From the NCBI GenBank assembly GCA_009923495.1, contig RFTJ01000001.1, forward strand, positions 76,879 to 140,878: 64,000 bases of DNA, written 5' to 3'. The notes beneath the pieces are model-generated. The model saw only the letters and a program-made list of their open reading frames with translations. It had not been told where the DNA came from and did not search any database. Source of the DNA: Actinomycetota bacterium (lineage in GTDB: Bacteria; Actinomycetota; Actinomycetes; S36-B12; UBA5976). Of this stretch, positions 1-64,000 are shown in pieces; position 1 is the first letter of the stretch, and every line of letters begins with the position of its first letter. Made by a program: the position numbers and the translations under genes.

Positions 1-154
<154 letters not shown>

Positions 155-163
155 CTAAACGTA

Positions 164-194
164 AAAGCGGGCCCGATGTTTTCAGGCCCGCTTT
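164..194 (-). terminator. Hairpin between rpmA and obg
   Basis: A perfect 10-bp inverted repeat (164-173 paired with 185-194, stem AAAGCGGGCC) with an 11-nt loop follows the rpmA stop. On the minus strand it is followed by only a short T stretch, so it may be an attenuating terminator that lowers obg expression relative to the two ribosomal proteins. Confidence 0.65.
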
Positions 195-215
195 GCAAAA
201 AATTGAATCGCGGAT

Positions 216-470
216 TTAGCCCGCTGGAACAATGTTGACGACACGACGACCGCGACGAGTACCGAACTGAACAGCGCCAGCAGTCAAGGCGAATAAAGTA
301 TCGTCACCACCACGACCAACATTCTGTCCTGGATGAAAATGTGTGCCACGCTGACGCACGATGATCTCGCCAGCGCTTACAACCTGTCCGCCGAAACGCT
401 TTACGCCTAGACGCTGTGCATTTGAATCGCGACCATTGCGTGTGCTGGACGCACCCTTTTTATGTGCCAT
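216..470 (-). CDS. rpmA: 50S ribosomal protein L27
   Basis: An 84-residue protein starting [17 protein letters not shown], the standard bacterial L27 N terminus, full length for the family. The N-terminal arm reaches the peptidyl-transferase centre in known ribosomes. The sequence starts directly with the mature-type MAHKKG, so there is no cleaved leader as in Firmicutes. It lies 10 bases downstream of rplU and is surely co-transcribed with it; a hairpin follows its stop. Confidence 0.98.
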
Positions 471-480
471 GAGTTATGAC

Positions 481-1026
481 CTACTCTTCCGTCTTCTTTG
501 GCGCTGCCTTCTTGGCAGGAGCCTTTTTTGCTACTGGAGCATCTGTAGCCTTCTTGGCAGGAGCCTTTTTTGCAGGCGCCTTTTTTGCAACTGGCGCATC
601 TGTTGCCTCGGCTACTACTTCGGCAACTTCAGGCTTTGGCGCAGCCTTTTTTGCAACTGCTTTCTTGGCCGCTTTCTTAGCTACCGGAGCAGCAAGCTTA
701 TCCTTATCTGCGATCTTGGTTGACCCAATCTGGACAATTTGCACATCAGTCAAGGCGGAACGATGACCTTGACGACGGCGATAGCCAGTCTTGTTCTTGT
801 AGCGCAGGATCTCAATCTTCTGACCCTTGCCATGCGAAACAACTTCGCCAGTTACGGTAATTCCCGCAAGAGCTTTGCTATCGGAGGTGACTTTGTCGCC
901 ATCGACTAAAAGTAATGTTGGCAGAACTACGGTGTCGCCAGGTGTTGCATCAACCCGATCAAGGGTGATTACATCGCCAACGACGACTTTCTCTTGGCGT
1001 CCGCCAGATCGAACGATCGCGTACAC
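481..1026 (-). CDS. rplU: 50S ribosomal protein L21 with lysine/alanine-rich C-terminal extension
   Basis: Residues 1 to about 102 are a normal L21 ([13 protein letters not shown] at the start; [17 protein letters not shown] near the end of the domain), which binds 23S rRNA. The protein then continues for about 80 more residues, giving 181 in place of the usual ~103. The extension is low complexity, made of repeated AKKAPAKKA and [10 protein letters not shown] units ending KKTEE, so it is highly basic and probably disordered. The start is GTG at 1026 with GGAG seven bases upstream. The gene heads the rplU-rpmA-obg operon and follows the RNase E/G gene. Similar tails occur in other actinobacterial L21 proteins; a nucleic-acid binding role is inference. 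Confidence 0.97.
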
Positions 1027-1103
1027 AGTGTTACTCCTTGCAAAAGTGGTGAAAATCCTTAAAAGGTAAGCCTCATAAGGTTACGGATTAAGCAGGGTCA
1101 AGG

Positions 1104-3326
1104 TCAAACCGTGAACTCTGCTACTGGGGTAGAACTTGGCTGTCCGGCCGGCCGACTGGCACTGCGTCGACCACGTTTTTGCCCATTCTTATTGGGTTTT
1201 TCCGACTTTTCTTCGGAAATCTCTAAGTTTTCAAAGTCGGATTCTATTGAACCTTCGACTTCGACCAAATGTCCCGCTTCGGGGTCAAACTTGTGGATCT
1301 TTCCGGCTTTTGGTCCACGGCCACTTTCGTTACCCGTATCGCGATTTCCTTTACCTGCTGGCAGCCCGTCCATATGAATTGTTACGCCTCGGCCATTGCA
1401 ATGATCACATGACTGGCCAAATACCTCAAGTAAACCCGCACCGATTCGCTTGCGGGTCATCTGGACCAAGCCAAGAGAGGTCACCTCGGCAACTTGATGT
1501 TTCGTTCGATCGCGACCTAGGCATTCAATTAGGCGGCGGATTACTTGATCGCGGTTGCTTTCCAGCACCATGTCAATAAAGTCAATGACAATGATGCCAC
1601 CGATGTCACGAAGTCTAAGTTGTCGAACAATCTCTTCAGCTGCTTCTAAGTTGTTCTGGGTAACTGTTTCTTCCAGGTTTCCACCTTGACCAATAAATTT
1701 TCCGGTGTTCACATCAACAACAGTCATTGCCTCGGTTCGGTCAATTACTAATGATCCACCGGAGGGAAGATACACTTTGCGGTCTAATGCCTTAGCAATC
1801 TGCTCATCAACTCGATAATGCGTGAAGGCATCTTTACTGCCGACATAGCGCTCTAAGCGATCAGCTAAATCGGGAGCAACATATTTCACATACTGATCAA
1901 CAGTGTCCCAGGCATCATCACCAGATACAACAAGCTTCTTGGTGTCTTCATTGAAGATATCTCGCACGACCTTGATTGAGATATCCGGCTCGGCGTACAG
2001 CATTGTTGGCGGTGACGAAAGTTTTGCCTTTGCTTCGATGTCTTCCCATTGGGCAACTAAGCGGGCCACATCGCGAGATAATTCTTCTTCACTCGCACCT
2101 TCCGAAGCAGTGCGGACAATTACGCCACCAGTCTCGGGAACTACTTCGCGCAAGATGTTCTTGAGCCGAGTGCGTTCGCGTTCTGGTAATTTGCGCGAGA
2201 TTCCAGTCATCGGATGGTTTGGTACATAAACCACAAAACGCCCAGGGATCGAAATCTGACTTGTTAGTCGTGCTCCCTTTTGTCCGACCGGATCTTTAGT
2301 CACTTGAACTAATACAGTGTCGCCAGTTTTGAGCGCTGACTCAATGCGCTTGGACTGTCCTTCAAGACCGGCGGCATCCCAGTTCACTTCGCCTGCGTAC
2401 AAAACTGCGTTACGCCCTTTGCCAATGTCTACGAAGGCAGCCTCCATACCTGGCAACACATTCTGGACTCGGCCGACATAAACATTTCCGACAAGTGAGC
2501 CACTTGAAGATTGGTTAATGTAATGCTCAACTAAGACACCGTCTTCAAGTACGGCAATCTGGGTACGTGGACCCTGCTGGCGCACGACCATTACTCGATC
2601 AACATTTTCTCGGCGAGCTAAGTACTCCGCTTCAGTCACAACTGATGCGCGACGACGACCGGCATCACGCCCGTCGCGGCGACGTTGACGTTTTGCATCT
2701 AAGCGAATTGAGCCTGAGTCATCCGCTGCACCATCGCGATTGCGCTTCCGGCTGCGCTTGTGCGTTGCACTTTCAGCATCGTCTGAATCTAAGTCGCTAA
2801 TACTTGCTGAATCAATCTCTGTCGAAGTTCCACGATCGCGATTCTTGTTCTTACGATTCCGACTGCGGTTCTTTGAGGTTGGTGGAGTATCAATTTCTGT
2901 GTCACTGCTTGTTGAGTCAGCGACCTCTTCCGAAGCCACTTTTTTATTCGCGCGCTTTTTGGTGTCAGTTACGGCTGAATCGCCAGACTTTGAGCCCTTG
3001 GCTGCGACCTTAGTTGCAGTTTTTACTGGCTTGTCAGTAGCTTTCTTTGTCGCACCTTTGACAGGCGCAGTTGGTGGCGCTTGAAAGACTGGAACAGCAA
3101 CCGGAGCCTTACGAGCTGATTTTTTTGGCTCAACTTCAGTGGCCACAACTGGCGCTTCCGCTTTTTTGTTTGCCGCCTTTTTGTTTGCCGCCTTTTGGGC
3201 TACCGGCTCGGACTGCGCAGGTGCTTGCGCTTTTGGCGCTGGCTTTGCAGCCTTTTTAACTGCACTCTTATTCCTAGTTTTCTTTACTTGCATACCAGTT
3301 ACTTCTGTATGATTTTCATCCGACAT
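1104..3326 (-). CDS. rne: Ribonuclease E/G family endoribonuclease
   Basis: A 740-residue RNase E/G homologue, which cuts single-stranded RNA during mRNA decay and rRNA/tRNA maturation. Residues 1 to about 230 are a disordered, Lys/Ala/Arg-rich N-terminal extension. An S1 RNA-binding segment follows (LVGNVYVGRVQNVLPGMEAAFVDIG split over residues ~279-303). The RNase H/DNase I-like catalytic core contains VVDVNTGKFIG and IGGIIVIDFIDM, which carry the magnesium-binding aspartates. The zinc-link motif CDHCNGRG lies near residue 650. In Actinobacteria the extra segments commonly flank the core at both ends, as here. The ATG start at 3326 has GGAG upstream. The gene precedes rplU on the same strand. 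The rne symbol is used loosely; rng is the alternative. Confidence 0.95.
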   Translation of the reverse strand: MSDENHTEVTGMQVKKTRNKSAVKKAAKPAPKAQAPAQSEPVAQKAANKKAANKKAEAPVVATEVEPKKSARKAPVAVPVFQAPPTAPVKGATKKATDKPVKTATKVAAKGSKSGDSAVTDTKKRANKKVASEEVADSTSSDTEIDTPPTSKNRSRNRKNKNRDRGTSTEIDSASISDLDSDDAESATHKRSRKRNRDGAADDSGSIRLDAKRQRRRDGRDAGRRRASVVTEAEYLARRENVDRVMVVRQQGPRTQIAVLEDGVLVEHYINQSSSGSLVGNVYVGRVQNVLPGMEAAFVDIGKGRNAVLYAGEVNWDAAGLEGQSKRIESALKTGDTVLVQVTKDPVGQKGARLTSQISIPGRFVVYVPNHPMTGISRKLPERERTRLKNILREVVPETGGVIVRTASEGASEEELSRDVARLVAQWEDIEAKAKLSSPPTMLYAEPDISIKVVRDIFNEDTKKLVVSGDDAWDTVDQYVKYVAPDLADRLERYVGSKDAFTHYRVDEQIAKALDRKVYLPSGGSLVIDRTEAMTVVDVNTGKFIGQGGNLEETVTQNNLEAAEEIVRQLRLRDIGGIIVIDFIDMVLESNRDQVIRRLIECLGRDRTKHQVAEVTSLGLVQMTRKRIGAGLLEVFGQSCDHCNGRGVTIHMDGLPAGKGNRDTGNESGRGPKAGKIHKFDPEAGHLVEVEGSIESDFENLEISEEKSEKPNKNGQKRGRRSASRPAGQPSSTPVAEFTV

Positions 3327-3431
3327 AATGTCGTTCTCCTATTCAACCCACGAATGCACCAACAGGTACGCTCGCAAGCGATCACCCACGCCCGCTAGGG
3401 GCGCAAAAGCCTATGTGTCACGATGTCGGGC

Positions 3432-4223
3432 TCAGGAAGTGGCGGCGGTCTGTCGATCGAGATCAAGTGGATCATCGACTGACCAGCCATCTGCACCAAG
3501 CGGGCCTTGTGCTAACCGAGTTACCCGTGCGGGATACGGAAGGACAAGCCCAGCAACTTTTGTTAGAGCTACCAGCACATCGTCTGGTCGAACGGATGGA
3601 GTTCCATGCCGAACAACTACTTGAAGTATTGCACACATTTGGGCCAAATCCGGTTCATCCTTAGTTGCCAACGCTTGTGGCGACTGTAAATCCTGAATTT
3701 CAATGCGCAAAACTGCTGACCTGGCATCAAAAGTGCGGAGTCCAGATTTAGTATTTCGCTCAACCATAACTTCGGTCTCGCTCAAGAACTTTTTCACTGC
3801 GTTCAAGATTTCAGCAGGCGGAACCGCAGGAAGTTCAATGTGCCAATGACTTGCTTCGAGTCTGGCCACAAAATCTGGAGTTCGGGCCTCAACGACTGCC
3901 AGAATGTCAAAACCCGGTGGCAAGACTTCATTAAGTACCTGCAGCAAAGCATCTGGCTCAACTTTTTGTACTACCCCGATTTCCACATATTCCGCTTCAC
4001 TGGCAACGCCAGTTGCGGCAGCATTTGCATACGAGATCTTGGGGTGCGGGGAAAAGCCAGCACTGTATGCCATGGGTACATTTGCGCGTCGTAGCGCTCG
4101 CTCAAATGCGCGTTGAAAGTCACGATGAGAGGTGAACCTTAACCGACCACGCTTTGCATGCTGGATGCGCAACTTCTGAACGGCTGGAACAATTTCGCGA
4201 CCTGGATCACGAGCCACTGGCAA
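3432..4223 (-). CDS. TIGR03936/DUF2344 family protein, partner of the adjacent radical-SAM protein
   Basis: A 263-residue protein whose N-terminal part (RLRFTSHRDFQRAFERALRR, then PMAYSAGFSPHPKISYA) is diagnostic for the DUF2344 family, called radical-SAM-associated. The biochemical role is not established. In many bacteria this domain is fused to the TIGR03960 radical-SAM protein; here it is a separate gene overlapping it by 17 bases, so the two are translationally coupled. The open frame begins with TTG at 4223; a GTG at 4217 is an equally good start and no strong ribosome-binding site separates them. It lies upstream of RNase E/G, a conserved actinobacterial neighbourhood suggesting a role in RNA or ribosome maturation. 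Confidence 0.9.
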   Translation of the reverse strand: MPVARDPGREIVPAVQKLRIQHAKRGRLRFTSHRDFQRAFERALRRANVPMAYSAGFSPHPKISYANAAATGVASEAEYVEIGVVQKVEPDALLQVLNEVLPPGFDILAVVEARTPDFVARLEASHWHIELPAVPPAEILNAVKKFLSETEVMVERNTKSGLRTFDARSAVLRIEIQDLQSPQALATKDEPDLAQMCAILQVVVRHGTPSVRPDDVLVALTKVAGLVLPYPARVTRLAQGPLGADGWSVDDPLDLDRQTAATS

Positions 4224-6201
4224 TTACTTTCGATTTAATTTGTGGTAGCGGCAGTAACACACCCTCAGTTGGACCAACTTGAATCTCAGTCCCCATATGA
4301 TCACAAACTCCGCAGTCAAAACATGGTGTCCAGCGACAATCGTCAACCTCAACTTCAGCTAAAGCATCTTGCCAATCTTCCCAGAGCCATTCTTTGTCAA
4401 GGCCCGAATCCAAATGGTCCCATGGCAAAACTTCGGCAAGCTCGCGCTCACGAGTTGTGAACCAAGAAACGTCAACTGGCTCATCGGCGAGGGCAATTTG
4501 TGCTGCCTGCATCCACATGTCAAAGGAAAAGTGTTCGCTCCAGCCGTCAAAGCGGGCTCCGGAGCGCCAAACTTGCTCAATCACTTTGCCTACTCGGCGA
4601 TCGCCTCGAGACAAAATGCCTTCGACAATTCCTGGCTTGCCATCGTGATAGCGAACGCCAATCGACTTGCCAAACTCACGGTCATTGCGAATTGCGTCAC
4701 GAAGTTTGAACAGTCGAGAATCAGTTGTTTCATGATCGAGTTGAGCGGCCCACTGGAACGGAGTATGAGGCTTAGGTACAAAGCCGCCAATAGAAACCGT
4801 GCAACGAATGTCCTTCCGCCCTGAAGCGACTCGGCCGGCTTTGATGACTTCGTGAGCTAACCTAGCAATCTGCAACACATCTTCATCCGTTTCGGTTGGC
4901 AAGCCACACATGAAGTAGAGCTTCACTTGGCGCCAGCCTGCGCCATAAGCAGCAGTCACTGTCCGAATTAAGTCTTCTTCAGAAACCATCTTGTTAATGA
5001 CTCGGCGAATACGCTCGCTGCCACCTTCGGGTGCAAAAGTTAAACCACTGCGGCGGCCATTACGAGTTAGTTCGTTTGCCAAATCGATGTTGAAGGCGTC
5101 CACTCGGGTGCTTGGAAGTGAAAGGGATGTCTGCGATTGCTCATATCGGTCGGCAAGACCTTTCGCAATGTCGGCAATCTCACTGTGGTCAGCACTAGAT
5201 AGTGAAAGTAAGCCAATTTCTTCGTAGCCCGTTTTCGCCAGACCGTTTTGCACCATGTCGGCAATGGTGGTTTTAGATCGTTCACGAACCGGCCGAGTGA
5301 TCATGCCAGCTTGGCAAAAACGGCAGCCTCTAGTGCAACCGCGGAAAATTTCAACGCTCATCCGTTCGTGGACGCTCTCGGCAAGTGGTACTAATGGCGC
5401 CTTTGGATATGGCCACTTGTCGAGATCCATCACAGTGTGCTTGGCAACGCGAAACGGTACGCCTGCACGGTTTGGCGTAACTCGGCGAATTCGACCATCT
5501 GGCAGATATTCCACATCATAAAAAGCAGGAACATAAACGACACCTGATTTTGCAAGTCGAAGCAGGAGTTCTTCACGCAAATTGGTCTCGCTAGCAACTA
5601 CACCGGCTTCACAATCAAGTTTGAATTGCAAAACGATGTCCGTTATGGCTAAAGCTGCCTGTTCACCATCGCCCAAAACTGCAGCATCAATGAAATTTGC
5701 GATTGGCTCTGGATTAAATGCCGCATGCCCGCCAGCAACCACAATCGGATGTGACTCGGTCCGTTGTGCAGAATGGATTGGGATGCCTGCTAAATCTAGA
5801 GCAGTAAGCATGTTGGTGTAACCCAATTCGGTTGAGAAGGAAACGCCGAATACATCAAACGCTCCAACGGGTCGATGCCCATCTACCGTGAACTGGGGCA
5901 CCTCGTTTTCGCGCATCAACTTTTCTAAGTCAGGCCAAACCGCATATGTGCGCTCACATAGCGTATCGGCACGCTCATTCAACACTTCGTAAAGAATTTG
6001 GACACCCTGATTAGGAATACCGACTTCATAGGCATCTGGATACATCAGTGCCCAGCGAACTTTGACTTCATCCCACGGTTTTGTGACTGCATTGAGTTCA
6101 CCACCAACATACTGAACTGGCTTTTGGACATGCGGTAGCAATCTTTCTAACATCGGAAATACTGAGGAAACCGTTTCACTTCTGCTTGTTGCTATCGTCA
6201 C
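4207..6201 (-). CDS. TIGR03960 family radical-SAM protein with B12-binding-like N domain
   Basis: A 664-residue protein. The N-terminal ~180 residues resemble the cobalamin-binding-like domain of this family (ALMYPDAYEVGIPNQGVQIL, then FDVFGVSFSTELGYTNML and IVVAGGHAAFNPEP). The radical-SAM core starts with RGCTRGCRFCQAG, giving the CxxxCxxC cluster ligands at C289, C293 and C296, which hold a 4Fe-4S cluster and bind S-adenosylmethionine. The C terminus has further cysteines (CRWTPCFDCGVCDHMG) typical of the family. The substrate is unknown. The start is GTG at 6201 with a weak AGTAGG upstream. It overlaps the DUF2344 gene and lies 29 bases after ndk. Confidence 0.92.
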   Translation of the reverse strand: MTIATSRSETVSSVFPMLERLLPHVQKPVQYVGGELNAVTKPWDEVKVRWALMYPDAYEVGIPNQGVQILYEVLNERADTLCERTYAVWPDLEKLMRENEVPQFTVDGHRPVGAFDVFGVSFSTELGYTNMLTALDLAGIPIHSAQRTESHPIVVAGGHAAFNPEPIANFIDAAVLGDGEQAALAITDIVLQFKLDCEAGVVASETNLREELLLRLAKSGVVYVPAFYDVEYLPDGRIRRVTPNRAGVPFRVAKHTVMDLDKWPYPKAPLVPLAESVHERMSVEIFRGCTRGCRFCQAGMITRPVRERSKTTIADMVQNGLAKTGYEEIGLLSLSSADHSEIADIAKGLADRYEQSQTSLSLPSTRVDAFNIDLANELTRNGRRSGLTFAPEGGSERIRRVINKMVSEEDLIRTVTAAYGAGWRQVKLYFMCGLPTETDEDVLQIARLAHEVIKAGRVASGRKDIRCTVSIGGFVPKPHTPFQWAAQLDHETTDSRLFKLRDAIRNDREFGKSIGVRYHDGKPGIVEGILSRGDRRVGKVIEQVWRSGARFDGWSEHFSFDMWMQAAQIALADEPVDVSWFTTRERELAEVLPWDHLDSGLDKEWLWEDWQDALAEVEVDDCRWTPCFDCGVCDHMGTEIQVGPTEGVLLPLPQIKSKVIASGS

Positions 6202-6230
6202 GGTTACCTACTGCCTAGAGTTGAAAGTTG

Positions 6231-6638
6231 TTAGAGTTTCGGAAAGAAAAGTGCAATCTCGCGAGCGGCAGATTCTGGTGAGTCTGAGCCATGCGTGACG
6301 TTGAATTGAGTTTCAGTCGCAAGATCACCACGAATTGTTCCCGGCGCTGCATTCGCTGGATTAGTTGCACCCATCATCTGACGCCAAGACAGAATTGCAT
6401 CTGGTCCTTCGATTACTGCGGCAACCAGTGGACCGCTGACAATGAAATCAACCAGCGACGGAAAAAACGGCTTATCTCGATGCTCTTCGTAATGAGTTTC
6501 TGCAACCTGGCGCTCTAGGGTGCGCAGTTCAAGTGCGAGAACTTTGAAGCCCTTGCGTTCAATTCGTGAGAGCACTTCACCGATTAGGCCACGCTGCACG
6601 CCATCAGGTTTGATTAAAACTAGGGTTTTCTCTGCCAT
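6231..6638 (-). CDS. ndk: Nucleoside diphosphate kinase
   Basis: A 135-residue protein of normal family length. It transfers the gamma phosphate between nucleoside triphosphates and diphosphates through a phosphohistidine. The N terminus [17 protein letters not shown] is canonical, and the active-site motif NVTHGSDS places the catalytic histidine at H116. R103 and surrounding residues (TIRGDLA) match the nucleotide-binding loop. It lies 10 bases after the DUF4233 gene in a folC-DUF4233-ndk run typical of Actinobacteria and is likely co-transcribed. Confidence 0.97.
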
Positions 6639-6648
6639 GAGGTCTAGT

Positions 6649-7017
6649 CTAAAGGGTTTCCGGCGTATCAGAATCGTCTAGTACTTCTGGGTTCTGCTCG
6701 GCCTTGGCCGCATCCACTCGTGCGCTAAGTACGACCGCCAGGATCCAAATCAAGCCAAACAGAATTGCAGGCACCAAAAAAGGTTTAATAAAAATCGCAC
6801 AGATTAGAACTAAGAGTTGGACAAAGCTTCCCGTAGCAACAGCCGTGCGTCGATCGCGGCGCATGCTGCCAATCGAGAGTATGCACAGCAACATTAGACC
6901 GCCGCTAACCCAAACAACAGTGCCCAACGGATAGTCGTAAACCACATGAGCAACTGGCATCACTAGTCCAAGTACGATGACTTCAAGTGCCATTACGGCA
7001 CTGCCCATTACTTTCAT
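6649..7017 (-). CDS. DUF4233 family small membrane protein
   Basis: A 122-residue protein with four predicted membrane segments (about residues 7-26, 31-48, 62-77 and 81-99) and an acidic C-terminal tail. DUF4233 proteins are found almost only in Actinobacteria between folC and ndk, as here; their function is unknown. Its ATG overlaps the folC stop codon (ATGA), so it is translationally coupled to folC. The location is probably the cytoplasmic membrane. Confidence 0.85.
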
Positions 7018-8360
7018 GACTTCCTCGCAATGGCTCGAGCAATACCAGCGGTAACAACCGAGCCAGTGACGACAACACCAATTCCACTAGTGCCGGCATC
7101 GTCAGCCAACGCAATTGCCTGAGAAATAGCGTCGGCAAGATTGGGTGCTGAAGTTACTCGGTCTGCGCCAAAAACACCTTGTGCCTTTTCAGTTAGTTCG
7201 GCTGTAGACATGGCTCGCACAGTTCCATTCGAAGTCACTACAACTTGATCAAATATTCCATCAAATGCGGACAAGATTCCATCAACATCCTTATCGGCCA
7301 TGATTGAAAGCACTCCGATAACTGATATGAAATCAAATGACTCTTCTAGGGCTCGGGCAAGTACCTTTGCGCCATGCGGATTATGCGCAGCATCAACTAA
7401 TACTGTTGGGCTGCGACGAACGACTTCAAGTCGACCCGGTGAGGTGACACTAGCAAAGGCTTCGCGCACTGTTTCATCACTTATGGATTCAGCGCCACCA
7501 AAGAAAGCTTCAACTGCAGTGAGAGCAACACTTGCATTTGTTGCTTGATGTTCGCCAAAAAGTGGCAACAGAATTTCTGGATAATCTCCGGTAATTCCAC
7601 GCAGTGAGATTACTTGACCACCAAGGGCTAATGCACGATTCAATACGCCAAACTCAACACCTTCACGCAACACGGGCGCCTCTACACCCACCGCTGCCTG
7701 CAGCAAAACTTCAGCCGCTTGCGGATCTTGAGCCGCTAGCACAGCGATCGAACCTGACTTGATGATGCCTGCCTTTTCGCTGGCAATAAGTTCCACGGTT
7801 TCACCCAAGTAATCAGTGTGATCTAGGCCGATAGGGGTAATCACACTAACTTGCGGTTGCACTACATTTGTCGCGTCCCAGGTTCCGCCCATTCCGACTT
7901 CCACTATTGCAACATCGACGGGAGTATCAGCAAAGATGGCAAACGCAAGACCCGTCAATACTTCAAAGTAGGACATTGCGGGACCGCCGCTATTAATGCT
8001 GGTTGCATCAACGACGGCCAGGTAGGGCTCAATCTCATCGTAGGCACTAACAAATTTGTCAGGCGCAATCGGCTGACCAGCCAGTTGAATCCGCTCAGTA
8101 ATGCTGTGCAGATGTGGACTGGTAACAAGTCCAGTTGTCAGGCCCCTGGCTCTGAGCAGACTTTCAATCATGCGAGCGGTGGAGGATTTACCATTGGTTC
8201 CAGTGATATGAATTACGGGGTAACTCAGTTGTGGGTCGCCCAAGAGGTTCATGAGCTGTGAAATGCGCGACAAGCTCGGCTCTATTCGAGTCTCGGGCCA
8301 GCGGGAATTTAATACTTCCTCAACACGGGCTAATTCAGTTAATTCGGTTTCCCTGGTCAC
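7014..8360 (-). CDS. folC: Folylpolyglutamate synthase / dihydrofolate synthase
   Basis: A 448-residue Mur-ligase-family enzyme. It adds glutamate to folates and, in bifunctional members, makes dihydrofolate from dihydropteroate. The ATP-binding loop ITGTNGKSST lies at residues 52-61, the central motif PVDVAIVEVGMGGTWDATN near 155, and the C-terminal domain motif VDAAHNPHGAK near 322. The start is GTG at 8360. The gene is divergent from valS with only 41 bases between the two starts, whereas many Actinobacteria carry valS and folC in tandem. It heads folC-DUF4233-ndk and overlaps the next gene by 4 bases. Confidence 0.96.
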   Translation of the reverse strand: MTRETELTELARVEEVLNSRWPETRIEPSLSRISQLMNLLGDPQLSYPVIHITGTNGKSSTARMIESLLRARGLTTGLVTSPHLHSITERIQLAGQPIAPDKFVSAYDEIEPYLAVVDATSINSGGPAMSYFEVLTGLAFAIFADTPVDVAIVEVGMGGTWDATNVVQPQVSVITPIGLDHTDYLGETVELIASEKAGIIKSGSIAVLAAQDPQAAEVLLQAAVGVEAPVLREGVEFGVLNRALALGGQVISLRGITGDYPEILLPLFGEHQATNASVALTAVEAFFGGAESISDETVREAFASVTSPGRLEVVRRSPTVLVDAAHNPHGAKVLARALEESFDFISVIGVLSIMADKDVDGILSAFDGIFDQVVVTSNGTVRAMSTAELTEKAQGVFGADRVTSAPNLADAISQAIALADDAGTSGIGVVVTGSVVTAGIARAIARKS

Positions 8361-8401
8361 GGGTTAAGTCTAGAGTGCAAGTTCTGGCAGAATTAAGCCT
8401 C

Positions 8402-10951
8402 ATGACCGCTAATTCTGTTCCAGACAAGCCAGCCCTAGATGGCCTTGAGCAAAAATGGCTCAACGTCTGGGACGCTGCAGGAACATACGACTTTGACCGA
8501 GATGCGACTCGACCTGAAGTTTTCTCAATTGACACTCCGCCTCCTACTGTGAGTGGGTCATTACACGTAGGTCATGTTTTTTCTTACACTCACACTGACT
8601 GTGTAGCTAGGTACCAGCGAATGACGGGTAAGAAAGTTTTTTATCCGATGGGCTGGGATGACAATGGCCTGCCAACCGAACGCCGGGTGCAAAACTATTT
8701 TGGCGTTCGGTGCGATCCTTCACTTCCATATGATCCAACATTCGAACCACCGGCTGAGGTGGGTAAAGACCCAATTGCAATTTCCCGTCGCAACTTTGTA
8801 GAACTTTGCGAACGCCTGACCGTCGAGGATGAAAAGGTCTTCGAAGAATTATGGCGTCGGCTAGGCATCAGTGTTGACTGGAAAATGACATATCAAACAA
8901 TTGGTGCAAGGTCACAAGCAATTTCACAGCGCGCGTTCTTGCATAATCTGCAGCGTAATGAGGCTTACCAAACTGAAGCCCCGACATTATGGGATGTAAC
9001 TTTCCGCACTGCAGTTGCCCAAGCTGAACTAGAGGATCGAGAGCGTCCTGGTGCTTACCATCGAGTTTCATTTCATAAACCAAATGGTGACAAATTATTT
9101 ATTGAAACTACTCGGCCCGAACTTCTAGCTGCCTGTGTTGCACTGGTTGCACACCCTGATGACCCAAGATACCAACCACTTTTTGGCACAACAGTTACTT
9201 CGCCTCTGTTCGGCGTCGAAGTGCCCGTTGTAGCGCATGCGCTCGCCGACCCAGAAAAGGGTTCAGGTATTGCCATGATTTGTACCTTCGGAGACTTAAC
9301 CGACGTAATTTGGTGGCGCGAATTACAACTTCCAACCCGGCCAATCATTGGCTGGGACGGCCGAATTATTAGTGAGGCACCGACCTGGATTGCATCTGAG
9401 CTCGGCCAAAATGTGTACTCGGCAATAGCCGGACTTACTGCACATTCAGCCAAAGAGAAAATGGCTGAACTTTTGCGTGAATCCGGTGATCTTGACGGAG
9501 AAATCCGACCAATTACCCATCCGGTTAAGTTCTTTGAAAAGGGTGACAAGCCACTTGAGATCGTCACCACACGTCAGTGGTACATCCGAAATGGTGGCCG
9601 TGACCAGAATCTCCGCCGCGAGTTGGTGGCTCGGGGTGGCGAACTAACTTGGCATCCAGCGCACATGCAAGTGCGTTATGAAAACTGGGTCGAAGGACTA
9701 AATGGCGACTGGTTAATTTCTCGACAGCGGTTCTTTGGCGTACCAATTCCCGTCTGGTACGCGGTGGATGCAGACGGAAATCCAAAGTGGGATGAAGTGC
9801 TAGTGCCAGAAGATGGTGCTTTGCCAGTTGACCCGTCAATTGATTGTCCGCCAGGTTATGCGCCCGAACAACGAGGTATGGCCGGCGGCTTCATTGGCGA
9901 TCCTGATGTGATGGATACCTGGGCCACCTCATCCTTGACGCCACAAATTGCTGGTGGCTGGAGCGTGGACGACGACCTCTGGCAACGTGTCTGGCCATTT
10001 GATGTTCGTCCGCAAGCTCACGAAATCATTCGCACTTGGCTATTCAGTACTGTAGTTCGCGCTCATCTTGAATCAAACGAACTTCCTTGGAAGCATGCGG
10101 CAATTAGTGGCTGGATTCTGGATCCAGACCGCAAGAAAATGAGTAAGTCAAAAGGCAATGTAGTAACGCCTATTGATTTGCTTGATGAACATGGTAGCGA
10201 TGCTGTTCGATACTGGGCGGCTTCAGGCCGACCAGGCACTGACACTGCATTCGATGTTGGTCAGATGAAAATTGGTCGTCGTCTTGCCGTGAAGCTCTTA
10301 AATGCGAGCAAGTTTGTCCTCAGTCAAGGAACTTCTCCGGTTTCCGCGGTGACAGAGCCAATCGATAGGGCGTTGTTAGCTGCATTGGCCGATGTGGTCG
10401 ATCAGGCAACTGCCGCTTTTGAGTTATTCAACTACACCAAGGCCCTTGAGGTCACTGAGTCATTCTTCTGGGCTTTCTGTGACGATCACCTCGAATTAGT
10501 TAAGGACCGAGCGTACGGATTGGCTGGCGAAGCAGTGGCAGAATCAGCGAAAGCAACATTGACCCTAACTCTGGAAACTTTGCTCAAGTTATTCGCACCG
10601 TTTCTGCCATTTGTCACCGAAGAAGTTTGGTCATGGTGGAAAGCAGGTTCAATCCATACCGGTGATTGGCCAAAATCAGAGCAACTGCGAAGTCATGGTG
10701 GCAATGCTCAAACTTTGAGTTCAGTGGCGGAAGCTTTGTCTGGACTTCGCAAAGTCAAGAGTGAGGCAAAAGTTTCAATGAAGGCCGAACTGAAAAATGT
10801 AGTTATCACCGCTAGCGCAGAACAAGCTGAATTAATTAAGCAGGCGACAAGTGACTTACTTGCGGCGGGTCGGGTCTTAGGTGACTTTGATTTCGTAGTT
10901 GATGGTGAACAGATTCTAGTAACTGCAGATTTAGTTCCAGCGACTGAATAG
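8402..10951 (+). CDS. valS: Valyl-tRNA synthetase, type-2 form
   Basis: A class I aminoacyl-tRNA synthetase of 849 residues that charges tRNA-Val. The signature HVGH (HIGH box) lies in TVSGSLHVGHVFSY, and KMSKSKGN is the KMSKS loop. The large CP1 editing insertion is present between them (with IAMICTFGDLTDVIWW). The pattern VFYPMGWDDNGLPTERRVQN matches the type-2 subfamily of archaea, Rickettsiales and some Actinobacteria, not the E. coli-like type 1. The C-terminal coiled-coil arm of type 1 is absent; the protein ends soon after the anticodon-binding domain. The ATG at 8402 (MTANSVPDKP) was chosen because a longer in-frame extension would run into folC on the other strand. Confidence 0.95.
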   Translation: MTANSVPDKPALDGLEQKWLNVWDAAGTYDFDRDATRPEVFSIDTPPPTVSGSLHVGHVFSYTHTDCVARYQRMTGKKVFYPMGWDDNGLPTERRVQNYFGVRCDPSLPYDPTFEPPAEVGKDPIAISRRNFVELCERLTVEDEKVFEELWRRLGISVDWKMTYQTIGARSQAISQRAFLHNLQRNEAYQTEAPTLWDVTFRTAVAQAELEDRERPGAYHRVSFHKPNGDKLFIETTRPELLAACVALVAHPDDPRYQPLFGTTVTSPLFGVEVPVVAHALADPEKGSGIAMICTFGDLTDVIWWRELQLPTRPIIGWDGRIISEAPTWIASELGQNVYSAIAGLTAHSAKEKMAELLRESGDLDGEIRPITHPVKFFEKGDKPLEIVTTRQWYIRNGGRDQNLRRELVARGGELTWHPAHMQVRYENWVEGLNGDWLISRQRFFGVPIPVWYAVDADGNPKWDEVLVPEDGALPVDPSIDCPPGYAPEQRGMAGGFIGDPDVMDTWATSSLTPQIAGGWSVDDDLWQRVWPFDVRPQAHEIIRTWLFSTVVRAHLESNELPWKHAAISGWILDPDRKKMSKSKGNVVTPIDLLDEHGSDAVRYWAASGRPGTDTAFDVGQMKIGRRLAVKLLNASKFVLSQGTSPVSAVTEPIDRALLAALADVVDQATAAFELFNYTKALEVTESFFWAFCDDHLELVKDRAYGLAGEAVAESAKATLTLTLETLLKLFAPFLPFVTEEVWSWWKAGSIHTGDWPKSEQLRSHGGNAQTLSSVAEALSGLRKVKSEAKVSMKAELKNVVITASAEQAELIKQATSDLLAAGRVLGDFDFVVDGEQILVTADLVPATE

Positions 10952-10961
10952 ATGTGGAAAG

Positions 10962-10995
10962 AACAAAACCCTCGGCGATTGCCGAGGGTTTTGTT
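10962..10995. terminator. Bidirectional rho-independent terminator between valS and clpX
   Basis: A perfect 15-bp stem (10962-10976 with 10981-10995) closes on a 4-nt GATT loop. The outer stem is A/T rich, so each strand ends in a T-rich run after a G/C core (CCCTCGGC). It separates the convergent valS and clpX genes and should stop transcription both ways. Confidence 0.95.
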
Positions 10996-11007
10996 TTGGA
11001 AGATAAC

Positions 11008-12288
11008 TTATGCAGATTTTTCCTTTGGAATGCGCTTAGGCGCTGGTGCTTCGCGGGGCACCAAAGTTGGATTTACGTGCTTGAGCACAACGTCACTGTC
11101 AATTACAACTCGAGCAATATCCTCACGACTTGGTACGTCGTACATCACTGACAGCAGCACTTCTTCAAGAATTGCCCGTAGGCCACGAGCGCCGGTGCCA
11201 CGCAGTACTGCCTGACTTGCAACAGCAGCCAAAGCATCTTGGGTGAATTCCAGTTCAACGCCATCCAATTCAAATAGCTTTTGGTACTGGCGAACTAAGG
11301 CATTTCGTGGCTCGGTTAACACTCGCACCAACGCTTCTTCATCGAGTGCATTAACAGAAGTAAATACTGGCAGTCGGCCAATAAATTCCGGGATCATGCC
11401 AAAGCGCAGCATGTCTTCGGGCATGACCTGGCTAAAGATTTCGAAGTCATCTTCAGAAACTTCGTCAATTGTCGAAGTGAAACCGAGTGATTTCTTGCCG
11501 ACACGTTGGCGAATGATTTCATCTAGGCCAGCAAAGGCCCCGCCAACAATGAAGAGCACATTTGTCGTGTCAATCTGAATAAATTCCTGATGTGGATGCT
11601 TGCGGCCGCCTTGTGGTGGGACAGAAGCGGTGGTGCCCTCCAGAATCTTAAGGAGCGCTTGCTGCACTCCTTCGCCTGAAACATCTCGAGTAATTGACGG
11701 GTTTTCGCTCTTGCGAGCAACCTTGTCAATTTCATCTATGTAGATGATGCCAGTTTCGGCCTTCTTTACATCGTAATCAGCAGCCTGGATCAGCTTAAGC
11801 AAGATGTTCTCGACATCCTCGCCAACATAACCGGCTTCCGTAAGCGCCGTAGCATCCGCAATTGCAAAAGGTACATTAAGCATTCGGGCCAAAGTCTGGG
11901 CCAACAAGGTTTTGCCAGATCCAGTTGGACCTAAGAGCAAGATGTTGGACTTTGCTAACTCGACAGTTTCGTCACGCCCGCCACTATTTGCACCTGCTTG
12001 TACCCGCTTGTAATGGTTGTACACGGCAACTGAAAGTGATTTCTTTGCAGTATCTTGGCCGATGATGTACTGGTCTAAGAATGCATATATTTCCCGAGGT
12101 TTAGGTAACTCGTCCCAGCCAAGATTGACCGACTCGCCTAATTCTTCCTCAATGATTTCGTTGCAAAGGTCGATGCACTCGTCACAGATGTAAACGCCGG
12201 GACCAGCGATTAACTTCTTGACTTGTTTTTGGCTTTTGCCACAAAACGAGCACTTCAACAGGTCGACACCGTCTCCAACTCGAGCCAT
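11008..12288 (-). CDS. clpX: ATP-dependent Clp protease ATP-binding subunit ClpX
   Basis: The AAA+ unfoldase that feeds substrates to ClpP. The N-terminal C4 zinc domain ([16 protein letters not shown], then [10 protein letters not shown]) binds adaptors and substrates. Walker A (GPTGSGKT), Walker B (IIYIDEIDK) and sensor/pore sequences are all present, and the protein ends after the expected C-terminal small domain. The ATG at 12288 ([11 protein letters not shown]) is preferred over the upstream GTG at 12297, because AGGAGG sits 8 bases before the ATG and abuts the GTG. It lies downstream of clpP1-clpP2 but is separated by 162 bases and may have its own promoter. Confidence 0.97.
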
Positions 12289-12450
12289 GGTGTGCACCTC
12301 CTGGGGGAATAAGTGTTGCAGTTACTAGAGAGTGTTATCTCAAACTACCCCGAAACGCTGACTATCTCTTGTTGCACACGCCGCAAACACGAGAAAGTAT
12401 TGAAAACTTGCTAACCCACCAACTGGATCGCTCGGACTTAAGTTAGCTCG

Positions 12451-13089
12451 TTACTTGTTAAGCGGGACCCGAGTAGAGAGTACTTCGTCAATGATTCCGT
12501 ACTCTTTAGCCATCGGCGCGGTCAAAATTTTGTCGCGTTCAATATCATTACGCACCTGAGCGATGTCTTGTTTAGTATGCAAGGCAAAAATACCTTCCAT
12601 CTCTTCGCGCATTCGAATGATTTCGTTTGCCTGAATTTCAATGTCGCTTCCCTGGCCACCGCCTTCGGTGTAAGGCTGATGAATCAAAACCCGAGCATGT
12701 GGCAACGCAAAGCGCTTTCCGGGTGTGCCCGCTGCAAGTAACACCGCCGCAGCAGATGCTGCCTGGCCCAAGCAAACTGTTTGCACATCACACTTGACGA
12801 ACTGCATGGTGTCGTAAATCGCGGTCATTGCTGTGTATGAACCACCAGGTGAATTGATGTAAATCTGAATGTCGCGCTCAGGATCTAGGGATTCAAGAAC
12901 CAGCAATTGTGCCATCACGTCGTCAGCGGATGCATCATCGATCTGCACGCCCAAGAAGATAATGCGCTCTTCAAACAACTTGTTGTACGGATTGTATTCA
13001 CGAACACCTTGTGGCGTGCGCTCGATGTAACTCGGAAGAATGTAGCGTGCTTGTGGTGTGTATTCGGCAGGTGAAAGTCTCTTGTCCAT
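12451..13089 (-). CDS. clpP2: ATP-dependent Clp protease proteolytic subunit ClpP2
   Basis: A 212-residue serine protease subunit. The catalytic serine lies in [11 protein letters not shown], the histidine in [16 protein letters not shown], and the aspartate in the NDIERD segment. The start [21 protein letters not shown] resembles actinobacterial ClpP2. It begins 2 bases after the clpP1 stop, forming a two-gene operon; in Mycobacterium the two proteins form a mixed ClpP1P2 barrel, with ClpP2 as the docking ring for ClpX. The same assembly is inferred here. Confidence 0.95.
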
Positions 13090-13091
13090 AA

Positions 13092-13730
13092 TTACGCCCC
13101 TGTTCCGCCATCGCCAATGACGTCGCGGGCACTGCGCACGACATGGTCAACGAATCCATATTCTTTTGCCTCATCGGCTGTAAACCAGCGGTCTCGGTCT
13201 GAATCATTCTTAATGGTCTCTTGGCTCTGGCCGGTGTGTTCAGCGATTAGCTCAGCCATCTTGGTCTTGGTGTACAGCATCTGCTCGGCCTGGATCTTGA
13301 TGTCCGATGCTGTGCCGCCGATGCCACCTGACGGCTGATGCATCATGATGCGCGCATGTGGAAGTGAATAGCGCTTGCCTCGAGTTCCGGCACACAACAA
13401 GAACTGTCCCATTGACGCCGCTAGACCCATGGCAACTGTGGCCACATCATTTTTGATGTACTGCATGGTGTCGTAGATGGCCATACCAGCACTAACTGAG
13501 CCACCTGGAGAATTTATGTAGAGGAAGATGTCGCGCTCTGGATCATCAGCAGAAAGAACTAACATCTGCGCACAAATTGCGTTAGCCATTGTGTCTTCTA
13601 CCTGTGACCCAAGGAAGATGATGCGCTCGCGCAGCAATCGCTGATAAACCGAATCATCAAACCCGGCTGAACTTGGGGCTGGGGTTCGCGATTCCGGGAC
13701 GATTAGACCCGGCACCTCAATTCCACTCAC
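13092..13730 (-). CDS. clpP1: ATP-dependent Clp protease proteolytic subunit ClpP1
   Basis: A 212-residue ClpP paralogue. The catalytic serine is in [12 protein letters not shown], the histidine in [12 protein letters not shown], and the aspartate in the NDSDRD segment. It differs from ClpP2 by its longer N terminus ([16 protein letters not shown]), a probable propeptide region. It is the first gene of the clpP1-clpP2 operon. A near-perfect ClgR operator lies about 90-100 bases upstream, so it is likely induced under misfolded-protein stress as in Corynebacterium and Streptomyces. Confidence 0.95.
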
Positions 13731-13816
13731 TGCTGACTCCTTCGAAAGCTGCTGAAGAACTTGTTTAGTTAGACACTACCTGTTGGGTACGCCATTAGTC
13801 CTAGCGACATAGTGAT

Positions 13817-13830
13817 GTTCGCTCACAGCG
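13817..13830. promoter_or_regulatory. Candidate ClgR operator upstream of clpP1P2
   Basis: The sequence GTTCGCTCACAGCG lies in the 143-base gap between tig and clpP1. It matches the published actinobacterial ClgR pattern CGC-Y-N-A-N-R-GCG at every fixed position and carries the GTTCGC half seen in Streptomyces. ClgR is the activator of clpP1P2 in Actinobacteria. The clgR gene itself is not in this window. Confidence 0.7.
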
Positions 13831-13873
13831 TGGGAAAAGTGCCCGAAGTTGTTCAGTTCAGGAAGGCTGGTAC

Positions 13874-15208
13874 TTATTCGTTTGCTTCGAAATTATCTGT
13901 ATCTGATTCGGTATCAAAGTCTGAATCAAACTCAGCGTCCGACTTTGGCCCGCGTAGGACTGATTCCAAATCAACAGTGCGGCCAGACTTATCAACAACC
14001 TGGACCTGTTCCAACACGAAAGATAATGCCTTTGTTCGACGCACTTCGGCTACTGCGGCATTGATCTGCCCAGCTTTCACAAGTTCGTCTGCAAACTGGT
14101 CAGGAGCCATTTGATAGCGCTGAGCTTCGGTTATGAGCCACTGCGTCATTTCTGCATCATTAACCTGCAAGTCTTCCGACTCAACAATCTTATCCAAAAC
14201 CATTCGACTCTTGATGCCAGTGCGTGCTTGCTGTTCAAACTCATCACGATGGGCTTCATCACCATGGCCATCATGGAAGTGTGCCGAGATTTCATCGGCC
14301 ACTGCGCCGGCTGGCACTTCAACTTTGATCGCTTCCATTAGGGCATCATGGGCCAAGTCCCGAGCTTGATAGGCCTGTTCCATAAGTCGCATCCGGCCAA
14401 GGCGTTCCCGTAAATCGGCTCGCAGTTCATCAATTGTGTCGAACTCACTAGCTAGTTGCGCAAATGTGTCGTCTGCTTTAGGTAGTTCACGTTCACGCAC
14501 TTGACGGACAGTTACTTCAACAACAACTGCCTTCTCGGCCCATTCGCCATTTGTTGGCGTGAAGACGAAGTGCCGAACCTCATCGGCAGATGCCCCGCGA
14601 ACTGCGTCATCGAATCCATCAACCATTCCCTGTGAACCGAGTTCGTAACTCAAGCCCTGTGCGCTCAAATCTGGCACATCAACATCGTTATGTGACCCTC
14701 TTAAGTCAACGACAACAATGTCGCCGTCATTTGCCGCGCGTTCAACAGTCTTTAGCGAGCCAAAGCGAGCGCGTAAGTCATCTAGTTGCTCTTCGACAGC
14801 GGCGTCAGTGACTTCGGGATCATCAACTACTACCTTGAGTTCAGCAAATTTTGGTAATTCAAAATCTGGGCGAACATCAAATTCAGCGGTAAAACTAAGG
14901 CCAGTTTCTTCATCCAGTGAAGTCACATCAACTTCTGGGCGACTCATCTGAACCAGATTGTTGTCAACTACGACTTTCGCCAAACTTGATGGAATGGCAT
15001 CATTTACTGCTTCGTCAAGCGCTGCTGCCTTGCCAAAGCGCTGGTCAATAATTCGCGCAGGTACATGCCCTTTGCGAAATCCGGGGATATTTACTTGTGA
15101 AGCGATGCGCTGGTAGGCAGCATCCAAACTCGGCTTCAATTCGGAAAAATCCAGATCTACTGAAACCTTGACCCTTGATGCTGACAGATTTTCTACTGCG
15201 GTTTTCAC
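13874..15208 (-). CDS. tig: Trigger factor, ribosome-associated chaperone and prolyl isomerase
   Basis: A 444-residue chaperone that binds at the ribosomal exit tunnel. The N-terminal ribosome-binding domain holds the signature PGFRKGHVPARII (residues ~42-54; the family pattern is GFRxGxxP). A central FKBP-like domain (DIVVVDLRGS and following) and a helical C-terminal domain follow. The last ~40 residues are acidic and Asp/Glu/Ser-rich (the end is DTESDTDNFEANE), a common actinobacterial tail. It lies directly upstream of clpP1-clpP2, as in many bacteria, joining folding and proteolysis, but has its own gap to clpP1. Confidence 0.96.
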   Translation of the reverse strand: MKTAVENLSASRVKVSVDLDFSELKPSLDAAYQRIASQVNIPGFRKGHVPARIIDQRFGKAAALDEAVNDAIPSSLAKVVVDNNLVQMSRPEVDVTSLDEETGLSFTAEFDVRPDFELPKFAELKVVVDDPEVTDAAVEEQLDDLRARFGSLKTVERAANDGDIVVVDLRGSHNDVDVPDLSAQGLSYELGSQGMVDGFDDAVRGASADEVRHFVFTPTNGEWAEKAVVVEVTVRQVRERELPKADDTFAQLASEFDTIDELRADLRERLGRMRLMEQAYQARDLAHDALMEAIKVEVPAGAVADEISAHFHDGHGDEAHRDEFEQQARTGIKSRMVLDKIVESEDLQVNDAEMTQWLITEAQRYQMAPDQFADELVKAGQINAAVAEVRRTKALSFVLEQVQVVDKSGRTVDLESVLRGPKSDAEFDSDFDTESDTDNFEANE

Positions 15209-15252
15209 AGCTCTCCTAAATAATCAAGAAACCGCTTGGCGCGGTGTGAAAT

Positions 15253-15279
15253 GGTCACGGACCCAAAGAGTCCGTGACC
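15253..15279 (-). terminator. Perfect 10-bp hairpin between tRNA-Pro and tig
   Basis: Positions 15253-15262 (GGTCACGGAC) pair perfectly with 15270-15279 around a 7-nt loop. It lies just 3' of tRNA-Pro on the minus strand and upstream of tig. No clear T run follows, so it may be a processing or attenuation structure and not a strong terminator. Confidence 0.5.
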
Positions 15280-15287
15280 ACCCAGAG

Positions 15288-15360
15288 TCGGGGCGGAGAG
15301 ACTCGAACTCTCGGTCTCCTGCTCCCAAAGCAGGCGCGCTAGCCACTACGCTACGCCCCG
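15288..15360 (-). tRNA. tRNA-Pro (anticodon TGG)
   Basis: The reverse strand folds into a full 73-nt cloverleaf: acceptor CGGGGCG/CGCCCCG, anticodon arm CTGCT-TTGGGAG-AGCAG with TGG, and an intact T arm (GAGTTCGAGTCTC). The discriminator is A. CCA is not encoded. Confidence 0.97.
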
Positions 15361-15458
15361 AATACCTAAAGAAGTCTAATGCAAAAAATACGATAGGCTA
15401 AACCGCGGTCAGAAATTAGAATAAGTAGTCCAATGGATAACTGTTAATTCTGACTCCC

Positions 15459-15564
15459 GCGGGTGTAGCTCAATGGTAGAGCCCCAGCCTTCCAAGCTGG
15501 CCATGCCGGTTCGACTGTATCTATTTCTTTGCTCACTACTTCGCAAAGATGGTCACCCGCTCCA
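15459..15564 (+). tRNA. tRNA-Gly (anticodon TCC) interrupted at the T loop
   Basis: Positions 15459-15516 give a normal tRNA-Gly from the acceptor strand GCGGGTG through D arm, anticodon arm (CCAGC-CTTCCAA-GCTGG), variable loop, T stem GCCGG and T loop TTCGACT. The 3' end, GGT-CACCCGC-T-CCA, follows only at 15551-15564 and pairs with the acceptor. Between them lie 34 extra bases (15517-15550) that form their own 7-bp hairpin (TCTTTGC with GCAAAGA, 10-nt loop). Removing them leaves 69 bases before CCA, two short of a standard tRNA-Gly, because two T-stem bases are missing. It is either a decaying gene, a gene needing unusual processing, or an assembly fault. The CCA end is encoded. Confidence 0.75.
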
Positions 15565-15680
15565 GTAACTACCGCTGCCGGGATCGAACCAAAGGTTCGA
15601 CTGTATCTATTTCTTTGCTCACTACTTCGCAAAGATGGTCACCCGCTCCAGTAACTACCGCTGCCCGGGATCGAACCAAA
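15508..15680 (+). repeat. Two tandem 86/87-bp repeats overlapping the end of tRNA-Gly
   Basis: Copy 1 spans 15508-15593 and copy 2 spans 15594-15680; they are identical except for one extra C in copy 2 (run of CCC against CC). Each copy begins with GGTTCGACT of the tRNA T loop, contains the 34-nt hairpin insert and the tRNA 3' end with CCA, and ends with GGGATCGAACCAAA. Thus each unit is bounded by inverted GGTTCGA and TCGAACC, and the far end reads like a T arm on the other strand. The repeats fill most of the 335-base gap between tRNA-Pro and the next gene. Confidence 0.9.
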
Positions 15681-15695
15681 GGTTAAATTTTATAT

Positions 15696-16493
15696 TTAGG
15701 TTCGAATGTCTCGGCGTTCAAATCCCCAAACACTTACTAGGAGACATAAAACACTAAAGGCAGCAAGTTTGGCGCAGCCAACCCAATCCATTCCGTTGAA
15801 TAGTGGCGCATGACCTATCGTCCATTGAAAGGGGTTGATGGGTAATGCATGCTCGAATGAGTTAACAAGTCCAGCTAGTGAAAACAAAATGTAGAAAGTT
15901 AGCGCACTGCCAACACCAACGCCTAAGGCCAGACCTTTTCGACCAGATGTCGCGCCAGCCAAGGTGGTCAAACTATTGAAAGCCACACCTAGGAGTGTGG
16001 TACTGACTACACCAGCGAATAGATCGAAATTTGAAATGGGCAGATTCACAATCGGAGCACCTAGGGCGAGGATCAGAAAGATGAGCAATCCAAATAGCGT
16101 CAGTACCACCAAATTGGCTAGAACTTTGTTGGCCAGTGTAGCTCGCCGTGAAATTGGTAAGGCGAGTAATAAATCTGCTGTGCCATCTTCCTCCTCTGCT
16201 GCGCCGGCGCGAGCACCAGCCGAACAGCCGATTGCAATCAGAATCAGAGGGAGCATCAAACTAAACAGCTCAGTCGATAAATAGCCAGGTCCTGATGTGT
16301 AGTCCTGCATTCTGAATATCTTTTTCAGCGCGTCAGGATACAGGTCCAGAAATTTTTGTAATGCAGCTGCCGAATCGCGAATGGTTGGATACACCCACAA
16401 CTGAACCGTGCATAAAATGCCGATGCCCAATATCCACCAGAGCACAGAACGTCGCTGATCCATCCAGGTTTTCTTTATGAGGGCAAACCTCAT
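15696..16493 (-). CDS. ABC-2 type exporter, membrane subunit
   Basis: A 265-residue membrane protein with about six hydrophobic segments (near residues 17-35, 76-92, 120-150, 155-185, 195-215 and 240-258). The segment EEEDGTADLLLALPISRR matches the cytoplasmic coupling motif of ABC-2 permeases, where GT(x)xLLLALPISR is typical. Its start overlaps the stop of the ATPase gene by 4 bases, so the two form an exporter pair. The substrate is unknown; drug, lipid or polysaccharide export are all possible. Confidence 0.88.
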   Translation of the reverse strand: MRFALIKKTWMDQRRSVLWWILGIGILCTVQLWVYPTIRDSAAALQKFLDLYPDALKKIFRMQDYTSGPGYLSTELFSLMLPLILIAIGCSAGARAGAAEEEDGTADLLLALPISRRATLANKVLANLVVLTLFGLLIFLILALGAPIVNLPISNFDLFAGVVSTTLLGVAFNSLTTLAGATSGRKGLALGVGVGSALTFYILFSLAGLVNSFEHALPINPFQWTIGHAPLFNGMDWVGCAKLAAFSVLCLLVSVWGFERRDIRT

Positions 16494-17407
16494 TGGGAAA
16501 CTCCATTCTCAACAAGAGAAATAAATACATCATTAAGAGATACCTCGCGTGAACACACATTGACTACCCCATGTTCAACGGCAACCTTTAACAGTTCGGT
16601 TTCCGTCCCGACCACCTCGCAAGTAACCTGTCCACCACGAATCGAAACATGTTCTACACCTGGCACACGGGAAAAGACATCTTGGGTAACTTGCTGAATA
16701 AAAGTGAGGTCCAGAGTTCGAGTCGCCCTAGATTTGAGGGTTGAAATTTTTTCAACTGCAAGTAGCTTGCCCTTGTCTAGGACGGCAACCCGGTCAGCCA
16801 AGTGCTCCACTTCACTGAGTACATGTGACGATAAGAGCACGCCTGCCCCACGCTCTCGCGATTCGTTGAGAATCAACTCAAATTCACGCTGGACTAGTGG
16901 GTCCAGCCCGCTAGTTGGCTCATCGAGAATTAAAACTTTTGGATCATGCATAAATGCTTGAATTACACCGATTTTTTGCCGGTTACCCTTTGATAAATCT
17001 GACAACTTTTTTGTCAGGTCAACTTCTAAGCGCTCGGCCAGACTATTAAATTGGTTGGTGCAATCTCGTTGGCGCATCTGCGCGAGGAAGTTCAAAAAAT
17101 CTTGTCCTGACATCTGGCGATAAAGCTCCAAGGTTCCTGGCAAGTACCCAATTTCCGAGCGAAGTTGGGAATCAAATTTCAGCGCATCGCTTCCTAGCAC
17201 TGACGCCGACCCAGATGTGGCATGTATTAAGCCAACAAGGACGCGCATCGCAGTAGTCTTGCCAGCGCCATTAGGGCCAAGGAAACCAAGAACTTCTCCT
17301 GGGGCAACATCGAATGAGATGTCCTGAATGCCAACAGTATTTCCGTAAAACTTAGAAAGCCTAGTGAGCGAAATTATTGGTGGGCTGGTGGATTCAGGCG
17401 CACTCAT
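16490..17407 (-). CDS. ABC transporter ATP-binding protein
   Basis: A 305-residue ATPase with Walker A GFLGPNGAGKTTAMR (about residues 42-56), a signature in LSDLSKGNRQKIGVIQAF, Walker B KVLILDEPTSGLDP and an H-loop SSHVLSEVEHL. The degenerate SKGNRQK signature is common in the multidrug/bacitracin type of ABC-2 ATPases. A C-terminal ~80-residue domain follows. It powers the overlapping membrane subunit. Its upstream gap of 74 bases to rpiB probably holds the promoter. Confidence 0.93.
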   Translation of the reverse strand: MSAPESTSPPIISLTRLSKFYGNTVGIQDISFDVAPGEVLGFLGPNGAGKTTAMRVLVGLIHATSGSASVLGSDALKFDSQLRSEIGYLPGTLELYRQMSGQDFLNFLAQMRQRDCTNQFNSLAERLEVDLTKKLSDLSKGNRQKIGVIQAFMHDPKVLILDEPTSGLDPLVQREFELILNESRERGAGVLLSSHVLSEVEHLADRVAVLDKGKLLAVEKISTLKSRATRTLDLTFIQQVTQDVFSRVPGVEHVSIRGGQVTCEVVGTETELLKVAVEHGVVNVCSREVSLNDVFISLVENGVSQ

Positions 17408-17481
17408 ACCTGAACGATAAGCAGCACCGCTAGTGCAAAATTGTTTAACTAAATAAATTGAGGATTAGCACTCGATAAAAC

Positions 17482-17928
17482 TTAGCTATTTTCAAAATCA
17501 CGTATTTGATTGATTCGTCTAATGTGGCGCTCTTCATTTGTAAATGGCGTCATCAAGAAAGCATCAATAATCGCAAAAGCTTCATCTTGTGAATGTTGCC
17601 GGGCACCAATGCTGCAAATGTTCGCGTTGTTGTGTTCACGCGCTAATTGTGCAGTTGAAATGCTCCAGCATAGCGCTGCCCTAATGCCAGCAACTTTGTT
17701 AGCGGAAATCTGCTCGCCATTACCTGAGCCCCCGAAAACGATTCCCAACGAATCTGGATCAAGTGCTACGGCCTGTGCAGCTGAAATACAGAAACCGGGA
17801 TAGTCATCCTGAGCGTCATATTCATATGCGCCATGATCTACTACTTCGTAGCCAAGTTCAGTCAGATGGGCGGTGAGAGCATCCTTAAACTCAAGGCCAG
17901 CATGATCTGTGGCTAAGTGAATTCGCAT
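17482..17928 (-). CDS. rpiB: Ribose-5-phosphate isomerase B
   Basis: A 148-residue RpiB/LacAB family enzyme interconverting ribose 5-phosphate and ribulose 5-phosphate in the pentose phosphate pathway. The N-terminal ATDHAGLEFKDAL, the anion loop IVFGGSGNGEQISANKV and REHNNANICSIGARQ are family signatures. The catalytic base in the loop GGSGNG is of the glutamate-using mycobacterial type (GSGNGEQ), as no cysteine is found there. It stands alone between the ABC pair and the DsbA-family gene, all on the minus strand. Confidence 0.94.
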   Translation of the reverse strand: MRIHLATDHAGLEFKDALTAHLTELGYEVVDHGAYEYDAQDDYPGFCISAAQAVALDPDSLGIVFGGSGNGEQISANKVAGIRAALCWSISTAQLAREHNNANICSIGARQHSQDEAFAIIDAFLMTPFTNEERHIRRINQIRDFENS

Positions 17929-17970
17929 AGGTCTATCTTGTCAGTCACCAGCCAAATTCAGACACTTGAC

Positions 17971-18585
17971 CTAGTCGAATTTTGGCCCGCGCGTTCGAGT
18001 GCGCTTCAACTCAAAGAAACCCTCTGTGCCAGCAACTAGAACAACGCCATCCCAAAGTTTGCCAGCTTCTTCACCGCGCGGAATTGGCGAGACCACAGGA
18101 CCAAAGAACGCCACCTCGCCTACATGAATAACGGGTGTACCTACGTCCATACCAACTGGGTCCATGCCCTGGTGGTGACTCGTTCTCAACAACTCATCAA
18201 ATTCAGAAGAGTTAACTGCAGAGATCAATTCTGGTTCCAATCCACATTCAGCCAATGCCTCAACTATTACAACCTCGTGTTCGTCTTTGCGCCCTGCATT
18301 GTGAATCCGGTTTCCAATTGCGGTGTAAAGCGGAAGTACAACTTCGTCGCCATGCTTTGCTTGAGCGGCAATCACTACACGCACTGGTCCCCAGGCCTTT
18401 TTCATTGCTTCTTGATACTTCTCTGGCAGGTCACGGCCATCATTTAAAACGGCAAGTGACATTACATGCCAAGAGGTCTTGACGGGACGGACTTTTTCTA
18501 CTTCAAGCATCCATCGGGACGCAATCCAAGCCCATGGACATACGGGGTCAAACCAAAAATCTGCTTTAGCGACTGAATCATTCAT
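17971..18585 (-). CDS. DsbA-family thioredoxin-fold protein, mycothiol-dependent nitroreductase type
   Basis: A ~204-residue thioredoxin-fold protein. The start ATG at 18585 ([20 protein letters not shown]) is preferred because AGGA lies just upstream; a longer frame exists but its N terminus is unlike the family. The sequence [23 protein letters not shown] resembles the actinobacterial Rv2466c family of mycothiol-dependent reductases (split here: [10 protein letters not shown], then ASRWMLEV). The second active-site cysteine (CPWC) is replaced by alanine, so it would act as a monothiol enzyme. It is divergent from pepN with 82 bases between. The physiological substrate is unknown. Confidence 0.85.
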
Positions 18586-18667
18586 TTCCTCAGGATACGC
18601 CTGAAAAAAGCCACTAGTATGAGCGAAGGTCAAAATTTGAGCAATAATTCGCAACCAAGGAGTTCCT

Positions 18668-21211
18668 ATGGCCGGCATGAACATCACCCGAGACGAAGCC
18701 CAAAAGCGGTCCCAAACAGTCAGTGTTTCCTCCTATGACATCGCACTTGACTTAACAACTCGTGATGATACTTTCCACAGCGAGACCACAGTTCGATTCA
18801 CTGGTACACCAGGTGGACAAACTTGGATCGACTTTGTGGCCCCTGGTGTAGAGTCCATAACTTTGAACGGCCAGGAGTTGCCAACTTCAGCGCACGACGG
18901 ATTCCGTATTGAACTAACTGACCTAGCAGCGGAAAACACACTGGTGGTAATCGGCAACTGTGCTTACATGAATACTGGTGAAGGCTTACACCGCTTTATT
19001 GATCCGGTGGATGATGAAGTCTATTTGTACACCCAGTTTGAGATTGCCGATGCGCGCCGTGTATTTGCCTGCTTTGATCAACCTGATCAAAAGGCTGTTT
19101 ACACATTCACTGTCAAGGCACCTGACCATTGGAAGGTCATTAGCAATGCTGAAACTCCAGCACCTAAGCCGATTTCAGCTGGCATCGCGCAATGGGACTT
19201 TCCAACTACTGAACTGATGTCGACTTACATCACCGCAATTGTTGCTGGACCTTACTACGAAGTACGTGATGAATATGTAGGCAAATTCGGCACATATCCT
19301 CTCGGACTTTTCTGCCGTAATTCACTGGCTCAATATTTCGACCCAGAAAACCTGTTCACTGTCACCAAGCAGGGTTTTGAATACTTTGAAGCAGCATTTG
19401 ATACTGCCTACCCATTCCACAAATACGATCAACTCTTTGTACCTGAATTCAATGCCGGCGCTATGGAAAATGCCGGAGCAGTAACACATCATGAAGGAAT
19501 GGTGTACCGCTCCAAAGTTACTCGAGCTGCCTATGAGCAGCGAGCAAATACTGTTTTACATGAACTAGCACACATGTGGTTTGGCGACCTGGTCACAATG
19601 ACCTGGTGGGATGACCTATGGCTAAATGAAAGTTTTGCGGAGTGGGCAGCTCATGATGCTAGCGCATCTGCTACCGAGTACAGCGAAGCTTGGACCAACT
19701 TTGTTAATCAACGCAAGGCTTGGGGCTACCGCCAAGATCAGTTGCCGACTACTCACCCAATCGTTGCCGACATGGTTGACTTGGATGCCGTAGAGGTTAA
19801 CTTTGATGGCATCACCTACGCCAAGGGTGCATCAACTTTGCGCCAGCTGGTGGCATATGTCGGTCAGGACAAATTCCTCGCTGGGCTTCGTCAATACTTC
19901 AAGAAGCATGCTTGGGGCAACACCGAACTTTCCGATCTGTTGGTTGAGCTAGAGGCAGCTAGTGGCCGTGACCTAAAGGACTGGACTAATCGCTGGCTAC
20001 AGACAGCCGGCGTAAACACCTTACGTCCAGAAATTTTAGTTGAGGACGGACACTACAAGTCAGTTGCGGTTTTGCAGGAACCGCCAGTTGCTCCTGAGGG
20101 TGTCGATCAAACTCTTCGCCCGCATCGTATACGGATTGGCTTGTATAAAGCGAGCGAGACCTCAGTTACTCGAGTTGAAACCATTGAAGTCGATGTTGAC
20201 GGTCCGCGCACTGAGATTGTGCAGTTGGCAGGTAAGCCGGTAGCGGACCTATTACTTCTTAACGAGGATGATCTTTCCTACGTGAAGATTCGATTGGATG
20301 AATTATCGCTTAAGACTGCGGTGCATCGTTTGAATGACATTGGCGAAAGTTTGTCGCGTGCATTAATTTGGGGCGCAGCTTGGGATATGACTCGCGATGC
20401 TGAGATGTCCACAGCTGAATACTTGACCATGATTAACGCTGCAGACTTTAACAACATCGAAGTTGGTGTTACTCAGCAACTCCTCCTGCAGGCGCGCACA
20501 GCAATCGAACAGTACGCCACCCCGTACAAGCGTGGAGAGTATCGTGATGCGTTATTCGCTCGTTTGCTGGACCAAATTAATCAGGCGACCGCCGGCTCTG
20601 ACCATCAACTAGCATTCGTGCGCACTGCAATCAGCGTGGCTAGAACTGAAGAACACATCGGAATTTTGCAAAGTTGGTTCGACGGTTCAGGCACGCCACT
20701 GGGCCTAGCTGTTGACACAGACTTGCGTTGGGCATTCATCGCTCGACTAGTCGCACTTGGTGCACTTGACCCAAGTGCGATTGACACAGAGCTTGCTAAC
20801 GACAACACGGCCGGTGGTCAGCGACAAGCTGCGGGTGCCCGAGCTGGGATTCCAACAGCTGAAGCCAAAGCACAAGCTTGGACTGCAGCTGTTGAAAACG
20901 ATGACCTAGCCAATGCGATTCTTGAATCAACCATCGGCGGGTTCGGGCAACCTGATCAACGTGAATTGCTTGTGCCATTTGTGGATAAGTACTTCGCGGC
21001 ATTGCCCGGCGTTTGGAAAAATCGCACAAATGCGATTGCGCAAGGTATAACTATTGGACTCTTCCCTTCACTCTTGGCTTCACAGGAGATTTTGGATAAG
21101 GCCGATGCGTTTCTAGCCACCGATACTGATGCGGGATCGACTCGATTAGTTCGAGAGCTTCGCGATAATGTTTCCCGTTCGCTAGTAGCACAGGCAAAAG
21201 ACGCGGAATAA
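18668..21211 (+). CDS. pepN: Aminopeptidase N (M1 family)
   Basis: An 847-residue zinc metallopeptidase that removes N-terminal amino acids in the cytoplasm. GAMEN lies at residues 264-268, the zinc motif HELAH at 298-302, and the third ligand E321 in NESFAEW. A long C-terminal helical ERAP1-like domain fills the remainder, matching the Streptomyces lividans-type actinobacterial PepN in length. The ATG at 18668 has AGGAG at the right distance. No signal peptide is seen, so it is cytoplasmic. It converges on a small membrane-protein gene 23 bases downstream. Confidence 0.97.
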
Positions 21212-21234
21212 TAAAACGGTCTGGGACCCAGCGC

Positions 21235-21552
21235 TTACTCGTAGGTAAGTGCTGCAGTTTCTGGCTTGTCGCGCTGCGGCTTTTCTTCAGTTGGGTCGTC
21301 AAGAAAGCCATTTGCTGCGGACTTCTTTGCAGCGCTTACCCAACCCGGGCCCATCACCAAAAGTGCAATAACTGCATAGATTGCCAAGGGCAAAATAACG
21401 AACCAAAGTACTGTTGCCAAGAAACTCAGGCTCGCCCCTGGCTGGTCGCCGTCATCTCGACGGGAATCTGCTAACACCGGCGTTACTGTACTCGCAGCGA
21501 TAACGGCACCTGAGACACATGTGGACATTGCTCTGCGAAAATTCTTTGACAC
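21235..21552 (-). CDS. Small secreted or membrane-anchored protein, unknown function
   Basis: A 105-residue protein with an N-terminal signal-like stretch (STCVSGAVIAASTVTPVLAD), which may be cut after ALA-like VLA, then a membrane segment at about residues 45-67 (FLATVLWFVILPLAIYAVIA) and a charged cytoplasmic tail with TEEKPQRDKPE. I do not recognise the family. It lies convergent to pepN and divergent from the MscS gene. Confidence 0.7.
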   Translation of the reverse strand: MSKNFRRAMSTCVSGAVIAASTVTPVLADSRRDDGDQPGASLSFLATVLWFVILPLAIYAVIALLVMGPGWVSAAKKSAANGFLDDPTEEKPQRDKPETAALTYE

Positions 21553-21615
21553 ACCGATAGTTTAGAACAGGGTTCTCGAATTCCTGAATTCAGTGGACCA
21601 AATCATGGAGGTGTC

Positions 21616-22176
21616 ATGAATACATTGGTTCATTGGTTCATTGGTAAGCCACTGCAGATTGCTATTGCTCTTTTGGTAGCTATTGTTGTACGCGCAGTTT
21701 TGGTCAGAATCACCGATCGGGTAATTCGTCGGGCTACCACCCTGCATGCTTCACGTGGAATCAGCAAACTAACCAGACAGGACTTTGAAGCAGTCCAATC
21801 GCGAAAAGATCAGCGAGCAGATTCGGTCAGCCAACTGCTTCGTAGCATAATCACAATTTTTGTTTGGTCTATTGCCATAATCACGGCGCTTTCCACGATT
21901 GGGCTCAATGTTGCACCAATCCTTACCTCTGCAGGTGTTGTTGGTGTTGCCGTTGGTTTTGGCGCTCAAACTTTAGTGAAGGATTACCTGGCCGGAATCA
22001 TTATGATTATCGAAGACCAGTACGGGGTGGGTGATGTGATTGATGTTGGTCCAGTAACTGGCACTGTCATTGAAGTTGGATTACGGGTGACCCGCCTACA
22101 AGATTCTGACGGCGTGATTTGGTACATGCGAAACGGTGAAGTTTCTAGGATCGGGAACCACACTCAAACTGCCTAG
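21616..22176 (+). CDS. Small mechanosensitive channel of the MscS family
   Basis: A 186-residue membrane protein with N-terminal hydrophobic helices (about residues 12-30 and 72-95) and the pore helix GVVGVAVGFGAQTLVKDYLAG (split: GVVGVAVGFG and AQTLVKDYLAG), followed by the beta domain (GVGDVIDVGPVTGTVIEVGL). It stops right after the beta domain, so the cytoplasmic C-terminal alpha/beta vestibule of E. coli MscS is missing; such short forms are frequent in Actinobacteria. The ATG at 21616 has GGAGG upstream. Likely role: pressure release on osmotic downshift. Confidence 0.9.
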   Translation: MNTLVHWFIGKPLQIAIALLVAIVVRAVLVRITDRVIRRATTLHASRGISKLTRQDFEAVQSRKDQRADSVSQLLRSIITIFVWSIAIITALSTIGLNVAPILTSAGVVGVAVGFGAQTLVKDYLAGIIMIIEDQYGVGDVIDVGPVTGTVIEVGLRVTRLQDSDGVIWYMRNGEVSRIGNHTQTA

Positions 22177-22250
22177 TAGCTACCTAAGGACTACCGCTAA
22201 TTACCGGCCTTCACCCTGCAATCTCCTGATTTTTGACGCAAACTTGAGTC

Positions 22251-23732
22251 ATGAGCAGGTTATGTTTAGTCACGGGTGCTACCGGCTATGTAGGCGGAAG
22301 ATTGGTTCCCGAACTAATAGCCGCTGGCCATAAGGTTCGGATATTGGTTCGTCACCCGGAGCGAGTTAGCCAGATGCCTTGGCGGGATCAAGTTGAAATT
22401 TTCCCGGGTGATGCAAATAATCCCGATTCACTTAGTGTGGCAATGCAAGGGGTTGATGTTGCCTACTACATGATTCACTCCATCGGAAGTGTCGGCGATT
22501 TTGAAAAACTGGAACTTGAGACGGCCAATACTTTTGCAACTTGTGCTAAACGAGCTGGCGTGCAACGCATTGTCTATCTTGGCGGCTTACAAAATGATAA
22601 GAAGTTATCCAAGCACTTACGGTCTCGCGCTGAAGTGGGAAACATCTTTTTGAAATCGGGTGTGCCCACGATTGCTTTTGGCGCAGCTGTGATTTTGGGA
22701 TCTGGCAGCCTCTCGTTCGAGATGCTTCGCTACCTAACCGAGCGCCTGCCCGCCATGATTACTCCACGCTGGGTGCGCACTCGAATCCAGCCGATCGCAA
22801 TTCGTGATGTGCTTCGCTATCTGGTTGAGGCCGCTTCACTAAAAGCAGAACTTAATCGCACTTTCGATATCGGTGGTCCGGATGTTTTGACTTACGAACA
22901 GATGATGCAGGGCTACGCCAAAGTTGCTGGTCTGCGTAAGCGCATAATCTTGCCGATTAACTTATTGTCACCAGGATTGTCATCGCGGTGGATAGGCCTA
23001 GTGACTCCGGTTCCCAAAGCAATCGCTCGGCCACTAGTAGACAGTCTAAAAACTGAGGTGGTCTGCGCGGAGGACGACATCAAAACCTACATTCCCGATC
23101 CACCAGAAGGATTGCTCAACTTTGAAGATGCTGTCCGCTTAGCCGTTCAGCGTGTCCGAGATGCTGCAGTGACCACCCGCTGGTCTTCAGCATCAATGCC
23201 GGGTGCCCCTAGTGATCCGCTTCCAACCGATCCCGCGTGGGCAGGTGGCTCGCTCTACACAGATGAGCGTGAAGTAGCTGCTAAATCCTCAGCTTCGGCG
23301 CTGTGGCAGGTGATCGAAAGAATCGGTGGCGAGAATGGCTGGTATTCATTCCCGCTTGCTTGGGAAACTCGAGGCTTGTTAGACCGCATCTTCGGCGGAC
23401 CAGGTCTGCGGCGCGGAAGGAGAAATCCAGATCGCCTCGTTGCCGGTGAGACAGTGGATTTTTGGCGCGTCGAAGAATGTGATCGTGGTCATTTGCTTCG
23501 GCTACGTGCAGAAATGAAAATGCCCGGACTAGCTTGGCTTGAACTTGAAGTTAGACCACAAGAAGATGGTTCAGTTAACTACCATCAACGTGCGATCTAT
23601 CACCCACGCGGACTAGCCGGTCACATTTATTGGTGGAGTGTATGGCCATTTCACGGAATCGTGTTTGGTTCGATGGTAAAAAATATCACCCAAGCTGCTC
23701 GCAACATTGACACCGCCAAAGTCCAGCACTAA
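22251..23732 (+). CDS. NAD(P)-binding SDR-type protein fused to a DUF2867 domain
   Basis: A 493-residue two-part protein. Residues 1 to ~290 are an atypical SDR/NmrA-like Rossmann domain with VTGATGYVGGRLVPEL at the start and the family phrase DVAYYMIHSIGS. Residues ~325-490 are a DUF2867 domain (WQVIERIGGENGWYSFPLAW, then VDFWRVEECDRGHLLRLRAEMKMPG in pieces), ending with HIYWWSVWPFHGIVFGSM. Such fusions are common in Actinobacteria; the substrate is unknown. It lies 18 bases before the globin gene and may share a transcript with it. Confidence 0.88.
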   Translation: MSRLCLVTGATGYVGGRLVPELIAAGHKVRILVRHPERVSQMPWRDQVEIFPGDANNPDSLSVAMQGVDVAYYMIHSIGSVGDFEKLELETANTFATCAKRAGVQRIVYLGGLQNDKKLSKHLRSRAEVGNIFLKSGVPTIAFGAAVILGSGSLSFEMLRYLTERLPAMITPRWVRTRIQPIAIRDVLRYLVEAASLKAELNRTFDIGGPDVLTYEQMMQGYAKVAGLRKRIILPINLLSPGLSSRWIGLVTPVPKAIARPLVDSLKTEVVCAEDDIKTYIPDPPEGLLNFEDAVRLAVQRVRDAAVTTRWSSASMPGAPSDPLPTDPAWAGGSLYTDEREVAAKSSASALWQVIERIGGENGWYSFPLAWETRGLLDRIFGGPGLRRGRRNPDRLVAGETVDFWRVEECDRGHLLRLRAEMKMPGLAWLELEVRPQEDGSVNYHQRAIYHPRGLAGHIYWWSVWPFHGIVFGSMVKNITQAARNIDTAKVQH

Positions 23733-23750
23733 ACCTGCAAAGATAGGGGT

Positions 23751-24131
23751 ATGAATGACTCCTTTTACGAGGCTATTGGTGGGCACGATTTTTTCGAATC
23801 GCTCGTTTCTGGTTTTTATGAAGGAATTGAATCTGACCCCGTGCTTCGGCCTATGTATCCGGATGGCGATCTAACCCAAGCCAAACAGCACCTAACTTTG
23901 TTTCTCGAGCAGTATTGGGGTGGGCCAAGAACTTACCAGGCACAGCGCGGCCATCCGAGACTTCGCATGCGCCATGCCGAGTTTGTGATTAATGATGAAG
24001 CTCGCGATCGGTGGATTGCCCACATGAAAGCCAGCCTAGAGTGCCAGAACATTCCAGATGATTTGCGCGAAGAGTTGTGGGCCTACCTAGAAAACGCAGC
24101 CCACAGTTTGGTAAATGCCATAAGTCACTGA
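23751..24131 (+). CDS. glbO: Group II truncated haemoglobin
   Basis: A 126-residue globin of the truncated group II type. The pattern YEAIGGHDFFESLVSGFYEG, then QYWGGPRTYQAQRGHPRLRMRH and DRWIAHM, is that of mycobacterial GlbO, where the histidine in HPRLRMRHAEF region lies near the distal pocket and a conserved Trp (RDRWIAHM) lines the haem. It binds oxygen and may detoxify nitric oxide or peroxide. It follows the SDR gene closely and precedes the GH13 gene. Confidence 0.94.
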   Translation: MNDSFYEAIGGHDFFESLVSGFYEGIESDPVLRPMYPDGDLTQAKQHLTLFLEQYWGGPRTYQAQRGHPRLRMRHAEFVINDEARDRWIAHMKASLECQNIPDDLREELWAYLENAAHSLVNAISH

Positions 24132-24253
24132 ATTGTTATTCCCCATGGCCAGAATTACCGACACCTTGCGCAAGACGAATTTTGTGCCGCACACTACGAT
24201 TGAACAGTTACGAAATTTCAGTGGTCCAAAATGTGCTAATGGAGGTTACATCA

Positions 24254-25978
24254 ATGCAGCGCACGCAACATTGGTGGCAAGAAGCAATTGTCTATCAGGT
24301 CTACCCCCGATCATTTGCTGATGCTAATGGCGATGGAATCGGAGACATATCTGGTATCCGAAGTAGAGTTGGGCATCTAGCAAAACTCGGTGTGGATGCT
24401 TTATGGTTAAGTCCGCATTACGTCTCGCCGATGCTTGATGCTGGCTACGATGTTGCCAACTACCGCGATGTTGATCCAATCTTCGGCAACTTGGCTGACC
24501 TGCAGGGTTTGATTAATGATCTGCATGCAAATGGCATAAAACTTCTTATTGATATCGTTCCTAACCACACTTCCTGGGAACACGCTTGGTTCAAGGAAGC
24601 ATTGGCTCATGCGCCAGTTAATGACCCGAGCGTTCCAGCCCTGACCCGATTCAGCGAAGGACCGTGGGCTCGCTATCACCTACTACGCGGACGTGAGCAA
24701 GGCACGCTTGAACCGAATGAGTGGCCGAGTGTTTTTGGTGGACTAACTTGGCACGAAGTGCCCGATGCTAATGGCGACCCAAGCGGATGGTGGTACCTGC
24801 ACATCTTTGATAAGAGTCAGCCAGACCTAGATTGGACCAATCCAGAAGTTCGAAGCGAATTTCTTGGTCATTTGCGATTCTGGTTCGACATGGGTGTCGA
24901 TGGATTCAGAATTGATGTAGCGCACGGTCTAGCCAAAAAGGATGGTTACCCAGATTTCACAAAACCAACCTCCACAGATCCAACGAATCATGTTTCTTAC
25001 TGGGATCAGGATCCAGTGCACGAGATTTGGCGGGAATGGCGAACAGTTGCCGAAGAGTACGACCCGCCAAGAGTCTTTGTTGCCGAGGCTTGGGTAAGTC
25101 CGGCTGAACGCAATGCCCTCTACCTGCGTGAAGACGAGTTACATACCGGCTTCAACTTCCCTTATCTCACTACCGCCTGGAATGGAAAAGCGCTACGCCA
25201 AGTAATTAATAAGTCACTTGAGGGCAACCTCTTGGTTGGTGCGCCAACAACTTGGGTACTAGAAAACCATGACGTTTGGCGCGCTGTGACTCGCTATGCT
25301 CCATTGGCAAATGGCGAAGAAGCTGCCTCATTAGATGCCAACCTCGACATTAGTAAATCTGCAGATTGGTCTGAACCGCGTGACTTAGTTACTGGCGCAA
25401 GACGAGCACGAGCTGGAATGCTAACCATGCTTGCTTTGCCTGGCACCGCCTACCTCTACCAGGGTCAAGAACTTGGACTTGAAGAAGTTTTCGACATTCC
25501 AGATGAACTTCGTCAGGATCCAGCCTTCGCAAATACCGGCGGTGAAAACCTAGGTCGAGATGGTTGTCGCGTTCCACTTCCCTGGGATAACGGTTCTGAC
25601 ACCTTCGGGTTTAATTCTGGGTCCGAATCATGGCTACCCCAGCCAGACCGCTGGGCTACTTTAACTGCAGCAGCACAAGACACTGACTTGAATAGCACAT
25701 TGAATACTGTGCGCTCTGCCTTGAAACTACGCAAGAATCTGGCGGCACTTGGTGGAATTACTAAAGACACTGAAGATTTAGTCTGGGATGAGACACCTGA
25801 TGAGATTGTCAGCTTTGTTCGGCCAGCCCGTCTGGGCGGTTCAGCAGTTCGCTTGGTGATGAACATGGGCAAGGGAACATACAAACTGCCCGCGGGTGAT
25901 GTGCTACTAGCTAGTGATACCGATGCTGTAATTGCTGGTGAATTAACGGCTAATAGTGCGGTTTGGCTTTCGGTTTAA
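24254..25978 (+). CDS. GH13 alpha-glucosidase / alpha-amylase family enzyme
   Basis: A 574-residue glycoside hydrolase family 13 protein. The start ATG at 24254 (MQRTQHWWQEAIVYQVYPRS) is fixed by GGAGG eight bases upstream; a longer in-frame extension overlaps glbO and is not family-like. DIVPNHTSWEHAWF, GVDGFRIDVAHGL (nucleophile D), VFVAEAW (acid/base E) and VLENHDVWR (transition-state D) are the four conserved GH13 regions. The pattern fits oligo-1,6- or alpha-glucosidases that cut short alpha-glucans or sucrose-like substrates. No signal peptide is present, so it is cytoplasmic. Confidence 0.93.
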   Translation: MQRTQHWWQEAIVYQVYPRSFADANGDGIGDISGIRSRVGHLAKLGVDALWLSPHYVSPMLDAGYDVANYRDVDPIFGNLADLQGLINDLHANGIKLLIDIVPNHTSWEHAWFKEALAHAPVNDPSVPALTRFSEGPWARYHLLRGREQGTLEPNEWPSVFGGLTWHEVPDANGDPSGWWYLHIFDKSQPDLDWTNPEVRSEFLGHLRFWFDMGVDGFRIDVAHGLAKKDGYPDFTKPTSTDPTNHVSYWDQDPVHEIWREWRTVAEEYDPPRVFVAEAWVSPAERNALYLREDELHTGFNFPYLTTAWNGKALRQVINKSLEGNLLVGAPTTWVLENHDVWRAVTRYAPLANGEEAASLDANLDISKSADWSEPRDLVTGARRARAGMLTMLALPGTAYLYQGQELGLEEVFDIPDELRQDPAFANTGGENLGRDGCRVPLPWDNGSDTFGFNSGSESWLPQPDRWATLTAAAQDTDLNSTLNTVRSALKLRKNLAALGGITKDTEDLVWDETPDEIVSFVRPARLGGSAVRLVMNMGKGTYKLPAGDVLLASDTDAVIAGELTANSAVWLSV

Positions 25979-26376
25979 CTTCGAGCGGTAGCCCGGAGAA
26001 TAGTCAAAAGCTTTTCCGGGATTCTGCCCGGAACTCCATGTTCAACGCTTACGCAAACCATTAACGTTTTTGCTTGAACATAGATGGTTTGAGAATCCCG
26101 AAGTTCATAATTAATCTCATAGGTTGATGCGCCTATTTTGCTCACCCAAAGTTCCATGTCAACTGGCTGCGCATGATATTCCAGAGGTGCCTTGTAATCA
26201 ATCTCGAGCCGAGCAACTAGTTGCCCATAGCCATCGACAGTTGGCTCGAGACCGTGGTTGGCCAGGAATTGGACCCGAGCGCTCTCTAAATAGTTGGCAT
26301 ACGCCACATTGTTCACATGGTGATAAATGTCCATGTCTGACCAACGCAAATAAATTGGTACGACAACACTGGCCAT
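25975..26376 (-). CDS. Acyl-CoA thioesterase, hotdog fold (4HBT)
   Basis: A 133-residue single hotdog-fold protein. LRWSDMDIYHHVNNVAYANYLESAR (in pieces: RWSDMDIYHHVNN and YANYLESARV) is the 4-hydroxybenzoyl-CoA thioesterase signature, with the catalytic aspartate in WSDMD. It hydrolyses acyl-CoA or acyl-ACP thioesters; the precise chain is unknown. Its end overlaps the GH13 gene end by 4 bases (convergent) and it lies 2 bases after ettA on the same strand, so it is likely co-transcribed with ettA, a pairing common in Actinobacteria. Confidence 0.9.
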   Translation of the reverse strand: MASVVVPIYLRWSDMDIYHHVNNVAYANYLESARVQFLANHGLEPTVDGYGQLVARLEIDYKAPLEYHAQPVDMELWVSKIGASTYEINYELRDSQTIYVQAKTLMVCVSVEHGVPGRIPEKLLTILRATARS

Positions 26377-26378
26377 AC

Positions 26379-28076
26379 TTAGCCTCGAGTTAGTTTGCGA
26401 TATGTTGCGCGATGTGGCCTTGCAGCTTCAGCACCAAGACGATCAATTTTGTTTTTTTCGTAAGACTCGAAATTGCCTTCAAACCAGAACCATTGCGAAT
26501 CGCCTTCGTAAGCCAAGATGTGAGTCGCGATGCGATCGAGGAACCAGCGGTCGTGCGAGGTGATTACCGCGCAACCTGGAAATTCCAATAATGCATTTTC
26601 CAAGCTTCCTAGTGTTTCAACATCAAGATCGTTGGTGGGCTCGTCTAGCAACAGCACATTGCCACCTTGCTTTAAAGTCAGCGCTAGGTTCAATCGGTTT
26701 CGCTCTCCACCGGATAACACGCCAGATGGTTTCTGTTGGTCTGGACCTTTGAACCCAAATGCACCAACATACGCACGCGAGGGCATTTCGACATTTCCAA
26801 CCTTGATCCAGTCAAGGCCATCAGAAACGACTTCCCAAACATTCTTCTTCGGGTCAAGGCCAGCCCGGCTCTGATCAACATAAGAGAGTTTGACGGTTTC
26901 ACCTACCCGCAAGTTTCCAGTGGTTGGCTGGGTTGCTTCGTCGCTGGCATCTTCATTAGCCGCTGCCACAATCATGCGAAACAGCGTGGTTTTACCAACA
27001 CCATTAGGTCCAATGACACCGACGATTCCGTTGCGTGGGAGGGTGAAAGACAATTCGTCAATCAAAAGTCGGTCGCCAAAACCTTTGGTAAGGTCGCTTG
27101 CCTCGATAACCACATTGCCCAAACGTGGACCTGGTGGAATTTGGATTTCTTCAAAATCAAGTTTGCGAGTTTTCTCAGCTTCAATAGCCATTTCTTCGTA
27201 GCGATCCAAACGCGCACGGCTCTTGGTCTGGCGAGCTTTGGCGTTCGAGCGAACCCAAGTTAGTTCGTCTTCAAGTCGTTTTTGTAGCTTGGCATCTTTA
27301 GCGCCTTCAACTTTTAGGCGAGCTTGCTTCTTTTCTAGGTATGTTGAGTAGTTACCTTCGTATGGATATGCCCGGCCGCGATCTAGTTCAAGAATCCACT
27401 GCGCAACATTGTCGAGGAAGTACCTATCGTGGGTAATCGCGATTACGGTTCCTGGGTATTTCTCTAAGTGTTGTTCTAGCCAGTTAACACTCTCGGCATC
27501 AAGGTGGTTGGTTGGTTCGTCCAGTAGCAATAGGTCTGGTTGCTGAAGCAGTAGTTTGCAAAGTGCTACGCGGCGACGCTCACCACCTGAAAGTACGCTT
27601 ACATCTGCATCGCTTGGGGGGCAGCGAAGTGCGTCCATTGCTTGTTCAAGCTGGCTATCTAGATCCCAAGCATTGCGGTGATCAATCTGTTCTTGCAGTG
27701 TGCCCATTTCGGCCATTAGAGCATCAAAGTCGGCATCTGGATCTGCCATTTGGGCTGATACTTCATTGAAGCGATCCAGCATTGCTTTCGTTTCAGCCAC
27801 GCCTTCTTCAACGTTCTCTAGGACAGTTTTGCTGTCATCAAGGTCTGGCTCTTGGGCCAACATGCCAACGGTGTAGCCAGGGCTGAGCATGGCGTCACCA
27901 TTTGAAAGCTTGTCGACACCGGCCATGATTTTGAGAAGGCTCGATTTACCGGCTCCATTAGGGCCAACCACACCAATCTTTGCCCCCGGCAAGAACGACA
28001 GGGTCACATCGTCAAGGATTACTTTGTCGCCGTGCGCTTTACGGGCCTTGGATAAGGTAAAGATGAATTCAGCCAT
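26379..28076 (-). CDS. ettA: Energy-dependent translational throttle protein EttA
   Basis: A 565-residue ABC-F protein with two ATPase domains and no membrane part. Walker A sites are GPNGAGKSS (residues 38-46) and GPNGVGKTT in the second half; signatures are LSGGERRR (162-169) and LSGGERNR; Walker B sites include LLLLDEPTNHLD. The linker has the family pattern KSRARLDRYEE. Known EttA binds the ribosomal E site and gates the first elongation step by ATP/ADP ratio. It is followed by the thioesterase gene 2 bases downstream. Confidence 0.96.
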   Translation of the reverse strand: MAEFIFTLSKARKAHGDKVILDDVTLSFLPGAKIGVVGPNGAGKSSLLKIMAGVDKLSNGDAMLSPGYTVGMLAQEPDLDDSKTVLENVEEGVAETKAMLDRFNEVSAQMADPDADFDALMAEMGTLQEQIDHRNAWDLDSQLEQAMDALRCPPSDADVSVLSGGERRRVALCKLLLQQPDLLLLDEPTNHLDAESVNWLEQHLEKYPGTVIAITHDRYFLDNVAQWILELDRGRAYPYEGNYSTYLEKKQARLKVEGAKDAKLQKRLEDELTWVRSNAKARQTKSRARLDRYEEMAIEAEKTRKLDFEEIQIPPGPRLGNVVIEASDLTKGFGDRLLIDELSFTLPRNGIVGVIGPNGVGKTTLFRMIVAAANEDASDEATQPTTGNLRVGETVKLSYVDQSRAGLDPKKNVWEVVSDGLDWIKVGNVEMPSRAYVGAFGFKGPDQQKPSGVLSGGERNRLNLALTLKQGGNVLLLDEPTNDLDVETLGSLENALLEFPGCAVITSHDRWFLDRIATHILAYEGDSQWFWFEGNFESYEKNKIDRLGAEAARPHRATYRKLTRG

Positions 28077-28128
28077 GTCCCTAAGTCTAATGACTCAAAG
28101 TGTTCGAGCTGGCAGGCCTAGATTCAGG

Positions 28129-28512
28129 CTAAGCAGCATCAGCAATTTCAACCCGCCGAGTTCGTTCAAAGGTAGCTGTTCCCCGAGTTAGGTCATGGCC
28201 AATTACATCTGCGGTGAGATCCAGGGTTGATCCAGTTCGTCCATCTTGTTCCCATTCACGAAGGGCCAAGCGCCCCACTATTACAACGGGATCGCCCTTG
28301 TTTAATGAAACAGCGCAATTCTCCGCCACATGCCGCCAACAAACCACCGAGTACCAAGTGACATCACCATCGGTCCATCGATTGGACTCACGATCAAACT
28401 TTCGCTCACTGGCCGCTAACCGAAAGCTAGCAACAGGCACTCCTTCACTGGTGTTGGTGAATTTCACATCTGTGGCAACATTGCCAGTAACTATGGATGT
28501 TGATGCGTACAT
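28129..28512 (-). CDS. ssb: Single-stranded DNA-binding protein (short form)
   Basis: A 127-residue OB-fold protein. SIVTGNVATDVKF, VASFRLAASERKF and YSVVCWRHVAENCAVSLNKGDPVVIVGRL (in parts) are the SSB family blocks. It lacks the long glycine-rich linker and the acidic DDDIPF-type tail of housekeeping SSB, ending VEIADAA. It may therefore be a second, SsbB-like protein for competence or chromosome segregation, with another SSB elsewhere (usually by rpsF/rpsR). Good upstream GGAGG (just before the ATG at 28512). Confidence 0.9.
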   Translation of the reverse strand: MYASTSIVTGNVATDVKFTNTSEGVPVASFRLAASERKFDRESNRWTDGDVTWYSVVCWRHVAENCAVSLNKGDPVVIVGRLALREWEQDGRTGSTLDLTADVIGHDLTRGTATFERTRRVEIADAA

Positions 28513-28653
28513 GTTTCCTCCTAAGTGGACTCAACTAATGATGTGCACATCGAATAAGTGTCAGCCACGCACTGTGAAAATTGGGGATAACCCAAGCCTC
28601 TGGATTGCCTTTTAAGCAGGGACACCAACTCGGTACACTTGAGTTAATACCAA

Positions 28654-28704
28654 GCGCCCGTAGCTCAATGGATAGAGCAACAGGTTTCTACCCTGTCGGT
28701 TGGG
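28654..28704 (+). tRNA. tRNA-Arg (anticodon TCT), 5' part of a split gene
   Basis: The acceptor strand GCGCCCG, D arm GCTC-AATGGATA-GAGC, and anticodon arm ACAGG-TTTCTAC-CCTGT are intact, with TCT as anticodon. After the variable loop and three T-stem bases the sequence leaves the tRNA. The missing T arm and acceptor 3' strand occur 1.15 kb downstream (29859-29880). Joined at the shared 15-bp repeat they give exactly 73 bases with a regular T stem GGGGG/CCCTC. The local gene cannot give a functional tRNA without excision of the intervening DNA or RNA. Confidence 0.8.
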
Positions 28705-29858
28705 ACCTATCAACAGCTACATCAATGTGGATGCAGCGCCGTTCTACCTCGCATAGGCGACCAATGCATTGCCTGCTTTGAAACGGTCATAGAGAAGAAC
28801 TCTTCCTTGTTTCTGCACATCTTAAATTACTCTATGTGAGTAGTACCTGAGTGTTCTAAATCACTATCATTCGTTGCGCCAGCGGACATTGATCGGCGCC
28901 GCATTATTGCAATGGCAACCATCAGAAACAAGATCAATCCAGCAGCAATCGCGCCTATCATTGTTGCATTCGCCGAGCCAAACAATGGACGCTTCAGTGG
29001 GGCCACAGCAATCGCATTAATCTCATTCTTACTTGAAATATCGAGTTTCCAAGTCACCGTCTTCTTATCGTCACTGAGATCACCATTAGTCGATGTGACC
29101 TCCCCAGGAAAAGTAATCTTCACATGCATGTCAGCAGTAGCCATCATAGAGTCCATAATGCCTTGTGAGAATTCATCCATTGGTTCGTCTCCAGATGCAG
29201 TACCTGATCCTGACTGCATATCAAAATTCCCTGAAACTACTATCGTGTCGCCAACGCGACTGAAGGCGAATTCTCCTTCTTTATTACCAGTGTTGAGAGC
29301 CGACAGTGGAGTGCCTGAAAATACAAACTTCGTACCGGTGAAGCCCCCTTCCTTGTATTCAGATTGCTTCATATTTGGGGTATTAGATGAAAAGAGATCT
29401 GTGGATTCTGGGGCGCTGGAATTTGGCTCTGGGGATTCAGTCGCCATTTCGGCAAGTGCGTCTGACATTGCAAAAATTACTTCGCCACTTACCCTGTCGT
29501 TTTGATCAATGGTGAAATCCATGGTCAGTTTCATGCAGCCACTTAATGAGAAGACAAGAACCGAAACGACTAACAATCTTGCGACACGCAAAATTGCTGA
29601 TTTGTTCCTACTTTTCAATTGCATCTCTCTCCATACTTTGCATCTGAACTTAAGGGGCTTTACTTGGATTATTTTTGGTGTCGCTGATGACCCTAGCAGT
29701 TTAGCTAAAATTCGTCGTGAATGTGCAGGATCAACACGCAGTCTTGCCTTGATTCAACAGCCCCCGGTAACCTTCACCAAAGTCACAAGATGAATTTGGT
29801 AAAAGATAAGTTTTGGAGCTCCCTTTTTTCGAAAGCCCTGCCAACCCTGTTGGTTGGG
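28690..29858 (+). mobile_element. Candidate 1.15-kb integrated element splitting tRNA-Arg
   Basis: A 15-bp direct repeat, ACCCTGTCGGTTGGG at 28690-28704 and ACCCTGTTGGTTGGG at 29844-29858 (14 of 15 identical), bounds the segment. This is the layout of attL and attR after site-specific insertion into a tRNA gene. The reconstructed circle junction has inverted CTGTTG and CAACAG arms around the core. No integrase is inside; the only gene is an LppM-like lipoprotein. The regions 28705-28826 and 29625-29843 hold no further recognisable gene. It could be a non-autonomous element, a remnant, or an assembly join. Confidence 0.45.
28827..29624 (-). CDS. LppM-like lipoprotein
   Basis: A 265-residue lipoprotein. 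The signal peptide ends in the lipobox LSGC (lipidated C30), followed by MKLTMDFTIDQNDRVSG, the pattern of LppM-family (formerly DUF3153) proteins of Mycobacterium and other Actinobacteria. A serine/proline-rich linker, an extracytoplasmic beta domain ending near residue 215, then a single membrane helix (about 225-245) and an arginine-rich cytoplasmic stub (RRRS) follow. It has no same-strand neighbour and lies within the segment that splits tRNA-Arg. In mycobacteria LppM influences surface lipoglycans; its role here is not known. Confidence 0.8.
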   Translation of the reverse strand: MQLKSRNKSAILRVARLLVVSVLVFSLSGCMKLTMDFTIDQNDRVSGEVIFAMSDALAEMATESPEPNSSAPESTDLFSSNTPNMKQSEYKEGGFTGTKFVFSGTPLSALNTGNKEGEFAFSRVGDTIVVSGNFDMQSGSGTASGDEPMDEFSQGIMDSMMATADMHVKITFPGEVTSTNGDLSDDKKTVTWKLDISSKNEINAIAVAPLKRPLFGSANATMIGAIAAGLILFLMVAIAIMRRRSMSAGATNDSDLEHSGTTHIE

Positions 29859-29880
29859 GGTTCGACTCCCTCCGGGCGTG
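29859..29880 (+). tRNA. tRNA-Arg (TCT), 3' part of the split gene
   Basis: The sequence GGTTCGACTCCC with CTCCGGGCGTG supplies the T loop, T-stem 3' strand (CCCTC) and acceptor 3' strand CGGGCGT, which pairs with GCGCCCG at 28654-28660 with one terminal G-T wobble, then discriminator G. The upstream 29844-29858 repeats the end of the 5' half. No tRNA 5' half directly precedes it. CCA is not encoded (CAA follows). The remaining bases to 30020 show nothing but a likely promoter region. Confidence 0.75.
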
Positions 29881-30020
29881 CAAAACCTTGAAGTCTCCAC
29901 ATGCTTCGACCAGCTGGCAGATACTTTTAAAGATAAATCAACTATTGTGCTAATGTTCCACAGAGTAATCAACTTCCTCATCAATACACCAGAAAAAGTA
30001 AAAGGACTAAGGCCGACCTA

Positions 30021-30827
30021 ATGACCAAAAAGAATATGTTTCGCCAAATTGCTGCATCTACTCTGCTACTAGCATGTTGTTTCTCGGCAGCGCCAGCACA
30101 AGGGGAAGTACTCTTAACTTCGGACGGCTTCAAATACACCATCACTGATAATCAAGTAACAATTACGGGCTGCGCGGAGAAATGTCCGCTCAACTTGATC
30201 ATTCCGAGCACCTTGTCGGCAACAGGTTCTGCTCCAGTAGTGGCGACAGCGAACTACGCATTTAATGGTCAAGAGATTGCATCAGCAAAAATTGCAAAAT
30301 CTATAACGACAATTGGCACCGGAACATTTCAAGATGTTTCAACTCTTACCAAGGTAGAGTTTGAATCGCCATCCTCAGTGAAGGAGATTCTTGGCTACGC
30401 TCTGGCCGGAACTGGAATTACCTCGCTTAACCTGCCTAACACCCTAGAAACACTCGGTTACGGAGCGTTCGGCTGGGCAGAAAGTCTCACATCGGTATCA
30501 ATTGCTAGCGGAAGTAAGCTTGCGACAATCTCGGATTACGCATTTGCGGATAGTCGGATCTCATGGATTGAACTACCTGCCAGCGTTACTACTCTCGGCT
30601 CTCAGGCTTTTGCCGATAGTCCCAATCTGACATCCGTGACATTTTTGGGGAATTTGCCTACTGCAGAAAATGACAGCTTCGCTCGATCCCCAATTACCAA
30701 GTTTTATAGATTGCCCTCTGCTACCGGCTGGGAATCAGCATTCATTCGCGTGAAGGTTACCGTCACAAATGCAGTAGGAAGCAGCATCCTATTCATAACC
30801 ACTTCAGGCAAAGTTGCAAGCAAATAG
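30021..30827 (+). CDS. BspA-type leucine-rich repeat secreted protein
   Basis: A 268-residue protein with a signal peptide (about residues 1-28, cleavage near APAQG) and several LRR_5/BspA-like repeats of about 23 residues, for example TLETLGYGAFGWAESLTSVSI and SVTTLGSQAFADSPNLTSVTF (in parts). Such proteins bind surfaces or other cells in known bacteria. There is no LPxTG anchor or membrane helix at the C terminus, so it is probably secreted. It stands alone on the plus strand between the split tRNA-Arg and an acyltransferase gene; the 243 bases downstream hold no gene. Confidence 0.85.
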   Translation: MTKKNMFRQIAASTLLLACCFSAAPAQGEVLLTSDGFKYTITDNQVTITGCAEKCPLNLIIPSTLSATGSAPVVATANYAFNGQEIASAKIAKSITTIGTGTFQDVSTLTKVEFESPSSVKEILGYALAGTGITSLNLPNTLETLGYGAFGWAESLTSVSIASGSKLATISDYAFADSRISWIELPASVTTLGSQAFADSPNLTSVTFLGNLPTAENDSFARSPITKFYRLPSATGWESAFIRVKVTVTNAVGSSILFITTSGKVASK

Positions 30828-31070
30828 AAGTAGCTGGGCTCCTCGGTTCTTCGGTATTCAAAGAAAGACGCTAGGAACCTGCCCACTTCCAAGCCTTAGG
30901 CATGCACATTTGATTCAATTGTTGATTCTTGCTGTAAACGATTATCAATTTAGGGCATCTTTCACTCTAGGTCTTTGCGGTTGAGTGTAACGACAGCTCG
31001 GGCAAGGAACTCAATAACCACAGGATTAACAGTTTTGATTTCGCCAGAACCTTGCTAGCTGCCAATAGCA

Positions 31071-33251
31071 CTATTTAATTAGGTGGCGTTGCTCTAACTC
31101 GAGTTTCAAATATCTTCCAACATATTTTGAAAACCAAGTTGTAAAGTGAGTGCCATCCCAAGAAACAATCATGCTGTTAATCACAGGTGGACAAACACCA
31201 TCTATACAAATCCAGGGCACAGGATCTATGTAAGTGCCCCCTACAGACTCAACCGCCTGCTTCTGGTTGGTTCGGCGTTTCCCATCTGATGACGATGGGG
31301 TAAAGCAAGTAGAACCTAAACCAGATCTACCAGAAAGGCAGTTAAGTAAATTCGGGGTCGATGGAACTGCCCCAACGAATATAATTTTTGTTCCAGGAGC
31401 ACTTAGTGTCCTCAGGCTCTTGACGAGTCGCTTCTTAAAATCCGCCTCAGAGGTCTTTTTGATGAAATGGTCTTGAGTGCTGATAACAATGAATTCGGGA
31501 TGCAGTTTATTAATTTCGGAAGATGACCATTTCCGGAATTCATCACATCTCGGATTAATAACTCCCGCTTTAGTAACATTTGGAACATCAGCGATAGAAC
31601 ATGCGGGCCAAATGTAGCCGCGCAAATTGTAAATTTTTGGATCAAAGGCTCGGGCAACCGCAGGGATTAGCGCACCGGACACACTCGACCCAAGTATTAC
31701 TACCTTCGGAGCTTTTGCGCTCTGATTAGATTGTGGCGCACCCTTTGCACATTCAATTGCATTCTTTTTGTACTTTGAGATTTCCATGCAATCAAAGCCG
31801 TTGCCGCGCCAATTCTGATTATTTTCAAGAAGTTTTAGTTGCGGACTAACTTCATCAGGCAAGTTCTTTAACTTCAACGATTCTCGAATACTGTCCCTAA
31901 ATTCGGTAAAGGACAAATCTCTTGATTTAACGCCGTAATCATTGAGAAACTCTTTGTTTACCTTTTTTGACCCACCACCCGTTTGGGGCTGTGCATCTAC
32001 GCGAGACATGAGCGCAGGTTTAAGTAGCGCATTCGCTGGCACAGCCAGAACAACTGCCAGGCAAATAGAAACTAAGCCTCGCTTAAGTATTCGTTGTTTG
32101 GATGTTAGATTTTTGTCAGCATATTTTTCTTCGCTTGGTATTTTGATGCTCATAAAAGTTTGCTCGATGAAGCGATAGGTCAAAAATCCTACGATTATTG
32201 TTGCAAGTATTCCTAACAACTTATTGAATAAAGAGTCCATCAACCCTCGCTCTTGAGCGAAAACAAAGATTGGCCAATGCCACAAATAAACTGAGTAAGA
32301 AATCGTTCCCAGCGCATAAAGCGGTTTTGAACCCAATAGCTTAGAACTTAAATCACCTTCAAAATGTTTTCCGGTGAAGATCAAAAAAGCACATGCTACA
32401 ACTGGAATCCAGATTGTATAGGCAAAATTACTTTGCTTTACGAAAAGAATTGAACCAAAGAGAAAAACCAACGAAATATTTCTTAGGGCTGCTATACCTG
32501 TTCGCTGTCTGCCTGAGACAGCAGAGAAACTCAGAATTCCTATCGCCCCACCAATCGCTAACTCCCAAGCACGACAGAAAGTAGAGAAATACGCCAAATT
32601 CACACTCTGCTTAAACACGATTACGCACCAAATAAATGACGCAACGATCAGCAAGCTGAGTGCCACAACCATTTGCTTCTTCCAAGCATCAGGCCGATTG
32701 CTGAACCCTGGAATGCGAACTCTTGCGGCAATAAGAAGCAATGCTGGCCAAGCGAGATAAAACTGCTCTGTAACCGAAAGAGACCAGAAGTGGACTAGTG
32801 GGGATACTCTGTCGATAGCAAAATAATCGGTTGCTTCACGGGAGAACCGAATATTCGCGCCGAAGAAAAAGGTCCAAATGGAGTCTATGTAGATTGATCG
32901 GGCTTTTAATTCATTTACGTAGAAGTGCGCATAGATATTTATTGCAACGAGAACGAAGGTGGCTGCTGGAATAATGCGTCGAACTCGACGTAAGTAGAGT
33001 CCAATGAATGAAATCGACCCTCTAGACTCACCGCTCTTCATGTTTCGTGCGTACTCACGCACCAGCGAGCCGGTAATTAAATAGCCAGATAGCACAAAGA
33101 AAATATCAGGACCATAAAATGCGCCATCAAACCCAGGAATCTGAAAATGGTGAAGCAGAACTGCTAATACAGCTAAGGCGCGTAAGCCAACGAGGTCGCC
33201 ACGAAACTTAACAGCACCGCGTTTAAGACTTTTTTCTATATCGACAGTCAA
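31071..33251 (-). CDS. OatA-like acyltransferase with SGNH domain (copy 1)
   Basis: A 726-residue membrane enzyme. Residues ~15-400 are an acyltransferase-3 domain (FRGDLVGLRALAVLAVLLHH, then GPDIFFVLSGYLITG) with about ten membrane helices and the RRVRRIIPAA motif. Residues ~500-720 form an extracytoplasmic SGNH domain with serine block VVILGSSVSGALIP and DGTHF near the end. The serine block reads GSS in place of GDS. Such proteins O-acetylate peptidoglycan or polysaccharide on the outside. It is a paralogue of the gene at 42979-45207. Neighbours suggest an accessory surface region. Confidence 0.9.
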   Translation of the reverse strand: MTVDIEKSLKRGAVKFRGDLVGLRALAVLAVLLHHFQIPGFDGAFYGPDIFFVLSGYLITGSLVREYARNMKSGESRGSISFIGLYLRRVRRIIPAATFVLVAINIYAHFYVNELKARSIYIDSIWTFFFGANIRFSREATDYFAIDRVSPLVHFWSLSVTEQFYLAWPALLLIAARVRIPGFSNRPDAWKKQMVVALSLLIVASFIWCVIVFKQSVNLAYFSTFCRAWELAIGGAIGILSFSAVSGRQRTGIAALRNISLVFLFGSILFVKQSNFAYTIWIPVVACAFLIFTGKHFEGDLSSKLLGSKPLYALGTISYSVYLWHWPIFVFAQERGLMDSLFNKLLGILATIIVGFLTYRFIEQTFMSIKIPSEEKYADKNLTSKQRILKRGLVSICLAVVLAVPANALLKPALMSRVDAQPQTGGGSKKVNKEFLNDYGVKSRDLSFTEFRDSIRESLKLKNLPDEVSPQLKLLENNQNWRGNGFDCMEISKYKKNAIECAKGAPQSNQSAKAPKVVILGSSVSGALIPAVARAFDPKIYNLRGYIWPACSIADVPNVTKAGVINPRCDEFRKWSSSEINKLHPEFIVISTQDHFIKKTSEADFKKRLVKSLRTLSAPGTKIIFVGAVPSTPNLLNCLSGRSGLGSTCFTPSSSDGKRRTNQKQAVESVGGTYIDPVPWICIDGVCPPVINSMIVSWDGTHFTTWFSKYVGRYLKLELEQRHLIK

Positions 33252-33602
33252 CGCCTACTCAGAGCCTTTCCAATGCGAAAGTACTAGCTAATGAACGCTT
33301 CAACGCTCAGGCTTTCCGATTTAAAGTATCTAATGAGGGATCGGGGAACTGGAAAACCATGACATTGAAATGCGAACAATTTCAATAACCACTCTACCTT
33401 GCTGACTTAAGGTCCCAAGTATTGGCGATTTAGAAAATTGTAGGTACTCATGCGCTTGGAGTCCTTGCCCACAATAGAGTGCCTGATGCGCAGGGTATTA
33501 ATGCGATTGCTCTCGCCCGCCCAGATTGCACCGAGAAACTGCTTAGGTTAGCCGGGAAGCGGTGAAGCCAGCGTCCGTGCTTTATCCAGATAACATGAAC
33601 TA
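33252..33602. other. Intergenic region, no gene seen
   Basis: This 351-base gap separates the divergent acyltransferase and DinB-like genes. I see no RNA gene, strong hairpin or repeat in it; it probably holds both promoters. Confidence 0.5.
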
Positions 33603-34058
33603 ATGAAAACTAATTACGACGCATCCACTAAATACTTCTTTGCGTGTGTTTCAAAAGTTACCTCGGAAAATATGGACAACCGACATCCAACTGGCTGGTC
33701 TGCTCGACAGGTTATTCACCACATGGCAGATAGCGAAACGCAATCGTATGTGCGGTTGCGGCGACTGCTCGCCGAACCCGAGGGGTCTGTTATCCAGGGT
33801 TATGATGAATCAGCCTGGGCAGAATGCTCAAGTCTTGGTTACGAAACTTTAGAAATAGAGCCTTCACTCGCGGTGATTGCTGCGGTACGCTCATCAACTT
33901 CCAAGATTCTTGAATTGCTTTCCGATGATCAGCTAAATCGATTTGGGATACACACCGAATCGGGCCGATACTCACTGGCTGATTGGCTCGAAATCTACAC
34001 AAGGCACCCAAGAGAGCATGGTGATCAACTACTTCGTGCACTCGATGGCCTTGACTGA
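33603..34058 (+). CDS. DinB-like four-helix protein
   Basis: A 151-residue protein resembling the DinB/YfiT metalloenzyme superfamily. The segment TGWSARQVIHHMADSE contains the first conserved histidine of the family, and YTRHPREHGDQL near the C terminus fits the HxxxH pair. The family includes thiol-dependent (mycothiol or bacillithiol) transferases, but no activity can be assigned here. It is monocistronic and convergent to the nitroreductase gene, 22 bases away. Confidence 0.75.
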   Translation: MKTNYDASTKYFFACVSKVTSENMDNRHPTGWSARQVIHHMADSETQSYVRLRRLLAEPEGSVIQGYDESAWAECSSLGYETLEIEPSLAVIAAVRSSTSKILELLSDDQLNRFGIHTESGRYSLADWLEIYTRHPREHGDQLLRALDGLD

Positions 34059-34080
34059 TAGCCACCTAGTTTTTGGTTTA

Positions 34081-34653
34081 CTAAGGTAAGCCGTGCAGAG
34101 TGACTTCGGTCAAATCCAGGCGGGTTCTTGGCGCGAGTTCTCGCTCCTGGGCAGAGCCTTCTAACTTGCCTGGCTCATCTTTTCGACCAATCGCAATGGC
34201 AACTGCCACTTCTAAATCTGCCGGAGTGGCTAGTACCATTTCCATTTTTTCAAAATCGATACCACTCATCTGGTGGCTATGAAGACCTAGCGCCTGAGCC
34301 TGAATGGTCATCAGAGATACGCTCAACCCAGCATCATAAAAATTACGCTTACTCGAATTGCCATCTTCATCTTTCTTAACTGAAACTACAATTAGGGCTG
34401 AAGCAGTCGGTGCCCAATTTCTGTTAAATCCACTCAGTGCCATTGACATCTCTTTGTGTAAGTCTGTACCACGTTTTGCTACTGAGAACCGCCATGGTTG
34501 AGCATTCATCGCAGATGGTGCCCACCTACCAGCCTCAAGTATGGCGAGTAACTCTTGGTCAGAAACTTCGTGTGATTCATCGAACGAGCGTGGACTCCAT
34601 CTGTCCCGAATCAACTCAGTTAGTGGTGCTGAGGTTTCTGGTACTTTAGACAC
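34081..34653 (-). CDS. Nitroreductase family protein
   Basis: A 190-residue FMN-dependent nitroreductase-fold protein. RDRWSPRSFDESHEVSD and AGRWAPSAMNAQPWRF are the family's FMN-binding N-terminal blocks, and AVAIAIGRKDEPGKL is the C-terminal one. It reduces nitro, quinone or flavin-like substrates; which is not clear. It lies 30 bases after the threonine aldolase gene on the same strand and may be the last gene of that operon. Confidence 0.9.
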   Translation of the reverse strand: MSKVPETSAPLTELIRDRWSPRSFDESHEVSDQELLAILEAGRWAPSAMNAQPWRFSVAKRGTDLHKEMSMALSGFNRNWAPTASALIVVSVKKDEDGNSSKRNFYDAGLSVSLMTIQAQALGLHSHQMSGIDFEKMEMVLATPADLEVAVAIAIGRKDEPGKLEGSAQERELAPRTRLDLTEVTLHGLP

Positions 34654-34683
34654 GTTTCTCCTTTGGTGAGCGGCCTGGATTAG

Positions 34684-35769
34684 TCACGAGTTGGCTTGCA
34701 GAGCTGAACGTAATTCAGCGAGTAGTCCTTCGACATCTTCAATCTGGTTATCCCAAGCACACATCCAGCGAACTTGCCCAAGGGCTTGATCCCAAACATA
34801 GAACCGATATTTTTGTTGCAACTTTTCAATAACAGCGCTCGGCAGAACTGGAAAGACAGCATTAGCCTCGGCCGAATTTGGCAATGAGACAACAGGGAAC
34901 TCCTTGGCGATCTCAAGCAGGCCAGCTTCGAGTACTTTTGCTAAGGCGTTGGCATGCCTAGCATTTTCAAGGGCCAATTCTGCGCCATTTTCCAACAAGG
35001 CATTTAATTGCGCTGAAGCAAAGCGCATCTTTGAGGCCAGCTGCATAGAAGTCTTGCGCAGGAACGGAACTGCATTGGCTAATTTGCTGCCATCACTGGC
35101 TTTAGCATTCGTGACGATAACAGCTTCGGCTGCTAGAGCACCGATCTTAGTGCCACCTAGCGAAACTAAATCCACCCCTAAATCCGTAGTGAACTCTTTG
35201 AATGAAAGTCCAAGAGCGGCGGCTGCATTTGAAAGTCGAGCGCCGTCCATGTGAAGCAGCAAATTGTTTTTATGACATGTCTCAGCAATTGCTCTTATCT
35301 CAGCAACTGAATAGATGGTGCCTAACTCAGTGGACTGCGCAATTGAAACAGCACCAATCTGCGCTCGGTGCACAACGCCGACATCAAAAAGTTGAGCCTC
35401 AATTAGCTCTGGAGTCAGTTTTCCCGTCTCGGTGGGCACAGTCCAAAGTTTGATACCGGCCATTTTCTCCGGAGCACCACCCTCGTCTACATGGATGTGT
35501 GCGCTATCGGTACAAAGCACTGCCTCCCACTGCTCAAGGGCAGCCTGAAGTGCTATGACATTTGCTCCTGTGCCGTTAAATACCGGAAATCCTGCGGCAT
35601 CGACACCGAAATGCTCCTTGACCAATTCGGTAAACCTTGCAGTAACGGTGTCTTCGCCGTAAGCAATTTCATGGCCATCGTTTACCGCATTAACAGCGGA
35701 AAGAATTTTTGGATGGACGCCAGCATAGTTGTCGCTAGCAAACCCGCGCCAAATATTTCGTTCGGACAT
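34684..35769 (-). CDS. Low-specificity threonine aldolase (PLP enzyme)
   Basis: A 361-residue fold-type I pyridoxal-phosphate enzyme of the beta-eliminating lyase group. It cleaves L-threonine or allo-threonine to glycine and acetaldehyde. FASDNYAGVHPKIL, the cofactor region FNGTGANVIAL and LHMDGARLSNAA, and the PLP lysine in VSLGGTKIGAL are all present. Its ATG directly follows the stop codon of the Lrp-type regulator gene (TAA ATG), so the regulator and enzyme are tightly coupled. Often called ltaE or gly1. Confidence 0.92.
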   Translation of the reverse strand: MSERNIWRGFASDNYAGVHPKILSAVNAVNDGHEIAYGEDTVTARFTELVKEHFGVDAAGFPVFNGTGANVIALQAALEQWEAVLCTDSAHIHVDEGGAPEKMAGIKLWTVPTETGKLTPELIEAQLFDVGVVHRAQIGAVSIAQSTELGTIYSVAEIRAIAETCHKNNLLLHMDGARLSNAAAALGLSFKEFTTDLGVDLVSLGGTKIGALAAEAVIVTNAKASDGSKLANAVPFLRKTSMQLASKMRFASAQLNALLENGAELALENARHANALAKVLEAGLLEIAKEFPVVSLPNSAEANAVFPVLPSAVIEKLQQKYRFYVWDQALGQVRWMCAWDNQIEDVEGLLAELRSALQANS

Positions 35770-36237
35770 TTACTTACCCTTACTTTCTGCAATTGTTGGA
35801 ATGACAGGAGGTCGATTATCAAATGCAGTAGATAATACAACTGTAGTTTCAGTTCGAACATTGGCAGCCGCTCTTATTCTTGCCAATAGTGCTTCTAGGT
35901 CTTCAGGTTCCGACACCGTCACCTTGACCAGATAGCTGTGTGGACCAGCAACCGACCAGCAACCTTCAATCTCAGAAATCGACTCGATTCGCCCAGGGAT
36001 GTCATCTGGAGCCGCCGGATCAATCGGAGTCAGAAAAATGAAGGAAGTGGTGTTTAGCCCGACTGATTTTAAGTTCAACATTGCTTGATAGCCAATTATT
36101 ACTCCCCTGGCCTCCAGTTTCTTGATGCGCTGATGCAAGGTTGAAGTAGGCACAGCTAGTTTGGCTGAAAGATCTTCCAAGGATTGTTCACTGTCCTTGG
36201 CGAGCTGAGTGAGGATTCTTTGATCGATAGATTCCAT
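35770..36237 (-). CDS. Lrp/AsnC family transcriptional regulator
   Basis: A ~155-residue regulator. Residues 1-60 form the winged HTH (MESIDQRILTQLAKDSEQS, then VPTSTLHQRIKKLEARGVI) and the remainder an RAM/ACT-like ligand domain (AGPHSYLVKVTVSEPEDLEALL). The ATG at 36237 matches family starts; a longer frame up to 36288 would overlap the upstream DUF6421 gene. These proteins sense amino acids and often control neighbouring genes, so the threonine aldolase and DUF6421 genes are plausible targets. Confidence 0.92.
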   Translation of the reverse strand: MESIDQRILTQLAKDSEQSLEDLSAKLAVPTSTLHQRIKKLEARGVIIGYQAMLNLKSVGLNTTSFIFLTPIDPAAPDDIPGRIESISEIEGCWSVAGPHSYLVKVTVSEPEDLEALLARIRAAANVRTETTVVLSTAFDNRPPVIPTIAESKGK

Positions 36238-36253
36238 AGTTAAATCCTGCCAC

Positions 36254-37660
36254 TCAGGCAGTAATACCTTTCGTTTGATCCAGTACATCTTGCAATTTAC
36301 GGCTCAAGGTGTCATAGAACACGTTCAATGGAAACTCGTCTTCCAAAATTAAGTTAATCAATTCCTTCGGCTCGCCATCTAGTGGCAGCTGGTCTGATCC
36401 CTTAGCCCAGTTTGACGCGGGATGTGGTTCTACAAGAGCCTTGACGAATTCGTAGGTTGCAAGCCATTGCGAAAGTTTTGACCGATTTATTCCATCGCGA
36501 TACAGAGTCTCAACCTGTTCACAAAGGTCAATCATCAGTGGATTGACTCGATCCCAATCCAAAGTCAATTTGTTGTTTGTCCAGGTCAAGCCACCATTGC
36601 GAATAAGGTGGCTAAAGATAATCTGCCCACCAAGGCCATCGTAATTTCGCACTCGTGGACCACTTATTGGAAATCGGAAGAGCCGGTCAAACAAGATGGC
36701 AAAGCGAATGTACTTACCTAGACGCTCTCCTTGCTGGTCAAGTTTAATCGTCTCTCTAAAAGTTCCTAAGTCACAGCGCAGTTCTTCTAGTCCATACATC
36801 CAATAAGGCATTCGCTGTTTAATCATGAACGGATCAAATGGCAAATCACCAGTTGAATGAGTCCGATCGTGAATTAGGTCCCAAAGGGCATAGGTTTCTT
36901 GAGCTAGAAGTTGATTGCCGACTAATTCTTCAGCATCTTTAGGTAGCTGTAGCTGAAGGCGTTCTTGTGCGGCCCGAGTGACAAGTCGAAATCTCGCTGC
37001 CTCACGGTCACAAAAAATACCGCCCCAGTGATACTCACTAACTTCCCTGGTGGCAACAGTCTCAGGAAATAGCACGGCGGAGTTAGTGTTGTAGCCTTGC
37101 GTGAACGCCACGAATTCAATTGGAACAAAGGCACTGTTTTGATAAGTTTCTTCTTGCTTTGCCAACCAATCGGGCCAAAAGTTTCGAGTAATGACCGCTT
37201 CCAAATTTCGATTTGGATTTCCGTTCTGTGTGTACATTGCAAAAACAACTAAATTTACCGCCCGGTCTCGACGATCTAGATCGGGTCTAAATAACTCGAG
37301 TGAATCAAAAAAATCAGGAACTTGGAATCCGCTCTCTGCCCAAGTCTGAATGTCTAGATTTACTTGTTTTAGGTACTGCTCTTGATGTGGGAAATTAGGG
37401 GCTAGTTCCGCGATGCCCTCAAGGACTAACTCAACCTGCTTGGTAACTGCTCGGACTTCATGCTTATCCGTATTAATCGATCCATCTTTATCCTGCATAG
37501 GTCTAAGTGCTTCTATGGCTGAGGCCAACTTCAACCAACTCTGGTTGGCCATTGGGTCGAATTCTAGATTCTGCACTTTCGCATTGGTTCTGGCGCTTTG
37601 GATTTCTGGTTGCTGAAGAATTTGATTAAGCACTGCTTGGGAAATTTCTGGCATTTTCAA
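36254..37660 (-). CDS. DUF6421 family protein, unknown function
   Basis: A 468-residue soluble protein matching the actinobacterial DUF6421 family, with the highly conserved stretch LIHDRTHSTGDLPFDPF and PYWMYGLEELRCDLGTF. The His/Asp/Arg set in HDRTHS followed by acidic residues in the next helix looks like a metal or catalytic centre, but no activity is known to me. It is first in the DUF6421-Lrp-aldolase-nitroreductase run, and its stop is only 16 bases before the Lrp start. The co-location with an amino-acid regulator suggests amino-acid metabolism. Confidence 0.82.
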   Translation of the reverse strand: MKMPEISQAVLNQILQQPEIQSARTNAKVQNLEFDPMANQSWLKLASAIEALRPMQDKDGSINTDKHEVRAVTKQVELVLEGIAELAPNFPHQEQYLKQVNLDIQTWAESGFQVPDFFDSLELFRPDLDRRDRAVNLVVFAMYTQNGNPNRNLEAVITRNFWPDWLAKQEETYQNSAFVPIEFVAFTQGYNTNSAVLFPETVATREVSEYHWGGIFCDREAARFRLVTRAAQERLQLQLPKDAEELVGNQLLAQETYALWDLIHDRTHSTGDLPFDPFMIKQRMPYWMYGLEELRCDLGTFRETIKLDQQGERLGKYIRFAILFDRLFRFPISGPRVRNYDGLGGQIIFSHLIRNGGLTWTNNKLTLDWDRVNPLMIDLCEQVETLYRDGINRSKLSQWLATYEFVKALVEPHPASNWAKGSDQLPLDGEPKELINLILEDEFPLNVFYDTLSRKLQDVLDQTKGITA

Positions 37661-37690
37661 CTCCTTCGGGAAAAAATCCTGAATAAGACA

Positions 37691-37754
37691 ATAATACCGT
37701 AATTTTTACATAAAAGGCCCTAGTCTGCCCCCGCTGGTTAGTTTGACCAACTAA
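37691..37754 (-). promoter_or_regulatory. Possible promoter and operator of the DUF6421 operon
   Basis: On the minus strand a TATTAT (37691-37696) may be a -10 box 31 bases before the DUF6421 start. Further upstream, TTAGTT-TGACC-AACTAA (37738-37754) is a perfect 6-bp inverted repeat with 5-nt spacer, a possible site for the Lrp-type regulator encoded in the operon. No clear -35 box was found. Confidence 0.35.
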
Positions 37755-37882
37755 TTGACTACCTCAAGGTAAGGTGAAGCAACGCTCGATAGACGGGATT
37801 TCCTGATGGCCCTTAGCTGACATGGTCCAGATTGTGCCAAACTGCGGTAAATTCATCTAAACGCTTACTAGGCAGGATTGCC

Positions 37883-38803
37883 ATGAGGTTTCGGCAAATA
37901 ATAACGATTTCCATACTGCTGTGCTTGTTTTCAGCCTGCAGTTTGCGGGCAGCAAATAAGGCCGGCGAGCGTGCCATAACCAAGTTGCACGCCATCTCGC
38001 CGACTTCTGGTTACAAACTCAGTGAGGTTATGGTGCTAGGTGGTCCTGCACCATTTCCGAAAGTCGGTAAAAGTTTTAACCTAACTCGATCAAGTACCAA
38101 TCCAGTTGCAGATGAATGCAAAAAAATCAATGCGTATGCAAAGCGACTCGGGGTAGCGAGTCTATCTGATGATTTCCCCACAAAAATCTTCGCCAAAAAT
38201 CAATTGCAGTTCGTCTGTGTAAATTCCCTAAATTCTGTGGGAACCGAAATTGGCGTTTCGACTTCGTTTAACCTTTACGGTATTTATCAAGATGGTAAAG
38301 ATAAATTTCAGCTGGTAGTTAGCCTTAATCGAGAGACGAAACTACCCGTTAAGGCAGGGTCGAAATATCGTTACAACGGCACGGTTTCGCTTTATTTCAA
38401 GCAGACTGAAATAGATCCAAACACCTCTAAAGACCAGCCAGTTGATGGAAATTTATCCGTGCTTAATGCGATTGGCCAGTACCGCTTCACCCATCCAAAC
38501 TCAGATCCGTACAGTTCGGCCAATGTAGGCAGTGCCTTACGCGACTTTAGTAAGAGCAACAAGGAAATTTCGATTAAGCAAATTCCAGATTCAGGTGGTC
38601 AAATCACGCATCTGGAATTGGTAGCCACCGACTCGCCCAAGGGAGAACAGTCATTCCCATACTGTATGAGTATTCGCAAATTTGACCCTAAGCATTTCGG
38701 TACACCTGATCCGGGAAAATATGTCGCAGTCGGATATGTCTGGGCACTTTCTAGGGAATCTCATTTTGGCGAGATAGCAACAGGGACCTGTCCAAAGTGG
38801 TAG
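37883..38803 (+). CDS. Lipoprotein of unknown function
   Basis: A ~306-residue protein with a lipoprotein signal: MRFRQIITISILLCLFSAC gives a lipobox LFSAC around residue 19. The ATG at 37883 is chosen because it starts this signal; the longer frame adds an unlike leader. The body is extracytoplasmic, with no membrane helix and few cysteines (for example FVCVNS, FPYCMS and the C-terminal TGTCPKW). I do not recognise the family. A membrane-protein gene follows 33 bases downstream. Confidence 0.7.
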   Translation: MRFRQIITISILLCLFSACSLRAANKAGERAITKLHAISPTSGYKLSEVMVLGGPAPFPKVGKSFNLTRSSTNPVADECKKINAYAKRLGVASLSDDFPTKIFAKNQLQFVCVNSLNSVGTEIGVSTSFNLYGIYQDGKDKFQLVVSLNRETKLPVKAGSKYRYNGTVSLYFKQTEIDPNTSKDQPVDGNLSVLNAIGQYRFTHPNSDPYSSANVGSALRDFSKSNKEISIKQIPDSGGQITHLELVATDSPKGEQSFPYCMSIRKFDPKHFGTPDPGKYVAVGYVWALSRESHFGEIATGTCPKW

Positions 38804-38836
38804 CGCTCTACAACCTATACAAGACCGGGAGATTAA

Positions 38837-39244
38837 ATGGATAGCACTTCAGACGATTCGCAGATTCAGCCAATGCCAGCTGAACCCACATCTTGGCAGT
38901 CTGAAAGTTCAGTGCGCGAACTTGCAAAAAAATATCCCGAGTACTTAAAGCAGTATCCCGAGTACCGAAAATTGCGCAGTTTAGGAATCTTCGGGCTAAC
39001 CACCTTAATTTCTAGTCCCTTCATTGTTCTGTCGCCGGTGCTTCTAGCCCTAATCATGATTCCACTAACCTGCGGTGGCTACAGTTCGGCCAATGAGTCT
39101 AACTGTGGCGCAGCGGCACTTCCCTGGTTTTTATTCTTCTCCATTCCAGCAGGCATTTTTGCTGCGATTATCGGAGCAATCATGATGTGGGTAGCTTCAG
39201 CAAGGAAGTCTGCCTTTCTGCGCAAGATAAAAGCAGGACTCTAG
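38837..39244 (+). CDS. Small membrane protein, unknown function
   Basis: A 135-residue protein with a hydrophilic N terminus containing a short duplication (KKYPEYLKQYPEYRKL), then two membrane helices (about residues 50-75 and 93-117) and a basic C terminus. Two cysteines (TCGGYS, ESNCGAAA) lie in the loop between the helices. No family recognised. Probably co-transcribed with the preceding lipoprotein gene. Confidence 0.65.
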   Translation: MDSTSDDSQIQPMPAEPTSWQSESSVRELAKKYPEYLKQYPEYRKLRSLGIFGLTTLISSPFIVLSPVLLALIMIPLTCGGYSSANESNCGAAALPWFLFFSIPAGIFAAIIGAIMMWVASARKSAFLRKIKAGL

Positions 39245-39295
39245 TCAGATTGCTTTAAGCACTGTAAGCCCAAGCGAAGCTAAAGTAAATTTGGT

Positions 39296-40219
39296 TTAAA
39301 GAAGATCACCAGTCTGTTCATCATTGGATTGCCAAACAACAATCACCAAGCCAACCAAAATCACAGCCATCCCAAATATTGCCGCAAAATCCAAGTGCTG
39401 ATGAAGTAATAAAGCGGCAAATATGGCCGCGCCGGGCGGTTCAAACAGTACAGCAATTCCGACAACCGCTGGAGTTGTGTTCTGCATTAACCTACTCATC
39501 AATGAATGACCTAGCAGTTGAGCACCAATGGTTAAAGTGAAAATCAATAGCCAGTCGCGTTGGCTAAATCCCCAGAGAGGGGTGTTGAGGGACACTGCGA
39601 CCATCCCAATTACAACCGCTGACACTGCATAAACGATAACTGTATAAACAGAATTACTGACTGCTTCGCGAACCTTTCCACCAATCATTAGGTATGCTCC
39701 AGCAGCTGCAGCGCTCAGCAGGGACATTGCATCGCCGAGTAATGCTTGCCCCGAAATTCCAAAATCGACGCCAACAACTATTAGGACACCTGATATAGCT
39801 ACGCAGATACCCCACCAAACTCGACGCGGCACGTGATTTCCCAGTCGCTTCGTCATTAACAACATCCAGATTGGTTGTGTCGCAACCAACGCCACCGAGT
39901 TTGCAACCGAAGTAAGGCGAACACTGGGAATCCACAGGCAGAAATGGATAGCCAGCGCAAGTCCAGCGAGTAAGCAGCCACGCAGTTGGGACTTAGTTAA
40001 GTTGGCAAAACCATGCTTAACCCAAGCAAACGGGAAAGTTAGTACTGAAGCAAACACACATCGCCATACCGCCATCGCTAACACGGGAGCCGTGCTTAAT
40101 GCGATAATCGGTCCAGAACTGGAGATGGCGACAACAACTATTGACATTAAGAAGGCATCAAAATTAGATAGTCGCCAAGGTCTGACGGTCTTTTGACTGG
40201 CTATTTCCACAGTTGTCAT
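39296..40219 (-). CDS. EamA/DMT family transporter
   Basis: A ~307-residue protein with about ten membrane helices in two EamA repeats (LALAIHFCLWIPSVRLTSVANSVALVAT in parts, and ending VVGIAVLFEPPGAAIFAALL). Members export amino acids, nucleosides or other small molecules. The ATG at 40219 is preferred over a TTG at 40234; neither has a strong ribosome-binding site. It is divergent from purU, with about 100 bases between. Confidence 0.88.
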   Translation of the reverse strand: MTTVEIASQKTVRPWRLSNFDAFLMSIVVVAISSSGPIIALSTAPVLAMAVWRCVFASVLTFPFAWVKHGFANLTKSQLRGCLLAGLALAIHFCLWIPSVRLTSVANSVALVATQPIWMLLMTKRLGNHVPRRVWWGICVAISGVLIVVGVDFGISGQALLGDAMSLLSAAAAGAYLMIGGKVREAVSNSVYTVIVYAVSAVVIGMVAVSLNTPLWGFSQRDWLLIFTLTIGAQLLGHSLMSRLMQNTTPAVVGIAVLFEPPGAAIFAALLLHQHLDFAAIFGMAVILVGLVIVVWQSNDEQTGDLL

Positions 40220-40319
40220 CTCATTTCGTACCAATCCAACTTTAGTGGTTGCTCTAGTTTCTATTTCTTTGCTTGATTAACTACGATATAGATTCAACCA
40301 AAAATCGATTGGAGTTCAG

Positions 40320-41165
40320 ATGCCGCAATACATCTTGCAACTCCAATGTGCGGATCAGTCCGGAATTATCCATGCTGTGGCTAGCGGGTTGCTCGAGTGC
40401 CAATCAAACATCGTCGAGCAGGCTCAATATAGTGATCCTGATCGGAATGAGTTTTGTCTTCGGACCCGCTTCGAAACAACCGAGCAACAACTTGAAGTTG
40501 TGAAGTCTGGACTACTGACCCATGTTTCAAGGTTTAATCCGCGGCTCGAGATTAGGCACCTTGAAGATAAGCGCCGTATGCTGATTTTAGTTTCGAAGTT
40601 TGATCATTGTTTAGAAGATTTGCTTTATCACTATTCGATAGGCGATTTGGACATCGAGATTCCCGCAATTGTCTCAAACCACGAAGACTGCCGGGCATCT
40701 GCCGAAGCGCATGGCATTCCATTTATTTACCTTCCGGTCACACCCGAAACAAAACAAGAGCAAGAACAAAAGATACTTGACTTGGTGCGGCAGCACCAGG
40801 TTGATTTCGTCATCCTTGCTCGATACATGCAAATTCTTTCGGCGGCTTTTTGTGCCGAGCTCCCGGGTCGGATAGTGAACATTCATCACTCGTTCTTGCC
40901 TGGATTTATTGGAGCCAAGCCATACCATCAGGCCTATGACCGAGGCGTGAAAATGATCGGCGCTACCTCCCACTTTGTCACAGCGGATTTAGATGAAGGT
41001 CCAATAATCGATCAGGACATTCAGCGAGTGGGTCACGCCCAAGCGCCTGAACGACTTGTGAGTATAGGTCGAGATGTAGAGCGCCGGGTCCTTACGAGAA
41101 CGGTTGGGCTGCTAGCAGAGGATCGAATTTTCTTAGTCGGCCATCGCACGGTCATCTTTAATTAA
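40320..41165 (+). CDS. purU: Formyltetrahydrofolate deformylase
   Basis: A 281-residue enzyme that hydrolyses 10-formyl-tetrahydrofolate to formate and tetrahydrofolate. Residues 1-80 are an ACT domain (LQCADQSGIIHAVASGLLE), and the formyltransferase-type catalytic domain includes VDFVILARYMQILS, NIHHSFLPGFIGAKPYHQA and DEGPIIDQD, with the catalytic Asn-His-Asp set. The ATG has GGAG upstream. It overlaps the photolyase gene end by 4 bases (convergent). In this window it fits with folD and the corrinoid methyl-transfer genes as a C1-oxidation branch. Confidence 0.96.
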   Translation: MPQYILQLQCADQSGIIHAVASGLLECQSNIVEQAQYSDPDRNEFCLRTRFETTEQQLEVVKSGLLTHVSRFNPRLEIRHLEDKRRMLILVSKFDHCLEDLLYHYSIGDLDIEIPAIVSNHEDCRASAEAHGIPFIYLPVTPETKQEQEQKILDLVRQHQVDFVILARYMQILSAAFCAELPGRIVNIHHSFLPGFIGAKPYHQAYDRGVKMIGATSHFVTADLDEGPIIDQDIQRVGHAQAPERLVSIGRDVERRVLTRTVGLLAEDRIFLVGHRTVIFN

Positions 41166-42649
41166 CAATTACCCGCCTCAAGGCTCAAGAGAATATGGTC
41201 CGCCCTGGACCTAACCTCGGCCAAATCACTTAACCGATTAAGTCCACTCATCTGCTGAAACATTCGATGGTTCTTTTTAAAGGTCTCAGCATGACGAGCG
41301 AGAAAGTCCCAATAAAGTGTTGTGAATGGGCAGGCATCTTCGCCTACTCGCTTCTTGGGATCGAATTTGCAGTTCCCACAATACTGTCCCATCCGGGAAA
41401 TGTATGAACCGCCTGCGGCATAAGGTTTAGTCATTAGCAACCCACCGTCTGCATAAGTGGCCATTCCGATTACATTTGGCACCATCACCCAATCAGCTGC
41501 ATCAATGAATACTTCGCGCATCCAATCTAAAAATGCTTGTGGCGAAACTCCGGTTACCAGAGCCAAATTACTCAGAACCATGAGTCTTGGGATGTGGTGA
41601 GTCCAGCCCCGCTCCCTGATGTCTGTAACCACAGTTTTGACACAATTCATTAGAGTCTTCTCTGGCTCATGAAAAAGTGGCAGTAAATCCTTCTTGGCAT
41701 TGAGCGAGTTGTGCTCTCGGTAATCTGCACCTAAAAACCAATACATTCCATTTATGTACTCGCGCCAACCCACTATCTGGCGAATGAATCCTTCGCAAGA
41801 AGCAATTGGTATGTCGCCTCGGGAAAATCTTTCTAGGGCAGCCTCAACTACTTCGCTGGCATGTAATAAACCATTGTTCAAATACGGACTTAGAAGCGAA
41901 TGATGGCCCGCCCAACTACCATTCGGCATTGCATCTTCGAAAGGACCAAAATCGCGGAAGTGGTTCTCTAGGAAATGATCTAGTTGTGCCAGTGCTTCAG
42001 CTCGAGTGGTCCCCCAATACTTGTTGGAGATGTTTCCCCAGGCGGTACTGGGAATTTCTTTCAACACTTCTAAGTCAATTTCATCGAACCCAAACTCAAG
42101 CGCAGTGCCCCAATCATGCTGTTTAGGTGGGGGCTGCCGATTTTCAGCATCAAAATTCCACTGACCACCCTCGGGCTGATCCCCATCCATCATGACGTTG
42201 AGGCGCTTTCGTTGCATTCGATAGAAGTTTTCCATTGTGAAACTCTTTTGAGCTTCTGCCCAGCTTTGAAACACCGACTGGGGAGTTAGAAAGAAATCAT
42301 TTTCGATAAAAGTTACTCCAATTTGAGTTAATTCATGCGTCAGACTATAAGAATTTGGCTTTGCACAAACTATTTCTAGGCCACCTAATTCACTCTGCAC
42401 CTTCCTAAGTCCAGCGACAGTTGTCGGGCTACAAAGGTATGTGACTTGAAATCCAGCCGCAGACAACTCATTGGCGAAGTGCTTGGCACTCGAGATCAAA
42501 AACTGCAAACGTTGCTTGTGCCACTTTCGGTTTTTCAGCATGCGCTCACTTTGGACAAATACCACATGATCCCTAGATTTATCGGCCGTTTTTAGAGCGC
42601 CGAATGAAACATTGAGTTGATCAAATCCAACATAAATAATGCGACTCAT
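41162..42649 (-). CDS. FeS-type cryptochrome/photolyase (PhrB-like)
   Basis: A ~495-residue member of the FeS-BCP group, bacterial cryptochrome/(6-4) photolyases that carry a 4Fe-4S cluster beside FAD. The C-terminal block [20 protein letters not shown] gives three of the four cluster cysteines, and [18 protein letters not shown] plus [18 protein letters not shown] bind FAD. The ATG at 42649 ([14 protein letters not shown]) overlaps the stop of the DUF2256 gene. It would repair UV lesions or sense light, in line with a sunlit habitat. Confidence 0.93.
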
Positions 42650-42786
42650 GAAGACCTCTTGCATCGCTGGGAGCAATATTTGACTGAGTCCCAATCTTTT
42701 GCCCATTTTTTTCGCCACTCAAATAGTCGGCCACAGTTAAGACAGACCTTAGGCGGAATGTTGTTTTTAACCCTTACAGTTCGCAT
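42646..42786 (-). CDS. DUF2256 zinc-ribbon mini-protein
   Basis: A 46-residue protein: it starts [20 protein letters not shown] and ends with [15 protein letters not shown]. The CxxC and CxxxC pairs give four zinc ligands, as in DUF2256, a family known to occur beside or fused to FeS photolyase/cryptochromes. Its TGA overlaps the photolyase ATG (ATGA), so the two are translationally coupled. The function is unknown; supporting photolyase maturation or DNA contact is inference. It is below usual gene-caller length limits. Confidence 0.9.
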
Positions 42787-42978
42787 GTTGCAACATTAAC
42801 TGAGTTAGGTCTATCCCGCTTTTTCCAGAAAATAAAGTTCTAATTCCAAGGGTCGGCTAGGAGATTCTGCGGGTGTGCAGCATTGCGGAGAGGCTTTTAC
42901 CTAATCGGTCCAACAGCGAATAATTGCATCTGATTAGGTTTAATAGTGAGTTTTGTAAATCTGAAAAGTACTCGAGCT

Positions 42979-45207
42979 TTACCCAAGTAATTCAGTTATG
43001 TAACCATTCAATTCTTGGAGTAGGTCGATGCCTAAACTAGGGTCGATATGAGTTCCATCTTTACTTACTAACTTTTCATTCAGTAATGCCGGGCAAACAT
43101 TATCTAGGCAAAGAAACGGTATCGGATCCCAAATTTTTATGTTTGCCTGAGTCGCAGCAGAATGTTGCGCTTGCCTTCTAGCGCTAATTGAACCAGGTTC
43201 TCCAGAACAGGAATTAATGTTCGACAGATTCTTGTTTAAGCATCGATCCAACATTGGGTACTTTGGCGTCTGTGAGATTATCAGTACATTCTCCGCCGGC
43301 TTCTTCACGGCACTAATCATATTTTTCAGGCCTATGGAATACGCAGGAACCAAGTTATCGGGCACAGAGTTGTCCGAAAGTATCACTAGTTGTGGCTTAA
43401 CCTCAGCTACCCGCTTAACAAATAACTCATGCATGGGCATGCAGGCTGCTTGATCATCCTTTGAGCCACCAAATGCAATTCCAGCCTTATCCAAAGAATT
43501 TGCACAATGAACAACTATGAAAAGTTCAATTCGTAAGTCAGATCTGGATTTAAGCAAATTGCGCAGGCCTGCTTTCCACATCTCCAGATGACTGTCGCCC
43601 GCACCTATCCACACATTTTTTGCATCTGGTGAACCTAACGTGCAATTAAAAAGTCGATTCTGCGGCTGGGAACATTTCCAGCCTCCCTCCATATCATGAA
43701 TATCAGTCATGTTGGCGAGTAGCTTTGGCATTTGCTCCGGTGAAGCAAGCTGTTGCCCCGAACTGATTTTTGTTGCAGATTGCTCCAAGTATTTCCACTG
43801 CCCTGAAGCAGAAGTTCCAGACTCAGACGAATTGGGATCTGGTGAACTCTGACTTATCGGCGGAGTCCAGGTAGGCGCTTGAACACCGCCTGAACCGAAA
43901 TTGATTCCCGAGTAAGTCAGAACCCAAATAAATCCAAGCAGAAGTCCTGCTACCGTTGCTGGAATATAAAAAGTTTTTCCAGATTTTCGCTGAATTGACT
44001 TCTTGTTTCCCTTGGGAAGCGGCACCCGCATAAATACTTGTTCAACGAACCGGTAACTAAATAGGGAAAGGACGAAACAGATTACGATTCCGAGGATTCT
44101 CTCTTGGAGCGAATCCATGATGCCACGATTTAGCCCAAAAATATAAACTGGCCAGTGCCATAAATAGAGAGAATAAGAAATTGCACCCACACCCAAAAGT
44201 GCCCGATTGGAAAGAATTCTTGATGCAATATCTGTTGTTGATTCTGCGCCACCAATCAATAAAATTCCAGTAGCCAGGACCGGAACAAACAAGGTGTAGC
44301 CGAAATTGTCGGGTGTAACTAGGAATATCGAGCCTAAAATTGTGCCAAGCGCCAGCAATCTAGTAGCTGGAGAGGACAGTAGTCGGGTTTTTCCAGAAAC
44401 TTCAGCCGATAAAATCCCCAGCGCGCCACCAAGCGCAAGTTCCCAGGCTCGGCTAAAAGTTGAAAAATAGGCTGAATTGGGGTTGGTGGTGAATTCTATA
44501 AGCATCCAGCCGGCAGAAAGAATTCCAAACAGACTAATAACAATTAGCGTTCTTGTTCGCCACTTTATCTTCCTGCCGAACACCTGCAGTCCATTTAGTC
44601 TTGTCGCTGCAATGAATAAAACGGGCCAAACTAGATAAAACTGCTCCTCAACTGCCAACGTCCAGAAGTGCTGTAAGGGTGAAACTGAATTTCCTTGGGC
44701 GAAGTAGTCGGTAGCCTGCCGTAAGAAATTTATATTAGCCAGAAACAAAAGTGTCCAGAAGGAATCGCTCTTTATTTTCTCAGCCTGAAGCACATTTAAA
44801 AAAACAATCGCATAGGCGTTTATTGCTACGATCACTAAAAGCGCAGCAGGCAGGATGCGACGGGCACGTCTAAGGTAGAAATTTACCAGCGATATTTTGC
44901 CGCGCCGGGACTTCCTCGACTTTGCGGTCGCCGATGTTGAATCTGTTCTGCCCCGGCTACGCGCAGCGATGCTTAACGCATATTCTTTTACTAATAATCC
45001 AGTGATTAGGTACCCGGAGATTACAAAAAATATGTCCGGTCCAATGAATCCGCCGCTAAAGCCTGGAATTTGAAAATGACACAGCAAAACCAGCAGGACA
45101 GCCACGCCACGTAAGCCAGCAATGTCAGATCTGAAGTCAGATTTCTTCTCAGGACTCGTCTCTGAGGCAGGAGCTATGCCGGTTTCTGATTGATCTACTT
45201 CGGTCAC
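42979..45207 (-). CDS. OatA-like acyltransferase with SGNH domain (copy 2)
   Basis: A 742-residue protein. The acyltransferase-3 domain (residues ~28-420) starts FRSDIAGLRGVAVLLVLLCH and has the GPDIFFVISGYLITG and RRARRILPAA motifs. The SGNH domain (~540-740) shows VWIGAGDSHLEMW as the serine block and KDGTHID for the catalytic Asp-His. It resembles copy 1 at 31071 but has the regular GDSH. Its GTG start overlaps the BY-kinase stop by one base (TAGTG), so it belongs to the polysaccharide operon and probably O-acylates that polymer. Confidence 0.92.
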   Translation of the reverse strand: MTEVDQSETGIAPASETSPEKKSDFRSDIAGLRGVAVLLVLLCHFQIPGFSGGFIGPDIFFVISGYLITGLLVKEYALSIAARSRGRTDSTSATAKSRKSRRGKISLVNFYLRRARRILPAALLVIVAINAYAIVFLNVLQAEKIKSDSFWTLLFLANINFLRQATDYFAQGNSVSPLQHFWTLAVEEQFYLVWPVLFIAATRLNGLQVFGRKIKWRTRTLIVISLFGILSAGWMLIEFTTNPNSAYFSTFSRAWELALGGALGILSAEVSGKTRLLSSPATRLLALGTILGSIFLVTPDNFGYTLFVPVLATGILLIGGAESTTDIASRILSNRALLGVGAISYSLYLWHWPVYIFGLNRGIMDSLQERILGIVICFVLSLFSYRFVEQVFMRVPLPKGNKKSIQRKSGKTFYIPATVAGLLLGFIWVLTYSGINFGSGGVQAPTWTPPISQSSPDPNSSESGTSASGQWKYLEQSATKISSGQQLASPEQMPKLLANMTDIHDMEGGWKCSQPQNRLFNCTLGSPDAKNVWIGAGDSHLEMWKAGLRNLLKSRSDLRIELFIVVHCANSLDKAGIAFGGSKDDQAACMPMHELFVKRVAEVKPQLVILSDNSVPDNLVPAYSIGLKNMISAVKKPAENVLIISQTPKYPMLDRCLNKNLSNINSCSGEPGSISARRQAQHSAATQANIKIWDPIPFLCLDNVCPALLNEKLVSKDGTHIDPSLGIDLLQELNGYITELLG

Positions 45208-46685
45208 TAGCTTAATTCTTCGCTTGCATCGGACTCTGAATCAATTGCTTGTGCCGTCAGATCTACAGGGACGACATCTTTGTCTCCATAGCCGTAGCCA
45301 TAGCCGTAGCCGTAGCCGTAGCCGTAGCCGTAGCCGTAGCCGTAGCCGTAGCCATAGCCATAGCCGTAGCCGTAGCCGTAGCCGCCACCATCGAAAGGTA
45401 CGAAGTTCAAGATTGGGCCCAACAATCTAGCGCCGACATTTCTCATCATCTCTACGGCCAGGCTTAATTGTCCGTAGGTTGTCTGGCCAAACCTTGCCAT
45501 GAGCAAGGCACCGTCGGTCACACGAGCCACGACCGCGCCGTCGGCCACAAGTAATAGTGGGGTTCCGTCAATAAATACATAGTCGTATTCTTCTCGGAGC
45601 TGGGAAATTAAAGACTCCATTTGCGTGCTACCGAGTAACTCACTTGGGTTAGGTGGAATTGGACCCGACGGGAGCACGTCTAGCATGCCACGATTCCAAG
45701 AGATCAACGCATCGTGAAGGCTAATTTGATTCGCCAGAACGTTCGTGAGGCCGACGCCACCCTCAATACCGAGATAGTCGGCAACACGAGGTTTACGCAA
45801 GTCACCCTCGACCAAGGCAACCCTGTTTCCAGCTTGGGCAAAGGCGATAGCGACATTCAGTGTGGTGGTTGTCTTGCCTTCACCAGGAAGTGCGCTGACA
45901 ACAACAATTACACGTGGAGTGTTGTCTACATCCACGAACTGAAGGTTTGTTCTAATGGCTCGGTATGCTTCCGAGCGCACACTCCTAGTATTCAGTACCG
46001 AAAGTGGACTGGTAGCCGTCTCAGAATCGTAGCCAATTACGCCAATCGGGTTCATTCCGGTTAGTTCATTAACTTCTTTGAACGACTTAATCGTGTTATC
46101 GAGTGTGTCCAGAGTAAGCGCCAGAGCTACGCCGACCCCAAGACCCAAAAGTAGGCCAAGCACGATGTTCACTTTCGGCTTTGGTGAAGTTGGAGCAGTA
46201 GGCGGAATGGCTCGCTCGACCACTGTCGCTTTAATCGGAGCTACCGAGAACGCCCCTTCTGGAGTTTCTAAAGTTTGAATGGTCTGAGCTAGTTCAAACG
46301 AAACTGCGTTGGCTACATAGGCGGCGCGGGTCGGATCTGTGTCAGAAGCGGAAACATTTATGATGACCGAATTTTGCGGACTGCTAGCACTAATCGCATT
46401 TTTCTTGATCCGAAAATCGATTTTTTTGGAAGCCGCTTCTAAAAGTGGTCTAGTTTGGACCAACTGGACATAGGTAGCCATCCGTTGACTTGAAAATTGT
46501 GCATCGGAAAAAAGGCTTCCAGTTGCCCCTTGACTTGTCGTCGAGACAAAAAGCTTGGCTTGGGATTTGTAAACCTTGACTGCCGTTACGCTAAAAATTA
46601 CTGCAAAAATGGTTGATATGAGGACGGCGGAAATTACTATCCGCCAACGCTTGCGCAGGATTCCGATAGTTTGCTCTAAACCCAC
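45207..46685 (-). CDS. Wzz/BY-kinase: chain-length regulator with tyrosine autokinase and Tyr-Gly tail
   Basis: A 492-residue protein. Membrane helices at about 15-37 and 172-196 flank an extracytoplasmic Wzz domain. The cytoplasmic kinase has Walker A SALPGEGKTTTT (264-275), a Walker A' LVEGDLRKP (with Glu where Asp is usual) and Walker B YVFIDGTPLLL. The C terminus is remarkable: residues 436-467 are sixteen YG dipeptides in a row, in place of the usual small tyrosine cluster, then a 25-residue acidic end. These enzymes control polysaccharide length and export through autophosphorylation of the tail. It is followed by an acyltransferase with one-base overlap. Confidence 0.93.
   Translation of the reverse strand: MGLEQTIGILRKRWRIVISAVLISTIFAVIFSVTAVKVYKSQAKLFVSTTSQGATGSLFSDAQFSSQRMATYVQLVQTRPLLEAASKKIDFRIKKNAISASSPQNSVIINVSASDTDPTRAAYVANAVSFELAQTIQTLETPEGAFSVAPIKATVVERAIPPTAPTSPKPKVNIVLGLLLGLGVGVALALTLDTLDNTIKSFKEVNELTGMNPIGVIGYDSETATSPLSVLNTRSVRSEAYRAIRTNLQFVDVDNTPRVIVVVSALPGEGKTTTTLNVAIAFAQAGNRVALVEGDLRKPRVADYLGIEGGVGLTNVLANQISLHDALISWNRGMLDVLPSGPIPPNPSELLGSTQMESLISQLREEYDYVFIDGTPLLLVADGAVVARVTDGALLMARFGQTTYGQLSLAVEMMRNVGARLLGPILNFVPFDGGGYGYGYGYGYGYGYGYGYGYGYGYGYGYGYGYGDKDVVPVDLTAQAIDSESDASEELS
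45288..45383 (-). repeat. Sixteen hexanucleotide repeats coding for Tyr-Gly
   Basis: Sixteen 6-bp units (TAGCCG or TAGCCA on the plus strand) run in phase from 45288 to 45383. Four units carry TAT in place of TAC on the coding strand (at 45288, 45300, 45354 and 45360). Changes in copy number would add or remove YG pairs without shifting the frame. Confidence 0.97.
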
Positions 46686-46934
46686 TTGCCAACCTCAATT
46701 ACTTGACCGCCCAAATCAGACTAGCAGTCTCGGTAGCCCTTAACAAAATGATTACAGCTTGAATTTGCCCGTAATAATCCTAAAAGTTAGCAACGCCAGC
46801 ACCTGCGACACTACGCCTAACTCACAGTCAAAAATTGCCTACATTTTTAAGGAATTTGAGAACTAGAATGTACTTTCGAGGGCACAATCCCCCGGAGTTA
46901 GCGCATGGGGAATTGCCTCTAGGATTGAGGGGAT

Positions 46935-48308
46935 ATGAACGTTGGCCAGCGCAATGCCCTAATTCTTGACAACTTGATCATCTTTTTCGGCATGACATTC
47001 TCTGCCATTGCCCGAATAAATCTGGAATACAACTACGCATTAGATGTAACCCACACGCTCGATGCGATTCTCACTGCCGTGATTTTTTCTGTAAGTCTTT
47101 ACATCGCAGGATGTTACAAAACTAGACATATCGGCGCGGGTGCTGAAGAGACCAGAAGGATTATTTCGGGTGCAACCAATGCGCTACTTGTCATTGGAAC
47201 GCTCAGCTATTTGTTCAAGCATGACCCCAACCGCTTCGTTCTATTAATCGGTTATGCAGTAAGTACCGTACTAATTTTGTCTGGGCGAAAATTCCTCAAC
47301 GGAAGAATGCTGATGGCCCGTGATAACGGACAAATGTTAAGAAAAACTCTTATTTTGGGTAGCCCAAGTTATGCCAACCAAACCACTGCAATCCTAAAGC
47401 GAAATCCTAGATTCGGCTTTGATGCGATCGGTCGACTTGAGATTCATAGCGAGATGTCCTATGCCAACCAACGTGCTTGGCTCCAGACAATTGACCAAGC
47501 GATAGAAGAAGGTGGCGTTAAAGTACTGATAATTGAGGACAGTGAAGAGACAAACCAAAAATTGGTCAATTTACTCTCCTGGCATGTAAATCAGCGCGAT
47601 GTTGATGTCTTGATCGGCATCTCTTTCATTAGTGCCCTTGGCCCCAGGCTTGGATTGGACATCCACCATGAGCTGCCCCTGATGTATATTGACGAGCCAA
47701 AGCTTTCGCCCATAAATCAACTGGTAAAGCGGACGTTCGATATTGTGGTAGCCGGCTTAGCCACAATTCTGTTTTCGCCGATATTGCTTTTCATTGCAAT
47801 TGGAGTATTACTGTCTAACGGTCGCCCAATTATTTTTACTCAGCCAAGAATCGGGCTTGCTGGCAATGAGTTCAAATTTATTAAATTTCGAACGATGATA
47901 GTCGGCGCCGAACAAATGCGTGAAGATGTGCTTGGTTTACCAGATGAAGACATGGCACAGCGCTACAAGACTGACCCACGCATCTATCCATTTGGGCGAA
48001 TTTTGCGCAGATTCTCCTTAGATGAGTTGCCGCAGTTGTTTAGTGTCATTAAGGGTGACATGTCATTGATTGGTCCGCGACCTTTGTTAAAAGAAGAACT
48101 TGATCTTTTGGGCGACGAAGATCATCGCAGGCACCTAACTAAGCCTGGACTTACTGGATTATGGCAAGTTAGTGGGCGCAAAGAGACATCTTGGGAAGAA
48201 CGAATGCAGATGGACCTGCAGTATGTCCACAACTGGTCTATCGGACTTGATTTGGGTATCTTGCTGCGCACGGTAAAAGTTGTCCTGACCGGGCATGGCT
48301 CTTACTAA
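46935..48308 (+). CDS. Exopolysaccharide polyprenyl glycosylphosphotransferase (initiating enzyme)
   Basis: A 457-residue protein of the polyisoprenyl-phosphate hexose-1-phosphate transferase type (WbaP/CpsE-like). The N-terminal half has about four membrane helices and a Rossmann-like CoA-binding-like domain. The catalytic C-terminal part has KRTFDIVVAGLATILFSP, KFIKFRTM, RRFSLDELPQLFSVIKGDMSLIGPRP (in pieces) and GLTGLWQVSGR. It attaches the first sugar phosphate to undecaprenyl phosphate. Divergent from the BY-kinase gene; upstream at 46885-46911 a possible hairpin (CAATCCCC with GGGGAATTG) may be regulatory. Confidence 0.94.
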   Translation: MNVGQRNALILDNLIIFFGMTFSAIARINLEYNYALDVTHTLDAILTAVIFSVSLYIAGCYKTRHIGAGAEETRRIISGATNALLVIGTLSYLFKHDPNRFVLLIGYAVSTVLILSGRKFLNGRMLMARDNGQMLRKTLILGSPSYANQTTAILKRNPRFGFDAIGRLEIHSEMSYANQRAWLQTIDQAIEEGGVKVLIIEDSEETNQKLVNLLSWHVNQRDVDVLIGISFISALGPRLGLDIHHELPLMYIDEPKLSPINQLVKRTFDIVVAGLATILFSPILLFIAIGVLLSNGRPIIFTQPRIGLAGNEFKFIKFRTMIVGAEQMREDVLGLPDEDMAQRYKTDPRIYPFGRILRRFSLDELPQLFSVIKGDMSLIGPRPLLKEELDLLGDEDHRRHLTKPGLTGLWQVSGRKETSWEERMQMDLQYVHNWSIGLDLGILLRTVKVVLTGHGSY

Positions 48309-48345
48309 ATTTGAATGTAAATAACTGAATCTCGAAAATGCATTC

Positions 48346-49281
48346 TTACAGGTTTTGCAAATACCACTGGTAAGTGCTCGCAATGCCGTCGCGAAGCTCA
48401 ATATTGGGCTCCCACCCAAGATTATTAATTTTGGAAGTGTCGAGTAATTTGCGAGGTGTGCCATCTGGCTTAGTGGTGTCCCAAACAATATTTCCTGAGA
48501 AGCCAACCGTTTCTTTTACTATTTGAGCAAGTTCTTTAATTGGAACATCTTGGCCCCAGCCAATGTTGATTGGAGCTCCATCGTCGTAGTTTTCTAGCAG
48601 GAAATGGCACGCACGAGCCAAGTCAGCAACATGTAGGAATTCCCTCAGTGGACTTCCAGTCCCCCAAAGAGTGACATCTGGCGCGTTCCCCACTTTGGCA
48701 TCGTGGAACTTACGAATCATTGCTGGCAACACATGGCTACTCTGTAAATCAAAATTATCTCTTTCGCCATAGAGATTAGTTGGCATCCCGGAAATCCACT
48801 TGCGCCCATATTCACGGCGGTAAGCCTGGATGTTCAACACTCCAGCAATCTTGGCAATTGCATAAGCATCGTTTGTTGGTTCCAACGGGCCGGTAAGTAG
48901 CGAGTCTTCTGAGATTGGTTGCTGCGCAAACTTTGGATAGATGCACGAAGATCCCAGGAATAGCAGCTGACCAACGTCCGCTAAGTGTGCAGCCTCAAAG
49001 ACATTAGCCTGAATCCGGATATTGTCTTGAAGAAACTCAACGGGGTAGGTGTTGTTGGCAACAATTCCGCCTACCTTGGCCGCGGCCATTATTACTACAT
49101 CCGGCTTAGCATCGGCTAGTGCTGAAATTGTTTGGTCACGATCCCGCAGATCTAATTCAGTCGAACGCCAGCCAATCAAATTTTCAAAGCCTAGATTCGT
49201 GTAATGCGCCCAAAGTGCTGACCCAACTAAACCTCTATGTCCAGCAATGTAAATTTTCGCGCTTTTCTTAATTTCAGTCAC
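48346..49281 (-). CDS. fcl: GDP-L-fucose synthase
   Basis: A 311-residue extended SDR enzyme that converts GDP-4-keto-6-deoxymannose to GDP-L-fucose. YIAGHRGLVGSAL is the NADP-binding loop; SSCIYPKFAQQPISEDSLLTGPLEPTNDAYAIAK (in parts) holds the catalytic serine and the YxxxK pair (Y in AYAIAK). Near full length for the family. The partner GDP-mannose dehydratase (gmd) is not in the window. It marks the polysaccharide as likely fucose-containing. Confidence 0.94.
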   Translation of the reverse strand: MTEIKKSAKIYIAGHRGLVGSALWAHYTNLGFENLIGWRSTELDLRDRDQTISALADAKPDVVIMAAAKVGGIVANNTYPVEFLQDNIRIQANVFEAAHLADVGQLLFLGSSCIYPKFAQQPISEDSLLTGPLEPTNDAYAIAKIAGVLNIQAYRREYGRKWISGMPTNLYGERDNFDLQSSHVLPAMIRKFHDAKVGNAPDVTLWGTGSPLREFLHVADLARACHFLLENYDDGAPINIGWGQDVPIKELAQIVKETVGFSGNIVWDTTKPDGTPRKLLDTSKINNLGWEPNIELRDGIASTYQWYLQNL

Positions 49282-49346
49282 AAGTCAACTCCATGCGATA
49301 GCGATGATAAATAAAGCATAGTCCCTGGAAAAATTCGGAAACTCAA

Positions 49347-50786
49347 TTAATTGGTTGGAGCTGATTGCCTCGGCACCACATCTAAGCGGGATTTCAATCT
49401 CTTTGAGCTACTAACTTTTGGCATCAAATACAGCGCTAAAAGTGTGAAAATACCTGCGGCTCCAGATGCCTGAATTAAGGAGCCTCTCAGCACAATGGGA
49501 AGATACCCGACCGAGAATGCACCGAGAATAACGCCAAAGTCATCTGGGAAAAATTCTGTTCTGCGGCGAATTATTCTTGCGCCATAGGCCATTGCAATCG
49601 GGAAAAGAACTACACCAAAAAAGCCAAAATTAATTACCGCTTCACCCACCCATGGTCCAGAGATGTTCTCAAATTTCATGCCGTTTGCTCGGGCTATCAA
49701 GATTCCGGTGTCGTACGGTTTACTCGGCCAAATACTTCTAGGGACCATCGGAAAGATAGCCCCCATTAACTGATGACCCCAAACGGAGCCATTCTGATAA
49801 AACCAATTAATCGCGGATGAAGTAATTTGCAAGGTATCGAAGTCCCCGGTCTGCCATGCGGATGATCCAACCGAACCTACTGTGCGGTTTTCGCGCCGAA
49901 AGTAATCAGCCAAGGGAAAAATGAACAGGATGCCAATAAACACAGACATCGCGCCAAATCTAATTCGTCCAGGCGTCAATGTTATTGTTGCCAGAGCCAA
50001 AGTCGTAACAACGGTAAAGAACCAAAATCGACTGGCAGAAAGTGGGTTTGCAATAATCAACAGGCCAGAAACGGACACAAATAGCGCGATGTTGGCAACG
50101 GCATTATTCTTTTCGCGCTTACGCAGAATAAGCGCACACACGCAAACTAAAAGAGTTAGTGACTGAGTGCCAGTGAAGAACAAGCCACTCTGCGCTTTTG
50201 ACAAGCCGGCGGCAGATTTGGCAGCTGATAACGCTCCTCGAGAACTAAAGAACGCCTGCAAGCCGCCACCCAATTGAAAGGTATACAACAGGGCTGGAAC
50301 TAGGAAAAGGGTTAGGTTACGCAACCTAAAGGTATCCACTCTTCTAACTGCGACTTCTCGAGCTTTCTCGGCAGATGACATTTCAATTAAGAAGACAAGT
50401 AATAATGAGGAAAATATTGTCGCTAGTTGGGCTGCAAAAATTTCCTCATCAGAAACTAAAAGCGGCCAAGGATACGTACTAGAAAGAATTTGACTTAATC
50501 CAGGAATCCCGAATGCTGCTGCATTAAATAGCCAAATCATCAACAGTAGCGGCCGGGGATTAGCTTTACGAAATTCGATCGTGAACATCACTGCAGATAT
50601 AAGTATCAGGATTACCTGTGTTAGGACTATGTATCTGCCTGCAAATTCATCAAATGGAACTTGAAGCAACCCCAGCCAAAGTGGCCCAACTGCAATAAAT
50701 GCGAAAAATGCTTTGCCAAATGCAAGTTTGGAGACTTCGCCACTTGCAGAGGTCACACCGTTCGTTGTTGAAGCTAGAGTGCTCAT
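49347..50786 (-). CDS. O-antigen polymerase-like membrane protein
   Basis: A 479-residue protein with about eleven membrane helices and a large loop near residues 295-375 (ADYFRRENRTVGSVGSSAWQ, then HQLMGAIFPMVPRSIWPSKPYD), which resembles oligosaccharide repeat-unit polymerases (Wzy-like; the segment MVPRSIWPSKP is seen in this group). Position in the locus supports polymerase. No flippase (Wzx) gene is visible in the window. Confidence 0.8.
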   Translation of the reverse strand: MSTLASTTNGVTSASGEVSKLAFGKAFFAFIAVGPLWLGLLQVPFDEFAGRYIVLTQVILILISAVMFTIEFRKANPRPLLLMIWLFNAAAFGIPGLSQILSSTYPWPLLVSDEEIFAAQLATIFSSLLLVFLIEMSSAEKAREVAVRRVDTFRLRNLTLFLVPALLYTFQLGGGLQAFFSSRGALSAAKSAAGLSKAQSGLFFTGTQSLTLLVCVCALILRKREKNNAVANIALFVSVSGLLIIANPLSASRFWFFTVVTTLALATITLTPGRIRFGAMSVFIGILFIFPLADYFRRENRTVGSVGSSAWQTGDFDTLQITSSAINWFYQNGSVWGHQLMGAIFPMVPRSIWPSKPYDTGILIARANGMKFENISGPWVGEAVINFGFFGVVLFPIAMAYGARIIRRRTEFFPDDFGVILGAFSVGYLPIVLRGSLIQASGAAGIFTLLALYLMPKVSSSKRLKSRLDVVPRQSAPTN

Positions 50787-50798
50787 AGTAGTGCGATT

Positions 50799-51530
50799 CT
50801 AACCTTTGAAAATTTCAGTCGTTGATGAAACTATCTTCTGTGCTACTTTTTCGTGTCCAGATTCGGCCAGATGAAGACCGTCACCGAGAATGTCAGCTTG
50901 ATCGTCGATCACCGAATTAATGTCGATTGCCAGAATGTTCTCAGCACCAGACTCTTCCAGTTGATTTGTAATTATCGAAATATATTTACGTACTGTAGAT
51001 AATTCGATAAAAGTCGAAAAAATCCGAGGCTTTTGTGGGAATAGCCAGATGGTAGGACAGCCAATTTTCTGAATAGTCTGAATGATATTTGATACATCCG
51101 TTGAGAATTTCGCTTTATTCGTGTCTGGTCGGTAATAACCCAGTATCCAGAAGAATAACTTGACGGAAAATTTCAAGAAATGTCGAACGCGCTGTCTTAT
51201 TCTTCGACTAAAGCTTCGGCTCATTCTGGAGGCAGGATTCATTTTTCCTGCTCCGCGCCAAGATGGAGGGAGGATTCTTTGAAAAATACCTTGTGGTTGA
51301 GGCCATGAGTCGCCAATTCCAGCAAGGATTAAGACAAGATCATTCTTGGAGATGTCACTGGACTCGATAATTTCGTTCAGTTGTTCCATCTTCGCTAAGT
51401 CAGAAGTATAGAAATGCAGAGGTAAATCTAGTCGGGTTGAAGTTAGGTAGCCGAAATTCTTGTCTTCATCTATCGAATGTCCCGAGGCTGTGGAGCCACC
51501 AACGACAACAACTCTCTGCAACTGTTTCAT
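50799..51530 (-). CDS. SGNH/GDSL-type hydrolase-like protein
   Basis: A 243-residue protein with an SGNH-like arrangement: VVVVGGSTASGHSIDED at the N terminus (serine block), VLILAGIGDSWPQ, and DGLHLAESGHEKVAQ (Asp-x-x-His) at the end. It may add or remove acyl groups on the polysaccharide. No signal peptide is clear. It lies 12 bases before the polymerase-like gene and 49 bases after a glycosyltransferase gene on the same strand. Confidence 0.8.
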   Translation of the reverse strand: MKQLQRVVVVGGSTASGHSIDEDKNFGYLTSTRLDLPLHFYTSDLAKMEQLNEIIESSDISKNDLVLILAGIGDSWPQPQGIFQRILPPSWRGAGKMNPASRMSRSFSRRIRQRVRHFLKFSVKLFFWILGYYRPDTNKAKFSTDVSNIIQTIQKIGCPTIWLFPQKPRIFSTFIELSTVRKYISIITNQLEESGAENILAIDINSVIDDQADILGDGLHLAESGHEKVAQKIVSSTTEIFKG

Positions 51531-51579
51531 TCCTAAATTCCTGCTCTCACTTTTAACATTCTAAATTCACTTAATCGAT

Positions 51580-52698
51580 TTATCGATTAATCGCTTCCAG
51601 AAAGTGTTTACCGTATCGTTCGATTGTGTATTCAATGATCGCTGGATTTTCCCTAGGGCCACTCCAATGTTCGCGACTCTCATTCATCTTGCTTGCTATG
51701 GACTCAGAATCGCTGCCAGAAATGTAGACGCCGTCCATGTGTGCAATGTCAGCTGAGACGCCACATCTATAACTGACTACAACATTTAATCCGCAAACTA
51801 ACGCTTCGTTAACTACTAAGCCCCAGACTTCAGTGGTCGATGCCAAGATTAAGGTATTCGCCACTGCATATTCTTGAATCAGTTCATGCGGCTCTTTGTG
51901 GTCAACAAATTGAACTTCTGACTCTAGGTCTAGGCTCTTGTTAAATTCAACCAACTCGTCGCGCAGCTTGCCGCGCCCGATGATTCGCAGAGTATCGCCT
52001 TGCTGCTTAATCTGGTTAAACGCCAAAATTATGTTGGCGATATTCTTCAGTGGCATCAGTCGTCCAACAAAAATAAAGTTATGCCCAATTTTGTTAACCG
52101 GCTGGCGATTTAACTTTGAGATCTCCTGATAAAAATAGGTGTTATCCACGCTATTGAATGCGGTTGAAATCTTACTCTCAGCTACTCCCATTCCAACTAG
52201 GAATTTAGTGGCCTCTGTGCCATAGCTAACAACAAAATCAAGTTGCCGATGAAACCAGCTTCTTAACTTGGCAACTGCGCTTCCCGAGAACTCACTAGAA
52301 AATGAGGTTGAACCAGCATGCCCAATAACGCGAATTCCTTTGCGCTTAGCAATCCAGAGCGCATAAAAATAGGCAGGAGATTCCCATCCGCCCAGGACAA
52401 ATACATCAAAATCACCTTTGAGTGCCTTTTTAAGGCGACCGTTCGGGAAATAAATAGCTCGCCTGCCGATTGAAAGTGTGGGAGACATATAGAACTGGGT
52501 TTTCACGCCAAGTGAGTCTTGATCCCAATCGCCAAATCTATTTCTAGCTGGATCTCGGAGCATTCCTAGAGTGAGGTCGACTTCCTGGTTTAGCCATTTC
52601 CATAGTGGGATTCGATAGGGAGTAGCTAGATTTGTTAGCCACAGCACTTTTGGCTTTTTTGCACCCTGGTAACTAGTCACTGTAAAGTCCCGAATCAC
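51580..52698 (-). CDS. Glycosyltransferase family 4
   Basis: A 372-residue GT-B glycosyltransferase. N-terminal KVLWLTNLATPYRIPLWKW, then FIFVGRLMPLKNIANIILAF in the acceptor-donor cleft and the donor motif TTEVWGLVVNEALVCGLNVVVS (E-x7-E region) are clear. It overlaps the preceding GT2 gene by 26 bases; the GTG at 52680 (VTSYQGAKKP) is an alternative start that reduces the overlap. The sugar is unknown. Confidence 0.9.
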   Translation of the reverse strand: MIRDFTVTSYQGAKKPKVLWLTNLATPYRIPLWKWLNQEVDLTLGMLRDPARNRFGDWDQDSLGVKTQFYMSPTLSIGRRAIYFPNGRLKKALKGDFDVFVLGGWESPAYFYALWIAKRKGIRVIGHAGSTSFSSEFSGSAVAKLRSWFHRQLDFVVSYGTEATKFLVGMGVAESKISTAFNSVDNTYFYQEISKLNRQPVNKIGHNFIFVGRLMPLKNIANIILAFNQIKQQGDTLRIIGRGKLRDELVEFNKSLDLESEVQFVDHKEPHELIQEYAVANTLILASTTEVWGLVVNEALVCGLNVVVSYRCGVSADIAHMDGVYISGSDSESIASKMNESREHWSGPRENPAIIEYTIERYGKHFLEAINR

Positions 52699-53527
52699 CT
52701 GTGAGCAAGGACTTAATGCTCAATTTGAACAAGTGGTACTTCTTTTTGAATTTAATGCCGAAAAACTGAAGGAAGAAATAAATACACACCTGAAATAGTT
52801 TTTTCAAGAAGTAGGCAAATATATAAGGCACGGAACTATTCCTCAGAATAACCAAAGGATACAAAGCAGAGTTGCGACAGTTGCGATTGTAAGCCCAGTC
52901 TGAATTCGATCTTTCGCTATCTTGCACTTCATACAGGATGGCATCGGAAACCCAGCGAATCAGGTAGCCGGCATTGCCGAGTCTGATTGTTAAATCGGAG
53001 TCTGATCCACCTCTATTGAAGTAAATATCAAAATACAAATGACGCGAGCCAATGATATTACTTGGAATCAGCAGGTTATTAGTTGCTGCCGACTTCAATA
53101 AAGTACCAGTAGCAAGATTTCGCATTGGTCGTATTTTAGAGTCCTTGACCACTTCGCCGCCATCATCAACTTCATAAACTGGACCGAAGATGATGTCCGT
53201 GGGAAACTGCTTATGCGCTCGAGTCAGATTGGTGAACCATTTCTCGTCGGGGTACTCGTCATCATCGATAAATATCAAGTTCTCGTCAGGATTGACTTCT
53301 TGAAGGACTCGGTTGCGTGCGTATGCAATTCCTGGTCTTAGTTCGCGAACAACTGTGAGATTAGGAAGTTGGGCGACCTCAATATCTCCAACACCATTAA
53401 TCGCGATTACGATGCGCAAGTTTTCAGAATGCTCGTTGAGCGTGGGAATAAATTTGTCCAGAAAAAGGTCTAAAGTTGCCCGAGTTCCAGTCGTGCATAT
53501 ACCGATTACATACTTCTCGTCTAGCAC
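52673..53527 (-). CDS. Glycosyltransferase family 2
   Basis: A 284-residue GT-A enzyme. VIGICTTGTRATLDLFLDKF opens the fold, the metal-binding DxD-like run is FIDDDEYPDEKWF, and RGGSDSDLTIRLGNAGYLIRWV holds the acceptor region (ED-like SDSD). A hydrophobic C-terminal stretch (near residues 230-255) may bind the membrane. The start is GTG at 53527. It is first in a four-gene minus-strand run: GT2, GT4, SGNH, polymerase-like. Confidence 0.9.
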   Translation of the reverse strand: MLDEKYVIGICTTGTRATLDLFLDKFIPTLNEHSENLRIVIAINGVGDIEVAQLPNLTVVRELRPGIAYARNRVLQEVNPDENLIFIDDDEYPDEKWFTNLTRAHKQFPTDIIFGPVYEVDDGGEVVKDSKIRPMRNLATGTLLKSAATNNLLIPSNIIGSRHLYFDIYFNRGGSDSDLTIRLGNAGYLIRWVSDAILYEVQDSERSNSDWAYNRNCRNSALYPLVILRNSSVPYIFAYFLKKLFQVCIYFFLQFFGIKFKKKYHLFKLSIKSLLTGDSGLYSD

Positions 53528-53661
53528 TTAGTACCCCATGCTTTGTGTCTTATGTCCTTTGCCAAGAATACCAACATTTCCTGCTCCGAATTAGTCGCAA
53601 GTTTTCTCAACCGCTGATAGTAGAATTGCCCTGTTCCTACTAAATCAGCACAAAGGCCGCT

Positions 53662-54198
53662 ATGCGAGATCTAAGTAAATTCGATGCCGCTGGCTATGAC
53701 CGTGGTCGCAACAAAGTCTGGCAGGCGCTCTGGTTTGGCTTCTCATTTTTGATTTTCCAGAAATTTTGGTTCCCAAACAGATTCAGGGCATCAGCACTGC
53801 GACTGTTCGGAGCGAGGGTTGGCGAAAATGTCTTTATTCGCCATGATGTTCGCATCATGTGGCCGTGGAAGATACACATTGGTGACAACTGCTGGCTTGG
53901 AGAAGGCGCTCGAATCATAAACATCGTAGAAGTCACAATTGGTGATGACGTATGCATCTCCCAAGAAGCCATGCTTTGTAGTGGCTCTCACGACCATGCA
54001 AAAATTGATTTCCCCTATCGCAATCGACCAATAACGATCGGAAATGGTTCTTGGATTGCAGCTCGGGCAACCGTTTTGCCCGGCGCTGAAATTGGCGAAA
54101 ACTGCGTGATTTCAGCGCGAGAGATTGCACGCGGAGAAATTCCGAATAACAGCCTGCTTATCAATGGTCAACTGCGAGAGATAGCTGAGCCATCTTGA
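53662..54198 (+). CDS. WcaF-like acetyltransferase, left-handed beta helix
   Basis: A 178-residue acetyltransferase of the hexapeptide-repeat (LbH) type. The body shows regular I-G-[x4] turns (IHIGDNCWLGEGARI, VTIGDDVCISQEAML, ITIGNGSWIAARATVLPGAEIGENCVI in parts). Residues CSGSHDHAKIDFPYRNRPI carry the catalytic histidine. It is related to colanic-acid WcaF proteins that O-acetylate a sugar. It overlaps the next glycosyltransferase gene by 4 bases. Confidence 0.92.
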   Translation: MRDLSKFDAAGYDRGRNKVWQALWFGFSFLIFQKFWFPNRFRASALRLFGARVGENVFIRHDVRIMWPWKIHIGDNCWLGEGARIINIVEVTIGDDVCISQEAMLCSGSHDHAKIDFPYRNRPITIGNGSWIAARATVLPGAEIGENCVISAREIARGEIPNNSLLINGQLREIAEPS

Positions 54199-55301
54199 AA
54201 ATACTGCACGCATTTACTCTTCAATCGCCCGACAATGCCTTTGGGGGTCCGATTCGGGTCGCCCTAAATCTGGCCCATGAACTTAAGAGTCGAGATATAA
54301 AGGTTGAGTTAGTTGGTGGGTGCCGCGATTACCCAACGATTCCGCAAGAAATTGAAGGGATCAACGCAAATCTATTTGCAGTCAGGCAAATCCACGCAAA
54401 ACTTGGCTTTAGCGGTCTGATTTCGCTGAAACTACTAGCTTGGGCTTGGCGTAATGTAAGGAATTTTGATGTTGTTCACATTCACCTTGCCCGCGATCTA
54501 ATCACCTTGCCAATCACCTTCATTTGTCGGTTGCGAAATGTTCCTTACGTGATTCAGGGCCACGGCATGATAGACCCGACACAGAGAGCCACCGGAAGAA
54601 TTCTTGACTTCCTGCTGGTTAGAAAATCCCTAATACAGGCCAGCAAGTTGCTTTATTTAACCGAGCAAGAGCAGCAGGATTATCCCGCGGTGGCTAAGTC
54701 CGCTTTAAGCAATTTAGCTTTTTTACCAAATGGGGTTCCCGCTCAGTCCAAGTCTTCTGCTGTTGAGAGAACTAGCATCTCATTCATTTCAAGATTGCAA
54801 GAGCGAAAGAGACCAACCCGGTTTGTCGAGATGGCAGCAAAATTGTCTGGCGACGAAAATTTTTCTGATTTCAAGATTGCTGGTGCGGATGAAGGTGAAC
54901 TCAACGCAGTCCTTTCTCTGATCGAGAAGCATGCTTTAGCCCAACGAGTAACTTATGTTGGACCCAAAGATCACGATGGCGTACTTGATTTACTTTCACG
55001 AACACTAATCCTGGTGCTGCCGTCGGTAAACGAACCATTTCCAATGATCATCCTTGAAGCCTTATCGTGTGGCATTCCAGTAGTGCTTACCGACAGCTGC
55101 GGACTTGCTCCATACATTCAACGAGGAAACGCTGGCATTGTGACTGACGGATCTGTTGACGGCCTGGTTAATGCGGTAAAAGTGATTACTCAAGATTTGC
55201 TAACTTACTCAGCTAGCGCATTGGAACTAGCGCAAAAGGAATTCTCAATGAAGCACATTGGTGACGAACTCTTGGCTATCTATCGGGCCGCTACTTCTTA
55301 A
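54195..55301 (+). CDS. Glycosyltransferase family 4
   Basis: A 368-residue GT-B enzyme. FGGPIRVALNLAHELKSR near the start, then ISFISRLQERKRPTRFVEMA and VNEPFPMIILEALSCGIPVVLTD (donor E-x7-E) are family marks. The TTG start overlaps the stop of the acetyltransferase (TTGA), showing translational coupling. It converges on the next glycosyltransferase gene with an 11-base overlap at the 3' ends. Confidence 0.92.
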   Translation: MKILHAFTLQSPDNAFGGPIRVALNLAHELKSRDIKVELVGGCRDYPTIPQEIEGINANLFAVRQIHAKLGFSGLISLKLLAWAWRNVRNFDVVHIHLARDLITLPITFICRLRNVPYVIQGHGMIDPTQRATGRILDFLLVRKSLIQASKLLYLTEQEQQDYPAVAKSALSNLAFLPNGVPAQSKSSAVERTSISFISRLQERKRPTRFVEMAAKLSGDENFSDFKIAGADEGELNAVLSLIEKHALAQRVTYVGPKDHDGVLDLLSRTLILVLPSVNEPFPMIILEALSCGIPVVLTDSCGLAPYIQRGNAGIVTDGSVDGLVNAVKVITQDLLTYSASALELAQKEFSMKHIGDELLAIYRAATS

Positions 55302-56505
55302 AAAAGTTCAGTACCCAATTGATTCGCTGAGCTCGTAACTCACCTGCATCTGACAACGTTGTTTGCTCCGATTTTTCGGACTTTAATTGGGTACCCTGAC
55401 CAAGAAGAGCAGTAATTTCCTCGGCAAGCGCTCTTGGTTCACCAGCTGGAACTTGCTTCGCCTGAGCTAACTTTGCAAGGACTTTTGAGGTATTTCCGCC
55501 AGGGACGACTGCACCCAAAATTGGTTGACCAGAAGCTTCATAAGCTGTGAGCTTGGATGGTAGCGACATGTCGAAAATTGTTGGCGCTTCATTTAGCAGC
55601 AAAACATCACTAGCTGAAAGCAGTGCTGAATAATCACTTTCATCGACAAGTCCCATGAATTCGATTTTTGGATCAGCACCAGCCATTTGTTCCAATTCCG
55701 CGCGTTGACTGCCGTCGCCAACCAGCAGGAGCCTTACCTGGTCTGAGTCAACAAGTCGGATTGCCTCAATAAGGTTGCCTAAATCTTGTTTCAATCCCAT
55801 ATTTCCTGTGTGGGTAAGCACGAAAGTGTCAGTTGGCCAGCCTAGTTGTGCTCGCGCTTGCTCACGTGGAATCTTGACAATGTTTTTCACGGAGTAGTTT
55901 GGTGAAACTACAACGTCGTCTGAATTTACCCCTAACCCAATAATGGAATCCGAAAAGGATTCAGTTATGGCCGCCACCGAATCAGCGCGCTGTAGATACT
56001 TACTTTCAATTGCCGAGGCAAGACCTGCAACCTTGTCACCACCAGAAATATTCGACTGAGTGGTAGCAGCAGTCATCAAATCCTGAACCAGAACTCCAAA
56101 TGGTACTTTCCGCCGCTTCGCTAAAGCTGCTCCAACGACTACGTCGGCTAGTGCTGGACTTACGGCGATGACAATATCCGGTCTTTGAGATCGACTTCGC
56201 CACCATGCTGAAAACAGAAATGATGCCTCAAAAGCAACTCGCGCTAATGCGGACATCTTTGCCGGCACGAATATCTTGCAGCGCAGAACTTGAACATCAT
56301 TTAGGACTTCATTCCGACGTTCTTTAGTTTTGTATTCTGGTGGAATTGACCACTGTGGGTAATGCGGTAGCGCAGTAATTACAGTCACATCATGCCCAAG
56401 TTTTACTAAATTTTCAGCCAAGTCTGTGGTGTACGGCGCACATCCCGTTACTTCGGGGAAGTAATTAACGGCAATAAGGCAGATTTTCTTGGAATCTGAA
56501 GTCAC
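55291..56505 (-). CDS. Glycosyltransferase family 4 (WcaI-like)
   Basis: A 404-residue GT-B enzyme of the WcaI-like type, with CLIAVNYFPEVTGCAPYTTDLAENL (in parts) at the N terminus, ALPHYPQWSIPPEY, and the donor-site region SLPSKLTAYEASGQPILGAV. WcaI-like enzymes use fucose or glucose donors in colanic-acid synthesis. The GTG start at 56505 is the only good one. It is the last gene of the polysaccharide region. Confidence 0.9.
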   Translation of the reverse strand: MTSDSKKICLIAVNYFPEVTGCAPYTTDLAENLVKLGHDVTVITALPHYPQWSIPPEYKTKERRNEVLNDVQVLRCKIFVPAKMSALARVAFEASFLFSAWWRSRSQRPDIVIAVSPALADVVVGAALAKRRKVPFGVLVQDLMTAATTQSNISGGDKVAGLASAIESKYLQRADSVAAITESFSDSIIGLGVNSDDVVVSPNYSVKNIVKIPREQARAQLGWPTDTFVLTHTGNMGLKQDLGNLIEAIRLVDSDQVRLLLVGDGSQRAELEQMAGADPKIEFMGLVDESDYSALLSASDVLLLNEAPTIFDMSLPSKLTAYEASGQPILGAVVPGGNTSKVLAKLAQAKQVPAGEPRALAEEITALLGQGTQLKSEKSEQTTLSDAGELRAQRINWVLNFFKK

Positions 56506-56556
56506 AGTTCATTGTATTGGGTCACCACAGCCAGTTGATAAAGTCCTAGGGCTTGC

Positions 56557-57018
56557 CTAACTGATGCCTGCCTTTACTAGAGCCGACTGCAATGATTGCT
56601 TGTAGCCATAAGAAGTGTAGGAAGCACCGCTTACCGATTTGATTCTTGCGGATTGGGCTGCCAGTGCTTCCTTGCGCAAAATGGGCAAGGAGTATCTAGC
56701 TATCATCATCGAGTTTCCATCTTGATTTGGAGATTTTTCTACTTTGACGTTAAGCAATTTTTTGCCTTTGACTATTGCTTTAACCTGCACGTAGCCAAAA
56801 TTTACCCAAACAGAATCGCCAGTAATCGAACGAGTCTTGAGGCTAATTGCGGAACTCGATGTGTTAGCGAAGTGACTCTGCGTAACCGGTTGACTTGGTC
56901 GTAGCCCGCTTGCACTAAGAGATCCAGTACTTCCAACTGAGGTCGCTCCGGCTGATAAGAATGTAGTTCCAGCAATTCCGGCAAATGTACTAAGTGCAAA
57001 CAGCTGATTCTTTCTCAT
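56557..57018 (-). CDS. FMN-binding domain protein, exported
   Basis: A ~153-residue protein with an N-terminal signal peptide (MRKNQLFALSTFAGIAGTTF, then SAGATS) and an FMN-binding domain, seen in VNFGYVQVKAIVKGKKLLNVKVEKSPNQDG (in parts) and the C-terminal SGASYTSYGYKQSLQSAL, where a threonine or serine near SGAS(Y)T binds FMN covalently in NqrC/RnfG-like proteins. The ATG at 57018 has AGGAG four bases upstream. It probably works in extracytoplasmic electron transfer; partners are not in the window. Confidence 0.85.
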   Translation of the reverse strand: MRKNQLFALSTFAGIAGTTFLSAGATSVGSTGSLSASGLRPSQPVTQSHFANTSSSAISLKTRSITGDSVWVNFGYVQVKAIVKGKKLLNVKVEKSPNQDGNSMMIARYSLPILRKEALAAQSARIKSVSGASYTSYGYKQSLQSALVKAGIS

Positions 57019-57089
57019 AACTCTCCTTTTACTTTTCCAGCATTGCAAACTGAAGTAAAAGGGAGATACCGAGAAGTGTTAAGAATTGG

Positions 57090-58415
57090 TCAAGAAGTGA
57101 CTAAGTCTTGCTGAAAGCCAGGAACCCAGTCAATAAATTCGTCTATTACCGAAAATTCGGACTCCAGTTGACAGAGCACACCAATACTTCCCAGCCAAAC
57201 CCGATGAATTAGCAAATAATTCGGTGGCAAATTTATTTTCAGTCCTATTGCCCAGTCTGGATTGCGTGGGTCACTAGTTCGCGAGAATTGCTCCCGTAAC
57301 CACTCCCTACTGTGCTTGAAAACCTGGGTTTTTGCTGGCTCAGTAAATGGAGCCAAATAATCACGTAATGACTCCGGATCAATTTGGATGCCTGGTCGGA
57401 TAAATCCTTCAGCGCGCAAACCAGATTCAATTCCGGAGCCATCATTGGCCATGGCTACCAACAGTAACTTTCCCATTGCCTTCGGCAGGCCATCAGGTAA
57501 GTCTGCGGTGGCGCCGAAATCTAGAACTGCTAGTCGGCCATCTGGCATAACGCGAAAATTTCCTGGATGGGGATCTGCATGCATCAGGCCAGCAATTTTT
57601 GGTCCTGACAGCAGGAAACGAAGGTACATTTTTCCATATTTATCGCGCTCATCTTGAGTCCCTGATTCAATTATGCGTGCAAGAGATTTTCCTTCTACCC
57701 ATTCGGTAACAACGACTTCACTCGCCGCAGAAAGAACGTGTGGAATGAAAAAATCTTTGTGTCCGTCAAAGGCGACTGCAAACTTACGTTGAACTTTTGA
57801 CTCGTGCAAATAATCAAGCTCTTCGCCAACGCGGAGCTTTAATTCTGCTAAGAGTGCTTTTAGGTCAATACCTGGAAAGGCAAAGGCAAAAATGTTGCCC
57901 ATGCGGGACACTTGATTGAGGTCTGACATGACCGCTTTTGCAGCTCCGGGATACTGGATTTTTACTGCGACTTCGCGCCCATCGTGCCAAATCGCCTTGT
58001 GCACTTGTCCGATGGACGCAGCAGCTGAAGGTAGGTCTGAAAACTTTTGAAATCGACCACGCCAATCTTTCCCGAGGCTCTTAGTTAACTGCAGTTCCAC
58101 ATTCTTGGCCGACATAGGAGGGGCGCTGTCTTGCAACTTTGTTAGAGATTCTCGGTAAGGAGCAATCATCTCTTCGGGCAAGGCCGCCTCAAGGACGCTC
58201 AGTACTTGACCAAATTTCATAGCGCCGCCCTTTAGCGTGCCAAGAACGCTAAAAAGTTGTTCGGCCGTGCGACGTTGAGCACGGATTAATGCCGCCTGCG
58301 AGTCCCCACCACCTATCCGGGTGCCAGCAACCACCGCCCGCCTACCAGCATGACTTACTGGCACCGAAGCCAATTTTGCGGTTCGGCTCAAGGCATAGGT
58401 TGGCATTTCTGGCAC
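57090..58415 (-). CDS. AarF/UbiB (ABC1) family atypical kinase
   Basis: A 441-residue ABC1-type protein. The N-terminal KxGQ-type motif is GGAMKFGQVLSVLEA; the alanine-rich loop and lysine lie in AAASIGQVHKAIW and GREVAVKIQYPG; the catalytic HADPHPGNF and metal-binding LDFG follow. Family members are ATPases linked to quinone or lipid handling. The start is GTG at 58415; an ATG 3 codons later (58406) is an alternative. It is divergent from the next gene. Confidence 0.92.
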   Translation of the reverse strand: MPEMPTYALSRTAKLASVPVSHAGRRAVVAGTRIGGGDSQAALIRAQRRTAEQLFSVLGTLKGGAMKFGQVLSVLEAALPEEMIAPYRESLTKLQDSAPPMSAKNVELQLTKSLGKDWRGRFQKFSDLPSAAASIGQVHKAIWHDGREVAVKIQYPGAAKAVMSDLNQVSRMGNIFAFAFPGIDLKALLAELKLRVGEELDYLHESKVQRKFAVAFDGHKDFFIPHVLSAASEVVVTEWVEGKSLARIIESGTQDERDKYGKMYLRFLLSGPKIAGLMHADPHPGNFRVMPDGRLAVLDFGATADLPDGLPKAMGKLLLVAMANDGSGIESGLRAEGFIRPGIQIDPESLRDYLAPFTEPAKTQVFKHSREWLREQFSRTSDPRNPDWAIGLKINLPPNYLLIHRVWLGSIGVLCQLESEFSVIDEFIDWVPGFQQDLVTS

Positions 58416-58493
58416 ATTTCATTGTCGCGTGATACTCAACACAGCGCATCTCCAGCAAGTGCGTGATATGTCACATCAGATTACGCTGTTCTT

Positions 58494-58844
58494 ATGTTTG
58501 ATCTCTCTTCAATCCTTCGTCAAGCCGCAGACACGTTAGATTCAATAGGCAATCGAGTTCGTGAACAACGTGCAGACGAAAGTGCTCCGATGGTTGATGT
58601 AGATGCGGTCAATGCTGCCGTAGTCACTCTTAGTGCATCTGCGATTTCTGCACTTCTCGACTTAGCAGACACGTTGCCTCGACCAAACATGTGTAATCGG
58701 GACCATGAAGGTTCAGCAGACGTATCTGAGTCCGTTGCTGACGAAGTGGACAAAGTCGTTGGTCGCCTTGGTTTGGTGCAGGAAGCGGAGCTTGCCGCAC
58801 TTCGAAAGCGAGTTGTAGAGCTTGAAGAAAAGCTAGCAAAATAG
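58494..58844 (+). CDS. Small helical protein with C-terminal coiled coil
   Basis: A 116-residue protein. Residues ~5-30 (ILRQAADTLDSIGNRVREQ) and ~88-115 (QEAELAALRKRVVELEEKL) are amphipathic helices, the last a probable coiled coil; a Cys-x-Arg-Asp-His patch (MCNRDHEG) lies in the middle. It is like small polar accessory proteins but I do not recognise it. It starts 53 bases before orn and may be transcribed with it. Confidence 0.65.
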   Translation: MFDLSSILRQAADTLDSIGNRVREQRADESAPMVDVDAVNAAVVTLSASAISALLDLADTLPRPNMCNRDHEGSADVSESVADEVDKVVGRLGLVQEAELAALRKRVVELEEKLAK

Positions 58845-58897
58845 CCTTGGCTTTAACCCTCTCATTAATCTTTTTCCTAACTGGTTAGGCTTATTGC

Positions 58898-59524
58898 GTG
58901 AGCGAATCAAAAACTGACCGAATTGTCTGGATAGACTGCGAAATGACGGGTCTTGATTTTGTTAATGACTCGCTTGTGGAAATTGCCTGCATCGTCACTG
59001 ACAGCGAACTCAATGAATTGGATGATGGCTTCGAAGTTGTCATCAAAGTTCCGCAAGAAAAACTAGACACGATGGACCCAGTAGTCACTCAAATGCACAC
59101 TGCCTCAGGATTGCTCCATGACATTCCAAGCGGGTTGACTCTTGAAGAAGCAGAGCAGCAACTCTTTGATTACGTGACTTCACACGTTCCAGAATCATTC
59201 AAGGCTCCACTTGCTGGCTCAAGTGTCTATGTCGATCGGATTTTCTTGCGCAGAGATATGCCTCGTGTCGATTCATACTTGCATTATCGGATTATTGATG
59301 TTTCCAGCCTCAAAGAATTGGCCAGGCGCTGGTACTCGCGCACTTACTTTGCCAATCCATTGAAGACCGGAAATCACCGAGCACTGGGCGATACCAGAGA
59401 TTCAATCAATGAACTCCGTTACTACCGCGCTGCAATTATGGTGCCTGAACCTGGACCAGACACACTAACTGCTCGGGCAATTTCAGAGCACATTATGGGT
59501 CGTCCGTTCGCTACTGATGTTTAG
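58898..59524 (+). CDS. orn: Oligoribonuclease
   Basis: A 208-residue DEDDh 3'-5' exonuclease that degrades two- to five-nt RNAs, including linear c-di-GMP products. WIDCEMTGLD gives the first D and E; SVYVDRIFLRR, then YLHYRIIDVSSLKELARRW and HRALGDTRDSINELRYY supply the remaining acidic and histidine residues. It is slightly longer than the ~180-200 residues usual. The start is GTG at 58898. Confidence 0.96.
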   Translation: MSESKTDRIVWIDCEMTGLDFVNDSLVEIACIVTDSELNELDDGFEVVIKVPQEKLDTMDPVVTQMHTASGLLHDIPSGLTLEEAEQQLFDYVTSHVPESFKAPLAGSSVYVDRIFLRRDMPRVDSYLHYRIIDVSSLKELARRWYSRTYFANPLKTGNHRALGDTRDSINELRYYRAAIMVPEPGPDTLTARAISEHIMGRPFATDV

Positions 59525-59599
59525 TAAGCCGGCAATTTAACGCCTGGCTCTCCGCTGGCATAGACTAAGAGCTCTGCCAAAGTTTCTTTTGCAGTCATG

Positions 59600-59675
59600 G
59601 TGGGTGTAGCTCAGCTGGTAGAGCACCTGGTTGTGGTCCAGGACGTCGCGGGTTCGAGTCCCGTCACTCACCCCA
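59600..59675 (+). tRNA. tRNA-His (anticodon GTG)
   Basis: A complete cloverleaf with acceptor GTGGGTG/CACTCAC, anticodon arm CCTGG-TTGTGGT-CCAGG and intact T arm GCGGGTTCGAGTCCCGT. The extra G at 59599 is the G(-1) typical of tRNA-His, facing discriminator C. CCA is encoded. It serves as a control against the interrupted tRNAs in this window. Confidence 0.98.
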
Positions 59676-59706
59676 AGTGCCCGCTACTTAGTGGGCACTT
59701 TTTATT
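59675..59706 (+). terminator. Rho-independent terminator after tRNA-His
   Basis: AAGTGCCC (59675-59682) pairs with GGGCACTT (59693-59700) around a short loop and is followed by a TTTTT run. It ends the tRNA-His transcript. The next 138 bases to 59844 hold no gene. Confidence 0.9.
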
Positions 59707-59844
59707 TCCCTTAGAAGTTTCGCAAACTGAGGGCATTGTTTGAATTACATTTTCCTCAATGGTTCTGTCACTTCCACATATAGGTAAGGGTCATTTCAGT
59801 AGGCTTTGCTACCAGTACGTAGCAGGCGGCTACCGCACTTAAGA

Positions 59845-61707
59845 TTATGATGGCAAAGCGAGCTCAGCCATAAATTTATCATTAAAATCAGGGCGATCCG
59901 AGAGTTCAACATAGGCGACTTCTTCAAGTAACGTTGTTGCACCATGTCGCTCGGCCTGAGATAACAAAACCATTTTCGCCCCTTCGCCTGCCACATTTCC
60001 AGCGCTGACAATTCTCGCAACTGGAAGTTTGGGCACTAAACCAATCCCAATCGCTGAAGCTGGTGACAAATATGAACCAAAGGAGCCGGCGAGCAGAACT
60101 TGCTGTACATCCTCTGAGGAAAGGTTGAGCTCATCAAGAAGCAAACGCCAGCCTGTCGCGATTGATGCCTTGGCAAATTGTAACTCTCGAACATCGCGCT
60201 GAGACAGATAAACTGATGGCCGATTGTTTTCCCAGGCAAGCACGAATGCCCGCTCCTGATTTTCTAAAGTAATTAATCTTGTTGCCAGTCCTGGAACTAG
60301 TTGCTCGGCACCTTCGTTAGTTATGTAGCGACCAGAATCATCGATTATTCCTTGTTGATGCAGTGCATAAACTGCATCAACTAGTCCGGATCCGCAAAGT
60401 CCGACCGGCTCGACATTTCCGATTACCCCTAGTATTAAGTCGCCGTCGATTATTTGCACTACTTCAATAGCGCCATCCGCGGCCCGCATTCCACACGAAA
60501 TGGAGGCGGCTTCAAAAGCTGGTCCGGCCGGAGCTGCGGTAGTAAGAATTTTGTCACCATCTGACAGTACGATTTCACAGTTAGTTCCAACATCAATTAA
60601 TAATCGGACTCGCTTATCTCGGTCCATCCCGGTAGCAAGTGCGCCAGCGACAATGTCTCCCCCAACATAAGCGCCAAACAGTGGAAAAATGTAGCATCTA
60701 GCACTCGGCAGGCTACCCAAGCCAATCTCACTGGCTTTAAGTATCGGCCAACTGCGGGTTGCCGTGATAAATGGCGCGACTCCAACTGGTTCTGGATTAA
60801 TACCTAAGAGCAATTCCATCATTGTGGCATTGCCAGCAATCGCAATGTCATAGATATTTGAGGAAGAGACCCCAGAATCTTGGCAAACTTCGGCTAACAA
60901 TTCATTCAAAGTCTCTACCGCTGCTAATTGCATCGTCGCGAGCGCATTACTGTCAAGCATGGTCGCAGAAATTCGCGAGATCACGTCAGCACCAAAAGGT
61001 TGTTGCTTATTCAACATGGACTTTACGCAAACTGGGGTGCCCGTATTTAAATCGAGTAAGGTTGCCACAACTGTAGTAGTGCCCAAGTCAAAAGCTACAG
61101 CATAACTTTTAGTCGACGTATCCCCTGACTCAACAGCAATTAAGACATCGTCGTTAATTACAGCAGTCACTTTCCAATTGGCCGAACGAAGGATTGTTGG
61201 CAAGGCTTGTAGCACCGATAAATCAGCAGAAAACTCGATGTCACTAATAGACTTTTGTAGTCGCTCTAAGTCCATCGCCTGATCATGCAAACTTGGTTCA
61301 GCGAGTTCGACATACCGCTTTTGCACAGTGGGGCGCAGAATTACCTGCCGACCAACCCCTACAGTTGCTGCCTTAGGTCGGGTAGAAAGCGGTGGGACAT
61401 CAACTTTTAGATTGCCGTTGGCTTTAGCGGCACAAGCCAATCGCCAGCCTTGTGCGAGTTGTTCGGAAGAGAAAGCTCGGACATCAAGGTTCGAGACTGG
61501 AACTTCGCCTTCCAGGATTTGAATCTTGCATTTCTTACAAGTTCCGTGTCCACCACAGGTGGAGTCAATTGCCAAGCCATTCCAGGAAGCCGCATCAAAA
61601 ACTGAGACCCCAGGCGGCACTCGAACCTCCTGCCCACTTGGCTCAAATTTGAGTTGCACACGACCAAGTGCAGCTGCATCAGTTGCAGAAGGCGTGTTAT
61701 CGCTCAC
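59845..61707 (-). CDS. RACo-like reductive activator of corrinoid protein (2Fe-2S + ASKHA)
   Basis: A ~620-residue protein. The N-terminal 2Fe-2S ferredoxin domain carries C51, C57 and C60 (STCGGHGTCKKC) and C92 (LACAA), counting from the GTG at 61707. The C-terminal DUF4445 ASKHA ATPase domain starts SYAVAFDLGTTTVVA and includes LLIDVGTNCEIVL and GLCGSGLVDAVY. RACo proteins use ATP and an electron donor to reduce inactive Co(II) corrinoid protein. The GTG start is preferred over an upstream ATG at 61800 that would overlap the methyltransferase gene. Third gene of the corrinoid trio. Confidence 0.9.
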   Translation of the reverse strand: MSDNTPSATDAAALGRVQLKFEPSGQEVRVPPGVSVFDAASWNGLAIDSTCGGHGTCKKCKIQILEGEVPVSNLDVRAFSSEQLAQGWRLACAAKANGNLKVDVPPLSTRPKAATVGVGRQVILRPTVQKRYVELAEPSLHDQAMDLERLQKSISDIEFSADLSVLQALPTILRSANWKVTAVINDDVLIAVESGDTSTKSYAVAFDLGTTTVVATLLDLNTGTPVCVKSMLNKQQPFGADVISRISATMLDSNALATMQLAAVETLNELLAEVCQDSGVSSSNIYDIAIAGNATMMELLLGINPEPVGVAPFITATRSWPILKASEIGLGSLPSARCYIFPLFGAYVGGDIVAGALATGMDRDKRVRLLIDVGTNCEIVLSDGDKILTTAAPAGPAFEAASISCGMRAADGAIEVVQIIDGDLILGVIGNVEPVGLCGSGLVDAVYALHQQGIIDDSGRYITNEGAEQLVPGLATRLITLENQERAFVLAWENNRPSVYLSQRDVRELQFAKASIATGWRLLLDELNLSSEDVQQVLLAGSFGSYLSPASAIGIGLVPKLPVARIVSAGNVAGEGAKMVLLSQAERHGATTLLEEVAYVELSDRPDFNDKFMAELALPS

Positions 61708-61751
61708 GTAAGTATCTTTCGGTCGAAGTAACCCAAGACTACTAGAAGTGA

Positions 61752-62603
61752 TTAGACATTCTGTGCCGCGCGGAATCGGGTTATCCAGTTTCCGCCCCAA
61801 GCATCATTGCCAATCAAGAGGTCACTGGCACGGACCGATTCAACCACGGCGGGAGTACGCGCGTCCATAATTGCCGAAGTCAAGCCGGCGGCAATCGCCA
61901 TCGGCAAGAAGGCTGCATTGAGTGCGTGGCGATTTGGCAAGCCAAACGAGACATTGGAGCCACCGATTGACATATTTAAGTCGTACTTCTCTTTTATCTG
62001 GTGAATTGTTTCAAGTGTGTTTTTAACCGCCTCTGGATCTGCACCTACGGTCATTGCCAAAGGGTCGATTACTAAGTTTTCCAGTGAGATTCCAGCTTTC
62101 TCTACTGCGACAACAATCTTGTCAACAATCAGCATGCGTTCAGGCGCAGTCATTGGGATACCGGTCTCATCATTTGGTAGCGCAATTATCGCCGCATCAT
62201 ATTTTTTAACTAATGGCAAAATCGCTTCCATCCGGTCATCCTCACCGGTCATCGAATTGATAAGTGCCTTACCTTCATAAACTGCCAGGCCAGCCTCAAG
62301 GGCTTCAACAACAGATGAATCAATGCAGACCGGTAAATCAGTAAGAGTTTGAACTAGTTTTATTGCCTTAGCCAGAAGCTCGGGTTCATCGGTAAGTGGA
62401 ACTCCCATGTTGACATCAAGCATGTCTGCACCGCCGGCAACCTGGTCAGCAACATCAATTTCTATAGTTGAAAAATCGCCAGCGCGAAGTTTTTCCTGAA
62501 ATATTTTTCGGCCCGTGGGATTGATGCGCTCACCGATGATGACAAATGGCAAGTCGCCACCCATCGTGATTTCTTTGGTTGCAGAACTCAATAATGTATG
62601 CAT
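61752..62603 (-). CDS. Methyltetrahydrofolate:corrinoid methyltransferase (pterin-binding family)
   Basis: A 283-residue TIM-barrel protein of the pterin-binding family (AcsE, MtgA or MtrH-like). IIGERINPTGRKIFQEKL, ADMLDVNMG, ALINSMTGEDDR and LAMTVGADPEAV are the family blocks; the aspartate and asparagine in DVNMG and GGSNVSFG fit the pterin site. It moves a methyl group between tetrahydrofolate and a corrinoid protein; direction is probably methyl loading on folate from a methylated corrinoid. It lies 21 bases after the corrinoid gene. Confidence 0.9.
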   Translation of the reverse strand: MHTLLSSATKEITMGGDLPFVIIGERINPTGRKIFQEKLRAGDFSTIEIDVADQVAGGADMLDVNMGVPLTDEPELLAKAIKLVQTLTDLPVCIDSSVVEALEAGLAVYEGKALINSMTGEDDRMEAILPLVKKYDAAIIALPNDETGIPMTAPERMLIVDKIVVAVEKAGISLENLVIDPLAMTVGADPEAVKNTLETIHQIKEKYDLNMSIGGSNVSFGLPNRHALNAAFLPMAIAAGLTSAIMDARTPAVVESVRASDLLIGNDAWGGNWITRFRAAQNV

Positions 62604-62624
62604 TCAATACCCCTTATGTTGCAG

Positions 62625-63272
62625 TTAGGCACGTTTTGCCGCGATTAGCGATTTTGCAACTCGAACCGCAGTTGACGCATCTGCCGCATATCCGTCAGCG
62701 CCCACCACATCAGCGTACTCCTGCGTAACTGGAGCTCCGCCAACAAGCACGATTAGGTCATCACGTAATCCAGCCTTGGTCAGTTCTTCGATATTTACTT
62801 TGAACATCGGCATGGTTGTGGTTAAGAATGCTGACATGCCAACAATGTCAGGCTTATGTTCTTGGACAGCCGCAACAAATTTCTCCGGAGATACTTGGAC
62901 CCCTAAGTCAATTACATTAAATCCAGCGCCTTCGAGCATGATGTTGACTAAGTTTTTTCCGATGTCGTGAACATCGCCTTTGACAGTTCCCATCACAAAA
63001 GTGCCAATTGTCTCTGCACCGGTGTCAGCAAGCAGTGGTCGAAGTACCTCCAGTGCGCCATTCATTGCCCGACCGGCAATAAGCATCTCAGGCACAAAGT
63101 AATCTCCGCGCTCAAATCGCGCACCAACTTCTTCAAGTGCAGGAATTAGGGCTTCAAAGAGTAAGGTTTCTGGGGTCATACCCTCTGCTAAGCCCTGATT
63201 GGTCAATTCAAGAACTCTTGGGGCATTGCCGGCCATCGTCTCTTCGTACATTTCTTTCAAAATGTCGGTCAC
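62625..63272 (-). CDS. Corrinoid (B12-binding) methyl-carrier protein
   Basis: A ~215-residue protein with an N-terminal helical cap (residues ~1-85, the B12-binding_2 fold) and a C-terminal Rossmann-type B12 domain. TVKGDVHDIGKNLVNIML holds the cobalt-ligand His (DVHDIGKN), and GMSAFLTTTMPM and LVGGAPVTQEYADVVGADGYAADA bind the nucleotide tail. It resembles MtbC/MttC/MtgC. The GTG at 63272 is chosen by its GGAG and family length; the longer frame to 63323 adds an unlike leader. First gene of the trio. The substrate-specific methyltransferase is not visible in the window. Confidence 0.9.
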   Translation of the reverse strand: MTDILKEMYEETMAGNAPRVLELTNQGLAEGMTPETLLFEALIPALEEVGARFERGDYFVPEMLIAGRAMNGALEVLRPLLADTGAETIGTFVMGTVKGDVHDIGKNLVNIMLEGAGFNVIDLGVQVSPEKFVAAVQEHKPDIVGMSAFLTTTMPMFKVNIEELTKAGLRDDLIVLVGGAPVTQEYADVVGADGYAADASTAVRVAKSLIAAKRA

Positions 63273-63473
63273 TACACACTCCGAAAAGTCAATTGATGCA
63301 AAAGGTGAATTGCCTTGAAACACTGGTTTCAGAGTTCAGTTTAGTAACAACCGAATTAAAGAGCCAATGTGCCCGCCAGCTGATGAACAGGTTTTGGCCA
63401 AAGGCGACTAAGTGTGACTGGGCTAGGTGACATGTGGCATTGTTAGTTAGGTGCGTTACCTGAAAGGTTCCAA

Positions 63474-64000
63474 ATGAGCGCTGTAATTCTCGATGGCAAG
63501 GCTACCGCAGCAGTAGTCAGAAGTCAGTTGCAGCAGCGAGTCGCACGCCTGAATTCACTTGGAGTGCAGCCCGGACTTGGCACCATTTTGGTTGGTGACG
63601 ATCCAGGCTCTCATGCATACGTTGGTGGCAAACATAAAGACTGTGCAGAAGTAGGGATTAAATCAATCCGAATAGATTTACCAGCATCTGCAACTCAAAC
63701 AGACGTCCTAGATGCAATCTCGCAGTTGAACACAGACCCGAGCTGTACTGGCTACATCGTGCAACTTCCGCTGCCAAAAGGGCTTGATGCAAATGGTGCA
63801 TTGACTTCAATGTCGCCTGAGAAGGATGCAGATGGGCTCCATCCAACGAATCTTGGTCGACTCGTGCTTGGGGAGCCAGCGCCACTTCCTTGCACACCGC
63901 GAGGAATTGTTGAACTGCTTCGCGCTTACAACGTGCCACTTGATGGAGCTGAAGTCGTAATTGTTGGTCGAGGTGTAACTGTTGGACGCCCACTTGGCTT
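63474..64000 (+). CDS. folD: Methylene-tetrahydrofolate dehydrogenase/cyclohydrolase (cut by window edge)
   Basis: The first 175 codons of FolD, which interconverts methylene-, methenyl- and formyl-tetrahydrofolate. [19 protein letters not shown], the catalytic-lysine region [18 protein letters not shown] (split: [14 protein letters not shown]; the family has YVxxK), [12 protein letters not shown] and [13 protein letters not shown] are canonical, and [15 protein letters not shown] starts the NADP site. The ATG has GAAAGG upstream. It is divergent from the corrinoid trio with 201 bases between, which may hold a shared control region. Confidence 0.96.

Follow-up and report, generated by a model that had tools for sequence, protein, structure and literature searches.

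Within the genus studied here, the tRNA-Arg(TCT) gene is a hotspot for gene cassettes. In the analysed stretch of DNA (64,000 nucleotides, referred to as the window), this gene is split by an insert carrying a lipoprotein gene of the lppM family. We consider it probable (roughly 60%) that the insert is one of the hotspot cassettes and that its near end was lost, either through a fault of assembly or consensus or through a recent deletion in a cell that keeps a working tRNA copy outside the assembled contigs. The split itself probably does not represent a functional state of the tRNA.

A preliminary description of this DNA had reported a split tRNA-Arg(TCT) with a 15-bp direct repeat at the break, halves that join into a perfect tRNA, no integrase and no rebuilt tRNA at either end, and all of this was borne out. 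The gene lies in two parts, 28653-28704 (5') and 29844-29881 (3'), with an offset of 1,154 bp. The general layout of halves and insert also stood, except that the start of the 5' part is 28653 or 28654 according to the end rule applied, and that the insert holds a complete lppM gene. The features of the locus are as follows.

28129-28512, minus strand: ssb gene, also the upstream neighbour of the tRNA in G012, G008, G005 and G011
28653-28704, plus strand: 5' part of tRNA-Arg(TCT) with the acceptor 5' strand, D arm, anticodon arm and variable loop; the left repeat copy forms its final 15 nt
28690-28704, plus strand: left 15-bp repeat copy, ACCCTGTCGGTTGGG; near-end junction of the insert, after which the tRNA 3' half is missing
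28705-28826, no strand: non-coding left end of the insert (ACCTATCAACAGC...), in which the TGACAG arm motif of the relatives' cassettes is absent
28827-29624, minus strand: lppM-family lipoprotein gene, 265 aa, the sole cargo (Pfam PF21946, E=4.9e-32)
29625-29843, no strand: non-coding right end of the insert
29844-29858, plus strand: right 15-bp repeat copy, ACCCTGTTGGTTGGG; boundary as in the relatives' orphan halves
29859-29881, plus strand: 3' part of tRNA-Arg(TCT), attR-like, with the T arm and the acceptor 3' strand
34081-34653, minus strand: nitroreductase-like gene (from sequence inspection only), which adjoins the orphan half in G012 and serves as downstream anchor

The two repeat copies are identical at 14 of 15 positions and lie 1,154 bp apart. 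Joining the parts at either copy yields a tRNA-Arg(tct) of 74 nt in which all stems pair (ARAGORN), whereas the same program calls no tRNA at the unjoined locus. Direct repeats with at most one mismatch within 1.5 kb were found for 4 of 3,000 random 15-mers of the window; given this rate and the perfect joined tRNA, chance can be excluded as the origin of the layout. The 5' part is identical to the relatives' intact tRNA over 50 nt (100%) and, taken alone with a forced 3' end, scores 31.6 bits (Rfam). A promoter and terminator scan of the split locus gave nothing above chance. Elsewhere in the window, a 6-bp tandem repeat (TAGCCG, 16 copies, 45289-45384) lies where two long minus-strand ORFs meet.

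The insert measures 1.14 kb and contains one complete ordinary gene, encoding an LppM-domain lipoprotein on the minus strand. There is no integrase inside it, and the two PF00589 matches of the genome are both located elsewhere. The lppM gene is foreign: it is absent from all 22 same-genus genomes and occurs sporadically across the order, where the homologues in 13 other genomes showed no tRNA within the flanks examined. A phage or prophage origin was rejected, as lppM had no match in phage records, IMG/VR or PHROGs. In IMG/VR, the split-locus junction was not found, and the att core gave a single match that corresponds to an intact tRNA. An integron cassette was likewise discarded, as inspection of the junctions revealed no GTTRRRY/RYYYAAC core. 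Group I introns in tRNA-Arg lie in the anticodon loop, and the break in the window can be placed at position 36/37 of this loop, as would be expected of an intron that is spliced from the transcript. However, the insert holds an antisense lipoprotein gene and would end in A, while group I introns typically end in G. No group I core structure and no Rfam match to group I or group II introns at E<=1 were found, which makes this explanation extremely improbable.

The comparison with related genomes places the locus in a wider context. The tRNA-Arg(TCT) gene is intact in 19 of the 22 same-genus genomes, and none of the relatives shows a split copy. The assemblies of G003, G010 and G022 lack the gene, although that of G003 retains an orphan 3' half on a contig that does not carry the tRNA; in G002, two contigs break off within the gene. 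Upstream of the relatives' tRNA we found ettA or ssb, while the downstream genes differ. Orphan 3' halves follow the tRNA in G012, G008, G009, G019 and G005, the latter with two copies, and in most relatives their left boundary falls at about ACCCTGT, the same as in the window. In G020, the tRNA is directly followed by a DCC1-type gene, which in G005 and G008 comes only after the array, and the locus thus looks like an empty site. One 2.2-kb cassette, encoding a PadR-type regulator together with membrane and secreted proteins, is shared by two species at about 96% identity; it is the first cassette behind the tRNA in G009 and occupies the second array position in G005, where the order was inferred from two contigs.

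The cassettes described here measure about 1.1-4.4 kb. Several from the relatives have TTGACAGTTTATTTGACAGTTT in common at their left ends, and the right ends of the G003, G005, G009 and G012 cassettes align over about 120 bp. No integrase was found among the ORFs of the cassettes examined, and the PF00589 matches in the genus nearly all resemble the two Xer recombinases, with few extras. One of these extras, in G015, adjoins tRNA-Lys(CTT): on contig C45 (L137 238-8509), 8.2 kb separate two tRNA-Lys(CTT) genes, the second of which adjoins a tyrosine integrase, and the region looks like a classic autonomous tRNA island. Isolated att-like cores of about 25 nt, ACCCTGTCGGTTGAAGGTTCGAATC(C), occur on contigs C100 and C11 of G012 (L203, about 519-550; L204, about 407-433), with no tRNA 3' end and no tRNA present there; they are possibly secondary sites or remnants.

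The earlier interpretation of the layout as a site-specific insertion at a tRNA is supported by this genus-wide hotspot and by the orphan halves sharing the boundary near ACCCTGT. We propose that the tRNA-Arg(TCT) gene serves as attachment site for small, integrase-less gene cassettes, with a recombinase supplied from elsewhere whose crossover would fall on the 3' side of the anticodon stem (ACCCTGT). A cassette would normally import its own tRNA 3' half, restoring a complete tRNA at the near end and leaving an orphan half at the far end, and repeated rounds of insertion would produce a cassette array. The window would then hold a single cassette with lppM as cargo and a normal far end, whose near end would have lost the tRNA 3' half together with the outer cassette end, leaving the tRNA split. 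The most likely cause of this loss would be a local error of assembly or consensus calling, at a site that is hypervariable and bears repeats, or else a recent deletion; in the latter case a working tRNA copy should be present in the cell but outside the assembly. The window cassette has no end motif in common with the cassette family of G003, G005, G009 and G012, and it may therefore represent another type of element.

Whether the split could be functional can be judged from the decoding needs of the cell. According to established decoding rules, the use of AGA and GGA requires a working tRNA-Arg(UCU) and tRNA-Gly(UCC), respectively. Both codons are in use, with 7.0 (AGA) and 16.7 (GGA) per 1000 codons in the long ORFs of the window, and working copies of both tRNAs must therefore exist in the cell. 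Gene content, GC and genome size suggest that the host is a streamlined actinobacterium. A tRNA covariance search of the source assembly (1.45 Mb in 59 contigs) returned 37 full tRNAs and two weak ones, namely the split Arg gene and one at window position 15459. The assembly contains neither a second tRNA with anticodon TCT nor another matching tRNA-Arg(TCT) 3' half, and a cell limited to the assembled tRNAs would be unable to read AGA.

The second weak match belongs to the sole assembled tRNA-Gly(TCC) (window 15455-15684), which lies 13 kb from the split Arg gene and is also broken. In 21 relatives' copies this tRNA reads GGTTCGATCCCGGTCACCCGC. In the window, 36 nt substitute for the TCCC of the T arm after ...GGTTCGA, and these match a tRNA-derived repeat that is also present just downstream. 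They are followed by a tandem duplication of 86 bp that contains inverted T-arm pieces (CGGGATCGAACC). The relatives have an intact tRNA-Gly(TCC) with similar tRNA-derived repeats downstream, and no cassette is present at the break in the window. Short hairpin repeats of the form GGTTCG-X-GGTCACCCGCTCC, built from tRNA-Gly pieces, are found 3' of tRNA-Gly(TCC) in many species of the genus (L144-L161).

These data do not support the proposal that a new, non-autonomous element inactivates its target tRNA or interrupts it reversibly: the tRNA is rebuilt in every relative with a visible near end, an unrelated sole-copy tRNA on the same contig is broken as well, and the cell would not be viable with the genome as assembled. 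The unreadable AGA codons, the broken tRNA-Gly(TCC) and the loss or truncation of the Arg locus in other assemblies all argue against the split being a working state. In particular, two essential sole-copy tRNAs are broken and relatives' assemblies frequently lack the locus, which favours either a fault of assembly or recent decay in a cell whose working copy was not assembled. A simple short-read mis-join is not obvious, however, because the junction GGTTGGG|ACCTATC carries no long repeat; it also contains no N. Judged from the sequence, the near-end state may reflect mis-assembly, a mixture of strains or a true deletion.

A real deletion of the tRNA 3' half and the left cassette end, with a functional tRNA-Arg(UCU) encoded outside the 59 contigs, overlaps with the second branch of our preferred explanation. 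The estimated completeness of 97% rather than 100%, the 37 full tRNAs compared with 38-44 in four relatives and a left end devoid of the relatives' arm motif would all fit such an event. On the other hand, no same-genus relative has a second full-length tRNA-Arg(TCT), which is present in the more distant G028, and tRNA-Gly would need a second copy as well; taken as an explanation by itself, a real deletion is unlikely. Alternatively, an element with a short core could truly have inserted without a tRNA 3' half, so that the tRNA is off in carriers, and filled and empty sites coexist in the population. Such an insertion would account for the 15-bp repeat at the break and for a far-end boundary equal to that of other cassettes, and the short att-like cores in the closest relative (G012) may be usable sites. 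If they are real sites, insertion of this kind into a tRNA is mechanically possible, which keeps this reading alive at low probability; the AGA codons left without any reading tRNA in the assembly, the lack of split tRNAs in relatives and the cassette-free break of tRNA-Gly(TCC) on the same contig speak against it and render it quite improbable. We regard it as very doubtful that, in part of the population, an element with one gene, no integrase and a 15-bp core resides within the anticodon-arm/T-arm stretch of a tRNA-Arg(UCU) gene that is essential and single-copy, with AGA decoding hanging on excision by a recombinase supplied in trans.

Returning to the reading of a hotspot cassette with a lost near end, our analysis documents a cassette hotspot at tRNA-Arg(TCT) in a bacterial genus with streamlined genomes. 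Its recombination ends are recognisable and it has no integrase of its own, which gives the search for a helper recombinase a concrete form. Furthermore, draft assemblies often lose or break the tRNA genes beside these arrays, and 'split' tRNAs at these positions consequently need proof at the level of reads. A literature search turned up no report of bacterial tRNA genes interrupted in this way.

The novelty initially ascribed to the element is not supported, as cassettes of the same kind are present in the literature (PMC7771536, PMC10872708). 'Ca. Actinomarinales' carry tRNA direct-repeat gene cassettes at the tRNAs for Asp, Ile, Phe and Glu, according to the available excerpts of PMC7771536, which also state that damage to a single-copy tRNA could be lethal. 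Here, in contrast, the target is tRNA-Arg(TCT), the cassettes have recognisable end motifs, and the near end in the window does not rebuild the tRNA. 'Ca. Methylopumilus' has flexible genomic islands of the 'additive' type, in which variable insertions of 330 bp to 42 kb with mostly unknown function are preceded by repeats of the final 20 bp of tRNA-Lys(ctt) (PMC10872708); our system differs in host group and tRNA, and its repeat comprises about 37-40 nt from the anticodon stem. Tycheposons, found in Methylophilaceae, measure 4-200 kb and possess a tyrosine recombinase (PMC10872708). Like them, the cassettes described here are cargo elements of streamlined plankton with tRNA genes at their borders, but they are smaller (about 1.1-4.4 kb) and have no tyrosine recombinase; the insert in the window, at 1.14 kb, carries lppM only and falls below the 4 kb minimum. 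Rebuilding of the tRNA at the near end, seen in the relatives and absent from the window as assembled, is usual for such insertions, and the excerpts of PMC7771536 and PMC10872708 do not set it as a strict criterion. The locus has variable genes beside the tRNA that differ in each relative, and a far-end repeat of the tRNA 3' part (window 29844-29881 and six relatives). By these sequence features, the hotspot agrees with the 'additive' tRNA-repeat cassettes known from aquatic bacteria with streamlined genomes and would belong with them (PMC7771536, PMC10872708).
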